From a virus, in the IMG/VR virus record IMGVR_UViG_3300042879_002939, positions 1-42,076 of that record: a DNA stretch of 42,076 bases; one strand, 5' to 3'. Position numbers and translations under genes: made by a program. Positions 1 through 42,076 of this stretch are shown in pieces (positions within the stretch are counted from its first letter, which is position 1; every line of letters begins with the position of its first letter). The notes under the pieces are model-generated. The model was not told the DNA's origin and made no database searches. It was given only the letters and a program-made list of their open reading frames with translations.

Positions 1-144
1 CGACTCCTCGGCCGTGATGCCGCGATCCTCCAGGTTGCGGCCGATGCCGATCGTCAGCTTCCCGGCGGTGCACCGGTAGGGCTTGAGCCGCTCGCCCTCG
101 TGGAGGCGCAGCTGGCGGGTCATTGCAACGCGATCGATCGTCAT
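1..144 (-). CDS. T4-type endolysin (GH24 lysozyme), N-terminal part only
   Basis: The gene runs off the left edge; the first 48 codons are present. The residues match the glycoside hydrolase 24 active-site block: a catalytic Glu in HEG (E16), Cys25 in YRCTAG, and Thr31 in LTIGIG. This is the E-8-C-5-T spacing of lysozymes in which Cys replaces the T4 lysozyme Asp20, a known active variant of the family. It should cut peptidoglycan glycan strands at the end of infection. The ATG at 144 is chosen because GAAGAGG lies about 7 bases upstream and it overlaps the previous stop (TGATG); a second ATG at 123 is possible. No signal peptide is visible, so release would need the holin candidate next door. 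Confidence 0.9.
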   Translation of the reverse strand, partial: MTIDRVAMTRQLRLHEGERLKPYRCTAGKLTIGIGRNLEDRGITAEES

Positions 145-479
145 CAGTGGCCTCTTCCGTCGGGGTTGTCCGGGGATTGGTGCAGGTCAGGATTGAGGGT
201 CCAGTAGCCTTCGGCGAAACCCTCTTCCTGGCCTTCCTTGCGCCCCCTGCTGGCGCCGATCACGTAGCCGCCGATGCCCAGCGCGGCCGCCAGCGGGCCG
301 CCAGAACCCAAGCCGGAGATCGACAGGCCCCGGTCCCAGCACTCATTGAAGCTGCCGCCGCTCACTCGGCAGTCGCGGATGTAGAGCGCACCCACGGCTA
401 CGTTCAAGCCAAGCACCATCGAGGCGCCCACCATGCCGAGGATGGCGGAGGCCTTTGCCAGGTCGGGGTGGGTAGTCAT
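144..479 (-). CDS. small membrane protein, holin candidate
   Basis: This 111-residue protein has two likely membrane-spanning stretches: residues about 10-33 (AILGMVGASMVLGLNVAVGA) and about 58-77 (PLAAALGIGGYVIGA). A charged Arg/Lys/Glu-rich tail follows. A short loop with two cysteines joins the stretches. It sits directly upstream of the endolysin with a TGATG overlap, the usual place for a holin. I do not recognise a named holin family, so the role rests on position and topology. Its tail could also make it a spanin-like or unrelated envelope protein. Confidence 0.55.
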   Translation of the reverse strand: MTTHPDLAKASAILGMVGASMVLGLNVAVGALYIRDCRVSGGSFNECWDRGLSISGLGSGGPLAAALGIGGYVIGASRGRKEGQEEGFAEGYWTLNPDLHQSPDNPDGRGH

Positions 480-494
480 CGCCGTGTCTCCAGG

Positions 495-1040
495 TTAGGT
501 GTAGTGAAGGTAAGAACTGATGATGTACTTCGGCCCTGAGATCGGGGGCCGGCCGGCATGCAGCCAGGGCCACAGCGGAGGGAACAGCACGACGGTCCCG
601 GCCACCGGCTGGATCTGCTGGCCCCAGCCGGGGAACACGGTGGCGCCGCCCTCGTCCACGTCGTTGAGGTAGAGCAGCGCCGCGAGGAACCGCCGCGCGC
701 TGGCGTGATCGCCCACGTCCACATGCTCCGGGAAGGCCTCCTCCCCCTCGGGCCGGTAGCGCTTCATCCGCAGCTCTTCGAACGCCAGCTGCTCGGGCCA
801 CTGCGTCGGGAAGATCTGCAGGTCGCGCGAGTAGGCCTCGAACAACGGCAGGATCGCCTCGAACGCCATCTCGTGCCCGCGCTGCCATCGCTGCGTGAGG
901 TTGAGCTCGGTGAACCACGGTCCTTCGGTGTGCACGTGCACGTGCTCGCCCTGGAGGGCCTCGAAGCCGGTGATCAGCTGGCTGCAGGTGGCGCGTGAGA
1001 GCGCATCAGGGTAGACGCGCACCAGGTCGGAGAGTTGCAT
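495..1040 (-). CDS. 2OG-Fe(II) oxygenase, prolyl 4-hydroxylase-like
   Basis: A 181-residue protein with the double-stranded beta-helix signature of 2-oxoglutarate/Fe(II) dioxygenases. The iron ligands appear as H106-x-D108 (EHVDV) and distal H161 (LHAG), with K171 (GPKY) placed to hold 2-oxoglutarate. The segment FLAALLYLNDVDEGGATVF is typical of P4H-like enzymes. Such genes are frequent in cyanophages, where substrates are mostly unknown; a structural protein, host protein or nucleic acid are all possible. The ATG at 1040 overlaps the stop of the upstream peptidase-like gene (TGATG). The longer frame to 1115 begins inside that gene and is not used. Its location in the lysis module rather than the tail is unexplained. 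Confidence 0.85.
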   Translation of the reverse strand: MQLSDLVRVYPDALSRATCSQLITGFEALQGEHVHVHTEGPWFTELNLTQRWQRGHEMAFEAILPLFEAYSRDLQIFPTQWPEQLAFEELRMKRYRPEGEEAFPEHVDVGDHASARRFLAALLYLNDVDEGGATVFPGWGQQIQPVAGTVVLFPPLWPWLHAGRPPISGPKYIISSYLHYT

Positions 1041-1783
1041 CAGCGTGTGGCGATGATGGCCCAGCCGTTGCCGGGCGCATAGCGGTAGCTGTTGCCTGAT
1101 GGGATCACCTCCCACCGACGGCAGAAGTTGCGGAACGTGTAGCGCAGCCTGGCCCCCCAGTTGTTGATGTAGCCGCCGTTCACCACATCCAGCTCGCCCA
1201 TCGGATCGTGGACGATGAAGTGCTTGTCGTCGTAGCCGATGGCCGTGATCCAGTGGCCGTCGCCGTGGAGGCTCCCCAGGCCGCCCTTGTGAATGAACCC
1301 GAGCGGCACGGGGATGCCCTTGTCGATCTGCGCCTTCACGTCCTCAGACGTGCAGGTCTGATCCAGCCGGGCGGAGACGCCGAAGTGCGCGAGGGCTTTG
1401 ATCTGCGCGGTCGCATCGGTGGTGTCGCCATAGCGCAGCACGCGGCCCAGGTAGGTGTCATCTCCGTTCGGGCCCTTGAGGGTGCCGGGCCTGAGCGCCT
1501 CGAGGAGCATGGCGCAGGAGCTGCTGAAGCACATGCGCATGGCGTGCTCGGTGGCCGAGTCGCGCTGGCTGTAGTAGGGCACCTGCAGCGGATTGCTGAG
1601 GGTGCGAGGGTCCTCTTGCTTTCCGGCCGCCTGCCATGTCTGGTACCAGCTGGCGTCGCGCTTCTTCAGGCTGGCCGGCACTGCCGCCCAGAACTCCTGG
1701 GCCCCCGCCCGCTGATGCGGCAGCCCCTTCCAGTGCTCGAAGAACGGGATGATGTCAGGGATGAGTCCCTGTTCGCTGGTCAT
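1040..1783 (-). CDS. C39-like cysteine peptidase (papain fold)
   Basis: A 247-residue protein. After an N-terminal segment of about 65 residues comes a Peptidase_C39_2-like domain: VPYYSQRD, then Cys85 in MCFSSSCAML (where most members have CGP), His177 in GDGHWITAIGY and Asp193 in VHDP. These form a plausible Cys-His-Asp triad. Family members cleave peptides, and some phage-borne ones act on cell-wall cross-bridges. Here it sits between an XhlA-like membrane protein and an oxygenase in the lysis cluster, so murein peptide cleavage is an inference. The ATG at 1783 (MTSEQG) is chosen over a TTG at 1813; it overlaps the XhlA-like gene by 29 bp. Confidence 0.75.
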   Translation of the reverse strand: MTSEQGLIPDIIPFFEHWKGLPHQRAGAQEFWAAVPASLKKRDASWYQTWQAAGKQEDPRTLSNPLQVPYYSQRDSATEHAMRMCFSSSCAMLLEALRPGTLKGPNGDDTYLGRVLRYGDTTDATAQIKALAHFGVSARLDQTCTSEDVKAQIDKGIPVPLGFIHKGGLGSLHGDGHWITAIGYDDKHFIVHDPMGELDVVNGGYINNWGARLRYTFRNFCRRWEVIPSGNSYRYAPGNGWAIIATR

Positions 1784-2045
1784 GGCTGCTGGCCTCAGCC
1801 GGTGGTTCGCCAAAGTGTATACGGGAGCCTATTGACTGCCAGACGAGCGGTGCGAACAGCGCGATGACGACGGTGAGGATCACTCCCTGCGCTACGCGCT
1901 TCTCCAGTTCTGTGATCCGCTTGAACGCTTCGCCGAGGTCGCTGCGCTTCTCGCTGACGCTGAGGATCAGCGCATCGAGCTTGCCTTCCATCTGACCAAC
2001 CTTGTGGAGGATGTCTCCATGGGAGACGTCGTGATCAGCCGCCAT
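1755..2045 (-). CDS. XhlA-like coiled-coil membrane protein
   Basis: The 96-residue protein has an N-terminal heptad-rich helix (residues about 10-52, VGQMEGKLDALILSVSEKR then FKRITELEKRV), one transmembrane helix (about 55-72, ILTVVIALFAPLVW) and a short polar tail. This matches haemolysin XhlA-type phage lysis accessory proteins, which bind the membrane and help the holin/endolysin step. It lies just after the tail hub gene and starts the lysis/accessory cluster. Its 3' end overlaps the peptidase-like gene. Confidence 0.65.
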   Translation of the reverse strand: MAADHDVSHGDILHKVGQMEGKLDALILSVSEKRSDLGEAFKRITELEKRVAQGVILTVVIALFAPLVWQSIGSRIHFGEPPAEASSHDQRTGTHP

Positions 2046-2068
2046 GCGAAAGCCTCAACGGGGGCACC

Positions 2069-3904
2069 TTACTTCAGCCGCCAGTATTCCGGCCGCTGCC
2101 CATAGGTGCTGGTGTAACTGCCCTCACCGGCCGCCCAACTGAAGCTGCCGCGACTGCTGCTGTTGCTGATGATGGTGCGGCCATCGTTGCCGACGATCCC
2201 GATGTGAGGGTATGGGGGGCTGCCGTTGTCGCGCATGATCGCGATGGCGCCAGGCTCTGGGCCTGAGAGCAGCGTGCCGGCGCCAGATGCCAGCGTGCTG
2301 CGTGCGGTGGGGACGTAGTTGCTGTTGCCCCACGGCGGCGTGATTCCGGCACCCCTCAGTACCTTGTTGACCGCGAACAGGCAAGCATTGTTGCCGCCGT
2401 CGGGGCCTCCTCTGGTGTTCATCCCGCGCGCGCGCTCGGCCGCCTGCGCGAGGAGCCGGGCCTTGTCGCCAGCCGGCAGGCCGTTGTTCGCGCCGCTGGC
2501 CTGGCCACCAACCCATCCGTCGTTCTCATCCCCCTGGGTGCCGCACTCCACCGAGGTGGAGTAGCCGGACGGGCCCAGGTCGTGGGTGACGGTCTTCGCA
2601 TTCCACGTGCCGTCCACCTCCGGCCGGAAGCCCTGCAGGGTGATGCTCCCCTCGGCGTTCAGATCAGGCCGGCCCGGCATCGTCAGGCTGACGCGCACCT
2701 CGCCCGACCGCAACGACTGCAGCTTGCTGTCGGCCGCGGCCTTCGCCTCATCCTCGGTCTTGAACAGCTGCTTCTCCTCGAAGGTCGGCAGCTGGCCGTC
2801 GCTCTGGCCAGCGGTGTGCACCTTCTCCTTGTTGGTGGTGCGATCGAGCCACTTCGCGCTGACCGCGCCATAGGCGCCGCGACCCTTCAGCGTCGCCCGC
2901 CAGGTGCTCACCTCCCGCTCCCTGATCGTGAAGCTGCCCTGGCTCAGCGCATCGAGGCCAGCCAGCGTGGCCCCGCCCTGCCGTGCTGCATCGAGGTAGC
3001 GGCGGTAGGCGCCGCTCTTGTAGACCGACCAGGCGTTGAAGCCCTGCTGCTGCCAGATCGCCCGAGCGGCCGTGGCGTTGGTCGCGGGGTTATAGAGCTG
3101 CTCGTTGCTCGACAGACCCAGCTGGGCGCGACGCGCGGGGCCCAGGCCGCCGATCATGTTGATCTGCCACAGGCCGTAGCTGAGATCGGGCGGCTTGCTA
3201 TTGAGCGCTCGCACGTTGCCGGTGCTCTCGGCCATGGCGATCGCGCCCATGATCACCGCGTCGTTGCCGGTGAAGCCCGCCTGCCGCGCGAGGGCGGTGG
3301 CCTGGCCGGCGGTGATGCGACCGGTTGGGTTAGGCACCGGACTGGCGGCTCCCTTGCCGCGTTCCAACACCACCAGCTTCCCGTCAGCCGGTTTGATCGT
3401 GGCCCTGTACTTCTCCGCCAGGCGGGTGAGGAAGCTCTGGTCGGTCTCGTTGGTCTGGTCCTCGTGCTTGATCTGGATGTCGCTCAGCGGCTTGTTGATC
3501 ACCGCCTGGAGGCCGTTGCGCTTCGCGATGTCCTGGACGATCTGCCCGAGAGTCTTGTTGCTCCAGCTCTGGCTCCGGCCTTCCTTCGTCAGCTCTGGCG
3601 CGGTCTGTGCAGCGGTCGCCTTGATCACCATCGAGCGGGGCCCGCCGCTCAGGTCCACGTCATCGACGGCGAACGCGCCCATGTAGGCGGGCTTCTGGCC
3701 GCCGGTGTCGTAGCCGAGCCAGACGCGCAGCCATGCGCCATACCGCGGCACCGGCATGCGCTTCTCGCGATCGTCGATGGTGAGCTCCAGGCTGTCGCTC
3801 TGCTGGCCGGCTTGGTCGGTGATGCGCAAACTGATCAGCCGGTCCCGGATCTTGTCGGTGATGTCGGTCCCGTCAGCGACGACGCGGAAGGCGGGGGTGC
3901 TCAT
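2069..3904 (-). CDS. D: P2 gpD-like tail hub with two murein-degrading domains
   Basis: The 611-residue protein begins as a P2 late-control D / T4 gp27-like hub (residues 1-190) and resumes hub sequence at about 325-460. Between them (about 195-315) lies a lytic-transglycosylase-like domain with catalytic Glu226 in AMAESTGN and the motif SYGLWQIN (242-249). The C-terminus (about 485-611) is CHAP/NlpC-like: Cys508 in NACLFAVN, His567 in PHIGIV and Asn581. P2 gpD has no such domains and is about 390 residues. The hub could therefore open both glycan strands and peptide cross-links as the tail penetrates the envelope. It overlaps gpX by ATGA. Confidence 0.9.
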   Translation of the reverse strand: MSTPAFRVVADGTDITDKIRDRLISLRITDQAGQQSDSLELTIDDREKRMPVPRYGAWLRVWLGYDTGGQKPAYMGAFAVDDVDLSGGPRSMVIKATAAQTAPELTKEGRSQSWSNKTLGQIVQDIAKRNGLQAVINKPLSDIQIKHEDQTNETDQSFLTRLAEKYRATIKPADGKLVVLERGKGAASPVPNPTGRITAGQATALARQAGFTGNDAVIMGAIAMAESTGNVRALNSKPPDLSYGLWQINMIGGLGPARRAQLGLSSNEQLYNPATNATAARAIWQQQGFNAWSVYKSGAYRRYLDAARQGGATLAGLDALSQGSFTIREREVSTWRATLKGRGAYGAVSAKWLDRTTNKEKVHTAGQSDGQLPTFEEKQLFKTEDEAKAAADSKLQSLRSGEVRVSLTMPGRPDLNAEGSITLQGFRPEVDGTWNAKTVTHDLGPSGYSTSVECGTQGDENDGWVGGQASGANNGLPAGDKARLLAQAAERARGMNTRGGPDGGNNACLFAVNKVLRGAGITPPWGNSNYVPTARSTLASGAGTLLSGPEPGAIAIMRDNGSPPYPHIGIVGNDGRTIISNSSSRGSFSWAAGEGSYTSTYGQRPEYWRLK

Positions 3905-4116
3905 GGATCCCAGATCCTCACCACCTCAGACACGCTGGGCTCTGGGATGTCAGGCAGCGCGATCGTCAGGCCTTCGGGTAGGACCGGGCCCATGTCCGAC
4001 AGGCCTGGGTTGGCGGCGAGCACCACCTCCACCGTCTGCTGGGTGCGGCCGTAGTAGGAGTGGCAGATCTCATCGACCATCTCGAACTGCCGGGTGATGT
4101 AGAGCTGCTGGGTCAT
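3901..4116 (-). CDS. X: P2 gpX-like tail protein (LysM-like)
   Basis: A 71-residue protein, usual for P2 tail protein X. It starts MTQQLYITRQ, contains DEICHSYYGRT and ends with a hydrophobic LPEGLTIALP strand, the compact LysM-like fold of this family. It is thought to join the tail tube end to the hub. The ATG at 4116 sits inside the end of the gpU gene, and its stop overlaps the gpD start (ATGA). Order U-X-D is the P2 order. Confidence 0.88.
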   Translation of the reverse strand: MTQQLYITRQFEMVDEICHSYYGRTQQTVEVVLAANPGLSDMGPVLPEGLTIALPDIPEPSVSEVVRIWDP

Positions 4117-5042
4117 GGCTGGATCGCGCCGCGCACGGCCTCGGTGACGAATGGATCGACATCCAGGATGGTGGAGATGGTGGCGGCGCTGCTGATCAGA
4201 TCGCCCAGCGCCTGGCCGCCGCCGGTCCCACCTCCGAGGGTGTTGAGCATGGTGGAGGTGGCCGGGCGGAGGGCCTGCAGTGCGACGCTGATCGCTGGGG
4301 CGCCATTCCCCTGGCCCACCTGCTGCACCAGCTGGGCGGCGTTGATCCCCACCTGCGCCCAGGTGTTGCCCTGGGCGGCGTTGATGCCAGCGAGGCCGAA
4401 GGCGCCGAGCGCTGCGCCCACGTAGTCGCGGTTCACGACGGCGCGTGCGATCGATGCCACCTGGCCAAGGTTGAGGCCGGCCGCCTGGGGGGAGACGGGC
4501 AGGCCCGTGACGGATGCCAGGCCGTTGAGGGCCACGTCGCTGAACGCACCGCCGGGAGCGGTGAACTGCCCGAGGCCCTGCACCAGGGCGCTGAGCGCTG
4601 AGGATGGGATGGCGCTGCTGGCGACGGCGAGGGGGCTGGCCGCCTGCCCTGGGTTGTCGTCGACGTAGCGGAGCAGCGCCAGGTGGAAGGTGATCTGCCT
4701 GGCCCCACCGCCGGGTGCGAAGGTCGCCTGCCCCTCGCGCACCTGACGGATGACCCACTTGCCGTAGTTGCGGCCGAGGCCATCGGTGAGGGTCTGGGGC
4801 TGGCCCTGGGCGGCAAGGGTGCGGAGCTGCTCGACGGTGGCCTGCCGGCCGGAGAAGCCCGGGTAGAGGATGCCATCGAGGCTGATCTCCTGGCTGCCGG
4901 GGCCGAGGTACTGGACGGCAGGATCGCGCAGCAACCGGTCCTGCGTCTCCCACCGGTAGTCGGCGGTGCGATCGAGGGACTGGGGCACACCGTTCGGCAG
5001 GTCGAACTGGAAGCTGCCAAGTTGGAAGATCGGTGCGGCCAT
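4113..5042 (-). CDS. U: P2 gpU-like tail protein
   Basis: The 309-residue protein carries the phage_U signature at its N-terminus: FQLGSFQFDLP, YRWETQDRL and the conserved SLDGILYPGF near residue 55, then GLGRNYGKWVIRQV and FHLALLRY. P2 gpU is about 160 residues, so the C-terminal 170 residues, rich in Ala/Gly/Gln, are an extension of unknown role. It overlaps tape measure and gpX genes by one to four bases. Confidence 0.88.
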   Translation of the reverse strand: MAAPIFQLGSFQFDLPNGVPQSLDRTADYRWETQDRLLRDPAVQYLGPGSQEISLDGILYPGFSGRQATVEQLRTLAAQGQPQTLTDGLGRNYGKWVIRQVREGQATFAPGGGARQITFHLALLRYVDDNPGQAASPLAVASSAIPSSALSALVQGLGQFTAPGGAFSDVALNGLASVTGLPVSPQAAGLNLGQVASIARAVVNRDYVGAALGAFGLAGINAAQGNTWAQVGINAAQLVQQVGQGNGAPAISVALQALRPATSTMLNTLGGGTGGGQALGDLISSAATISTILDVDPFVTEAVRGAIQP

Positions 5043-7204
5043 CAGTCGTTCAGCAGGGTGCGGTAGGCGGACTCCATCTGCCGCACCAGGTCCTGGAGGG
5101 CATCATCGACCTGCCGGCGGATCTCCATGGCGTCGCCGCCGGCGGCCGTGATGGTGATGGGAGCGTTGATGGTGATGGCCGCCGCTGGAGCAGCAGCACT
5201 CGCGCGCGCGGGGGCGGGCGCAGGCGCAGGCAGCGCGCGGGCGGGGCCAGCAGCTGCGGCCGGCGGGGCGACGGACAGCAGGCCGGCGAGTGCGCCAGCA
5301 GTGAGGGGCCTGGCGATCCGAGGGATGATCGCGCCATCGAAGCCGGGCACGAACAGCTCGCGGCGCCGCTCGCCGACGATGTAGGGGAAGCCCGCGCGAA
5401 CCTGGCCACCGACGGCACGGCCTGGGATGGGGCGGATGTTGTTGGCGGGGGAGACCGGCGGAGCAGCCGGCGCTGCAGGGACAGTGGCGCCGCCACCGCC
5501 GACCATCGAGCTGATGCGGGAGACAGCGCCGCCGATCCAGGAGAACAGCGCACCGGCTCGGGCCTTGAGGCCATCGATGATGGAGGTGATGATCCGCTGG
5601 CCGATGCCGGCCCCGGTGAACAGGCGGATGATCTGCGCCGGGATCGGGAACAAAGTCTCCAGCACCTTGGGCCCCCACGACTTAATGATTTGGACCGCCC
5701 GATTGAAGACGCCACCAATAAATCCGGTGAACTGCCCCCATTCAGATTTGATCGCCTCCCATGTCGAGATGACTTCGGTTCGAATCCATGCCCATGCGTT
5801 GCTGGCGGCTTTCTTCATTGCGCCCCAATTGGCAATCAGCGCCACAAGGGCTGCGCCGACGCCGATGATCGCCAACGTGACCGGGCCACCCAAAAGCCCA
5901 ATGGCGCCAACCACGCCAGCAATGACGGGCAACGCCATGGTCAGTCCAGCGATTGCTGCGCCGATCATCGTTATGTTTTTGGCCAACCCCGGATTTTTGG
6001 CCGCCCAGCTGGCGATGCCCTCAACGATTGGCGTGATCTTTACCGCCAGCTTGGTTAGCGGGGGCAGCAGGGCATTGCCAACCACGATGCCGAGCCGCTG
6101 CGCGCTGTTCTGGAAGCTGGTGAGCGTGCCCTGGAAGGTGGCCAGGCTGCGCTGGAAGTCCTGGTCGACGGTGCCGGCCGCGGCCGCGCCGCCGGCGTCA
6201 GCCTTCAGCTTCGCGTACTCCTGCCGGTACTTCATCAGCGACATCAGGGCCAGCTTGGCTTCCTTGTCGCCGAAGATCTGGGAGAGCTTGAACACGTCGC
6301 CGCCGGTCACCCGCTGCAGCTCAGCGACGGCCGCCTCCATCGGGTTGATGCCCCGGGCCTTCGCGTTGTTCAGCACCTGCTCGATGTTGACGCCGAACTT
6401 GGCGAAGCGCTTCACCGCATCCGGCGCGGTGAGCTTCAGCATCGCGTCGGTCAGGCGCGTCGCGGCCTGGCCTGCATCAGGCGCATCCTTCCGCACCATC
6501 TGCATCATGCTGGCCAGGGCCACTGCACCTTCCTTGCCCTGGATGCCAAGGCTGCCGGCGGCCGCGGCGATGGTAGGCATGAACTGCGCCATGTCCTTCA
6601 GCTCGAAGGCGCCCTGCTTGCCTGCGAACGCCAGCGCGTCAAAGGTGGCCTTGAGCTCCGTCGGGCGGATCTTCAGCGCGTTCTGCAGCTGGAAGCCGGT
6701 CTTGGTGACGTCGAGCAGGTCGGAGTTGGTGGCGGTCGCCACCTTGCCCAGCGACTCCATCGATGCGACGGCATCCTTCAGCTCCAGGCCCTGGGCCACC
6801 AGGTCCTGGATGCCGGCTGCCAGCTTCTCTGGCGACAGGTTGGTGAGGTTCCGGCCGCTGAGGCGCAGCAGCTCACCGGACAGGCCCTTCAGCTCCGCCT
6901 GGCCGATGTTGGCGGTCTTGCCGATGTCGCTCAGGATGAGCTCGAAGCTGGCCGCCTGGCGGATGCTCGCGCCGAGGGCCACGCCGATCCCCGCTGCGCC
7001 GACGGCAGCCTGCTGCCACAGCGCGTTGTCGAACATGCCCTTGAAGCCCTTGCGGCCGGCAGTCGCCGCGTCGTTCATCGTGCGGTTCACGTTCCGCCCG
7101 AACGACGACACCTGCACCTGAGCGGTGCGCAGGCTGGCCCCGAGGCTGGCGGCGATCTTGCCGCCGATCTCAACCGTGATCTTCTGCGCGCCGCCGCCGA
7201 TCAT
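5042..7204 (-). CDS. T: tail tape measure protein
   Basis: At 720 residues this is the longest tail gene, just downstream of the E/E' chaperone genes, as in P2. Residues about 60-330 resemble the TP901/PhageMin tape-measure core (ELILSDIGKTANIG, LVAQGLELKDAVASMESLG, AAVAELQRV). Residues about 380-480 hold hydrophobic helices rich in Ala/Gly/Ile that can span the host membrane. The C-terminus is Ala/Pro-rich. The protein sets tail length and may form a channel. Bases about 5680-6065 use clearly more A/T-ending codons than their flanks, so this segment may have been exchanged. Confidence 0.93.
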   Translation of the reverse strand: MIGGGAQKITVEIGGKIAASLGASLRTAQVQVSSFGRNVNRTMNDAATAGRKGFKGMFDNALWQQAAVGAAGIGVALGASIRQAASFELILSDIGKTANIGQAELKGLSGELLRLSGRNLTNLSPEKLAAGIQDLVAQGLELKDAVASMESLGKVATATNSDLLDVTKTGFQLQNALKIRPTELKATFDALAFAGKQGAFELKDMAQFMPTIAAAAGSLGIQGKEGAVALASMMQMVRKDAPDAGQAATRLTDAMLKLTAPDAVKRFAKFGVNIEQVLNNAKARGINPMEAAVAELQRVTGGDVFKLSQIFGDKEAKLALMSLMKYRQEYAKLKADAGGAAAAGTVDQDFQRSLATFQGTLTSFQNSAQRLGIVVGNALLPPLTKLAVKITPIVEGIASWAAKNPGLAKNITMIGAAIAGLTMALPVIAGVVGAIGLLGGPVTLAIIGVGAALVALIANWGAMKKAASNAWAWIRTEVISTWEAIKSEWGQFTGFIGGVFNRAVQIIKSWGPKVLETLFPIPAQIIRLFTGAGIGQRIITSIIDGLKARAGALFSWIGGAVSRISSMVGGGGATVPAAPAAPPVSPANNIRPIPGRAVGGQVRAGFPYIVGERRRELFVPGFDGAIIPRIARPLTAGALAGLLSVAPPAAAAGPARALPAPAPAPARASAAAPAAAITINAPITITAAGGDAMEIRRQVDDALQDLVRQMESAYRTLLND

Positions 7205-7353
7205 GAGCCCACCCTCTCCGCGATCTCATTGTCCACCGACTGGGCGGATGCGAGCCAGGACCAGAAGTCGGCCAGCTCCATGTCGAGGATCTCGGCCAGG
7301 CCCCAGCCGGTCGCCTTCGCCAGGATCACAACGGCCCGGCGCAGGGACTCCAC
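7201..7353 (-). CDS. E'-like tail assembly chaperone segment (-1 frame)
   Basis: This open frame lies between the E-like gene and the tape measure. Read from a GTG at 7353 it gives 50 residues beginning VESLRRAVVILAKATGWGLA and containing EILDMELADFWSWLASAQ, a pattern typical of the C-terminal part of P2-like E+E' proteins. It is in the -1 frame relative to gene E and stays open upstream through the end of E. It may therefore be made as an E-E' fusion by ribosomal frameshifting; TTTC (7374-7377) is one candidate slip point. Independent initiation at the GTG is possible. The stop overlaps the tape measure ATG (ATGA). Confidence 0.6.
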   Translation of the reverse strand: MESLRRAVVILAKATGWGLAEILDMELADFWSWLASAQSVDNEIAERVGS

Positions 7354-7355
7354 TG

Positions 7356-7631
7356 CTACGACCTGGCCATCCTGAAAGCCACGACCTGAGCCTCCAGCTT
7401 GCCCCAGTTGGCGTCGTCGAGCTGCATGATCTCGTCGACCGGAACCTCGCAGAGGTTGGCCACGAGATGCACAGCCTGCTCGCCTTCGTTGGTGGAGGCC
7501 TTGGCCGCCTCCACCCTGTCGCGAACCTTGGGCCGGCGCATCACCAGGAAGTCGACCTCGACGCCGCCGATCATCTCGGGGAAGTCGAAGACGACCTTGG
7601 CGCTGCCCTCAGGACGCTTCTTGCTGCTCAT
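7356..7631 (-). CDS. E: P2 gpE-like tail assembly chaperone
   Basis: A 91-residue protein of the phage tail assembly chaperone E/41/14 family: VVFDFPEMIGGVEVDFLVMR, RPKVRDRVEAAKA, and a middle acidic helix ending QLDDANWGKLEAQV. It should coat the tape measure during tube assembly. It lies between the tube and tape measure genes, the fixed place for this function in contractile and siphophage tails. The end of the gene is the probable site of a -1 frameshift into E'. Confidence 0.82.
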   Translation of the reverse strand: MSSKKRPEGSAKVVFDFPEMIGGVEVDFLVMRRPKVRDRVEAAKASTNEGEQAVHLVANLCEVPVDEIMQLDDANWGKLEAQVVAFRMARS

Positions 7632-7634
7632 GGA

Positions 7635-8141
7635 TCAGACCCCGATGGCTTGGCGGATGGTGGCCAGCTGATCCACTCCGTTGATGCGGCGGATCATGTT
7701 CACCTTGTCGATCTCGACCAGCTCGCGGCCGCCGACGGTGAGCTTGTAGTAGCGCAAAGCGTAGGTGAAGGTGGGGCTCGACTGATCGCCGGCCTTCCAG
7801 TCGCCCTTCTCCACCTGCTTCACCACGCCGGTCATGTTGACCACGACAGGCACAGCGTCCTCACCATCACGACGCATCGCGCCGCGTGCGGTCATCTGGG
7901 TGTTGGCCGACGCCAGGCCATAGAGGGCGATGACGTCGGGGTTGTACTCGAGGAGCACGAAGGTGCCCTCCAGCTTCTCCATCCCCATGTCGACTTCCAC
8001 CGGGGCGTCCATGCCGCCGCCGCGGAACTCCTCCATCTTCGTGGTGAGGGTGGGAAGGGTGAGGGTGTCGATGGTGCCGGCGAGGCCCTGGCCATCGACG
8101 AAGAGGCTGAAGTTCTTCAGCGTGCGGGGGATCTGTGCCAT
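7635..8141 (-). CDS. FII: major tail tube protein (P2 FII-like)
   Basis: The 168-residue protein matches P2 FII in length and sequence pattern: IPRTLKNFSLFVDG at the start, LPTLTTKMEEFRGGGMDAPV, then YALRYYKLTVGGRELVEIDKVNMI near the end. It polymerises into the inner tail tube. It follows the sheath gene as in P2. The start ATG at 8141 is the only one that preserves the conserved N-terminus. Confidence 0.95.
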   Translation of the reverse strand: MAQIPRTLKNFSLFVDGQGLAGTIDTLTLPTLTTKMEEFRGGGMDAPVEVDMGMEKLEGTFVLLEYNPDVIALYGLASANTQMTARGAMRRDGEDAVPVVVNMTGVVKQVEKGDWKAGDQSSPTFTYALRYYKLTVGGRELVEIDKVNMIRRINGVDQLATIRQAIGV

Positions 8142-8177
8142 GGGTCAATCCTGAGAGGTGAGCGGGTGGGGGGATGA

Positions 8178-9590
8178 TCAGGCGAACAGGTCGGTGATGT
8201 AGGTGTTCACCAGGTGGGAGCGGAAGGTGACCCGCTCGGCAGGGAACGGCGGGGTGAAGTCGAAGTCGAAGAACACCTGGCCGTTGCTGATGCTCACGGG
8301 GGTGTTGAGCTCAGGGTCCACCCAGACGTCGCCGCCGAGGATGGCGCCGCGCGCCTTGAGGCTGCGCAGGTACTCCCGCACCGACTCCTGCACCTCCTCG
8401 AGGTAGGTGGCGGTGATGCAGCGATCGACGGCCCACAGGTGGCCGCGGAGGATCGACTCGTTGATCATGTCCGCCGTGCGCCGCACCGAGAGGAAGGCGT
8501 ACTTCGGATCCATCGCTAGGGTGCGGTTGCCCCAGAGGCGGAAGCCCTGCTCGCGGATGATCGTGGCGATCTTCTGCTCGTTGAGCAGGTTGGCGCGGGA
8601 GGTGTAATCGCCGAGCGCGAAGTCGATCGCGCGGGCGGTGCCCTCGATGCCGTTGATCTCGTTGTTGGAGGGGCTCCACCAGAAGCCCTTCTCGTTGTCG
8701 ACCTTGTTGATCAGGCCGGCGACAGCGGAGCTCGCGGGAATGCTGGCCCCGTCGCTCAACACCCAGGGGTCGACCACGTAGATGCGATCGGAGCCGAAGT
8801 CATCGGCGATCTGGATCGCGGCTGCGTCGGTGGTGTTGGGACCGTCGGCGACGATCACCGCGCGCAGGCGCTGCGCGATGCCGACCATCTCGGCCAGCAC
8901 CTCGGAGCGGACGGCGCCACGGGTGACCGCGCCGGCCACCGCCTGCACGCCGCCTGCAGGGGGCGCAGCGATCGCGATGGTGGGGTCGGTGGCGTAACCC
9001 TTGCCCGGGCTGGTGATGGTGATGCTCACCACCTTGCCGGCGTTCGCTCCGGTGCCGAGCACCGCAGCAGCGGTAGCGCCAGAGCCGCCGCCGCCGGTGA
9101 TGGTCACAGCCGGGGCGGTGGTGTAACCGCTGCCCTGGGTGGTGACGGCGATCGAGAGGATGCCGTTGCTGGTGCGCTGATGCGTGAAGCCGGGGGCGAT
9201 GAGGATGCGTGGCGCAAAGCCGACGGCGTTCTCGGCCGCCAGGAACGCATGCACGCCCTCATAGGCGCCGGTTCCGTTGTCGATGCCGCCGCGCACGTTG
9301 TCGATGGTGGCGGCTTCAGTGCCCTCCTCCTCGACACGGATCATCACGACGACAGCGCCGGCCTGGTCGTAGATCAGATCGAGCGCCGGCTGCAGCGTGC
9401 CTGCCTCGCCGAGGCCGGCCATCTCACTGCGGCGCGTGATGAGCACCGGGGTGTTGATCGGGAACTTCAGCTCGTCTGCATCGGGCGCAGTGCCGACGAT
9501 GCCGATCACACTGGATCGAACGGTCTGGATTGGGCGAGCCCCAGTGTCGATCTGGAGCACCTCCACACCATGGAGGAAGGTCGTGGTCAT
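8178..9590 (-). CDS. FI: tail sheath protein with inserted beta-rich domain
   Basis: A 470-residue P2 FI-like contractile sheath protein. N-terminal conserved block: HGVEVLQIDTGARPI then SVIGIVGTAP. C-terminal conserved block: FVDP-type strand (YVVDPWV), GFRLWGNRTLA and EYLRSLKARGAILGGDVW. After APRILIAPGF the P2 sequence would run straight into the LRAVIVADGP region, but here about 85 residues (143-227) are inserted. They contain two related repeats, GSGYTTAPAVTITGGGG and GKGYATDPTIAIAAPP. That repeat type is also seen in surface-exposed phage proteins, so the insert may decorate the outside of the sheath. Confidence 0.95.
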   Translation of the reverse strand: MTTTFLHGVEVLQIDTGARPIQTVRSSVIGIVGTAPDADELKFPINTPVLITRRSEMAGLGEAGTLQPALDLIYDQAGAVVVMIRVEEEGTEAATIDNVRGGIDNGTGAYEGVHAFLAAENAVGFAPRILIAPGFTHQRTSNGILSIAVTTQGSGYTTAPAVTITGGGGSGATAAAVLGTGANAGKVVSITITSPGKGYATDPTIAIAAPPAGGVQAVAGAVTRGAVRSEVLAEMVGIAQRLRAVIVADGPNTTDAAAIQIADDFGSDRIYVVDPWVLSDGASIPASSAVAGLINKVDNEKGFWWSPSNNEINGIEGTARAIDFALGDYTSRANLLNEQKIATIIREQGFRLWGNRTLAMDPKYAFLSVRRTADMINESILRGHLWAVDRCITATYLEEVQESVREYLRSLKARGAILGGDVWVDPELNTPVSISNGQVFFDFDFTPPFPAERVTFRSHLVNTYITDLFA

Positions 9591-9603
9591 GGGCGGAAGC
9601 CTC

Positions 9604-9624
9604 CTGTCGGGTTGATTCTAGGGG
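9604..9624 (-). promoter_or_regulatory. promoter-like block upstream of sheath
   Basis: Read leftward, CCCTAGAATCAA (9624 to 9613) is followed by CCC then GACAGGAGG, then the sheath ATG at 9590. TAGAAT matches the sigma-70 -10 box at five of six positions. No good -35 box lies 16-18 bp upstream. The same block occurs in front of the capsid gene (24408-24419). GGAGG doubles as the ribosome binding site. A late, activator-dependent promoter is the simplest reading. Confidence 0.5.
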
Positions 9625-9639
9625 TGCTGGCCTGGGGGC

Positions 9640-10191
9640 TCATTCCCAGGTGATGTTGACGGCGCCTTGGTCGAAGGCGTCGGTGCCGTTGGCGGTGACG
9701 ATGCGCAGGCAGTCGAGCGCGCCGGCCAGCTCGATGAAGCCACCGGAGATGGTGGAGCCCTGGGTGCCGCCGGTGACCAGCGAGCCGGATGCCACCCAAG
9801 AGTTGCCGCCGATGTTGTTGAAGGTGAGAGTGCCGAAGTGGCTGTAGCCGGCGGCGTTGTTGAAGATCGGGATGCCGTTCACGGATGAGATCAGCACAAC
9901 GTCTTGTTGCACGGGACTGACCCAGGAGAAGGTGCTGTGGCCGGTGTAACCCGACGTGGTTGGCGCGCCGCCCGTACCGAGCTGCACCAGGAGGTTGGCC
10001 GTGCCGTTGGTGGAGACGAACCAGAGGTGCAGGGTGACGCGCCGGGCCCACGATGGGATGCCGGTGAACTCCTTGGCCACGCCGCTGGTAGTGGCCTGCG
10101 TAGTGCCGAGACGGATCATCGACTCACCCATGTCGTTGCGGCCGAGGGTCGAGTCCGACACCATGGCGCCGGGGATGCGTTGAAGGGGCAT
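9640..10191 (-). CDS. tail fibre tip protein, stand-alone copy
   Basis: The 183-residue protein is almost entirely one fibre-tip domain. It has the widespread phage motif FTGIPSWARR, then STNG, SGYTGHSTFSW, and ends LRIVTANGTDAFDQGAVNI. The upstream fibre gene ends in a paralogous domain (IPSWARR, STNG, TGYAGSVF, LRITTVNGVDLFDFGQVNL). Such domains form trimeric receptor-binding tips. The two genes overlap by TAATG, suggesting coupled translation and possibly an alternative or extra tip. It lacks any shaft of its own beyond about 30 residues. Confidence 0.75.
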   Translation of the reverse strand: MPLQRIPGAMVSDSTLGRNDMGESMIRLGTTQATTSGVAKEFTGIPSWARRVTLHLWFVSTNGTANLLVQLGTGGAPTTSGYTGHSTFSWVSPVQQDVVLISSVNGIPIFNNAAGYSHFGTLTFNNIGGNSWVASGSLVTGGTQGSTISGGFIELAGALDCLRIVTANGTDAFDQGAVNITWE

Positions 10192-11381
10192 TATTCGAAG
10201 AGCAAGTTGACCTGGCCGAAGTCGAATAGATCGACGCCGTTGACGGTGGTGATCCGCAACCGATCGAGCACACCACCAAGATCCTTCGCGCCGGCGGTGC
10301 GGTGGAATGCGGCGGCATCGGCTCTGCCGAACTGACCAGAGCCCACCCAGACGTTTTCGCTGATGTTGATGAACTCGATCATCCCGGTGAGCAGCCCGCC
10401 GCTGGCCCAGGTGTAGACCAGCGGGAAGCCTGCTGTGCCGCTGTAGTTGCCTCCCGCCGATCCCCCCGTGGTGACTTCGTTGAAGACCGACCCGGCATAG
10501 CCGGTGGCTTGAAAGCCTGCGGAGGTGCCGAGCAGGATGATGATCGGGCTGGCGCCATTGGTGCTGAGTCCGTTGATCGCCACCTTGAGCCGCCGCGCCC
10601 AGGACGGGATGAGCGTGTAGTCGATGACGGCGCCGGTGCCGGCCTTGGCCGTCCCCAACGTGGGCGGCTGAGACAGCTTGGAGGGAGTCACCACAGCGTT
10701 GGCCAGCTTGGCGGTGCCGACTGCGCCATTGGCCAGCTTCTCCTCCGTCACCGCGCCATTGACGATCTTCGGCGTCGTCACCGCATCGTTGCGCAGCTTC
10801 ACGGTCGTCACCGTGTCGTCGCCCGGCGCACCCACAGACGCCACGCCCAGCGCCAGCACCCGCACCACGGTTCCCAGCGGCACGCCCTCGCTCAGCGTCA
10901 GCACCGTGCCGGCCATGTTGAGGCTGTACTCGCTCGTCGGCTGCACCACGCCATCGACCGTCACCAGCGCCGATGGCTTGTTGATCACCGGGGTAGAGAG
11001 GGTGAAGGCGCTCTGGTTCGCGGTGGCGATGAACACCATCTCCGCCTGCGTCTGGCCCTGCACGTAGCGCGCGTCGGACTCCGCCTTGTTGTAGACGTCA
11101 TCCGCATCGGCCTTCAGCGCCAGCTGGGTGGCCATGGTGGCGGCGAAGTTGGGATCGTCGCCCATCGCTGCCGCCAGCTCGTTGAGCGTGTTGAGCGCGC
11201 CCGGTGCGCCGCCGATCAGATCGGTCAGCAGCTGGTTTACCTCGGCCGATGTCGGCCTGGCGAAGACATCGGCATCGATGGCCGCCAGCGCCGCTCTCAG
11301 CCGCGGCACGTCATCGCTCAGCAGGTTGCCCTGGTTGGGCAGCTGGTAGCTGCGGTTGGTTGTCCTGTCGTCGATCGGCAT
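10191..11381 (-). CDS. tail fibre protein with repeat shaft and tip
   Basis: The 396-residue protein has an N-terminal attachment region (SYQLPNQGNLL, then LTDLIGGAPGALNTLNELAA, the usual tail-fibre linker). A middle domain follows (about 112-180, VNKPSALVTVDGVVQPTSEY type). At about 185-240 it carries repeats of NGAVTxxKLAN type that form a slender trimeric shaft. The C-terminal domain (about 255-396) carries IPSWARR and binds receptors. It is probably the main host-recognition fibre. It sits between the DUF4815 genes and the tip-only copy. Confidence 0.82.
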   Translation of the reverse strand: MPIDDRTTNRSYQLPNQGNLLSDDVPRLRAALAAIDADVFARPTSAEVNQLLTDLIGGAPGALNTLNELAAAMGDDPNFAATMATQLALKADADDVYNKAESDARYVQGQTQAEMVFIATANQSAFTLSTPVINKPSALVTVDGVVQPTSEYSLNMAGTVLTLSEGVPLGTVVRVLALGVASVGAPGDDTVTTVKLRNDAVTTPKIVNGAVTEEKLANGAVGTAKLANAVVTPSKLSQPPTLGTAKAGTGAVIDYTLIPSWARRLKVAINGLSTNGASPIIILLGTSAGFQATGYAGSVFNEVTTGGSAGGNYSGTAGFPLVYTWASGGLLTGMIEFINISENVWVGSGQFGRADAAAFHRTAGAKDLGGVLDRLRITTVNGVDLFDFGQVNLLFE

Positions 11382-11382
11382 A

Positions 11383-12810
11383 TCAGATCACCACGAGGCG
11401 GAGCTGGCGCAGCTGCGGTCGGGCCGCGGCGGAACCGGAGAGGGTGAGGCGCACGCGGGTGGTCGTGCCGCCGGCGCTGAAGTTGGCCACGGTGTGGATG
11501 CGCTCCACCCAGCCGTCGCCAACCGATGCGCTGCTGGTGAGCGCCACCGTCTGCCAGGTGCCGTCGCTCTTCTCGAACTCCACCAGCACGCTCGATCCGC
11601 CAGGCAGCAGCGCCTCGAAGGTGGCGCTGACCTTTGCGCCCGATGCGCACGGCACCGCGCGGCTCACATAGGTGGCGGTCTCCCCGAGGTTGCCGTAGAC
11701 CGCCTGGGTGCCGGCGAACAGGTAGGGGCTCTCGTTCTCCGTCCCGCGCAGCACCGCCGAGAGCGTCAGCGCCACGTTGAGATCCTCAGCCAGCTGGATG
11801 CGGGCGTTGTCTGCGCCACGGATCTGCGAGCCGTCAGGCCTGGTGAAGATGAACTCGGCATCAGTGGCGCTGCTCACCCGCTCGACGCCGGCCAGGGCCA
11901 CCAGGTCGGTGATGTCGCCGGAGGCCACCAGGATCGTGCCGGTTGCGGGCGTCGCCGGGCTGCCGGTCACGGTGTAGGTGAACGTCGTGGTGTTGGTGAC
12001 GGTGATCGTGAACGCGCCGTTGTAGGCGGTCTGCGTCGCGCCGCTGATCACCACCTTCTGGCCAGTGGCGAACCCGTGCGGGGTGCTCGTGGTCAGCGTG
12101 GCGGTGGTGCCCGAGCGGGTCAGGCTGGCGACCACTGCACCGCGCAGCTGGCCCAGCTCCACGGTGCGAGTGTTGGATGTGAACTTCGCCCCGTACATGC
12201 GGAACGTCAGGTCGCTCTCCTGCACCGGCGTCCAGGTCGAGGCGTTGCTCGACTTGAGCATCGTGCCGATCGTGTACGGCTGCGAGGTGACGAACTGCTG
12301 GGCGCTGGCATCGAACTTGCCGAGCTCCGCCAGGCCCACCGCATGCACAGCGTCATCGGTGAGCAGCACCATGGCGTACTCGACGCCGGCCTGCAGGAAC
12401 ACCGGCCGGGTCAAGGTGATCTTGTTCCACGCCCCCACCGTGATCGCCGTGCCCTGCAGCACGCCCTCCGCGAGGGTGGTGGCGTTGGGCAGGCCCAGCT
12501 CCGTCTCGCGGATCTCCAGGTAGACCTTGTTCGCGGTGTTGCCGCGCGCGGTGAACTTGAACTCCACGCTCGTCAGGTGCCGCGGCTGATCCAGTCGGAA
12601 GGTCTGCGCCAGCGGATCCCAGAACCGCGTCTCGATGGTGGTGAGCTGCCGCTGCGTGCGGGTGAGGATCGTGCCGGACCCGATGAACCGCGCCGCGCCG
12701 AAGCTGCCCTGGTTGCCCAGGAACGTGACGCGCTTCGTGCCCACGGGCACGTTGGACGGAATCGTGAACGACCCCGTGATCTGACCGGCTGAGTTGGCTG
12801 TGAGTGGCAT
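11383..12810 (-). CDS. C-terminal half of a DUF4815-type tail protein
   Basis: The 475-residue protein starts MPLTANSAGQITGSFTIP and contains VGTKRVTFLGNQGSFG and WDPLAQTFRL. As I recall the family, these motifs lie inside single large DUF4815 proteins, downstream of the part encoded by the preceding gene. The two frames are the same and are separated only by TGA TAG and two sense codons. The ATG at 12810 has no clear Shine-Dalgarno. Later residues contain an Ig-like segment (HGFATGQKVVISGA, TAYNGAFTITV) and a C-terminal jelly-roll-like region. Likely a baseplate-peripheral structural protein. Confidence 0.65.
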   Translation of the reverse strand: MPLTANSAGQITGSFTIPSNVPVGTKRVTFLGNQGSFGAARFIGSGTILTRTQRQLTTIETRFWDPLAQTFRLDQPRHLTSVEFKFTARGNTANKVYLEIRETELGLPNATTLAEGVLQGTAITVGAWNKITLTRPVFLQAGVEYAMVLLTDDAVHAVGLAELGKFDASAQQFVTSQPYTIGTMLKSSNASTWTPVQESDLTFRMYGAKFTSNTRTVELGQLRGAVVASLTRSGTTATLTTSTPHGFATGQKVVISGATQTAYNGAFTITVTNTTTFTYTVTGSPATPATGTILVASGDITDLVALAGVERVSSATDAEFIFTRPDGSQIRGADNARIQLAEDLNVALTLSAVLRGTENESPYLFAGTQAVYGNLGETATYVSRAVPCASGAKVSATFEALLPGGSSVLVEFEKSDGTWQTVALTSSASVGDGWVERIHTVANFSAGGTTTRVRLTLSGSAAARPQLRQLRLVVI

Positions 12811-12819
12811 GGCTGGCTA

Positions 12820-14784
12820 TCAGGCTGGGGTGACGTTGATCCCGTCGAACAGAACCTGGGTGAGCGTCTCACCCGGGTCGAAGCCCTGCAGAGTGAAGTT
12901 GACCAGGATCTGGCGGAGGAACTCTGCAGGCCGTTGGCTTTCGCTCAGCAGCTCGGTGCGAGTGGCGGTTGTTGTGGCCGTCAGCAGGCGGCCCGCGGCG
13001 CCCTGGAAGATCGTCATCTGCTGGGTTGCAGGCGATGTCCAGATGGTGTCGATGAGCGTGAAGCGATCCACTGCAGGCGTCAGCACCACCGCCGCCGGGA
13101 TCGGATCGAACGCCTGGTAGGGATTGATCGGGCTGCCGCCGGTCTGCAGCGTCTGCGACAGGATGATCTCCTCGGTGTAGGGGAGCATCCAGTCCTGGTC
13201 GTTGTTGTCCGGCGCCCGATAGACCGTCGGTGCGATCGGCAGCTGCAGGGTTCCATCGACGATCGAGGCGGTCTGGTTGACCCCCTGGTCGCGCAGGTCG
13301 TCGTCGATGAAGGGATCGACGAACACACCGCGCTTGCTGCTGGGCTCCCGCGAGCTGATGTCGGTCTTGAGCCGCTCCACTGCCACGAGGTCGAACAGGT
13401 CGACGATCAGCGACCGCATCCGCTCCAGCTGGTCGAAGGGGATCGCGCGGATGCCGTCGTTGGTCACGTTCGGCGTGAGGCCCCAGCGTTGTTCGATCGT
13501 CGCCAGGCTCAGCAGGTTGCCGGGCACTGCAGGCGGCAGGGCGGTGAACCTGCTGCTGATGCCCTTGACGCGGGAGAAGATGCCCTCGCGGTCGATGCAG
13601 ATCCGGTCGTAGCGCGGCAGCTTCCAGCGGTAGTCGGTGAGCACCAGGGTGCCGTTGACTGCGCCAGTCACCGTGAAGCTGCCGGCCTGCAGATCCACTG
13701 CCGAGGGGGTGACGTTCCCCAGGTAGCGGTAGGTGATCGAGTAGGTGGAGCCGGGTGCCGGCTCAGCGCCGCCAGGGCTCCAGTCCACCTTGTCGCCGTT
13801 GAGGAAAAAGTCGGTCGTCGCGGTGTAGGTGGTGCCGCCCTGGGTGATGCTCTCGATGCTCAGCACCGACACATCAGGGAGGGTGTCCTGGCCGCCGCTG
13901 ACACCGCCACGGGTGATGGTGACGGTCTTCTCGCGGGTGATCACCACCTCGAGAATGCTCTCGACCGGGAAGCGGTTCAGCTGGATGGTGGCGCTGCCGC
14001 CGGTCGTGCCGGTGAAGGTGTCGGGCTCAGCGTCGACCAGCTCCAGGTCTGGATCCTCGGCATAGGTGAGGCGCGTGCTGGCCAGCTTGTCGATCTTGTA
14101 GCCGAAGATGTTGCCGACGCCATCACGCACCGAGAAGGCGTTGACGCCGGCCGCCAGGCCCAGCGCCGTGACGCCGAGGCCGGTGACGATGTAGTTGCCG
14201 TTGCTCTCTCGGTCGTAGCGAGCGAGCGCCTCGGAGAAGCTATCGCCGACGCTGGCCTCGGCCTGGTTGAGCAGCGCTCCGTCGATGATCGTCCAGACGG
14301 GGTAGAAGACGCCGGTGCTGCCATCGCCTTCACGGCCCCATGTGGCGGTGGTGCGAAGGCGGCCAGCGCCCGGTTCGTTGTAGTTGCGGGTGTTGGGCGC
14401 CGGGCACCGCAGCGTCGCGTCGTCCTGCTCGGTGATCACCTCATCGAGGATGAAGACGCCGATCAGCACCAGGCCCGTGGTGGAGATGGTGAAGGTGCGG
14501 GCCGGCACCTCGCGCACAGCGCCGCGCAGATAGATGGCGCTGGCCGGGCAGACGGTCTGGCCGGTGGTCGCGTCGATGGTGGGCGGCGTGCCGCGGATGA
14601 CGAAGCCATCGCGGAACACAGCATCTGCGATCCGCTTCAGCCGATCGATCAGCGTGCTCTGGATCTCGTTGATCTCGGAGCTCTGCACGCCAAAGCCGGC
14701 GCGCACCAGGATCTCGTCGTAGTGGAGATCCGGATCGAACCGGTTGTAGTAGGCGGGGAGCGGCTCTGGAAGAGTGATGGTCAT
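12820..14784 (-). CDS. DUF4815 domain tail/baseplate protein
   Basis: The 654-residue protein begins with the DUF4815 signature: LPAYYNRFDPDLHYDEILV and LQSS-type VQSSEINEIQSTLIDRLKRI. Members lie in phage tail modules between baseplate and fibre genes and are structural, with no defined activity. The end FDGINVTPA is followed in frame by TGA TAG and then the next gene, so relatives may make one longer chain. It overlaps the preceding gene by one base at 14784. Confidence 0.78.
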   Translation of the reverse strand: MTITLPEPLPAYYNRFDPDLHYDEILVRAGFGVQSSEINEIQSTLIDRLKRIADAVFRDGFVIRGTPPTIDATTGQTVCPASAIYLRGAVREVPARTFTISTTGLVLIGVFILDEVITEQDDATLRCPAPNTRNYNEPGAGRLRTTATWGREGDGSTGVFYPVWTIIDGALLNQAEASVGDSFSEALARYDRESNGNYIVTGLGVTALGLAAGVNAFSVRDGVGNIFGYKIDKLASTRLTYAEDPDLELVDAEPDTFTGTTGGSATIQLNRFPVESILEVVITREKTVTITRGGVSGGQDTLPDVSVLSIESITQGGTTYTATTDFFLNGDKVDWSPGGAEPAPGSTYSITYRYLGNVTPSAVDLQAGSFTVTGAVNGTLVLTDYRWKLPRYDRICIDREGIFSRVKGISSRFTALPPAVPGNLLSLATIEQRWGLTPNVTNDGIRAIPFDQLERMRSLIVDLFDLVAVERLKTDISSREPSSKRGVFVDPFIDDDLRDQGVNQTASIVDGTLQLPIAPTVYRAPDNNDQDWMLPYTEEIILSQTLQTGGSPINPYQAFDPIPAAVVLTPAVDRFTLIDTIWTSPATQQMTIFQGAAGRLLTATTTATRTELLSESQRPAEFLRQILVNFTLQGFDPGETLTQVLFDGINVTPA

Positions 14785-15272
14785 CAGAAGGTCACCACGA
14801 ACTCGAACAGCTGACGGGTTGTGATCTCACGGATGATCGGCGCCCGCCGCTCGATCACCAGCAGCGAGCCAGACTGCGCCACTTGAGACGGGGCCAGGTA
14901 GAACTGACCGCTCGGCACGCCAGCGGCGAGCACGGTGTTGAGGAAGATCGCCATCTCCCGGATGGTGCTGCCGACGCCATCTTCAAAGTCGAAGTGGAAC
15001 TTGAAGTAGAGGTTCTGCGTGGGGGTGTTGGTTGTGGAGAACTTGCCCTCGGTCACGGAGATGGGGCCGTTGACGTCGGGGGTGCAGAACTCCACGGCAG
15101 TGGCGCGGCGACGGCCGACCTCGGCCAGCAGAGCGGTGCTGTTCGCTGGCGGCGCGGGGGGATTGCTCCCCCATGCTGTGTTGCCGCTGCCCCATGCGAG
15201 GTGATGAGCAGTGCTCGCCTTGATGGCAGCGGCCAGGGCGATGCGCCCGCTGATGGAGAAGACTGGCGCCAT
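14784..15272 (-). CDS. tail protein, probable fibre/baseplate connector
   Basis: I do not recognise a named family for this 162-residue protein. It starts MAPVFSISGRIALAAAIKAS, and its middle LYFKFHFDFEDGVGSTIREM and the end RQLFEFVVTF look like small phage proteins encoded beside DUF4815 genes and tail protein I. All-beta composition with no signal peptide or membrane segment fits a structural part near the baseplate edge. GGAAGGA precedes the ATG by about 12 bases. Confidence 0.55.
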   Translation of the reverse strand: MAPVFSISGRIALAAAIKASTAHHLAWGSGNTAWGSNPPAPPANSTALLAEVGRRRATAVEFCTPDVNGPISVTEGKFSTTNTPTQNLYFKFHFDFEDGVGSTIREMAIFLNTVLAAGVPSGQFYLAPSQVAQSGSLLVIERRAPIIREITTRQLFEFVVTF

Positions 15273-15321
15273 GGTGTCGCTCTGATCCTTCCAGGATAGC
15301 TGCCCAGTCTGTTGTCACCGA

Positions 15322-16860
15322 CTAGGCGTCGGGGAACGGCCCGGTGGGCAGGGCCAGGGTGTTGGTGCCTGACAGAACCATCTTGCCGGCATTGGCGTCG
15401 GTGCCCACGGCGTAGAGCGACGATGGGCTGAGACGGAACTCATCGACGAAGCCGTCGAGATAGCCTCGGAAGTCGTCTCTTCCTATGTCAATGGGAGAGG
15501 GTTCAAAGTACCAATCCGTATCAACCGGGTCAATGTATTGCTCAACCGGCTCATCCACCAGATTGCCATCAAGAAACAGCGTTACAGTTCCTGCTGCTCT
15601 GGTTACAGCAACGTAATACCAGACATCGTTTGAAACCTGCGGGCCGGGTATAGCTACCTCGTCTTGGACCATGTGGTAGAGCTGGCCATCGACAATGAAC
15701 AGCCGATGGGTATCAAATTCTGGGTACAGGCTAAAGATCGGCGTCCAGTCTTCGTTCTGCCTCGTCCTGAACCAGCATTCAATCGTGAAGTCGCCGGCGC
15801 CGATCGCCGCTTCGCTGGCTGCGATCTGCAGGTATGCGTCGACGCCATCGAACTCAGCGCTGGCCCCGCCCCACTTGCTCTGCGCAGTGCTGATCTTCGC
15901 GCCGTCATAGGCCGTCACAGCAAGACCGCTGGTGCCGTTGTTGGCGAACACCGTGCTGTTGTTGCTGCCGTCCATGTGCAGCAGGATTGTCCCCAGCTCA
16001 GAGCCGCCGCCTGGGTCAGACTCCTCCGTCGTCATCGAGCTGCTCACCACCACGTTCACATCAGGCCAGGTCTCATTCTGCAGCCAGCTGAACGCGCCCC
16101 AGATCTGGCCTTCATATTGAGCGCTCACACCTTCCTGCGTCGTCAGCAGAACCGCAGGGCTCAGTGGATGCCATCCTTCATCCCACTGGTCCTGGTCGTA
16201 GCGGAACAGCCGGTAGGCCTCCACCAACCTGGGGATCACCTCAGTCCGTCCGCTCGACACCGAAGAGTCGACCGACACGAAGGAGGAGAGGATCTGTCCG
16301 TAGCTGATCTGCGGCCAGTCCGGCCGCGGCCGCACGCCAGAGTGGTCGTCGTAGATCGCACCCTCATCCCAGTCGCACTGGTCATAGACCGCGCGGCGGA
16401 AGTCGTAGACGGCGTAGATGCGCTGCAGCCGGCTGCGCACCGGGCTGCTGATCCTCGCCACCGCGACGATGCGATCGATGATCTCTTCGCCCTGCGTGGG
16501 AGCCGAGAGCCCCAGCATGTACTCGGCCCAGCGGTTCGTGCCGCCTTCCGACTCCTCGATGAGCCCCTCGATGCCGATCCACCCCAGGGCGATCCGCACC
16601 GATTCGGGGGTGCCGCGGATCCGCTGCCAGAGCACGCCATCGCGCAGCGCCAGGCGTTGATCGTTCCCCAGGTAGGGGAGGATCTCACCGAGGCCATATT
16701 CGTAGATCAGCCACGGCACCACCGAGTCGGGGATGTTGGTCCGCTTGGCGGTGCGGATGATCGGCACTGCGCCGCCGGCACGCTGCAGGCTGGAGGTCGC
16801 GCGGGAGAAGTCGCGCTCCAGCTGCGTGGCGTTGGGCGGCAGCAGGTCATAGCGGCTCAT
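15322..16860 (-). CDS. I: tail protein I fused to a LamG-like lectin domain
   Basis: The first 200 or so residues match P2 gpI (DLLPPNATQLERDFSRA, VPWLIYEYGLGEILPY, RIRGTPESVRIALGWIG). After a linker, residues about 285-500 form a concanavalin/LamG-like jelly roll: ILLHMDG, FDGVDAYLQIA, DFTIECWFRT, DVWYYVAVTRAAGTVTLFLDG and YLDGFVDEFRLS. P2 gpI is about 175 residues, so the lectin-like part is an added module that could bind surface sugars. The base composition drops between about 15450 and 15760, inside this module. It overlaps gpJ by ATGA. Confidence 0.88.
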   Translation of the reverse strand: MSRYDLLPPNATQLERDFSRATSSLQRAGGAVPIIRTAKRTNIPDSVVPWLIYEYGLGEILPYLGNDQRLALRDGVLWQRIRGTPESVRIALGWIGIEGLIEESEGGTNRWAEYMLGLSAPTQGEEIIDRIVAVARISSPVRSRLQRIYAVYDFRRAVYDQCDWDEGAIYDDHSGVRPRPDWPQISYGQILSSFVSVDSSVSSGRTEVIPRLVEAYRLFRYDQDQWDEGWHPLSPAVLLTTQEGVSAQYEGQIWGAFSWLQNETWPDVNVVVSSSMTTEESDPGGGSELGTILLHMDGSNNSTVFANNGTSGLAVTAYDGAKISTAQSKWGGASAEFDGVDAYLQIAASEAAIGAGDFTIECWFRTRQNEDWTPIFSLYPEFDTHRLFIVDGQLYHMVQDEVAIPGPQVSNDVWYYVAVTRAAGTVTLFLDGNLVDEPVEQYIDPVDTDWYFEPSPIDIGRDDFRGYLDGFVDEFRLSPSSLYAVGTDANAGKMVLSGTNTLALPTGPFPDA

Positions 16861-17696
16861 CGGTCACGCCCCGCCATCGTCAGCGTGATGGCGCCGAACG
16901 CTGCCGCCTGGCTGGGGCCGCACACCACGTCGCTCGCCGGCGCGGTCAACACCACACGCTGCACGCCGGCCGGGTGCAGGTTGGCGATCAGCCAGGAGCG
17001 GGTGACGTCCCAACCCAGGCCGCCCGATGCCGCCAGAGCCGCTTGCAGTGCAGCAGGCAGGCCATCGAACACCTCGATCGGCGTCTCTGGGTAGAGCCAC
17101 ACCTGCGCGGTCACTGGCACCGTCACGATCGACGCGCCGGCCACCGTCACGGTGTCGGTGATCACCCGGATGCTGCCGCTCTGCAGCACATCATCCACCT
17201 CCTCGAGCAGCTCGGCGCTGGCCAGCCCGCCATCTTCTGTCGACAGGATGCTCACCAGCACCTCCCCCGGAGCAGGGGAGCTCACCGCCGCATCCTTCAC
17301 CTGCTCGCTGGCCGTGAGCGCCTGGTAGCGGTACCAGGCCGCGCCGCCGGCGGTGCTGCTGCCCATGATCCTTTCGATGGTCCGCAGCCGCAGCGCCTCA
17401 TCCTCCTCATCCGCCAGGCGGGTCACGCCATAGAAGGCCGCCAGGTTGTCCAGGTCGCCCGCCATCGCATAGCGCAGCAGGGTGGCCTGCAGCGCATCGT
17501 TGATCCGCTGGCGCAGCAGCAGCTCACGCGCGGCCGCGACCTCCAGGATCTTCACGCCTGGATCCGACTCGAGGATCTCGGTGTAGGACGGATCGCGGGC
17601 CTGCAGGTCGGCGATCATCCCCTGCAGGATCTGCTCGTAGTCCAGCTCCTCGATGATCTCCGGAGCGGGGAGGGAGCTGAAGTCGAGCGTCGCCAT
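16857..17696 (-). CDS. J: baseplate protein J
   Basis: The 279-residue protein matches P2 gpJ: ILESDPGVKILEVAAARELL, RQRINDALQATLLRYA, and LDNLAAFYGVTR. It builds the baseplate wedge with gpW and gpI. The W-J-I order is conserved here, with a one-base overlap at 17696 and ATGA at 16857-16860. Length is near the family norm (about 300). Confidence 0.95.
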   Translation of the reverse strand: MATLDFSSLPAPEIIEELDYEQILQGMIADLQARDPSYTEILESDPGVKILEVAAARELLLRQRINDALQATLLRYAMAGDLDNLAAFYGVTRLADEEDEALRLRTIERIMGSSTAGGAAWYRYQALTASEQVKDAAVSSPAPGEVLVSILSTEDGGLASAELLEEVDDVLQSGSIRVITDTVTVAGASIVTVPVTAQVWLYPETPIEVFDGLPAALQAALAASGGLGWDVTRSWLIANLHPAGVQRVVLTAPASDVVCGPSQAAAFGAITLTMAGRDR

Positions 17697-18034
17697 CAGA
17701 TCACCAGCCCCTGGAGTGTGATCCGCTCATTGTTGAGCAGGTAGTACCCGACCAGGCTAAGGGCGATCTGCCCGTCGGCCGAGATGCTGTCGATGATCAC
17801 GCGCTCCAGGCGCAGGCGCGGCTCCCACCGATCGAGGGCCTCGGCGGTGCCGGCCACCACGTCAGCGACGAAGGCGGCGTTGATGGGGCGATCGACGACC
17901 CGGGGGATGCGGCTGCCGTAGTCGCGCCGATGGACCCGGCTGCCGATCGGTGTGGTGAGGATGTCCTGGATGGACTGGCGCAGGTGGTCGAACCCACCCA
18001 GCGCCTTGCCAGTGTTGCGGTTCATGCCGGCCAT
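17696..18034 (-). CDS. W: baseplate wedge protein W (gp25-like)
   Basis: A 112-residue protein of the P2 gpW / T4 gp25 family: HLRQSIQDILTTPIGSRVHR, DYGSRIPRVVDRPIN, and WEPRLRLERV. It joins the wedge to sheath and hub. The start codon overlaps the PAAR gene stop by TGATG and the end overlaps gpJ, so the three are probably translated together. Confidence 0.95.
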   Translation of the reverse strand: MAGMNRNTGKALGGFDHLRQSIQDILTTPIGSRVHRRDYGSRIPRVVDRPINAAFVADVVAGTAEALDRWEPRLRLERVIIDSISADGQIALSLVGYYLLNNERITLQGLVI

Positions 18035-18291
18035 CAGTTCACCTCCGTGTCGGGGCTGCCGCCCTGCAGTGTGGCGCCGCAGGCCGTGGTGTCTCCCACT
18101 CTGGCGACGGCGGCGCCGTTGGCGGTGGTGTCGGGGCTGCCGGTAGCGATCGGGTTGGGCCCGTGCTCGGGGCAGTCGTAGGTGTCGCCGACGCGGGCCA
18201 CCTTCTTGCCGTTGGCGAAGGTGTCGGGGCTGCCGGTGGTGACGGTGCCGCCATGGCTGCCTGGGTCACCGATGCGAATCACCTTCGCCAT
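18034..18291 (-). CDS. PAAR-domain spike tip protein
   Basis: This 85-residue protein, MAKVIRIGDPGSHGG onward, is a minimal PAAR protein: repeated GSPDTFANGKKVARVGD and GSPDTTANGAAVARVGD units, with His and Cys residues (GSHGG, YDCPEHG, TACGA) placed to bind one metal ion at the sharp tip. It caps the gpV spike, whose gene is 5 bp upstream. The internal ATG at 18291 defines the gene; a longer frame to 18618 shadows gpV. Confidence 0.93.
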   Translation of the reverse strand: MAKVIRIGDPGSHGGTVTTGSPDTFANGKKVARVGDTYDCPEHGPNPIATGSPDTTANGAAVARVGDTTACGATLQGGSPDTEVN

Positions 18292-18296
18292 GGTGC

Positions 18297-18845
18297 TCAG
18301 GGGTTGAGGTGGATGGCGGAGCCGGTGATGGTCACCTGCCCCTGGGCCTCGACAGTCACCGCGCCGCTGGCCTCGATGCTGGCGGCGCCGGTGCGGATCA
18401 CCACGCTGCCGGTGCTGGCGGTGGTGTCGACGGTGAGGGTGTGGCCCTCGCGGTCGTACTCGACCACCGTGCCGTCGCCATAGGTGCGGCGGTGGAGGTT
18501 GCCGCGGTCGCCGTTGGCGTTGCCATCGGAGAACAGGCCAGGGATGGCGACCCCGTTGGCGAGCTCTCCCGATGGGGCCAGCAGCATCACCACCTCCCCG
18601 ACGGTCGGGGGATCCCACACCCTGTCACCGCCAGCGCGGGGCGTGAACCACGGCAGCCAGTCGGTGCGGAGCGCACCATCCTGCAGATCGACGCGGATGG
18701 CGGGGAAGCCTGCGGTCTCGCCGGAGTAGTCGACCTGGGCGACGACGCCATAACGGGCCAGGTTGTTCAGCCGCCTGGCGTGATCCGTCGCCTCCGGTGA
18801 GCCGACGCCGCTGGTGATCTGGTCGGAGCGATTAAGGCCGAGCAT
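18297..18845 (-). CDS. V: baseplate spike protein V
   Basis: The 182-residue protein is P2 gpV-like: an OB-fold region (GVVAQVDYSGETAGFPAIRV, RVWDPPTVGEVVMLL) followed by a beta-helix (GTVVEYDREGHTLTVDTTAS, SIEASGAVTVEAQGQVTI). It trimerises into the membrane-piercing spike. It precedes PAAR, W, J and I, the standard baseplate order. The start overlaps the connector gene by 14 bp. Confidence 0.95.
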   Translation of the reverse strand: MLGLNRSDQITSGVGSPEATDHARRLNNLARYGVVAQVDYSGETAGFPAIRVDLQDGALRTDWLPWFTPRAGGDRVWDPPTVGEVVMLLAPSGELANGVAIPGLFSDGNANGDRGNLHRRTYGDGTVVEYDREGHTLTVDTTASTGSVVIRTGAASIEASGAVTVEAQGQVTITGSAIHLNP

Positions 18846-19197
18846 GCGCCTTCCAGAGGTAGCGCACGACGCCGGGGATGCTGGCTGGTGTGGGTGTGGC
18901 GTCGAGGTGATCAGCGATCAGCAGCTGCGCCGCCAGCATGTGGATGCCGTGGCGGATCGGATGCGACTCGTTGCCGGTGATGGGCCGGCCGATGTAGCTG
19001 GCCGCCGCCTCGATAGCCAGATCGAGGCCCTGCTGCAGTCGCTCGCGGTCGGGCTGCTCCAGCGACATGAAGACGGCGAGGCTGTCGACGTTGAGCGGCA
19101 GGTCCTGCACATAGGCCTCGTTCCGCTCTGTGGTGGCCGGGTCGTCGCCCTGGAACTGACCGGCGGTGGTGCGAGCACGCTTGCGGGTGGTGGCCAT
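18832..19197 (-). CDS. putative head-tail connector (gp6-like)
   Basis: A 121-residue mostly helical protein with LQQGLDLAIEAAASYIGRPI and HPIRHGIHMLAAQLLIADH. This resembles the helical HK97 gp6-type connector proteins that extend the portal ring. It lies between the tail-terminator candidate and gpV, where a head completion or joining gene is expected. The first 30 residues are basic and Thr-rich. The family match is by pattern only. Confidence 0.5.
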   Translation of the reverse strand: MATTRKRARTTAGQFQGDDPATTERNEAYVQDLPLNVDSLAVFMSLEQPDRERLQQGLDLAIEAAASYIGRPITGNESHPIRHGIHMLAAQLLIADHLDATPTPASIPGVVRYLWKAHARP

Positions 19198-19853
19198 CAG
19201 TTGATCGGCTCCTCTTGAGAGAACAGCTCGGCTGTGCCGATGGGGCAGACCTCGCCGGTGTTGTCGGCCGGGCAGCCCGGCGTGACCTGGCCACCAGGGT
19301 AGGCCCCGCTGCGCTCCAGGGGGCCGTCGCCGGCCGCGGCGTCAGGGTCGACGTAGGGATCGCTGCAGGAGCGATAGGGGGTCATGTAGTCGACGGCGTA
19401 GCGGAGGGTGAGCGCGCCGGTGGCGAGGCTGCCCTCGAAGTCTGGATCGGCCATGTCCGAGTCGACCAGGAACGGATCGGCCGACTCGAAGCCGGGGATG
19501 ACCCAGGCTTGGAGGGCGGCTTCCACCTGGTCGGCGATGAGGTCGAGATCAGCGTCGATGTCGTCGAAGGACTGGGCGACGACGATGACGGAGACGATGG
19601 CGCGGCGCTTCTCGTAGCCATTCCATCCGCTGCTGGAGCGATCGAGGATCTTCTCCGGCTCGCGGGTGTGGATGATGATGGCGGGCAGCTCGGGCTCCTC
19701 GACAGGCATGAGCCGGCCGGAGTGGACACGATCTTCGGCAGCAGTGCGATAGGTGGGTGCGCCAGGCTGCTGGCCCTGCGCCGGGGGCGGGGTGATGTTC
19801 TGCCCCAGGCGGTTGACGAACGCTGCGCGGAGCTGGTGGCGGCGGTGGGTCAT
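19197..19853 (-). CDS. putative tail terminator / tail completion protein
   Basis: The 218-residue protein has an N-terminal helix (HRRHQLRAAFVNRL) and an alpha/beta core with AIIIHTREPEKIL, AIVSVIVVAQSFDDIDADLD and DQVEAALQAW. This is the layout of lambda gpU-like tail terminators. The C-terminal 50 residues are acidic and contain four cysteines (two in SCSDP and CPADN context). Position between head-joining and baseplate genes fits. Overlaps neighbours by one and four bases. Confidence 0.55.
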   Translation of the reverse strand: MTHRRHQLRAAFVNRLGQNITPPPAQGQQPGAPTYRTAAEDRVHSGRLMPVEEPELPAIIIHTREPEKILDRSSSGWNGYEKRRAIVSVIVVAQSFDDIDADLDLIADQVEAALQAWVIPGFESADPFLVDSDMADPDFEGSLATGALTLRYAVDYMTPYRSCSDPYVDPDAAAGDGPLERSGAYPGGQVTPGCPADNTGEVCPIGTAELFSQEEPIN

Positions 19854-20128
19854 TGCTGGCTGAGAGCTTGCTCTGCAGTAGCGCTGCCGCAGAAGACACG
19901 AGCCAAAGATTTGACCAGCACCTGATATTTACTCCAGCTTTCGGGAGGCTTGCCGACGTAGTTGACGTGCCAGCCGGGCAACGCCTTTCCGTCCTTGTGG
20001 ATCAGGCCGATTTCATCAATTGCGTGTTCGTGGCTGGCGGTGATCAGTCGATCGTCTTCGTTGATCAACCCCTCGGCAGCGGCAAGGGCGCGGAACTTTT
20101 GGCGGCTGGGGAAGGAATAGCAGTACAT
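19850..20128 (-). CDS. small protein of unknown function in lower-GC insertion
   Basis: The 92-residue protein starts MYCYSFPSRQKFRALAAAEG and contains SHEHAIDEIGLI and GWHVNYVGKPPESW. I do not recognise it. It has no membrane segment. It follows the jelly-roll structural gene with stop and start three bases apart and no Shine-Dalgarno of its own, so it may be a partner or chaperone of that protein. Codon use is more A/T-rich than in the surrounding tail genes. Confidence 0.6.
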   Translation of the reverse strand: MYCYSFPSRQKFRALAAAEGLINEDDRLITASHEHAIDEIGLIHKDGKALPGWHVNYVGKPPESWSKYQVLVKSLARVFCGSATAEQALSQQ

Positions 20129-20130
20129 GA

Positions 20131-21177
20131 CTAGGAGGTTATGGCTTGCAGGCGAGATAACAAAGCCTGGGGCCAGTAGGTGAGGCGGCTGATGGTGCCG
20201 TTCATAATGGAATCAAAAAGGCCACCGCCAATTTCTGCCCTGTTAATACCTGACGGCATAGTCGCAGAGGTGTCTAATTGAACAGCCAACCCTTGGCCCG
20301 TAGCCGCTACGTTATTTGTTGCATACGAAGCTGCTAATGCTGTTACAGTATTTGCGGCAATAACTCCAGTTGGGCTTAAGTCAACCTGCCCCGCTCCCGC
20401 CGTAACAATTGAATACCCCGTCGCACCAGAAGCACGAGCAAATAATCTATTCCAATTGCTTGCTGTTCCATCGTGTACTGAAAACAAGCCTAGTCCTGGC
20501 GTAGCATTTTGCCGCGTCAACAAATAGTTGATAAGCATAGTCCCTTCGCTTTGGTTATACCAGCTACTGAAGTTCGTCCCTGTGATATTCGCCACATCAG
20601 CCGATCGGGTAGCAGAAGCGCTGGCGGTTGGGATCCAGCTTGTTGCAAACGTTCCGGGCTCAATGTTTGCAAACTCAACCGTTCCAGACACTGTGACATT
20701 GAGCGTCCCGGCGGTTGGCGTAAAGGTCAGCGTAGCTCGGTTTGGAAACGCGCCAGCGCCAATCAGCGTGGCCGAATGAGCACCAGTTAGTACAATGTCT
20801 CCGCTGCCGTAAAAGCTCAGCGTGTAGGCTTGCGCTGCTACTGCGAAACTTTGATTGCCCGGCGCTGCGCTATTGGCGAGTAGGTTTGGCCTTGTTTCTT
20901 CAACAGAAAAACCTAGGCTTTCAAGCGTGAATGGGTTGTGAGTGAAAGCCGGTACGTTCGGCGTAACCAGCTCCATGCCGCCGGCTGGAGTGATGACGCT
21001 TCTATCTCCCACTCGTGTGTATGTAATTAGATCGCGGCCGGTGAATGCATCGACCAGCGATTTGGTTTCAGCGAAGCGCAAGTCGAGCGACGGCGGCAAT
21101 CCAGCCACATCCCATAGCGGGTTACCTAGCCCGCGGTTTTGTGAGATCGCCCCCTGTCGTGTCGCGCTCAGACGCAT
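20131..21177 (-). CDS. jelly-roll phage structural protein (fibre or decoration)
   Basis: A 348-residue all-beta protein. Recognisable phage motifs are FTGRDLITYTRVGDRSV, HNPFTLESLGFSVEETRPNL, FATSWIPTASASATRSADVA, NITGTNFSSWYNQSEGT and a terminal NGTISRLTYWPQALL. These recur in carbohydrate-binding, LamG-like phage structural proteins. Its gene lies among head-completion genes rather than fibre genes and its base composition is much lower in GC than the neighbours, pointing to a late-acquired module. It may decorate the head or neck. Confidence 0.7.
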   Translation of the reverse strand: MRLSATRQGAISQNRGLGNPLWDVAGLPPSLDLRFAETKSLVDAFTGRDLITYTRVGDRSVITPAGGMELVTPNVPAFTHNPFTLESLGFSVEETRPNLLANSAAPGNQSFAVAAQAYTLSFYGSGDIVLTGAHSATLIGAGAFPNRATLTFTPTAGTLNVTVSGTVEFANIEPGTFATSWIPTASASATRSADVANITGTNFSSWYNQSEGTMLINYLLTRQNATPGLGLFSVHDGTASNWNRLFARASGATGYSIVTAGAGQVDLSPTGVIAANTVTALAASYATNNVAATGQGLAVQLDTSATMPSGINRAEIGGGLFDSIMNGTISRLTYWPQALLSRLQAITS

Positions 21178-21743
21178 CAGAGCAGCTCCGTCAGTTCCAG
21201 CGTTCCGTTCGTGCTGCCGGCTCGGAGCACAGCGATGTTCGGCGTCGCAGTCACCGCCACATCCAGCCGTTCGCCGATGCCGATCAGATGGCTTGTGGCG
21301 CTGGCCGTCTGGGTGGAGGAGCCGATCGAGTAGCGGATGTCGGCGCCCACCGCACGCATCGAGATCCTGCGGCAGGTGCTGGTCAGCGCCGTGTTCACGC
21401 TGGCGCTGCCGGCAGCCAGCTGCCGCGCCACGCCGGGGATGCCCAGGGGCTCGGTGGGTTCCCGTCCATTGAGCAGCCCAGGGGTCTTGTTGTCGATGCT
21501 GGTCAGCGCTGTAACGCCAGGCCCATCATTCGCCAACGTGACGCGCTGCGTGTTCGAGTCGACATTTCCAGCGCCGCGCGAAACGTTCGGAGCAGCAGGA
21601 ATCGGATCGTTGTCTTCGTTCGCGATCGTTATCGACGTCGGCAGCGTCACCTCGATGCTCTGCCCGATGTCCACCGGCAGCGGCTCGGTTTTCGATACCG
21701 ATCGAGCCTTGCCATCAAGGCCCAGGAAGCTAAACAGTCCCAT
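21177..21743 (-). CDS. phage head/neck structural protein
   Basis: The 188-residue protein starts MGLFSFLGLDGKAR. It carries NTQRVTLANDGPGVTALTSI, a motif shared by many phage decoration and neck-fibre proteins, then ISMRAVGADIRYSIGSS and a final GTLELTELL strand. It is probably a surface-exposed beta protein. The start at 21743 is chosen because it overlaps the previous stop (TGATG); the frame to 21785 runs into that gene. It may anchor the next jelly-roll protein. Confidence 0.65.
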   Translation of the reverse strand: MGLFSFLGLDGKARSVSKTEPLPVDIGQSIEVTLPTSITIANEDNDPIPAAPNVSRGAGNVDSNTQRVTLANDGPGVTALTSIDNKTPGLLNGREPTEPLGIPGVARQLAAGSASVNTALTSTCRRISMRAVGADIRYSIGSSTQTASATSHLIGIGERLDVAVTATPNIAVLRAGSTNGTLELTELL

Positions 21744-22072
21744 CACGTTGCTCCGGTAATTGGTCCATGCAGCATCAGCAGCCACCCGCCGTGACCGTCG
21801 GGCTGCGCGTCTCTCACCCGGTACGTGGCGCCGCGAGCCACTACCGTGTCACCCTGCTTCGGCTCCAGTGGCAGGTCCGCACCGTTGATGAGCATCACAG
21901 GTTGCGTCGATCGCACCTGCACCCCTGTCTCCGGATCCACGGCCACATGCGACGCCTGGAAGACGCCGCGCAGCTCATGCACAACCTGGCCGCGGTGGTA
22001 CTCCACAGGTTCACGATCCCCCATGGTCTGCACCACCGCGCGCAGAGCAATGCTCGCCAGGTCAATGCGCAT
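21743..22072 (-). CDS. head-tail attachment protein (lambda FII-like)
   Basis: A 109-residue protein with the layout of lambda gpFII: an N-terminal helix (IDLASIALRAVVQTMG), a beta barrel with VVHELRGVFQASHVAV, QPVMLINGADLPLEPKQGD and TYRVRDAQPD. It should close the neck after packaging. The internal ATG at 22072 overlaps the DUF2190 stop. A longer frame to 22300 overlaps that gene fully and is not used. Confidence 0.7.
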   Translation of the reverse strand: MRIDLASIALRAVVQTMGDREPVEYHRGQVVHELRGVFQASHVAVDPETGVQVRSTQPVMLINGADLPLEPKQGDTVVARGATYRVRDAQPDGHGGWLLMLHGPITGAT

Positions 22073-22422
22073 CAGCCAAGCACCACACGGGCGAAGGCTT
22101 CCGCCGTGCCCTTGGGCAGCGCGAAGGAACCGATCAGGGTGTTGTTGGTGCTCACCGGCGTCACCTTCTTGGCGGTGTTGTCCCAGTAGGCCGCAGCCCC
22201 CTGGGTGGCGTCGGTGCTGGCGCCAGTGGCGGCCGTCAGCCCGTAGACCTCTTTCCGGTGGATGTTGATGACGTCGCCTTGCGCGCCGTCGACAGCGCAC
22301 ACGCCGAAGATCGTGCCGACCAGTACACCCTCCCCGCCCTTGCGGGCATAGGGGAGCGTGACCTCCAGGTAGTCGCCCTTCTGGACATGGCCCAGACCGG
22401 TGCTCGGATCGTAACCTTTCAT
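22072..22422 (-). CDS. DUF2190 capsid-associated protein
   Basis: The 116-residue protein matches DUF2190: GDYLEVTLPYA, GEGVLVGTIFGVCAVDGAQG, VYGLTAATGA, AAYWDNTAKKVTPVSTNNTLIGSF. Members are phage head decoration or stabilisation proteins made next to the capsid. It follows the capsid gene by about 40 bp with a GGAG before the ATG. Confidence 0.85.
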   Translation of the reverse strand: MKGYDPSTGLGHVQKGDYLEVTLPYARKGGEGVLVGTIFGVCAVDGAQGDVINIHRKEVYGLTAATGASTDATQGAAAYWDNTAKKVTPVSTNNTLIGSFALPKGTAEAFARVVLG

Positions 22423-22463
22423 GATGGAATCTCCGTGATGGGGTGATCAGTGAGGGGCCAGAA

Positions 22464-24389
22464 TTACTGGCCGCTGGAGCGGTAGAACGCCTGGTGCTGG
22501 GGCACGGTGGCGCCGAAGCTGTGGCGCAGGTAGACGGTCACACCATCGGGATCACGGCCGGACACCGACTCGATGTTCGGGCCGCCCTCGCCGTCGAGGT
22601 AGCCGAACAGCAGCTTGTCCACGCCGGGGTACTCACCCACGACGTAGAACTGAGACGTGCTCTTGTCACCAAGACGCGGCTCGACGATCTTCTCCAGCTT
22701 GCCCGTGAAGACGTTCACGCTGCTGGTCTGGGTGGCGTTGATCGGGCTGTTGAACTGGTCGAAGGTATCCTCCAGCTCGGTGGGCAGCAGGATGTAGCGG
22801 GGCTCCAGGTAGAGCTTGGTCACCTTGTCGAAGCCGACCTGCTTGCGCAGGGCCAGCCGCGCGGCGGACATTGCCGTGACGCCGATCGCACCGCTGCCGG
22901 TGTTGTTGTGATCAGCGTGGAACAGGGCCTTGCCGTCCTCCATGCAGGTGGCGCCAAGGCTGCCAGTGGTGATGAGGCTCCACATCATGTTGGCCTCGAA
23001 CACGGCGACGCCACGGCCCAGGATCTGGATCGCCCGGGTGATGTAGCCCAGGTTGTCGTTGATGATCAGCCGGCGGCCGACCACCACCTTCTTGCCGTAC
23101 TCGCTCAGGCGCCAGGCGCCTTTCGATTCGGTGATGGTGCCGGCCTTGTACTCGCCGTTTTCACGGAGCTCCTCAGGCAGCATCTGGCCGCCGACCTGAA
23201 TCACGTTCATGTCGCGGAAGTCGGGCAGGTTCTCCTGCCGCGCCAGGGGCTGCCAGGTCTGCCGCTCCTCCCCATAGGCCGCCTTCAGCATCACCCGCTG
23301 GATGCTGGTCAGCAGGATCGGGAAGTCGGTCGTGCTGTGCATGGCCCGGCCGGCCAGCTCGTCCTTGCTCATCCCCTTGGTGCTGACGCCGCTGCGCTCC
23401 ACGCACTCGCGGGCCATGTCCAGCAGGGTGGTGCCCAGGTACTCGCGGGCGCCGCCTTCATCCCAGCGGCGGATGTTGGAGCGGGCTTCGAGGGCATGGA
23501 GCATGGCCTCGGCGCGCTTCTCGCCATGGTCGATGCCGACCTCCACCCGGCTGGTGCCGGAGGGGGACTGGCGCTCGCTGGCGGCGCGGGCGTCGATCAG
23601 TTGCATGCGGGCCTCATCCAGGGCCACGCCCTGTTCGATCAGGCCGTGGGCGATGCTGTCCTCCACGCCCAGCTTGCGGGCCGCATCGAGGATGCCAGCC
23701 GCGCGGCGGCGCTCCTCGGCGCGGATCTGCTCGGCGCTCACCACATCCACTCCCACCGTGACGGCGGCAGGGGCGGCAGCGGCAGGCGCAGCAGCTCGGG
23801 TTTCGATAGCAGGGTCGGTGGCGGGCTCATTGGCCGGCGCCCCCTGGTTGATCTCAGCCATGGATCGCTCCGTTGGGTTGGTGGGGGTGGGCTCCTCTGA
23901 GCGCACCTGGGCCCCGGCATCTGCCGGGATCGGGACCAGAGAGACCTCATAGGGCTCCCAGTCCACTGCGCGCTCAACCGGCACTTCGCCGGTCTCATCA
24001 CGCTCGGTCTTGTGGACCACGTAGCCCACAGACACGTTGCGGTAGATGCCGTCTCGCACATCCTGGAAGATGTCCTCGACGTCATCACGCCGGCTGAACT
24101 TCACCAGGGCGCGGCCCTCGTTTCCATTCAGCCATGCTCGCTGCACCACGCCGATCTGACTGCGCAGCGAGTAGGAGTCGTGCGCATCGAGCAGCGGCGC
24201 GCCCTTGTTCAGGCGCTCCATTCGCACAGCGCCGGGCGCCATGCTCAGCTCCTCGATGTAGTCGCCGCGAGACCAGCTCGCGCGACGCACCTGCGCGCCG
24301 GTGCTCCACACCAGCTCAACCGTTCGCTCCTCGACGTTGATCGTCTCGGGGGCAAACATTGCCCTGGTCTGTAGGAGACCGTCGCTCAT
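22464..24389 (-). CDS. prohead protease fused to major capsid protein
   Basis: The 641-residue protein has two parts. Residues about 15-165 are a U35-type prohead protease with His70 (LLDAHDS) and Ser120 (YRNVSVGY). An Ala/Pro-rich linker and helical scaffold-like region (AEQIRAEERRRAAGILD) follow. From about 330 on it is a capsid protein: LPEELRENGEYKAGTITE, YGKKVVVGRRLIINDNLG and PRYILLPTELEDTF. Self-cleavage would release scaffold and mature capsid. The ATG at 24389 is chosen over a GTG at 24395 because AGGAG lies 5 bases upstream. Confidence 0.92.
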   Translation of the reverse strand: MSDGLLQTRAMFAPETINVEERTVELVWSTGAQVRRASWSRGDYIEELSMAPGAVRMERLNKGAPLLDAHDSYSLRSQIGVVQRAWLNGNEGRALVKFSRRDDVEDIFQDVRDGIYRNVSVGYVVHKTERDETGEVPVERAVDWEPYEVSLVPIPADAGAQVRSEEPTPTNPTERSMAEINQGAPANEPATDPAIETRAAAPAAAAPAAVTVGVDVVSAEQIRAEERRRAAGILDAARKLGVEDSIAHGLIEQGVALDEARMQLIDARAASERQSPSGTSRVEVGIDHGEKRAEAMLHALEARSNIRRWDEGGAREYLGTTLLDMARECVERSGVSTKGMSKDELAGRAMHSTTDFPILLTSIQRVMLKAAYGEERQTWQPLARQENLPDFRDMNVIQVGGQMLPEELRENGEYKAGTITESKGAWRLSEYGKKVVVGRRLIINDNLGYITRAIQILGRGVAVFEANMMWSLITTGSLGATCMEDGKALFHADHNNTGSGAIGVTAMSAARLALRKQVGFDKVTKLYLEPRYILLPTELEDTFDQFNSPINATQTSSVNVFTGKLEKIVEPRLGDKSTSQFYVVGEYPGVDKLLFGYLDGEGGPNIESVSGRDPDGVTVYLRHSFGATVPQHQAFYRSSGQ

Positions 24390-24395
24390 GTGCAC

Positions 24396-24419
24396 TCCTC
24401 TGTCCGCTTGATTCTAGGG
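24396..24419 (-). promoter_or_regulatory. promoter-like block upstream of capsid
   Basis: Read leftward, CCCTAGAATCAA (24419 to 24408) is followed by GCG and GACAGAGGAG, then the capsid ATG at 24389. The 12-base part is identical to the block before the sheath gene, and the following GACAG and ribosome binding site are also shared. It begins directly after the portal stop codon. TAGAAT would be the -10 box. Confidence 0.5.
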
Positions 24420-25973
24420 TCAGCCTGCAGCAGGGCTTGGACGCCCTGCTGGCGGTGGCGGTGGTTCGGCCTCCAGCGGTGGCGCACCGCTCGGCGGCAG
24501 CGCCGTCCCGGCCGGTCGGCCCTGCGTCAGGCCCGCCGCCGACACCTTCCGCGGATCGGTGTCGAGCGTGATGCCGGCCTTGTCCATCAGCTGCATCCAC
24601 TCCACCCACAGCTCGATCACATCCTCTGGCTCATAGCCCTCGGCGCGGATCGCCTCCTGCGGCGGCAGCAGGCCGCTGCGGATCCGATCGCGCGTCGAAC
24701 TGGTCTCCGACTGCGGGTCGAACAGCTCACGCTTCGGTGGCGTCCAGTCGCCCACCAGGCCATCGGCCGACACGCCTGCAGAGCTAGCCGCCAGGAACCA
24801 CCACTGATGGATCCGCCGGAACACGGTCGGCTCCAGGCTCTGCCAGGTGTCTGACTTCAGTCGCCGCTGGAAGCCGATCCAGCCCATCCGGCCCTGGGTG
24901 AAACTGCCGCCCGAGTAGTCGCCGGTCAGCTCCTCGTAGGTGATGCCCGCGCCTGCTGCGATCTCCAGCAGGTAGGCCTTGATCGTCGCCGGCAGCTCGT
25001 TGGCCTGCGGCGGGTTGATCGCCCTGATGTCCTGGCCCGGGCCCAGGTGGGCAATGCCGCCCGGCTCGATGCGGTTGCCGATCGTGCTCTTCTGATTGCT
25101 TGTGCCATCGAGATCCACCACAGCGACCGCCAGGCACGCCGCGATCTTCTCCTTCATCAGCCGCGCATCCATCAGTTCCTGCACATCACGCAACCGGACC
25201 ATCACCGGCGCCAGGCTCGTCACGCCGCGCGTCATCCCAGGACGCTCCGGCGTGAACAGATGGATGATCTGATCCGCCGGCACCGTGTTGCTCAGCGTGC
25301 TCGTCACACGCAGCGCACTCTCGCCTGGGTGGTAGTTGTAGAGCCAATAGGCCTTCGGCTTGTCTTCCGCGTCGTAGACGATCCCGCGCTTCGTGTACTC
25401 GCCGTTTTCCCCGCCTGGCGTGTCGTTCGCCTCGTCGATCCAGTCGCCCTCCATCACCTGCAGCTGTAGCGGGATCCGCAGGCCCAGGCGGCGCATCGTC
25501 GCCGAGCTCGGTGTGCGCCAACGGATCAGCACCTCCCCGCCGCCCTTCCACGCCTGCACCACCTGCGCCATCAGGCCGTCGAAGTTTGCCTTCCCGTAGT
25601 AGTCGCACTGCAGCGGATCCTTCATCCACTCCTGCATCAGCTTCGTCGCCGCCTTCCCGCGACGACCATTGCTCCGGCCGTCCTTCGCCTTGAAGCTCCA
25701 CCCCTCGCCGATCAGGTTGTCGCTCCACACCTGCACGATCCGACGCGCCCACGGGTTGTTGCGTTGCAGATCACGCGCGCGGTCCCGCATGTCCGAGAAG
25801 CCCCAGGCGCTCGCCGCATCAGCGGACCCCCGCTGGGTGCTCCAATCCTCAACACGTCGGCCGCGGCCGGCTGCGTTATACCGGCGCATCTCCTCCAGCT
25901 GGAGGCGAGCCGCCTCGCGGCGCAACGCAGCGCGCGGAGCAATGGCGGCCAGCAGCTGCTCGAACGGGTTCAT
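24420..25973 (-). CDS. portal protein (lambda gpB family)
   Basis: The 517-residue protein shows the lambda-type portal pattern: GFSDMRDRARDLQRNNPWA, RRIVQVWSDNLIGEGW, MEGDWIDEANDTP, IIHLFTPERPGMTRGVTSLA and YEELTGDYSGGSFTQGRMGW. It forms the dodecameric ring for DNA entry. The C-terminus is Pro/Ala-rich. Overlap with gpW by ATGA at its start. Confidence 0.95.
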   Translation of the reverse strand: MNPFEQLLAAIAPRAALRREAARLQLEEMRRYNAAGRGRRVEDWSTQRGSADAASAWGFSDMRDRARDLQRNNPWARRIVQVWSDNLIGEGWSFKAKDGRSNGRRGKAATKLMQEWMKDPLQCDYYGKANFDGLMAQVVQAWKGGGEVLIRWRTPSSATMRRLGLRIPLQLQVMEGDWIDEANDTPGGENGEYTKRGIVYDAEDKPKAYWLYNYHPGESALRVTSTLSNTVPADQIIHLFTPERPGMTRGVTSLAPVMVRLRDVQELMDARLMKEKIAACLAVAVVDLDGTSNQKSTIGNRIEPGGIAHLGPGQDIRAINPPQANELPATIKAYLLEIAAGAGITYEELTGDYSGGSFTQGRMGWIGFQRRLKSDTWQSLEPTVFRRIHQWWFLAASSAGVSADGLVGDWTPPKRELFDPQSETSSTRDRIRSGLLPPQEAIRAEGYEPEDVIELWVEWMQLMDKAGITLDTDPRKVSAAGLTQGRPAGTALPPSGAPPLEAEPPPPPAGRPSPAAG

Positions 25974-26179
25974 TCGTAGTCGCGCACGAAGGTGGGGTAG
26001 TCGATCCGCACCGTCGGCGCAGTCGCGGCTGCCAGTTGGCTGGCGATGAAATTGCGCGCCTTGAACAGGTCGTTCATCGACTGGTACCGCACCACCTTGT
26101 CGTCGTAGCGCACCTCCAGATAGCCGCCGGCGATCGCTTCCTCGATGGCCGCCAGATGCGCCTGCGTGATCGTGCTCAT
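25970..26179 (-). CDS. gpW-like head-tail joining protein
   Basis: A 69-residue protein, MSTITQAHLAAIEEAIAGG then YDDKVVRYQSMNDLFKARNF, the signature of lambda gpW-like joining proteins encoded between terminase and portal. GGAGG lies 8 bases before the ATG at 26179. A GTG at 26188 falls right at that ribosome binding site and is rejected. Confidence 0.85.
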   Translation of the reverse strand: MSTITQAHLAAIEEAIAGGYLEVRYDDKVVRYQSMNDLFKARNFIASQLAAATAPTVRIDYPTFVRDYE

Positions 26180-26207
26180 CCCGGCCACCTCCGTCCGCTC
26201 ATGCTAC

Positions 26208-28130
26208 TCAGTCCCAGAAGCTGCTCCCGGTCTCGCTCGGCCGGTCCTGTTCTTCCTGCTGCGCTGGCGCCGGCCGCCGTTCCTCGCGCTCGATTCCGCC
26301 GTTGCGCTCCACCTCCCACCGGTCGTCGCTCCACCGATCCGCGCCGACCAGGGCCGCCGCCGCCCTGGCGTAGACCCTGCAGTCGAGGGCCTCGTTCCGT
26401 GGCCGGGTCTTGATCCACTCGAACCGGTTGTAGCCCCGCCGGTCGATCGTGTTCGTCAGCCGCTCGGCGCACAGCTGCCGGAACCACTCCTCGCCGTGTT
26501 GCGGGAAGTGACACCAGCCATGAGGCAACGCCTCACCCTCATCCGGCATGCCCCGCCGCAGCCAGCCGTACAGCTCGCTCTTTGCGGTGCCGCTCCCCAC
26601 CGGCCACACTTTCACGCCGCCCCTCATGGCCTTGCCGTTGCGCAGCACCTCCACGCGACCTGGCGTGCCGATGATCGACGTCTGGCTGTCGGGCCCGCCC
26701 TTGGTCGCGATCACGCGGTTGCCGGCCTGGCTGCGCACCCACCGGTAGACCTCCTGGCTCCTGAAGCCTGAGTCGATCGCCGTCATCCGGATCGGCAGCC
26801 GCTGGCCATCGCCGCGGCCGAACTCCGATCGGATGAACCGCGTCAGCTCGCGCCACACTGCCGGCTGCGCCGTGTCGCCCGCCAGCACCTGGTAGTCGAG
26901 GCTCCAGCTCTCCATCCCAGGCGCCCAGCCCACCACCTCCAGCTCGAGGCGGTCCATCTGCACGTCGATCCCGCAGGTGATGAACGCCACCTGCTCCGGC
27001 ACGCTGCCCAGCTCATACAGCTCCCGCCGGTTGTAGAGCGCCTCCCAGTCCGGGGCCTCGCCGTCGTCGTTCCAGCATTCCGCCAGCACCGTGTTCCACC
27101 ACGGTTTCAGCTCCGCCGGGTTGTCCTTCGCCTTCTCGTAGCCGACCGCCGCCTCAGTCCAGCTGAACCAGCCGAGGGGGCTGTAGAGCGCCGAGCAGTG
27201 GTAGCCCTGCACCTCGCGATCCGGGAACAGCGGCTCCCACCACTCGTCGTCGAACACCTCCGGGTCGTACCACCAGGCCTTCGCGTCCTCGCTGATGCCC
27301 TCCCCGCATTCCTCGCAGATCAGCACCGGCGGTTGCTTCAGCGTGTTCGGCAGGCCCGGGTCCTTCGGGTCATAGCGGATCCGGTCCCACTCGATCATCT
27401 GCCGGTGCCCGCAATGCGGACACGGCACCCTCAGCCGCTGCTGGTTGCTCTGCTGCCACTTCCCGTCGATTGCGCTGCGGCCCGCGATCGTCGGCGTTGA
27501 TGTCCACGCCTGCTTCTTCCGCACGCCGAATGTCCGGGTCCGCGCGCTCACGATCGCCAGCGGGCTTCCCTCCTCGTCCACGTCCGCCGGCCATCGGTCG
27601 ATCTCATCGCCGCCCAGGAACCGGATCGGCATCGACGCCAGGCCCGACGCTGCATTCGCCCCGCCGAGGATCAGGAACCCGCCGGCGAACTCCTTCATCA
27701 GCTGGGTGTTGCCTGAGTCGCGCTCGCGCGGCGCCTTCACCTTCTCGCCCAGGCTCGGCGTCGCCTCGATCATCGGCGCGATCCTCATCTTCGAGTACCG
27801 CTTCGCCATGTCGATCGTCGGCTGCACGAACAGCGCCGGCCCCGGCTGGATGTCCATCACGTAGCCCATCCAGTTGTTGAGCATCTCGCTCTTCCCCATC
27901 TGCGCGCCGAACACCAGCACCACCTCCTGCACCGTGCTCGTCGCCGACAGGTCGTCCATCGGCTTCCGCAGGTACGGGGTCCGCGCTGTTCGCCACGGCC
28001 CGTGCTCGCTCGACGCCTTGCTGCTCAGCACCCGCCGCTGGTCCGCCCACTCACTCACCGTCAGCAGCGGGTCCGGGCGCATGCCGCGCCAGAACGTCAG
28101 CAGCGCATCGTCAACGGACGCCAGCGGCAC
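26208..28130 (-). CDS. terminase large subunit (lambda gpA family)
   Basis: The 640-residue protein has the ATPase domain with Walker A FGAQMGKSE (about 74-82) and Walker B FLGGDEID with acidic residues at about 175-176. A zinc ribbon follows (CPHCGH at 237, CEECG at 272). The C-terminal nuclease has a catalytic-type Asp in GIDVQMDRLE. It pumps and cuts DNA. Start is GTG at 28130, inside the TerS gene, with the usual translational coupling. Confidence 0.97.
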   Translation of the reverse strand: MPLASVDDALLTFWRGMRPDPLLTVSEWADQRRVLSSKASSEHGPWRTARTPYLRKPMDDLSATSTVQEVVLVFGAQMGKSEMLNNWMGYVMDIQPGPALFVQPTIDMAKRYSKMRIAPMIEATPSLGEKVKAPRERDSGNTQLMKEFAGGFLILGGANAASGLASMPIRFLGGDEIDRWPADVDEEGSPLAIVSARTRTFGVRKKQAWTSTPTIAGRSAIDGKWQQSNQQRLRVPCPHCGHRQMIEWDRIRYDPKDPGLPNTLKQPPVLICEECGEGISEDAKAWWYDPEVFDDEWWEPLFPDREVQGYHCSALYSPLGWFSWTEAAVGYEKAKDNPAELKPWWNTVLAECWNDDGEAPDWEALYNRRELYELGSVPEQVAFITCGIDVQMDRLELEVVGWAPGMESWSLDYQVLAGDTAQPAVWRELTRFIRSEFGRGDGQRLPIRMTAIDSGFRSQEVYRWVRSQAGNRVIATKGGPDSQTSIIGTPGRVEVLRNGKAMRGGVKVWPVGSGTAKSELYGWLRRGMPDEGEALPHGWCHFPQHGEEWFRQLCAERLTNTIDRRGYNRFEWIKTRPRNEALDCRVYARAAAALVGADRWSDDRWEVERNGGIEREERRPAPAQQEEQDRPSETGSSFWD

Positions 28131-28683
28131 GCACCAACTCCTCCAGGGCCCTCACATGATGCCGGTCGATCACCTGCATCACCGCTGCTCGCTGCTCCTG
28201 GGTCAATCCACCAACAGCGCCGGCGATCTCGCCCACCATCTGCTGGCTCGTGCGCATCACTGCATCGCGCACCTGCATTCCCGCCGCGGCGAACCCTCGC
28301 TCCACCGCCGCCTTGTCCAGCAGCTTGCCGCTCCGCTCCTCGTAGTCGAGCTTGAGCAGCATCGCCTTGTAGCCCTCGGCCGCCGCCTTCGCCGAGTTGT
28401 AGGTGCCAGCTCCGCCCTTGTTCCCCGGCGGTGGCAGCGGCGCTGGATCCGGCACGTCCTCCCCCCGCGCCCGCGCCTTGCCCGTGTTGATCTGCTCCGC
28501 CGTGCGCTGATACTGCGGCTCCGTGTTGCGGATCCACTCCAGCTCCGCCACCTCTGGGTCGATCAGGTAGAGCTTTCCCTTCCGCTCCACTGACCGCTTC
28601 AGCCGGCCCGTGCTGATCGCCTTCCGCACCGCCTGGGGGCTCACACCCCGTTGGGCCGCATACTCAGCAACGGTGATCAGCAC
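28111..28683 (-). CDS. terminase small subunit (Nu1-like)
   Basis: The 190-residue protein begins with a winged-helix DNA-binding domain (LITVAEYAAQRGVSPQAVRKAISTGRLKRS residues 2-31, in part), then a helical region (SAKAAAEGYKAMLLKLDYEE) and a C-terminal assembly segment. This is the Nu1/terminase small layout. It recognises the packaging site. GTG start at 28683 overlaps the previous stop. Confidence 0.85.
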   Translation of the reverse strand: MLITVAEYAAQRGVSPQAVRKAISTGRLKRSVERKGKLYLIDPEVAELEWIRNTEPQYQRTAEQINTGKARARGEDVPDPAPLPPPGNKGGAGTYNSAKAAAEGYKAMLLKLDYEERSGKLLDKAAVERGFAAAGMQVRDAVMRTSQQMVGEIAGAVGGLTQEQRAAVMQVIDRHHVRALEELVRAAGVR

Positions 28684-28955
28684 AACGCGACGTAGTACCC
28701 CGCTTCAATCAGCTTCGTCGCCAGCCCCGCCGGCGCCGGCTGCACCAGATGGATCGGTGTGTCCAGTCCCGTCATCCCTCGCACCAGGGCCGCCAGCTGG
28801 TCGATCAGCAGCACCGCATGGCCGCGGCCTTCGAGCATCTCATCCACCGTCACCTCAGGGCCCACCGCGCCGAACTCGATCCGCATCGGCCAGCCCCTCA
28901 CGTGCCCATCCGGGCCCCATTGGCAGCCATAGCGAACGCTCGCCACCTCAATCAT
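28677..28955 (-). CDS. hypothetical protein
   Basis: The 92-residue protein, MIEVASVRYGCQWGPDGHVR onward, is not recognised. It has alternating beta and helix (VTVDEMLEGRGHAVLLIDQL). It overlaps the upstream gene by 8 bp and the TerS gene by 7 bp, so it belongs to the packaging operon. The ATG at 28955 is chosen over a longer frame to 28994. Confidence 0.6.
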   Translation of the reverse strand: MIEVASVRYGCQWGPDGHVRGWPMRIEFGAVGPEVTVDEMLEGRGHAVLLIDQLAALVRGMTGLDTPIHLVQPAPAGLATKLIEAGYYVALC

Positions 28956-29316
28956 CGAACCCGGGAACGAACTCCCGCCGACAGGTAGGAGCATCCTGCC
29001 AGGGCATCAGCACCATCGTGCCCGGCGATACCTTCACCACCGACACGATGTTCTGCCCCGGTGAGGCGTCGATCCACGACCACACCAGCGCATCGCCCCA
29101 CAGGATCCGCGGCTGCGACACCACCACGCCATGGAGCTGCAGCATGCTCGCCCCCGGCTGGCGCATCACCTCCAGCCCCAGCCGTTCGCTCAGCGCCCAC
29201 GCCAGCACCTGGCCGCCGCGATCCACACCATGCACGCCGACTCGATCGCGTGGGCATTGCGCAGCGATCACATCGACCGCTGCCTCCAATCCTGCCCACG
29301 TCAGCTGCAGCAGCAT
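28948..29316 (-). CDS. hypothetical protein, faint phosphoribosyltransferase-like pattern
   Basis: A 122-residue protein beginning MLLQLTWAGLEAAVDVIAAQ. The stretch VGVHGVDRGGQVLAWALSERL recalls the GVPRGG / ALSxRL pattern of type I phosphoribosyltransferases. The PRPP-binding loop with two acidic residues then TG is not seen, so it would be degenerate or unrelated. The C-terminal part (LWGDALVWSWIDA, VSPGTMVLMPWQDA) is beta-rich. The ATG at 29316 overlaps the ParB-like stop (TGATG). Confidence 0.55.
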   Translation of the reverse strand: MLLQLTWAGLEAAVDVIAAQCPRDRVGVHGVDRGGQVLAWALSERLGLEVMRQPGASMLQLHGVVVSQPRILWGDALVWSWIDASPGQNIVSVVKVSPGTMVLMPWQDAPTCRREFVPGFDD

Positions 29317-30566
29317 CAGTCCTTCCCAGGAATCCACGCCCTATTGAACGAGCCCGCGCCAGCCTGCGCTGGCATCCCTGAACGGTTCAGCAGCCGCACG
29401 ACCTCCTCGGCCTCCATCCCCAGCCGCTTGCGGATCTCGCGCTGCGGCACGCCGTCATCCACCATCGCCCGCACGATCTCCGCCATCCGCAGCACCGCAT
29501 GAACGCCCCGGGCCCGGTTGTGCCTGATCGTGCTCATCATGCGGTGCGTCGCATCGAGCCGCACCTCCACCACCGGCACCATGCCGCCGGTCAGCTTCGA
29601 CACCCGCTCATCCCCGCTCACCGTCCACCGGTGGAAGCCATCGACGATCGTGTGCTTCCCACCCTCCGCCGGCAGCACCACGATCGGCTGAGTCCACTTG
29701 TCCTCGAGGAGGCTGGTGATCAGCAGCTCCAGCTCTGGCGCCGCCACATGGTTGGGGTTCCAGGCGTTGCCGACCAGCTTCTCCCTGGGCACCCACCGCA
29801 CCTTGCTCACCGGCTGGTCCTTCACACTCACCGCTTCCCCTCCAGCGCCTTGCTCATCCATCCACTCCCTGCAGAGCGTCGCCAGGGCCTCGGGCATCCC
29901 CTCCAGCCCCCATCGCTCCTTCGCCATCCGCACCGCCGCCAGCACCGACTCGCGGTCATCCCACCGCATGTTCACGCTGAAGACGTGCCGCTCCTCCACC
30001 TCGCCGCTCTCGTCCTCGGCCGTCGTTCCATCGTCCTCAGGCTCCGGCGCCGTCGCGCCCGGCTGCCCTTGCTCCGGCTCCACCCGCTCGTTCGCGTTGC
30101 TCGTGCCCTTGCCGCCCATCTCCTCGAGGCCCATCAGCTCCAGGCCATCGTGCAGCCGCTTCAGGTCATCTTCATCGAACCCCAGCACCCTCGGGTCCAG
30201 GTCGATCGCCGCCAGCTCCGTCGCCAGCAGCTCCTCATCCCACGTCGCACCCTCCGCCAGCCGGTTGTCGGCCAGCAGGTACGCGCGCCGCTGCTTCTCA
30301 TCGAGGTGGTCGAGCACCACCACCGGCAACTCGGCCAGGCCCAGCAGCTGCGCCGCCTGCAGCCGCCCATGGCCCGCCAGGATCCCGTCCGCGCTGTCCA
30401 CCAGGATCGGCGCCGTGAAGCCGAACTCGCGGATGCTCGCCGCGATCTGCTCCACCTGCCGTTCCGAATGAATCCGCGCGTTGTTGGCATAGGGCTTCAG
30501 CCGATCCAGCGGCCACATCTCCAGCCGCTTCGCCATCGCAGGAATGCTCTCGGTCATGCCGCCCAT
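29316..30566 (-). CDS. protein with two ParB/Srx domains
   Basis: The protein (416 residues from ATG 30566) has an N-terminal ParB domain: WPLDRLKPYANNARIHSER, FGFTAPILVD, GILAGHGRLQAA. The linker is acidic and Gln/Glu-rich. A second ParB-like domain follows (about residues 265-400): NAWNPNHVAAPELELLI, HTIVDGFHRWTVS, then ATHRMMSTIRHNRARG and a helix-turn-helix-like tail (GVPQREIRKRLGMEAEEVVRLL). Phage ParB-like proteins near terminases usually end in a methyltransferase; here a second ParB takes that place. The ATGs at 30557 and 30536 are other possible starts. Confidence 0.85.
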   Translation of the reverse strand: MGGMTESIPAMAKRLEMWPLDRLKPYANNARIHSERQVEQIAASIREFGFTAPILVDSADGILAGHGRLQAAQLLGLAELPVVVLDHLDEKQRRAYLLADNRLAEGATWDEELLATELAAIDLDPRVLGFDEDDLKRLHDGLELMGLEEMGGKGTSNANERVEPEQGQPGATAPEPEDDGTTAEDESGEVEERHVFSVNMRWDDRESVLAAVRMAKERWGLEGMPEALATLCREWMDEQGAGGEAVSVKDQPVSKVRWVPREKLVGNAWNPNHVAAPELELLITSLLEDKWTQPIVVLPAEGGKHTIVDGFHRWTVSGDERVSKLTGGMVPVVEVRLDATHRMMSTIRHNRARGVHAVLRMAEIVRAMVDDGVPQREIRKRLGMEAEEVVRLLNRSGMPAQAGAGSFNRAWIPGKD

Positions 30567-30765
30567 CAGGCCATCGCAACCATCGTCGCGCAACCGGGCC
30601 GCCGCATACCGGCCGCTACTTCCTGATCAATTTCTGCCCCAGATCGCCTCAGGGCTTTTCGCAATAAGGATCGCACTTTGAGAAAGCTTGTCCCTGACTG
30701 GCTTTAGCAACCCCACAAAATCGCTGTCTCTAGCGAAAAATCGCGAGTCGCGGACCCGCAGGGGG
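30567..30765. other. 200-bp intergenic region with small palindromes
   Basis: No gene is visible. It holds CGCGA-G-TCGCG (a perfect 11-bp palindrome centred near 30746), GCGA-AAAA-TCGC just before it, and TTAGCAACC at 30704-30712, repeated at 30766-30774 just outside. No convincing sigma-70 promoter or terminator was found. It could hold an operator or ParB-type binding site for the adjacent gene product. Confidence 0.35.
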
Positions 30766-30990
30766 TTAGCAACCAGGAGGACCCAAAGGGTGGGGGGTGG
30801 TTGCGGAGTGGTTGCGGTGAGGGGGTTGGCGCATGGCCCAGACGGTGGCTGCACGCTGTGTGGCGTAGGCCTGGAGGAGCTGCCTGCAGATGCGCTGAAG
30901 CACAGCGATGTCTGTGGTCTGGTCGATGGCTCGACTGAAGCGCTCCACCTCGAACTGCTGAGCAGGTGTGAGTGCGAGGGGATCAGGCAC
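30766..30990 (-). CDS. small protein, weakly NblA-like
   Basis: This 74-residue protein from GTG 30990 has AGGGGG 7 bases upstream. Its core is LTPAQQFEVERFSRAIDQTT then VLQRICRQLLQAYATQRAAT. Cyanobacterial NblA proteins, small adaptors that steer phycobilisomes to ClpC protease, share a short helical fold and an N-terminal LSLEQQFxxRSF pattern. The likeness is limited and unproven; a generic helical cyanophage protein is equally possible. The tail is basic and Pro/His-rich. It overlaps the gpZ-like gene by 8 bp. Confidence 0.55.
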   Translation of the reverse strand: MPDPLALTPAQQFEVERFSRAIDQTTDIAVLQRICRQLLQAYATQRAATVWAMRQPPHRNHSATTPHPLGPPGC

Positions 30991-31540
30991 GACCGTACCC
31001 CCTGCCCATGGCGCCGAGGGAACGAAGGATGCCCTTCTCGAGTGCGTCCTCGATGCGCACCTCGGTGCGTGCCTGTAGGGCTGGGGACCACTTGCCCCCG
31101 GTGTAGATGGCATGGATGGAGGGGCCGTGAATGACGTCGAGGGGCATGCGCTCCTTGTCGCGACGCTTGAAGGGCTTGCCCTTGGCGATGAAGCCCGAGC
31201 GAACAAGGGTTCGCTGTCCACGGAAGATGCTCATGCTGAGGCCCTTGGGGGTCTCCTTGGGCTTGAACTGCATGGCCGTGATGGGCTTGCGGGAGGTGGT
31301 GATCACCGCTGTCTGGCCGTCGCCGCTGACGCGAGCAGTGGGGACGTTCGCCTTGATGCGGCCGGCTGTGAGGCTGTAGCGCTGACCGATGGACTTGGCG
31401 AGGGTGGTGCGGCCTGCCTTGGCGGCATCACGGACGCCGGCTCGGATGGCCTTGGGGATGTCCTGGGAGGAGAGCCGAGCGAGGGCCTGAGCCAGCTCCT
31501 GGTCGCCGATGACGCGGGCGTTGATGTCGATGCGTGCCAT
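30983..31540 (-). CDS. minor tail protein Z-like
   Basis: The 185-residue protein matches prophage minor tail protein Z: SSQDIPKAIRAGVRDAAKAG, RTTLAKSIGQRYSLTAGRIK, KPITAMQFKPKETPKGLSM and FKRRDKERMPLDVIHGPSI. In lambda-like phages Z sits between head-joining and tail-terminator genes and helps tail completion. Here it is about 11 kb away, between the replication and ParB genes. The ATG at 31540 follows GGAGA by 5 bases; longer starts lack such a site. Confidence 0.8.
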   Translation of the reverse strand: MARIDINARVIGDQELAQALARLSSQDIPKAIRAGVRDAAKAGRTTLAKSIGQRYSLTAGRIKANVPTARVSGDGQTAVITTSRKPITAMQFKPKETPKGLSMSIFRGQRTLVRSGFIAKGKPFKRRDKERMPLDVIHGPSIHAIYTGGKWSPALQARTEVRIEDALEKGILRSLGAMGRGYGRA

Positions 31541-31612
31541 GGGGGTCTCCAGTGGGTCCATTGTCGCCGGCTTCCAACCTGACCAACCTGCCAACCTTTT
31601 TCCTACGAGAGG

Positions 31613-31667
31613 TCTACACCCCTCCTTACCCCCCTCTTACCCCCTCTCTATTCCTTTTATCTCTTTA
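31613..31667. other. G-free pyrimidine-rich tract
   Basis: Fifty-five bases on the + strand contain no G and are mostly C/T, with CTTACCCCC twice. The complementary strand is purine-rich with runs of five, six and four G. It lies between two blocks of AGGTTRG repeats and ends in a T/A-rich part (TATTCCTTTTATC). It could be an unwinding element or form an unusual structure at the putative origin. Confidence 0.4.
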
Positions 31668-31729
31668 GGTTAGAAGGTTAGTACAGGTTAGAAGAACGGT
31701 TGCAGGGCAAGGGGTTTGGGGCCCTCGCC

Positions 31730-31836
31730 AGGTTGGAAAGAGGTTGGAAAGAGGTTGGAAGGTTGGCAATCAGTCGCACTCGCTGACGCGGTGGACTCAA
31801 CCGCTTGCCAACCTGATTCCAACCTCCTTCCAACCT
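31730..31836. repeat. large inverted repeat
   Basis: Arms at 31741-31769 and 31805-31836 are near-perfect reverse complements: AGGTTGG-AA units against TTCCAACCT units, both ending in GGTTGGCAA / TTGCCAACC, around a 35-base loop. A third left-arm unit at 31730 has an exact 11-bp period. The right arm reaches the PrimPol stop codon. In RNA it would form a long hairpin, but no U-run follows, so a simple terminator is unlikely. Confidence 0.6.
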
Positions 31837-34079
31837 CAGCGGGGTTGGACGAATACCCACCTGAGCGAGCCATCGATGGTCTTGCGGGCCTTGCTCCACC
31901 CCAGTTCGCGCATGATCGAGCCCACCTGCATCTGGTCTGAACGGGTCTGGCGTTCGACGGGCTTCTGGACAGCTTCGGTGAGCAACAGCTCGCTGGTGAT
32001 GGCGCGGCTGAAGTTGTTCGGGGCCTTCAGCCATGCCTCGATGGGTTCGCGCCACGGGTTGGCGACCTGGTAGGACTCGTTCTCGCGGTTGACCTGAAGC
32101 GACAGGTCGAGGGGCAGGAAGTTGGGATCGCCAGCTCGGTAGGCATGGACGGCAGCGCTCCAGATGGCGTCGCGTTCAGCCGCAAGGGTCCCGGTGTCGA
32201 TCGGGTCGGCCTCGTTGCGGGTGCATGGGATCACCCAGAAGCGGCGGTTGCCGGTGTCATCGACGAGGAAGCCCTCCGTGCGGTTCGTCGAGCCGACGAT
32301 GATGCCGCGGCGCGGGTTGTTCTCCACGGCCTTGCCGTAGGGGGCGCGGAAGAGGTCGGACTGGGTGGTGAGGAAGGCCTTGACCTGGCCGGCGTGCTTC
32401 CGGGAGGTGACGTGATCCAGCTCAGCCCACTCCATGATCCAGGAGCGATGAAGCTTGAGAAGGTCGTCCTTGCTGGAGAGGTCGCCGAGCGAATCGGAGA
32501 AGAAGGGGCCACCTAGGACTGACCAGAACGAGCTCTTGCGGGCCCCCTGATCGCCGGAAAGGATCGTGGTGGTGTCGTGCTTCGCTCCAGGCTCGAATGC
32601 ACGGCGTACTGCGCCGATGAGGGTGCAGCGGAGCATGTGGTCGTAGAGGGTCGGCTCCCCCAGTGCGCCGTCTTCAGGCCTGAGATAGGCGGTGGCGAGC
32701 GCGTTGATGTAGGCGGGTTGGATGGTCGCTGCGACATGCTCCAGGTAGAGCGTTACCGGGTCGTAGGGGCGCTCACGGGCCACCTGAACGAGGGCATCGA
32801 TGGCCAGCTCCTTCGAGACCTTGAAGCCCTGATCCGCGAGCGAGAGGTAGAACCGCTCGGCGCCCTCCATGGCAGCACCGTCGACCTCCACCTGTTGGTG
32901 GAAGACGTTCCATCGGATGCGGTCCCCTTCCTGGGCCTGCTGGCGGAGCATGGCAAGGAGCTCACCGGCCTCAAGCTTCTGAGGCTTTGCGAAGGATGGT
33001 GCATACGCCTGCTGTGGGGCCTGCTGAGGCGAACCCTCTGGCGGCTCCGGATGGTTCGCGCGATCCCGCGACCTGGGAGGCTGAGGCAGCAGTGGGCGCG
33101 CCGCGCGGGTGTGGAAGCGGAGCCGTTCGTGGAGCTTGTCTTCGGGAGTGGATGGGGATGGCGTGCGGCCGTCTGCGCCATCGAAGCGCCGCCAGGCCTT
33201 CCGCTCATCGAAGTCCTTGGCCTTGGTCGCCGCGGCCTGGATGTGAAGGGCGAAGGCCTGTGAGGCGGTGATGTCGGGCTGATGGCCCTGTGAGCGGATC
33301 CACTCTTCGGTGCCCCGTAGATCGAGGGCGAGGCGTAGCTGGTCATCGTTCCAGCTGCCTGGGGTGCCGCCGGACTCGATGAGTTGGCGTGAGGCCTTGG
33401 AGATGAAGTCGAGCAGCGGCAGCGGCCCCGGGCCCGGCCCAGAAGGCGGGGGCAAGGGGGCGGTGCTGAGCAGTGGCGTGGGCTCGGGCTCGGGATCCTC
33501 GAGCAGCAGCTCGATGAGCTCCATGGGAGCGACGCCCAAATCCTGCTCACCGGGGCCGCGTCCCTTCAGCCAGCGGTAGCCGGTGGTCTCTGGATGGCGG
33601 CCGGCGACGACGGAGTAATGGCGCGCCCAGCGAAGATCGATCTGCTCTGCCTTGCCATCGGGGCCGAGGATCTTGGTGGGCTTGCCGGTGGCGGGGTCAG
33701 GGTCGCCTGTGTGCCAGAAGCGGCGGTTGCGAAGGGCGGGCCAGAACTGCTCGGGGACGGAGTAGATGATCTGGAAGCGCCCGTCGCGGCCTGAGGTCAT
33801 GGCCCAGGACTTGGGGAGCGAGCGGAGGGGGATGCCGAGGCGCTCCAGCTGGGCGGTGGCCGTGATGCCGTCGTGATCGACGAAGACGATGCCGCCTGAT
33901 GCGGGGCCAGCCTGAACGCCGATGGCATGTGCGCGGCCGGCGGTGATCTCGGCGGCCATGGCGGCTTTGGAGAGTGGGTTGTCGGCCCACTTCTCCTGGT
34001 AGGCGCGCTTGTTGGCGCCGACCGCGACGAATGCCCAGTGGTCTGGGAGGCGGGCGAGCTCCTGTAGCAGGTCCGCCAT
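31836..34079 (-). CDS. PrimPol - VirE-type helicase replication protein
   Basis: The 747-residue protein has an N-terminal primase-polymerase domain (residues 1-200): acidic pair in VFVDHDG (D68, D70), SGRDGRFQIIY where many family members have His, and IDLRWARHYSVVAG. A low-complexity Pro-rich linker follows. The C-terminal VirE-like ATPase has Walker A SGDQGARKSS (508-517), Walker B-like WIMEWAELD and STNRTEGF, NRRFWVIPC. Such proteins prime and unwind phage or plasmid origins. The repeat array follows its stop. Loss of the usual His is notable but seen in some relatives. Confidence 0.9.
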   Translation of the reverse strand: MADLLQELARLPDHWAFVAVGANKRAYQEKWADNPLSKAAMAAEITAGRAHAIGVQAGPASGGIVFVDHDGITATAQLERLGIPLRSLPKSWAMTSGRDGRFQIIYSVPEQFWPALRNRRFWHTGDPDPATGKPTKILGPDGKAEQIDLRWARHYSVVAGRHPETTGYRWLKGRGPGEQDLGVAPMELIELLLEDPEPEPTPLLSTAPLPPPSGPGPGPLPLLDFISKASRQLIESGGTPGSWNDDQLRLALDLRGTEEWIRSQGHQPDITASQAFALHIQAAATKAKDFDERKAWRRFDGADGRTPSPSTPEDKLHERLRFHTRAARPLLPQPPRSRDRANHPEPPEGSPQQAPQQAYAPSFAKPQKLEAGELLAMLRQQAQEGDRIRWNVFHQQVEVDGAAMEGAERFYLSLADQGFKVSKELAIDALVQVARERPYDPVTLYLEHVAATIQPAYINALATAYLRPEDGALGEPTLYDHMLRCTLIGAVRRAFEPGAKHDTTTILSGDQGARKSSFWSVLGGPFFSDSLGDLSSKDDLLKLHRSWIMEWAELDHVTSRKHAGQVKAFLTTQSDLFRAPYGKAVENNPRRGIIVGSTNRTEGFLVDDTGNRRFWVIPCTRNEADPIDTGTLAAERDAIWSAAVHAYRAGDPNFLPLDLSLQVNRENESYQVANPWREPIEAWLKAPNNFSRAITSELLLTEAVQKPVERQTRSDQMQVGSIMRELGWSKARKTIDGSLRWVFVQPR

Positions 34080-34082
34080 GCG

Positions 34083-34283
34083 TCAGCCCTGCTCGATGAG
34101 ATCGGCCATGCGCCGAAGCTCGGTCTGCACGGCGTGTGCAGTGGGCCCCGGGAGCTCGCGGAGCTGGATAGCGCGCTGCCTGAGGATCTCGCTGCTGATG
34201 CGGCGCTGGTAGCCGACGCCGGCGGCCCAGGCGACGGAATCACGGAGCTCGAGGACGGCGAGTTCAGGATCGTGTCCGCTCAT
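34083..34283 (-). CDS. hypothetical protein
   Basis: A 66-residue helical protein, MSGHDPELAVLELRDSVAWA onward, with a Gln/Arg-rich C-terminal half (QRAIQLREL, TELRRMADLI). It is not recognised. The ATG at 34283 overlaps the end of the upstream gene by ATGA and the stop is 3 bp before the PrimPol start, so it is part of the replication operon. Confidence 0.55.
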   Translation of the reverse strand: MSGHDPELAVLELRDSVAWAAGVGYQRRISSEILRQRAIQLRELPGPTAHAVQTELRRMADLIEQG

Positions 34284-34477
34284 GCGATGCGATCCGGTTG
34301 GCACTGGAATGGCCTGACGCCGATCACGTGTGAGGGGAACATCTCCTGAGCGGTGAGGAGCGCATCGGTGTCGTCTGAGGCGATCATGCCGATGCGGATC
34401 GGATCACAGCCTTGCTTGAGGGCGGTGACGGTGAAGGGGAACATCGGCGGCTGACGGCGGAACAGGCGGCGGATCAT
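34280..34477 (-). CDS. hypothetical protein
   Basis: A 65-residue basic protein, MIRRLFRRQPPMFPFTVTAL then DPIRIGMIASDDTDALLTAQ. I do not recognise it. The start at 34477 overlaps the upstream gene (34474-34719) by ATGA. An N-terminal Arg-rich stretch suggests nucleic-acid contact, but this is only composition. Confidence 0.5.
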   Translation of the reverse strand: MIRRLFRRQPPMFPFTVTALKQGCDPIRIGMIASDDTDALLTAQEMFPSHVIGVRPFQCQPDRIA

Positions 34478-34719
34478 GCTTCGGAAGTCTCCTGCTGCAG
34501 CGCGAGGTTGGCGGAGGCGATGCGATTGAAAAGGCGACGGCACTCGCGCACGGTGGCCTCGATGGCGAGGTAGCCCCAGTTGCGGAAGCGGATCTGATGC
34601 TCAGCCCAGAGCTCTGGAGACTTGGCCCAGTCGATGGCGTGCTGATCGGAGGGCGGCTCGCAGTGATGGGCGTCGCGGTAGAGGCGGCGAAGCCGGTGCA
34701 GGGCGGTCTGTGGATCCAT
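34474..34719 (-). CDS. hypothetical protein
   Basis: An 81-residue helical protein, MDPQTALHRLRRLYRDAHHC then WAEHQIRFRNWGYLAIEAT and RRLFNRIASANLALQQE. Unrecognised. It lies in the replication block, about 70 bp after the VRR-NUC gene. The longer frame to 35163 shadows the nuclease gene. Confidence 0.55.
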   Translation of the reverse strand: MDPQTALHRLRRLYRDAHHCEPPSDQHAIDWAKSPELWAEHQIRFRNWGYLAIEATVRECRRLFNRIASANLALQQETSEA

Positions 34720-34789
34720 GGGAGAGGGACGGATGCAGGCTGACCCTACGAGCGCAGACGGGCTGTGAGACGACGGCCGCAACAGTTCG

Positions 34790-35182
34790 TTACGAAGGCG
34801 GCAGATGCGGGGGATGGAGGATGGCGCGCGCTTCCTCGACGTTGTGAGCGACGCCAGCGAGGCCACCAGCTGCCTGGACGTTGGCGATGAAGCGCTCCTG
34901 GTCAGCGGTGGCCTTGGCGAGGTCCTTGGTCTCGATGGCGACGAAGACAGCGATGCGTTGACCGACCATCTCGGGCGTGACGACCATGCTGCGCCAGCCG
35001 ATCCAATCGGAAGAGCCGCGGAATGGTTTGCCGCCCTGAGAGCCGAGGCCGTAGGCCACGGGGCGGCCGTTGCGATCGAAGAGCGAGCCGACGTTGTTGC
35101 GCAGCAGCCTGATGAGGCCGCGGCCGAACTCCAGGGCGATGGCTGCAGAGACGGCGGCCTCATCGGAACTGCGCCTGGGCAT
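34790..35182 (-). CDS. VRR-NUC domain nuclease
   Basis: The 130-residue protein has the compact VRR-NUC (PD-(D/E)XK) fold: an early Glu in EAAVSAAIALEFGRG, SDWIGWR (Asp59), the VAIETKD motif (E84, K86) and Q-x-x-F (DQERFIANV). Such stand-alone enzymes cut branched DNA and are common next to phage SF2 helicases. It overlaps the helicase gene by 23 bp, so the two are probably co-translated. Confidence 0.85.
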   Translation of the reverse strand: MPRRSSDEAAVSAAIALEFGRGLIRLLRNNVGSLFDRNGRPVAYGLGSQGGKPFRGSSDWIGWRSMVVTPEMVGQRIAVFVAIETKDLAKATADQERFIANVQAAGGLAGVAHNVEEARAILHPPHLPPS

Positions 35183-36638
35183 AGCGGTTGCGGCCTCCTC
35201 GGGCGTTGAGCATGTGGGTGACCCAGCCTGGCTTATAGCCGCGCTCGCGGGCGATCGCTTCGAGCTCCTCCTTGGTGCGGGCCTGGGCCACTTCGCGGCG
35301 GCTCTGGCGCTTGGCCAGCTCAGGGTCGAGCTCCTCGAGGTCACCTTCGACGACCTGCATCTCTCGCACGATCACCTCGAACTGGTGGCCGCACTCAGGG
35401 CATGGGTTGGAGATCGATGGGATCTGACAGCAGCAGGCCGGGCAGATCTTGATCGGTGGCGCTGCGGATTCGGCCTTCTCGCGTGCAACCTTCCCTTCGA
35501 GGGACCAGGGGCGGTAGTCGGTGGGTGTGCCGTGCTTGACGACGTCGCCGATGTAGCTGTTGCCCACATGGTCGTTGATCACGGCAAAGGGCTTGCCGCC
35601 GCGCTCGATGGCGGCCAGGCGGCCTGAGGTGGAGTCGAGGTCGAAGCCGGTGGCGTAGATGGGCCTGAGCACGCGGCCGACTTGCTGCAGGAACAGCGTC
35701 AGCGAGTCGGTGGGCCTGTAGAGGATGGCGCCAGCGACGGAGGGGATGTCGGTGCCCTCTGAGATCACATCGACCGATACCAGCACCTTAAGGGAGGCGT
35801 CGCCAAGGTCGCGGATCATGCGCCGGCGTTGCCTACGATCGAGCTTCCCGTCGATGACGGCCGAGGAGATGCCAGCCTCTCGGAAGGCCTCGGAGAGCGT
35901 GGTGGCCACCTCCAGGTTGGGGGTGAAGGCGATGGCGGTGCCGTTGTGGAGCGGCGCGATGGTGCGGCTGTAGTGGGTGACGGCATCGCCCATGAACTGC
36001 CGGCGGCGGAGGATCTCGCCGGCCTCCTGCTTGCCCTTGCGGCTGTCGACCCGCTTGACCATCGAGAGGTCGAGGCCTTTGGGGTGGTAGATCTTTGCGC
36101 GGGTGAGGAAGCCTTCATCCGTGAGCCAGGCGGCATCGGGGCCGAGGATCATCACCTGGAACATGCCGCCGAGGCACTTGCCGTCGAGCCGCTCTGGTGT
36201 GGCGGTGACGCCGAGCACTCGAGCGTTGGGCATGGAGGTGAGGATGGTGGCCCAGGTGCCGGCGACGGCGTGATGGGCTTCGTCGACGACCACCAGCTGG
36301 AACCAGTCGTGCGGGATGAGGTGCAGGCGCTTCACGAGGGTCTGCACGGATGCGACCTGCACGGGGTATCGCAGGTCCATGCGGTAGCCGGAGGCGATGA
36401 CGCCATGGGGGCAGCCGACGGCATCGATGGCGCGTGAGGCCTGATCGACCAGCTCCTGGCGGTGCACGAGGATGAGGGTGCGGTTCTGGCGTGCGGCGGC
36501 CCGTTCGGCGACGTGGACGAAGGTGAAGGTCTTGCCGCCGCCGGTGGGCAGCACGAACAGGACGGTGCGATGCCCGAGCCTGTAGGCATGGCGGATCTCC
36601 TCTGTTGCGGTGACCTGAAAGGGCCTGAGCGCGAGCAT
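35160..36638 (-). CDS. SF2 DEAH-box helicase with zinc ribbon
   Basis: The 492-residue protein has SF2 motifs: PTGGGKT (31-37), VDEAHH, GVTATPERLDG, SEGTDIP and QQVGRVLR. A four-Cys zinc ribbon (CPACCC, CPECGH) follows at about 410-435. This resembles RadD/UvsW-like helicases, which remodel recombination or fork DNA. It heads the leftward operon. No Shine-Dalgarno is seen before ATG 36638. Confidence 0.92.
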   Translation of the reverse strand: MLALRPFQVTATEEIRHAYRLGHRTVLFVLPTGGGKTFTFVHVAERAAARQNRTLILVHRQELVDQASRAIDAVGCPHGVIASGYRMDLRYPVQVASVQTLVKRLHLIPHDWFQLVVVDEAHHAVAGTWATILTSMPNARVLGVTATPERLDGKCLGGMFQVMILGPDAAWLTDEGFLTRAKIYHPKGLDLSMVKRVDSRKGKQEAGEILRRRQFMGDAVTHYSRTIAPLHNGTAIAFTPNLEVATTLSEAFREAGISSAVIDGKLDRRQRRRMIRDLGDASLKVLVSVDVISEGTDIPSVAGAILYRPTDSLTLFLQQVGRVLRPIYATGFDLDSTSGRLAAIERGGKPFAVINDHVGNSYIGDVVKHGTPTDYRPWSLEGKVAREKAESAAPPIKICPACCCQIPSISNPCPECGHQFEVIVREMQVVEGDLEELDPELAKRQSRREVAQARTKEELEAIARERGYKPGWVTHMLNARGGRNRYAQAQFR

Positions 36639-36660
36639 GCGAGAGGCGAGAGGTTGGCGG

Positions 36661-36689
36661 TTGACGTAGGGGCAAGGATCGCAGATTAT
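36661..36689 (+). promoter_or_regulatory. rightward early promoter
   Basis: TTGACG (36661-36666), a 17-bp spacer and GATTAT (36684-36689) form a good sigma-70 type promoter. The start would be near 36696, giving a leader of about 50 bases to the membrane protein gene. Its -10 box overlaps that of the leftward promoter by five bases. Confidence 0.6.
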
Positions 36690-36712
36690 CAGCCGAAATC
36701 AATGGTTTGTAA
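36685..36712 (-). promoter_or_regulatory. leftward promoter for the helicase operon
   Basis: On the minus strand GATAAT (reverse of 36685-36690) is a five-of-six -10 box. It has a weak -35 TTACAA (reverse of 36707-36712) 16 bp upstream. Transcription would begin near 36678, about 40 bases before the helicase ATG. Both promoters cannot bind RNA polymerase at once. Confidence 0.5.
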
Positions 36713-36748
36713 CAGTATGTGACGGTATTTAGCGGGAGGTGAAAGTAT
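36709..36748. promoter_or_regulatory. three phased direct repeats, operator candidate
   Basis: GTAACAGTAT (36709), GTGACGGTAT (36719) and GTGAAAGTAT (36739) fit the pattern GTRAMRGTAT. Starts are 10 and 20 bp apart, on one face of the helix. They cover the leftward -35, the rightward leader and the first bases of the rightward gene's ATG, so one bound protein could block both directions. Confidence 0.55.
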
Positions 36749-36983
36749 GGTCCGGGAAGCGTTTATGGTCGGCCTCGACCCCCGCTATTCACAGATGGGA
36801 CGCCTGTTTGGGGCGATCGCTTTAACGCTCACGCGATCGCTGATCATCCTCTCTCTCACCGTTGCATTCGTCTGGCTGCAAGCCACGAACGAAGCCGCTG
36901 CGTTCAACCGCCTCACCGACGGCCCGAAGGTCACGACCTGGGACGCCGTGTGGCTGGAACTGCGTGTGGAGGCCTGCCGCTGA
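36747..36983 (+). CDS. small single-span membrane protein
   Basis: The 78-residue protein has one transmembrane helix (about 21-46, LFGAIALTLTRSLIILSLTV) and a C-terminal motif FNRLTDGPKVTTWDAVWLEL that I recall from small phage membrane proteins of unknown role. First gene of the rightward operon; GGGAGG lies 7 bases before the ATG. Superinfection or envelope control is a guess. Confidence 0.65.
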   Translation: MVREAFMVGLDPRYSQMGRLFGAIALTLTRSLIILSLTVAFVWLQATNEAAAFNRLTDGPKVTTWDAVWLELRVEACR

Positions 36984-37795
36984 TGGCCCCGAAGCTCATC
37001 CACCATCCCGACCTCAGCAACGAGGACTATCACCACCTCAAGGCGGTCAGCCCGTCACAGATCAAGATCCTCAAGCGGTCCCCGCTCCACTACTTCGACC
37101 AGTTCCTGGCCGAAGACCGGGTGAAGAAGCCGCCGTCGGACGCCATGCTGAAGGGCACAGCGCTCCACACCGCGATCCTCGAGCCGGACCTCTGGAACAG
37201 CACCATCGCCGTGCCGAAGCAGACCTTCGACCGCCGCACCAGGGTGGGCAAGGAGCTGGCTGCTGAGTTCGAGGCCGAGAGCAAAGGCAAGATCGTGCTG
37301 ACGCCCGACGATGCCGACGAGGTGCGCCGCATGGCTGATGCCGTGCGCAAGCACCCGGCCGCGGCCTTCCTGCTGGAGCTCCCCGGCCGCAGGGAGGCCT
37401 CATACACGTGGACCGATGAGGCCACGGGACTGGAGTGCAAGACCCGGCCGGACTGGCACAGCGACGATCGCCGGATCGTGGTCGACGTGAAGACGGCAGC
37501 CGACGCCAGCAGGCAGGAGTTCTGCCGATCGATCAGCAACTTCGACTACCACGTCCAGGCAGCCTGGAATCTGGACGCCCAGGGCGGCGAGCTGTTCCTC
37601 TGCCTGGTGGTAGAGAACGCACGCCCCTATGGCGTCGCGGTCTATCCCGCATCCGAGGCCCTGCTCGACGCCGGCCGCCGGCGGATCGAGGCCGGCATGA
37701 CGGTGCTGGCGGACTGCTGGCGGAACAACAGCTGGCCGGGCTACGGGGACCAGATCCAGGAGCCGATCGATCTGCCTGGCTGGAACAAGGACTGA
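36983..37795 (+). CDS. RecE-like PDDEXK exonuclease
   Basis: The 270-residue protein, from ATG 36983 (TGATG overlap), belongs to the PDDEXK_12 / exodeoxyribonuclease VIII-like group. Motifs: LKAVSPSQIKILKRSP, MLKGTALHTAILEP, ECKTRPDW, IVVDVKTAADAS (catalytic Asp and Lys) and YHVQAAW. It digests one strand of duplex ends to give the RecT substrate. RecT follows 34 bp on. A longer frame to 36950 starts inside the previous gene. Confidence 0.92.
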   Translation: MAPKLIHHPDLSNEDYHHLKAVSPSQIKILKRSPLHYFDQFLAEDRVKKPPSDAMLKGTALHTAILEPDLWNSTIAVPKQTFDRRTRVGKELAAEFEAESKGKIVLTPDDADEVRRMADAVRKHPAAAFLLELPGRREASYTWTDEATGLECKTRPDWHSDDRRIVVDVKTAADASRQEFCRSISNFDYHVQAAWNLDAQGGELFLCLVVENARPYGVAVYPASEALLDAGRRRIEAGMTVLADCWRNNSWPGYGDQIQEPIDLPGWNKD

Positions 37796-37829
37796 CCATC
37801 ACACCATTCGTTACTGAGACTCCATTGCA

Positions 37830-38720
37830 ATGAGCCAGCTTCAACTACCAGCCCAGGTGAGTCAGCTTCGAGCTGACCTGGGCCGCATGACCCGGGAGTT
37901 CGAGACGGCCTTGCCGTCTGCGATCCCTGCCGACCGCTTCATCCGCACCGTCGTCACTGCGGTTCAGATGCAGCCGGACCTGTTGGGGGCCGATAGGAGG
38001 ACGCTGATGAGCGCCTGCATGAAGGCAGCTCAGGATGGCCTGCTGCTCGACGGCCGAGAGGCAGGGCTGAGCGTCTACAACGACCGCCAGAACGGCGGGA
38101 AGACGGTGGCCTACCTCCCGATGGTGGGCGGGATCCTGAAGAAGATCCGCCAGTCGGGCGAGATCAGCAGCATCAGGGCCCACGTCGTCTATGAGGGCGA
38201 TGAGTTCGACTTCGAGCTCGGAGACAACGAGCGGATCCACCACAAGCCCAACCTGGCGAAGCAGTCGAAGCCCCTGGCGGTCTACGCCATCGCCAAGTTC
38301 CGGGATGGCGACATCCAGCGCGAGGTGATGAGCGTGGCGCAGGTGGAGAAGATCCGCGCGAAGGCCACGGGCATCGGCAAGGCGTGCTGGGCGAGCGAGT
38401 GGGGCGAGATGGCGAAGAAGACCGTCATCCGCAGGTTGGCGAAGCGTCTGCCGAGCTCGAACGACCTCGACCAGGTGCTGCAGAGCGACAACGCACTGAG
38501 CCAGGGTGTGACGCAGGTGGCGGTGATCGATGAGCAGCAGGCCCAGCCGGCAGCCATCGAGGCGGAGCCGGTGACGGTCGCGGCGCTGAACCGGCAGATC
38601 GCAGCGGTCAGCGAAGCCGCTGCAGTGTCAGAGCCGGACTCTGACGAATCCTCGCCTGTCGGGGATGTTGCAGAGCAGAAAGTATTGCAGCCAGAAGTGG
38701 TTGCAGATGATCCGTTCTAA
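37830..38720 (+). CDS. recT: RecT single-strand annealing protein
   Basis: The 296-residue protein is RecT family: FETALPSAIPADRFIRTVVT, LMSACMKAAQDGLLLDGREA, YLPMVGGILKKIRQSG and WGEMAKKTVIRRLAKRLP. It anneals single strands made by the RecE-like enzyme. The C-terminal 60 residues are acidic and end ADDPF, like an SSB tail. Confidence 0.95.
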   Translation: MSQLQLPAQVSQLRADLGRMTREFETALPSAIPADRFIRTVVTAVQMQPDLLGADRRTLMSACMKAAQDGLLLDGREAGLSVYNDRQNGGKTVAYLPMVGGILKKIRQSGEISSIRAHVVYEGDEFDFELGDNERIHHKPNLAKQSKPLAVYAIAKFRDGDIQREVMSVAQVEKIRAKATGIGKACWASEWGEMAKKTVIRRLAKRLPSSNDLDQVLQSDNALSQGVTQVAVIDEQQAQPAAIEAEPVTVAALNRQIAAVSEAAAVSEPDSDESSPVGDVAEQKVLQPEVVADDPF

Positions 38721-38732
38721 GGAGTGCGGCCT

Positions 38733-38957
38733 ATGGGTGAACGTGCGTATCTGACGAGCAAGGAAGTCGCCGATCGCTGGCGACTGAGCGACCAGACGTT
38801 GGCCAACTGGCGCTATGCGGGCAAGGGCCCGCCATTCATCCGGGTTGGCAGCCGGGTTTTATACCCCGTCGAGGGGATTCATTCATTCGAGAAACTCGAT
38901 CCATCATGGCTTTCATCGGACAACTCACAGGCAACCTCGGCCGAGACCCAGAGCTGA
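38733..38957 (+). CDS. HTH_17 / excisionase-like DNA-binding protein
   Basis: The 74-residue protein has a MerR-like helix-turn-helix: YLTSKEVADRWRLSDQTLAN then GPPFIRVGSRVLYPVEGI. It may be a regulator or Xis. The ATG at 38733 with AAGGAG 8 bases upstream is chosen over GTG 38724. Its end overlaps the SSB gene by 52 bp. Confidence 0.75.
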   Translation: MGERAYLTSKEVADRWRLSDQTLANWRYAGKGPPFIRVGSRVLYPVEGIHSFEKLDPSWLSSDNSQATSAETQS

Positions 38958-39439
38958 GGACGATTGAGAACAATGGCCAGCCACGTGTGGTGGCCGACTT
39001 CTCCCTGGCGGTGCGGCAAACGCGCCGCCAGGGGACGGAGCTGCCAGCGCGGTGGGTGAAGTGCGCGGCCTGGGGACGCACAGCGGAGCTGATCACGGAC
39101 ATCCTGCGCAAGGGCGACAAGGTGTTCCTGATAGGTCGTGTCGAGCCGCCGGAGCTGTTCACCCGCCGCGATGGTCAGCAGGGCCTGGCGGAGCGGTTCA
39201 CCGTCGAGGCGTTCGAGAAGCTGGGGGAGAGCGGCCAGCAGCAGCAGGCCGCGGCCGCGGCCCCGGCTCAAGCGGCTGCGCCTGCCCCTGCCCCTGCCCC
39301 TGCCCCTGCTCCGGCTCCCGTGGCTGCCCCTGCTCCGGTGGCTGCTGCCCCTGCTCAGCCCGCTCAGCCGGCCCTCCAGCCGCCGCCGGTGTGGAACAGC
39401 CAGCCCCCGGCCGGCGGGTATGAAGATCCGCCGTTCTGA
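38906..39439 (+). CDS. ssb: single-stranded DNA-binding protein
   Basis: The 177-residue protein is an OB-fold SSB: FIGQLTGNLGRDPELRTIE, ARWVKCAAWGRTAELITDIL and GDKVFLIGRVEPPELF. A long Ala/Pro/Gln linker (about 112-165) follows, then the tip YEDPPF in place of DDIPF. It protects single strands and recruits partners. The start lies inside the HTH gene. Confidence 0.95.
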   Translation: MAFIGQLTGNLGRDPELRTIENNGQPRVVADFSLAVRQTRRQGTELPARWVKCAAWGRTAELITDILRKGDKVFLIGRVEPPELFTRRDGQQGLAERFTVEAFEKLGESGQQQQAAAAAPAQAAAPAPAPAPAPAPAPVAAPAPVAAAPAQPAQPALQPPPVWNSQPPAGGYEDPPF

Positions 39440-39442
39440 GCC

Positions 39443-39925
39443 GTGATCGAAGCGGAGTTCCTGGCGTCGCTGCGGCGGCGCTACCGCATCGAACTGCTCA
39501 TCACCCTGGTCCAGCTGGAGCAGCTGTGTCCAGGGTGGTGGCCCGACTTGGCTGAGCTGGCTGAGCAGCTCGGGACCGACCGGTCATCGCTCAATCGATG
39601 CCTGACGAAGCTGGAACGGCTTGGCTTGCTGCGGCGATCGATGATCAGCAACACCGGCGGGAACTGGGTGTGGTGGGTGAAGCGCAGCGAGGGCGATGAG
39701 CCGCGACCAGAGGATGAGCCAGGCTGGCGGCTGCGGGATGTGCAGAGCGGCCGAACGGTGCGGGTGCCGATCAGCCAGCGGACGGAGTGGGCAGCGGCGC
39801 GGGGGATCCCGACGGGGACGATGCGGGGTTTTCTGAACGGCCACCGGACGGTGCTGAGGGGGAGGTGGAAGGTAACGGGCAGCCCATGGGACGCGATTGT
39901 TAACGATTGTGACGCGCCGCCGTGA
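39443..39925 (+). CDS. winged-helix regulator with NUMOD-like tail
   Basis: The 160-residue protein has a MarR-like winged helix (LAELAEQLGTDRSSLNRCLT, KLERLGLLRRS) and a C-terminal WAAARGIPTGTMRGFLNG motif like small DNA-binding modules of homing enzymes. It starts at GTG 39443, 3 bp after ssb. A phage transcription regulator is likely; it may act at the divergent promoter. Confidence 0.65.
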   Translation: MIEAEFLASLRRRYRIELLITLVQLEQLCPGWWPDLAELAEQLGTDRSSLNRCLTKLERLGLLRRSMISNTGGNWVWWVKRSEGDEPRPEDEPGWRLRDVQSGRTVRVPISQRTEWAAARGIPTGTMRGFLNGHRTVLRGRWKVTGSPWDAIVNDCDAPP

Positions 39926-39987
39926 TGCCCCGTCAATGTGCCGTAGGTTGTGCCCACAGCCCGAGAGGGCGCACCTCCCCCGCTCCA

Positions 39988-40146
39988 ATGACCACCAAGC
40001 ACTCTTCTAAAGCAGCCGCCCTGAAGGAAGCTCGCAAGCGCCGGGCCGGCGGCGAGGCCGTCAAAGTCTTCCACCACGCTGGCGTCTACACCCAGCCTGG
40101 GCGCGGCCTCGCCAGCTACAGCTACTACGTGGTTCAGCCTGCCTGA
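39988..40146 (+). CDS. small basic protein
   Basis: A 52-residue protein, MTTKHSSKAAALKEARKRRA then GVYTQPGRGLASYSYYVVQP. Lys/Arg-rich N-terminus suggests nucleic-acid binding; not recognised. The longer frame from 39922 runs into the previous gene. The 60 bp before it hold no clear promoter. Confidence 0.5.
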   Translation: MTTKHSSKAAALKEARKRRAGGEAVKVFHHAGVYTQPGRGLASYSYYVVQPA

Positions 40147-40202
40147 CCGCCAGGGCCCGCCGGAAGCACTGATCCCGGCACCATCCCATCGCTTTTCCCC
40201 TC

Positions 40203-40490
40203 ATGTCCAAACGCAGCATCACCCTCGTCGGCCGCGCCTCACGGCTGCGCTGCCACGCTGATTACGTCTCCTTCCTGCTCACCGTCAAAGTCAACGGTTA
40301 CCGGCCTGAATTGGTCGTCGAGTGCCAGGCGCACCGTGAGCGCGACATCGAAGCGTTCGAGTCGATGGACCAGGGCAGTCTGGTGGGCATCATCGGCACC
40401 CTGCGCCTGATCAAAGAGGAGGACGCACACTCGATCGTGCGGCTGGACCGCCTGGAGATCCTCGGCAAGCCCCTGGAGGTGGCGGCATGA
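40203..40490 (+). CDS. OB-fold single-strand-binding-like protein
   Basis: The 95-residue protein has an SSB-like strand pattern: SITLVGRASRLR, VSFLLTVKVNGYRPELVVEC, GSLVGIIGTLRL, IVRLDRLEILGKP. It lacks an acidic tip, so it would not recruit SSB partners. It is a possible second SSB. Overlaps next gene by ATGA. Confidence 0.55.
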   Translation: MSKRSITLVGRASRLRCHADYVSFLLTVKVNGYRPELVVECQAHRERDIEAFESMDQGSLVGIIGTLRLIKEEDAHSIVRLDRLEILGKPLEVAA

Positions 40491-40738
40491 AAATCCTTCA
40501 CCAGGACCACCACTCCTACAGCTTCGGCCCACGGTGGACGGTGTATCAAGACCCGATGATGTCGGGCCGGCAGGATCTGATTCAGTTCCTGAAGATGGGC
40601 GAGAAGCGGAAGCTGCTCGACCAGATCGCCCGATGGGACGGCCAGGGCTGGGACCCCTCCCGCTGGCTGCCACTGTTTCCGCAGGTGCCCGCCACCCTGC
40701 TGGCGATCGTTGAGAAGCAGCTCAGGGGGGCGGCATGA
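40487..40738 (+). CDS. hypothetical protein
   Basis: The 83-residue protein, MKILHQDHHSYSFGPRWTVY then RQDLIQFLKMGEKRKLLDQI, is not recognised. It is rich in Trp and Pro (DPSRWLPLFPQVP). Overlaps both neighbours by ATGA, so it is co-translated with the Pol-X-like gene. Confidence 0.6.
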   Translation: MKILHQDHHSYSFGPRWTVYQDPMMSGRQDLIQFLKMGEKRKLLDQIARWDGQGWDPSRWLPLFPQVPATLLAIVEKQLRGAA

Positions 40739-41253
40739 GCACCACCGCCAACCGCATGCCATGGGATCAGGCGGTGGAGATCGCGGTGCCCGTGTTGCAG
40801 CAGATCCAGCCGCACTGTGAGATCGCCCAGTTCGCCGGCTCGATGCGCCGCGAGACACCCACCGTGGGCGACATCGAAATCGTCTGCGTGCCGCGCCCCT
40901 ACAACGCCACGCCGTTGTTCCGCGACGGCCTGGCCGCCGTGGTGGAGCAGTGGACGAAGGTGCGGGGCGAGCTGCCTTGCCGCTACACCCAGCGCATGCT
41001 GCCCTGCGGGATGAAGCTCGACCTGTTCATGGTTGAGTCCGACGGCTACGGCCTCCAGCTGGCCATCCGCACCGGCTCTGCCCGATGGTCCCATGAGGTG
41101 CTCGCCCGCGCCTGGGTCCGGGCCGGCTACCGCTCTGAGGGCGGGCTAGTGCGCCGACGTGACGGGAAAGTGATGCCAGTCCGCACCGAGTCGGAGCTGT
41201 TCCGCTTGATCGGCCTGCCCTGGGTTCACCCTCGCGACCGGGAGGTGGCGTGA
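40735..41253 (+). CDS. Pol X-like nucleotidyltransferase
   Basis: The 172-residue protein has the Pol beta palm pattern: FAGSMRRETPTVGDIEIVCV (GS and DxE acidic residues), then KLDLFMV with the third acidic residue, then RTGSARWSHEVLARAW and the PolX C-terminal pattern PVRTESELFRLIGLPWVHP. There is no 8-kDa or HhH domain. It may fill gaps or add nucleotides. Ends by overlap with the methyltransferase gene. Confidence 0.8.
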   Translation: MSTTANRMPWDQAVEIAVPVLQQIQPHCEIAQFAGSMRRETPTVGDIEIVCVPRPYNATPLFRDGLAAVVEQWTKVRGELPCRYTQRMLPCGMKLDLFMVESDGYGLQLAIRTGSARWSHEVLARAWVRAGYRSEGGLVRRRDGKVMPVRTESELFRLIGLPWVHPRDREVA

Positions 41254-42076
41254 TGTTCAACCCCGACTTCTACCCCACGCCGCCGGACGTGGCGGCCACC
41301 ATGCTCGACCCGCTCGACCTGCGCGGTCGGGTTGTGGTGGAGCCCTCGGCCGGATCTGGCAACCTGGTGAGCGAGTGCCTGACCCGGGGCGCTGCGGAGG
41401 TGCTGACCGTGGAGCCCGAGCCGAAGCTCCGGGCGATCCTCGCGGCCATCCCCAGCAGCCGCCTGATCAGCAACGACTGGCTGGCGGTCACGGCCGACCA
41501 GATCAGCCACGTAGATCTGATCGTGATGAACCCGCCGTTCTCGGCCGATGAGGCTCACATCCTCCACGCCTGGGCGATCGCCCCACCAGGCTGCGAGATC
41601 GTCGCGCTAGCGAACTGGAACACAATCAGCGGCCAGTACCGGGGCCTGCAGCTCCAGCTCGCGAAGCTGATCGAGGCCTACGGCAGCAGCGAAAACCTCG
41701 GCGAGGCGTTCAATTCGGCTGAGCGGCCCACACGTGTCACCGTTGGCCTGGTTCGCCTGACAAAACCCGGCCAACGTGTAAGCGACGCTGACGAGTTCGA
41801 TGGGTTCTTCCTGGGGCCCGACGACATCGAGGCCCAGGGCGAAGGGATCATCCCCTACCGCCGCAGCCGCGACATCGTGAACCGCTACGTGGAGGCGTGC
41901 CGGATCTTCGATGAGCAGGTCGAGGCCGGCGTGCGCCTTCGCAACGTGTTGGATGGATTCTTCGGCAAGGATCTGGGCCTGCAGGTGACGATCGAAGGGC
42001 AGGCCGTCACCCGCAACCGGTTCCGCAAGGATCTGCAGAAGGACGCCTGGAAACATGTGTTCAATGAGTTCCTGCC
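41253..42076 (+). CDS. SAM-dependent DNA methyltransferase, C-terminus cut by window
   Basis: The 274 residues present begin MFNPDFYPTPPDVAATMLD. Motif I is VVVEPSAGSGNLV and the catalytic motif is LIVMNPPFS, which points to an N6-adenine or N4-cytosine enzyme. Downstream, RRSRDIVNRYVEACR and FRKDLQKDAWKHVF look like the DUF4942 tail that follows such domains. No target-recognition gene or restriction enzyme is visible. The start overlaps the previous stop (TGATG). Confidence 0.88.
   Translation, partial: MFNPDFYPTPPDVAATMLDPLDLRGRVVVEPSAGSGNLVSECLTRGAAEVLTVEPEPKLRAILAAIPSSRLISNDWLAVTADQISHVDLIVMNPPFSADEAHILHAWAIAPPGCEIVALANWNTISGQYRGLQLQLAKLIEAYGSSENLGEAFNSAERPTRVTVGLVRLTKPGQRVSDADEFDGFFLGPDDIEAQGEGIIPYRRSRDIVNRYVEACRIFDEQVEAGVRLRNVLDGFFGKDLGLQVTIEGQAVTRNRFRKDLQKDAWKHVFNEFL

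Follow-up and report, generated by a model that had tools for sequence, protein, structure and literature searches.

A candidate iteron replication origin directly downstream of a cyanophage PrimPol-helicase gene, with repeats that covary with a predicted C-terminal winged helix

The array of short repeats that lies directly after the PrimPol-helicase gene of the phage analysed here is, at a probability of about 0.84, an iteron replication origin, with the adjacent PrimPol-VapE protein as the initiator that would bind it through a C-terminal winged helix; this reading draws on sequence comparison and on analogy with known initiators. The array is almost certainly a docking site of the PrimPol-helicase, judging from the covariation between repeat letters and winged-helix residues in relatives. 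Its origin activity is what we infer; coevolution speaks for the binding, not for the binding serving replication, and autoregulation is a possible role of the binding.

The array and the genes around it

The DNA analysed (the window) is a viral record 42,076 bases long. The PrimPol encoded in it shares 61.5% identity with the counterpart in Synechococcus phage S-LBS1, a 79% relative was found in a Cyanobium genome bin, and on these similarities the phage belongs with the Synechococcus/Cyanobium phages related to S-LBS1. Pfam places a PrimPol domain (PF09250) at residues 13-174 of the protein and a VapE-like helicase domain (PF05272, E 5.6e-62) at residues 475-670. Terminase genes lie a few kb from the array. 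A tail sheath gene (PHROG 23) at 8178-9590 indicates that the phage is contractile-tailed, whereas S-LBS1 is a siphovirus (PMC6157547), and so the replication module crosses tail types. The features of the region are as follows.

29316-30593: protein with a ParB_N domain (PF02195), flanked by the Neck1-type and terminase genes
30983-31540, minus strand: tail-completion/Neck1 family gene (PHROG 27), the other border of the candidate origin region
31574-31597, minus strand: iteron block 4, three AGGTTGG (31574, 31583, 31591)
31598-31666, minus strand: purine-strand tract, 81% purine, its A-rich end adjoining block 3; conserved in kind in relatives
31667-31691, plus strand: iteron block 3, three AGGTTAG (31667, 31675, 31685), adjoining the most AT-rich stretch of the region
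31730-31766, plus strand: iteron block 2, four AGGTTGG (31730, 31741, 31752, 31760), forming a 29-bp inverted repeat with block 1
31808-31836, minus strand: iteron block 1, three AGGTTGG (31808, 31819, 31830), overlapping the PrimPol stop codon
31836-34079, minus strand: PrimPol with VapE-like SF3-type helicase, putative initiator, 747 aa (Pfam)
31839-32087, minus strand: codons of residues 665-747, predicted winged helix and predicted iteron reader (model and covariation)
31863-31865, minus strand: Leu739 codon; Arg here in relatives often goes with G at iteron position 8
31890-31892, minus strand: Lys730 codon, which goes with T at iteron position 5

The start codon of the Neck1-type gene at 31540 is our choice, and the PHROG 27 match (E 4.8e-21) was obtained for the longer ORF 30983-31594. 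The original prediction had described 13 AGGTTRG copies with 8-11 bp spacing and a 29-bp inverted repeat, in four blocks just after the PrimPol-helicase gene, and all of this was confirmed on the sequence: the 13 copies in the array are exact matches, the spacing within blocks is 8-11 bp from start to start, the arms of the inverted repeat (31730-31758 and 31808-31836) are 90% complementary, and the minus-strand gene ends in a stop codon (31836-31838) that shares one base with the last repeat. The four blocks do not strictly alternate in orientation as had been stated, their order being -, +, +, -. The whole window contains 26 copies of AGGTTRG, 13 of them at 31574-31836 and the other 13 scattered over 41.8 kb, against 3.96 ± 2.13 in dinucleotide shuffles (maximum 11). 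A single 300-bp interval holds 13 copies, while 200 mononucleotide shuffles yielded at most 3 per 300 bp; with one mismatch allowed, the best other 300 bp of the window held 5 sites compared to 14 at the array, and a second cluster is thus absent from the window. Equal density of the motif elsewhere, which had been named as a reason to doubt the origin, was therefore not found. The AT-rich stretch beside block 3 has about 40% GC in a 66% GC genome and is a candidate melting site. Rfam and tRNA scans gave no matches.

The proposal of a replication origin is supported by the array and its conservation, while the cumulative GC-skew minimum (30730) lies about 0.85 kb from the nearest repeat, in a region where the flanking genes are co-directional. 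The skew switches (30600-30760) where the structural gene block begins, some 1 kb away from the array, and GC skew was for this reason not accepted as showing exactly where the origin lies. Averaged over 30 relatives with long flanks, the skew changed sign 1-1.5 kb beyond the gene end; its minimum lay 0.85-1.9 kb beyond that end in about half of them and far off in the others. Such offset profiles would fit a nearby origin, but transcription or the composition of the module could also give rise to them.

Arrays and purine tracts in relatives

Scans of sequence collections gathered several hundred relatives of the PrimPol, and the array survey was performed on 181 deduplicated relatives from the first four scans that had a complete gene end and downstream DNA. 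Most of these 181 carry a repeat array directly after the PrimPol gene. The repeat unit is lineage-specific (AGGTTGGAA, AGGTTGGCAA, AGGTTGGGAC, AGGTAGGGCA, AGGTGGGGCA, AGGTAGGAAC, AGGTCGGATC, TAGGACG and others) and follows the general form AGGTxGGyyy, with about 6-18 units per locus, while the number and orientation of blocks vary widely; several relatives also have a short inverted pair of iterons around the stop codon. Thus, where the replication protein is present the region is conserved in kind, with letters that vary by lineage, which answers the second doubt attached to the prediction. At least five copies of one 7-mer were found in 76 of 181 downstream intervals compared to 162 of 9,893 background intervals. 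By 7-mer copy count alone, only half of the loci exceed 95% of their own background intervals, because many arrays are degenerate.

In S-LBS1, an AGGTTRGGCA array occupies the same place after the PrimPol gene and is the only array in that genome; it is unannotated in the GenBank record, and a term search of the text of the S-LBS1 paper (PMC6157547) found no mention of repeats or of an origin of replication. The end of the S-LBS1 record (L085, MG271909) repeats an inner part of its own array (about 34270-34394 and 34517-34641), which has the look of either an artefact of assembly at the repeats or a true duplication.

A blind search of a viral collection with the array core CYAACCTTCYAACCTAAA returned 12 matches, three of which had only two sites and look like chance. 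Clusters of 8-9 sites were found only on contigs carrying a VapE-type gene or on pieces of such a phage. They came from close relatives, from L478, or from a single phage present in L480, L484 and L486. The VapE-type gene of L478 is 29% identical and ends just before the array, while in the phage seen three times it ends about 2 kb from the array; in L486, a AGGTTAGACG array (about 2080-2450) lies between replication genes and HNH/terminase-like genes. Arrays of their own were also observed in Marinobacter phage PS3 (GGGGTGACC), Rhodobacter phage RcAqua (AGGGTGAGA) and Pseudomonas phage LPPA36 (GTCCCA), at loci L472, L474 and L475, where the repeats follow a VapE-type primase gene and a 7-mer occurs in 8-9 copies. 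Phage S-2L, checked among other phages with VapE-type primases, showed no clear array.

The purine-strand tract, a candidate unwinding or priming segment, lies between two oppositely facing iteron blocks. Among 129 relatives, the strongest purine tract within 400 bp exceeded the 99th percentile of background in 78%. Whether the purines are on one gene strand or the other, the iterons at the 5' end of the purine strand mostly have one and the same orientation, and the module made up of iterons and tract has flipped no fewer than 12 times on the tree. With these repeated flips, the module acts as a single element that does not depend on the gene, as would be expected of an origin core more than of a promoter or terminator. 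A helical phasing in the spacing of the tract-flanking blocks was considered and rejected, the histogram being broad.

Covariation with the predicted C-terminal winged helix

In order to locate the part of the protein that goes with the repeat letters, pairwise motif distance among relatives was compared with protein identity in successive segments, with overall identity controlled. A clear negative partial correlation (about -0.3) was found only in the last segments (residues 661-740), with values elsewhere ranging from -0.16, in a segment overlapping 661-740, to +0.24. With the final motifs, the partial correlation was -0.456 for residues 665-747 and 0.008 for residues 600-660, and for the ORF flanking the array on its far side it was 0.109, an approximate control since this ORF was picked mechanically. 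The lack of association for the far-side ORF argues against mere linkage. On these correlations, the array type tracks only the last ~85 residues, and neither the rest of the enzyme nor the gene beyond the array. A structure model built from a 59-sequence alignment (mean pLDDT 82.7) has helices at residues 677-685, 696-704 and 713-725 and wing strands at 729-735 and 738-744, and residues 677-744 are accordingly predicted to form a winged helix of three helices and a two-stranded wing. The best PDB fold match of the whole model was the PriRep1-dsDNA structure 7pds, which was also found by sequence. A structure prediction made without an alignment was discarded (pLDDT 35.8).

At the residue level, independent pairs were counted on a tree built from residues 1-630 only, and all 532 variable columns were tested. 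Arg730 versus any other residue, scored against a purine at iteron position 5, gave 12 same and 0 opposite in 16 independent pairs, the best of the 532 columns (p 0.0005 for that column). In an earlier column scan, residue 730 had scored 10 against 0 for 20 pairs; a score of at least 4 was reached by 11 columns, every one of them within residues 651-747. Loci with Arg730 have A (32) or G (15) and never T at position 5, as counted after five out-of-register loci had been corrected by hand, while Lys730 loci have T in 68 cases, A in 3, G in 2 and C in 2, and T is found in all eight loci with Gln, Ala or Ser. The five corrected loci (L214, L195, L190, L201 and L171) carry TAGGACG and had been misregistered by one base in the EM motif inference; the register was corrected after L195, L171 and L190 had been read, and was checked by a count that uses no motif inference. 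This count gave 56 purine, 0 T and 4 undecided for Arg730, and 95 T, 2 purine and 8 undecided for the other residues. In a held-out test on later-fetched loci with unseen C-termini, 22 of 22 Arg730 loci had a purine at position 5, and Lys730 loci had T in 31 of 37 decided cases (6 purine; 8 more undecided). Across these sequences, the rule is firm for Arg, and for Lys it is good but not absolute.

A second association links Arg739 with G at position 8 (8.4 same, 0 opposite, 12 pairs). All 38 loci with G at this position have Arg739; an exception to the rule is the ACG-tailed subgroup, where Arg739 occurs with A and the wing has a one-residue gap. S-LBS1 (Lys730, Arg739, AGGTTAGGCA) fits both rules together, and the far relative L486 (Lys, AGGTTAGACG) fits the residue-730 rule; L478 is ambiguous owing to an insertion in its wing. 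We infer that the PrimPol's own winged helix binds the iterons, a reading strongly supported by this coevolution. The original prediction had noted that the motif matches no familiar iteron, which is explained by repeat letters that change by lineage together with the C-terminal winged helix.

Natural chimeras point the same way. The genes of L257 and L252 align at about 90% identity until 61 bp before the end, similarity is then lost over roughly 350 bp that comprise the winged-helix end and the array, and the next gene aligns again at 80%. The two proteins differ at 0-5 residues per 50-residue block up to residue 650 and at 19 and 21 in the last two blocks, and their iterons are AGGTTGGCAAG (L257) and AGGTAGGGCAG (L252). 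Likewise, L146 and L155 show 0 differences in residues 351-700 and 11 in residues 701-747, with iterons AGGTGGGAAC and AGGTAGGAAC, respectively. Judging from these alignments, the winged helix and the array were replaced together.

Free-standing homologues of the PrimPol winged helix were also observed, as short ORFs (85-145 aa) immediately past the array (HMM E 3e-8, 7e-8 and 2e-3). They occur in L337/L339/L340, about 390-530 bases past the PrimPol stop, in L026 (8531-8830) and in L050 (7755-8192), and might be regulators that bind origins, or be left over from cassette exchange. An intein or intron in the PrimPol of L337/L339/L340 was rejected, the element being such a separate winged-helix ORF beyond the array.

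Origin model, alternatives and known systems

In the proposed mechanism, the C-terminal winged helix would bind the AGGTTRG iterons in opposed blocks flanking the purine-strand tract. By analogy with SaPI Rep and SCCmec Cch2, helicase rings would assemble at the iterons and open the AT-rich segment next to the AGGTTAG block; DNA chains would be started by the fused primase, and replication would be bidirectional.

The array might instead be an operator or terminator by which the PrimPol, or some other protein, controls its own operon or the late operon next to it, with no need for an origin role. Its place at the boundary of the replication gene and the structural genes would suit such a site, as would the inverted iteron pair around the stop codon in several relatives, and initiators often autoregulate. 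However, neither a sigma-70-like promoter nor an intrinsic terminator was found at 31400-32000, the array lies downstream and not upstream of the initiator gene, and a promoter or terminator would not easily tolerate the repeated flipping of the core; we consider this explanation unlikely. The adjacent array and C-terminal codons do recombine together, but it is very improbable that the association reflects genetic linkage alone, since the gene on the other side is about equally close and lacks the association, and the match of a single residue to a single base recurs in many independent backgrounds.

The strand also folds unusually well (z -6.4), and in plasmid pRN1 a large stem-loop is found downstream of the PrimPol-helicase gene, a plan that its authors extend to similar proteins (PMC4234260), so that the stem-loop could be the functional element and the repeats merely what forms the stem. 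Yet a long inverted repeat follows from opposed iterons, and block number and orientation vary among relatives while the letters track the winged helix, which leaves this possibility with very little probability. A packaging site (cos/pac) for the terminase is extremely improbable: although terminase genes lie only a few kb off in the window and the S-LBS1 record starts with terminase genes and ends with the array, the termini of S-LBS1 map to 25,643, far from its array (PMC6157547), and the array coevolves with the PrimPol winged helix at the residue level.

The alpha protein of phage P4, a fused primase-helicase like the present protein, has a C-terminal origin-binding domain and binds iterons, and P4 has a second, separate iteron site (crr) besides ori. 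It differs in its Toprim-type primase and in these two sites, since only a single cluster is present in the window and in S-LBS1. P4 alpha has been compared with pRN1 (PMC4234260), whose ORF904 in the Sulfolobus plasmid resembles the present protein in its AEP PrimPol, SF3 helicase and C-terminal winged helix and in having the origin downstream. That origin is a 100-nt stem-loop downstream of the gene and lacks iterons (PMC4234260), and the present locus is not of this type, as iterons are present and their block layout varies.

Closest in plan are SaPI Rep/PriRep and SCCmec Cch2 of Staphylococcus, in which the initiator helicase gene is directly followed by short iterons; SaPI Rep and Cch2 bind these through their C-terminal domain (PMC7581432). 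The present locus likewise has clustered short repeats downstream of the initiator gene and a VapE-like AAA+/SF3-type core, and differs in the PrimPol fused to the helicase, the purine-strand tract, its occurrence in cyanobacterial phages and the residue-level covariation over many lineages. In the PLE satellites of Vibrio, the 3' end of repA and the origin covary and are swapped as a module, and origin-swapping was tested (PMC8263062). The exchange of initiator end and origin is thus shared, whereas PLE initiators are of the unrelated RepA_N family and use semi-palindromic iterons of about 30 bp; with a PrimPol/VapE protein and units of 7-11 bp, the present locus is no RepA_N replicon. The plan of an initiator helicase with downstream iterons bound by a C-terminal domain is therefore already known from SaPI Rep and Cch2. 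Its occurrence in cyanophages, the variety of repeat units, the module with the purine tract and the covariation of residues with bases are new, and our search of open-licence papers found no prior description of them.

A broader proposal is offered tentatively, as somewhat more apt to fail than to hold: competition over origin recognition, with superinfecting relatives, satellites or origin-directed nucleases, may have produced a large number of origin-compatibility groups, in which residue 730 reads base 5, residue 739 helps to read base 8, the winged helix and origin are exchanged as one cassette, and the lone winged-helix proteins (L337/L339/L340, L026 and L050) act on origins.

Overall, the array offers a testable origin for a cyanophage group that is widespread in fresh water and the sea, and for which we found no origin described, and it conflicts with the proposal that proteins combining PrimPol, helicase and winged helix assemble on stem-loops (PMC4234260). 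With it, the question of how initiator specificity evolves becomes a definite prediction that pairs a single amino acid with a single base in hundreds of natural variants. If the reading is true, origins and incompatibility groups would be readable from metagenomic phage sequence.
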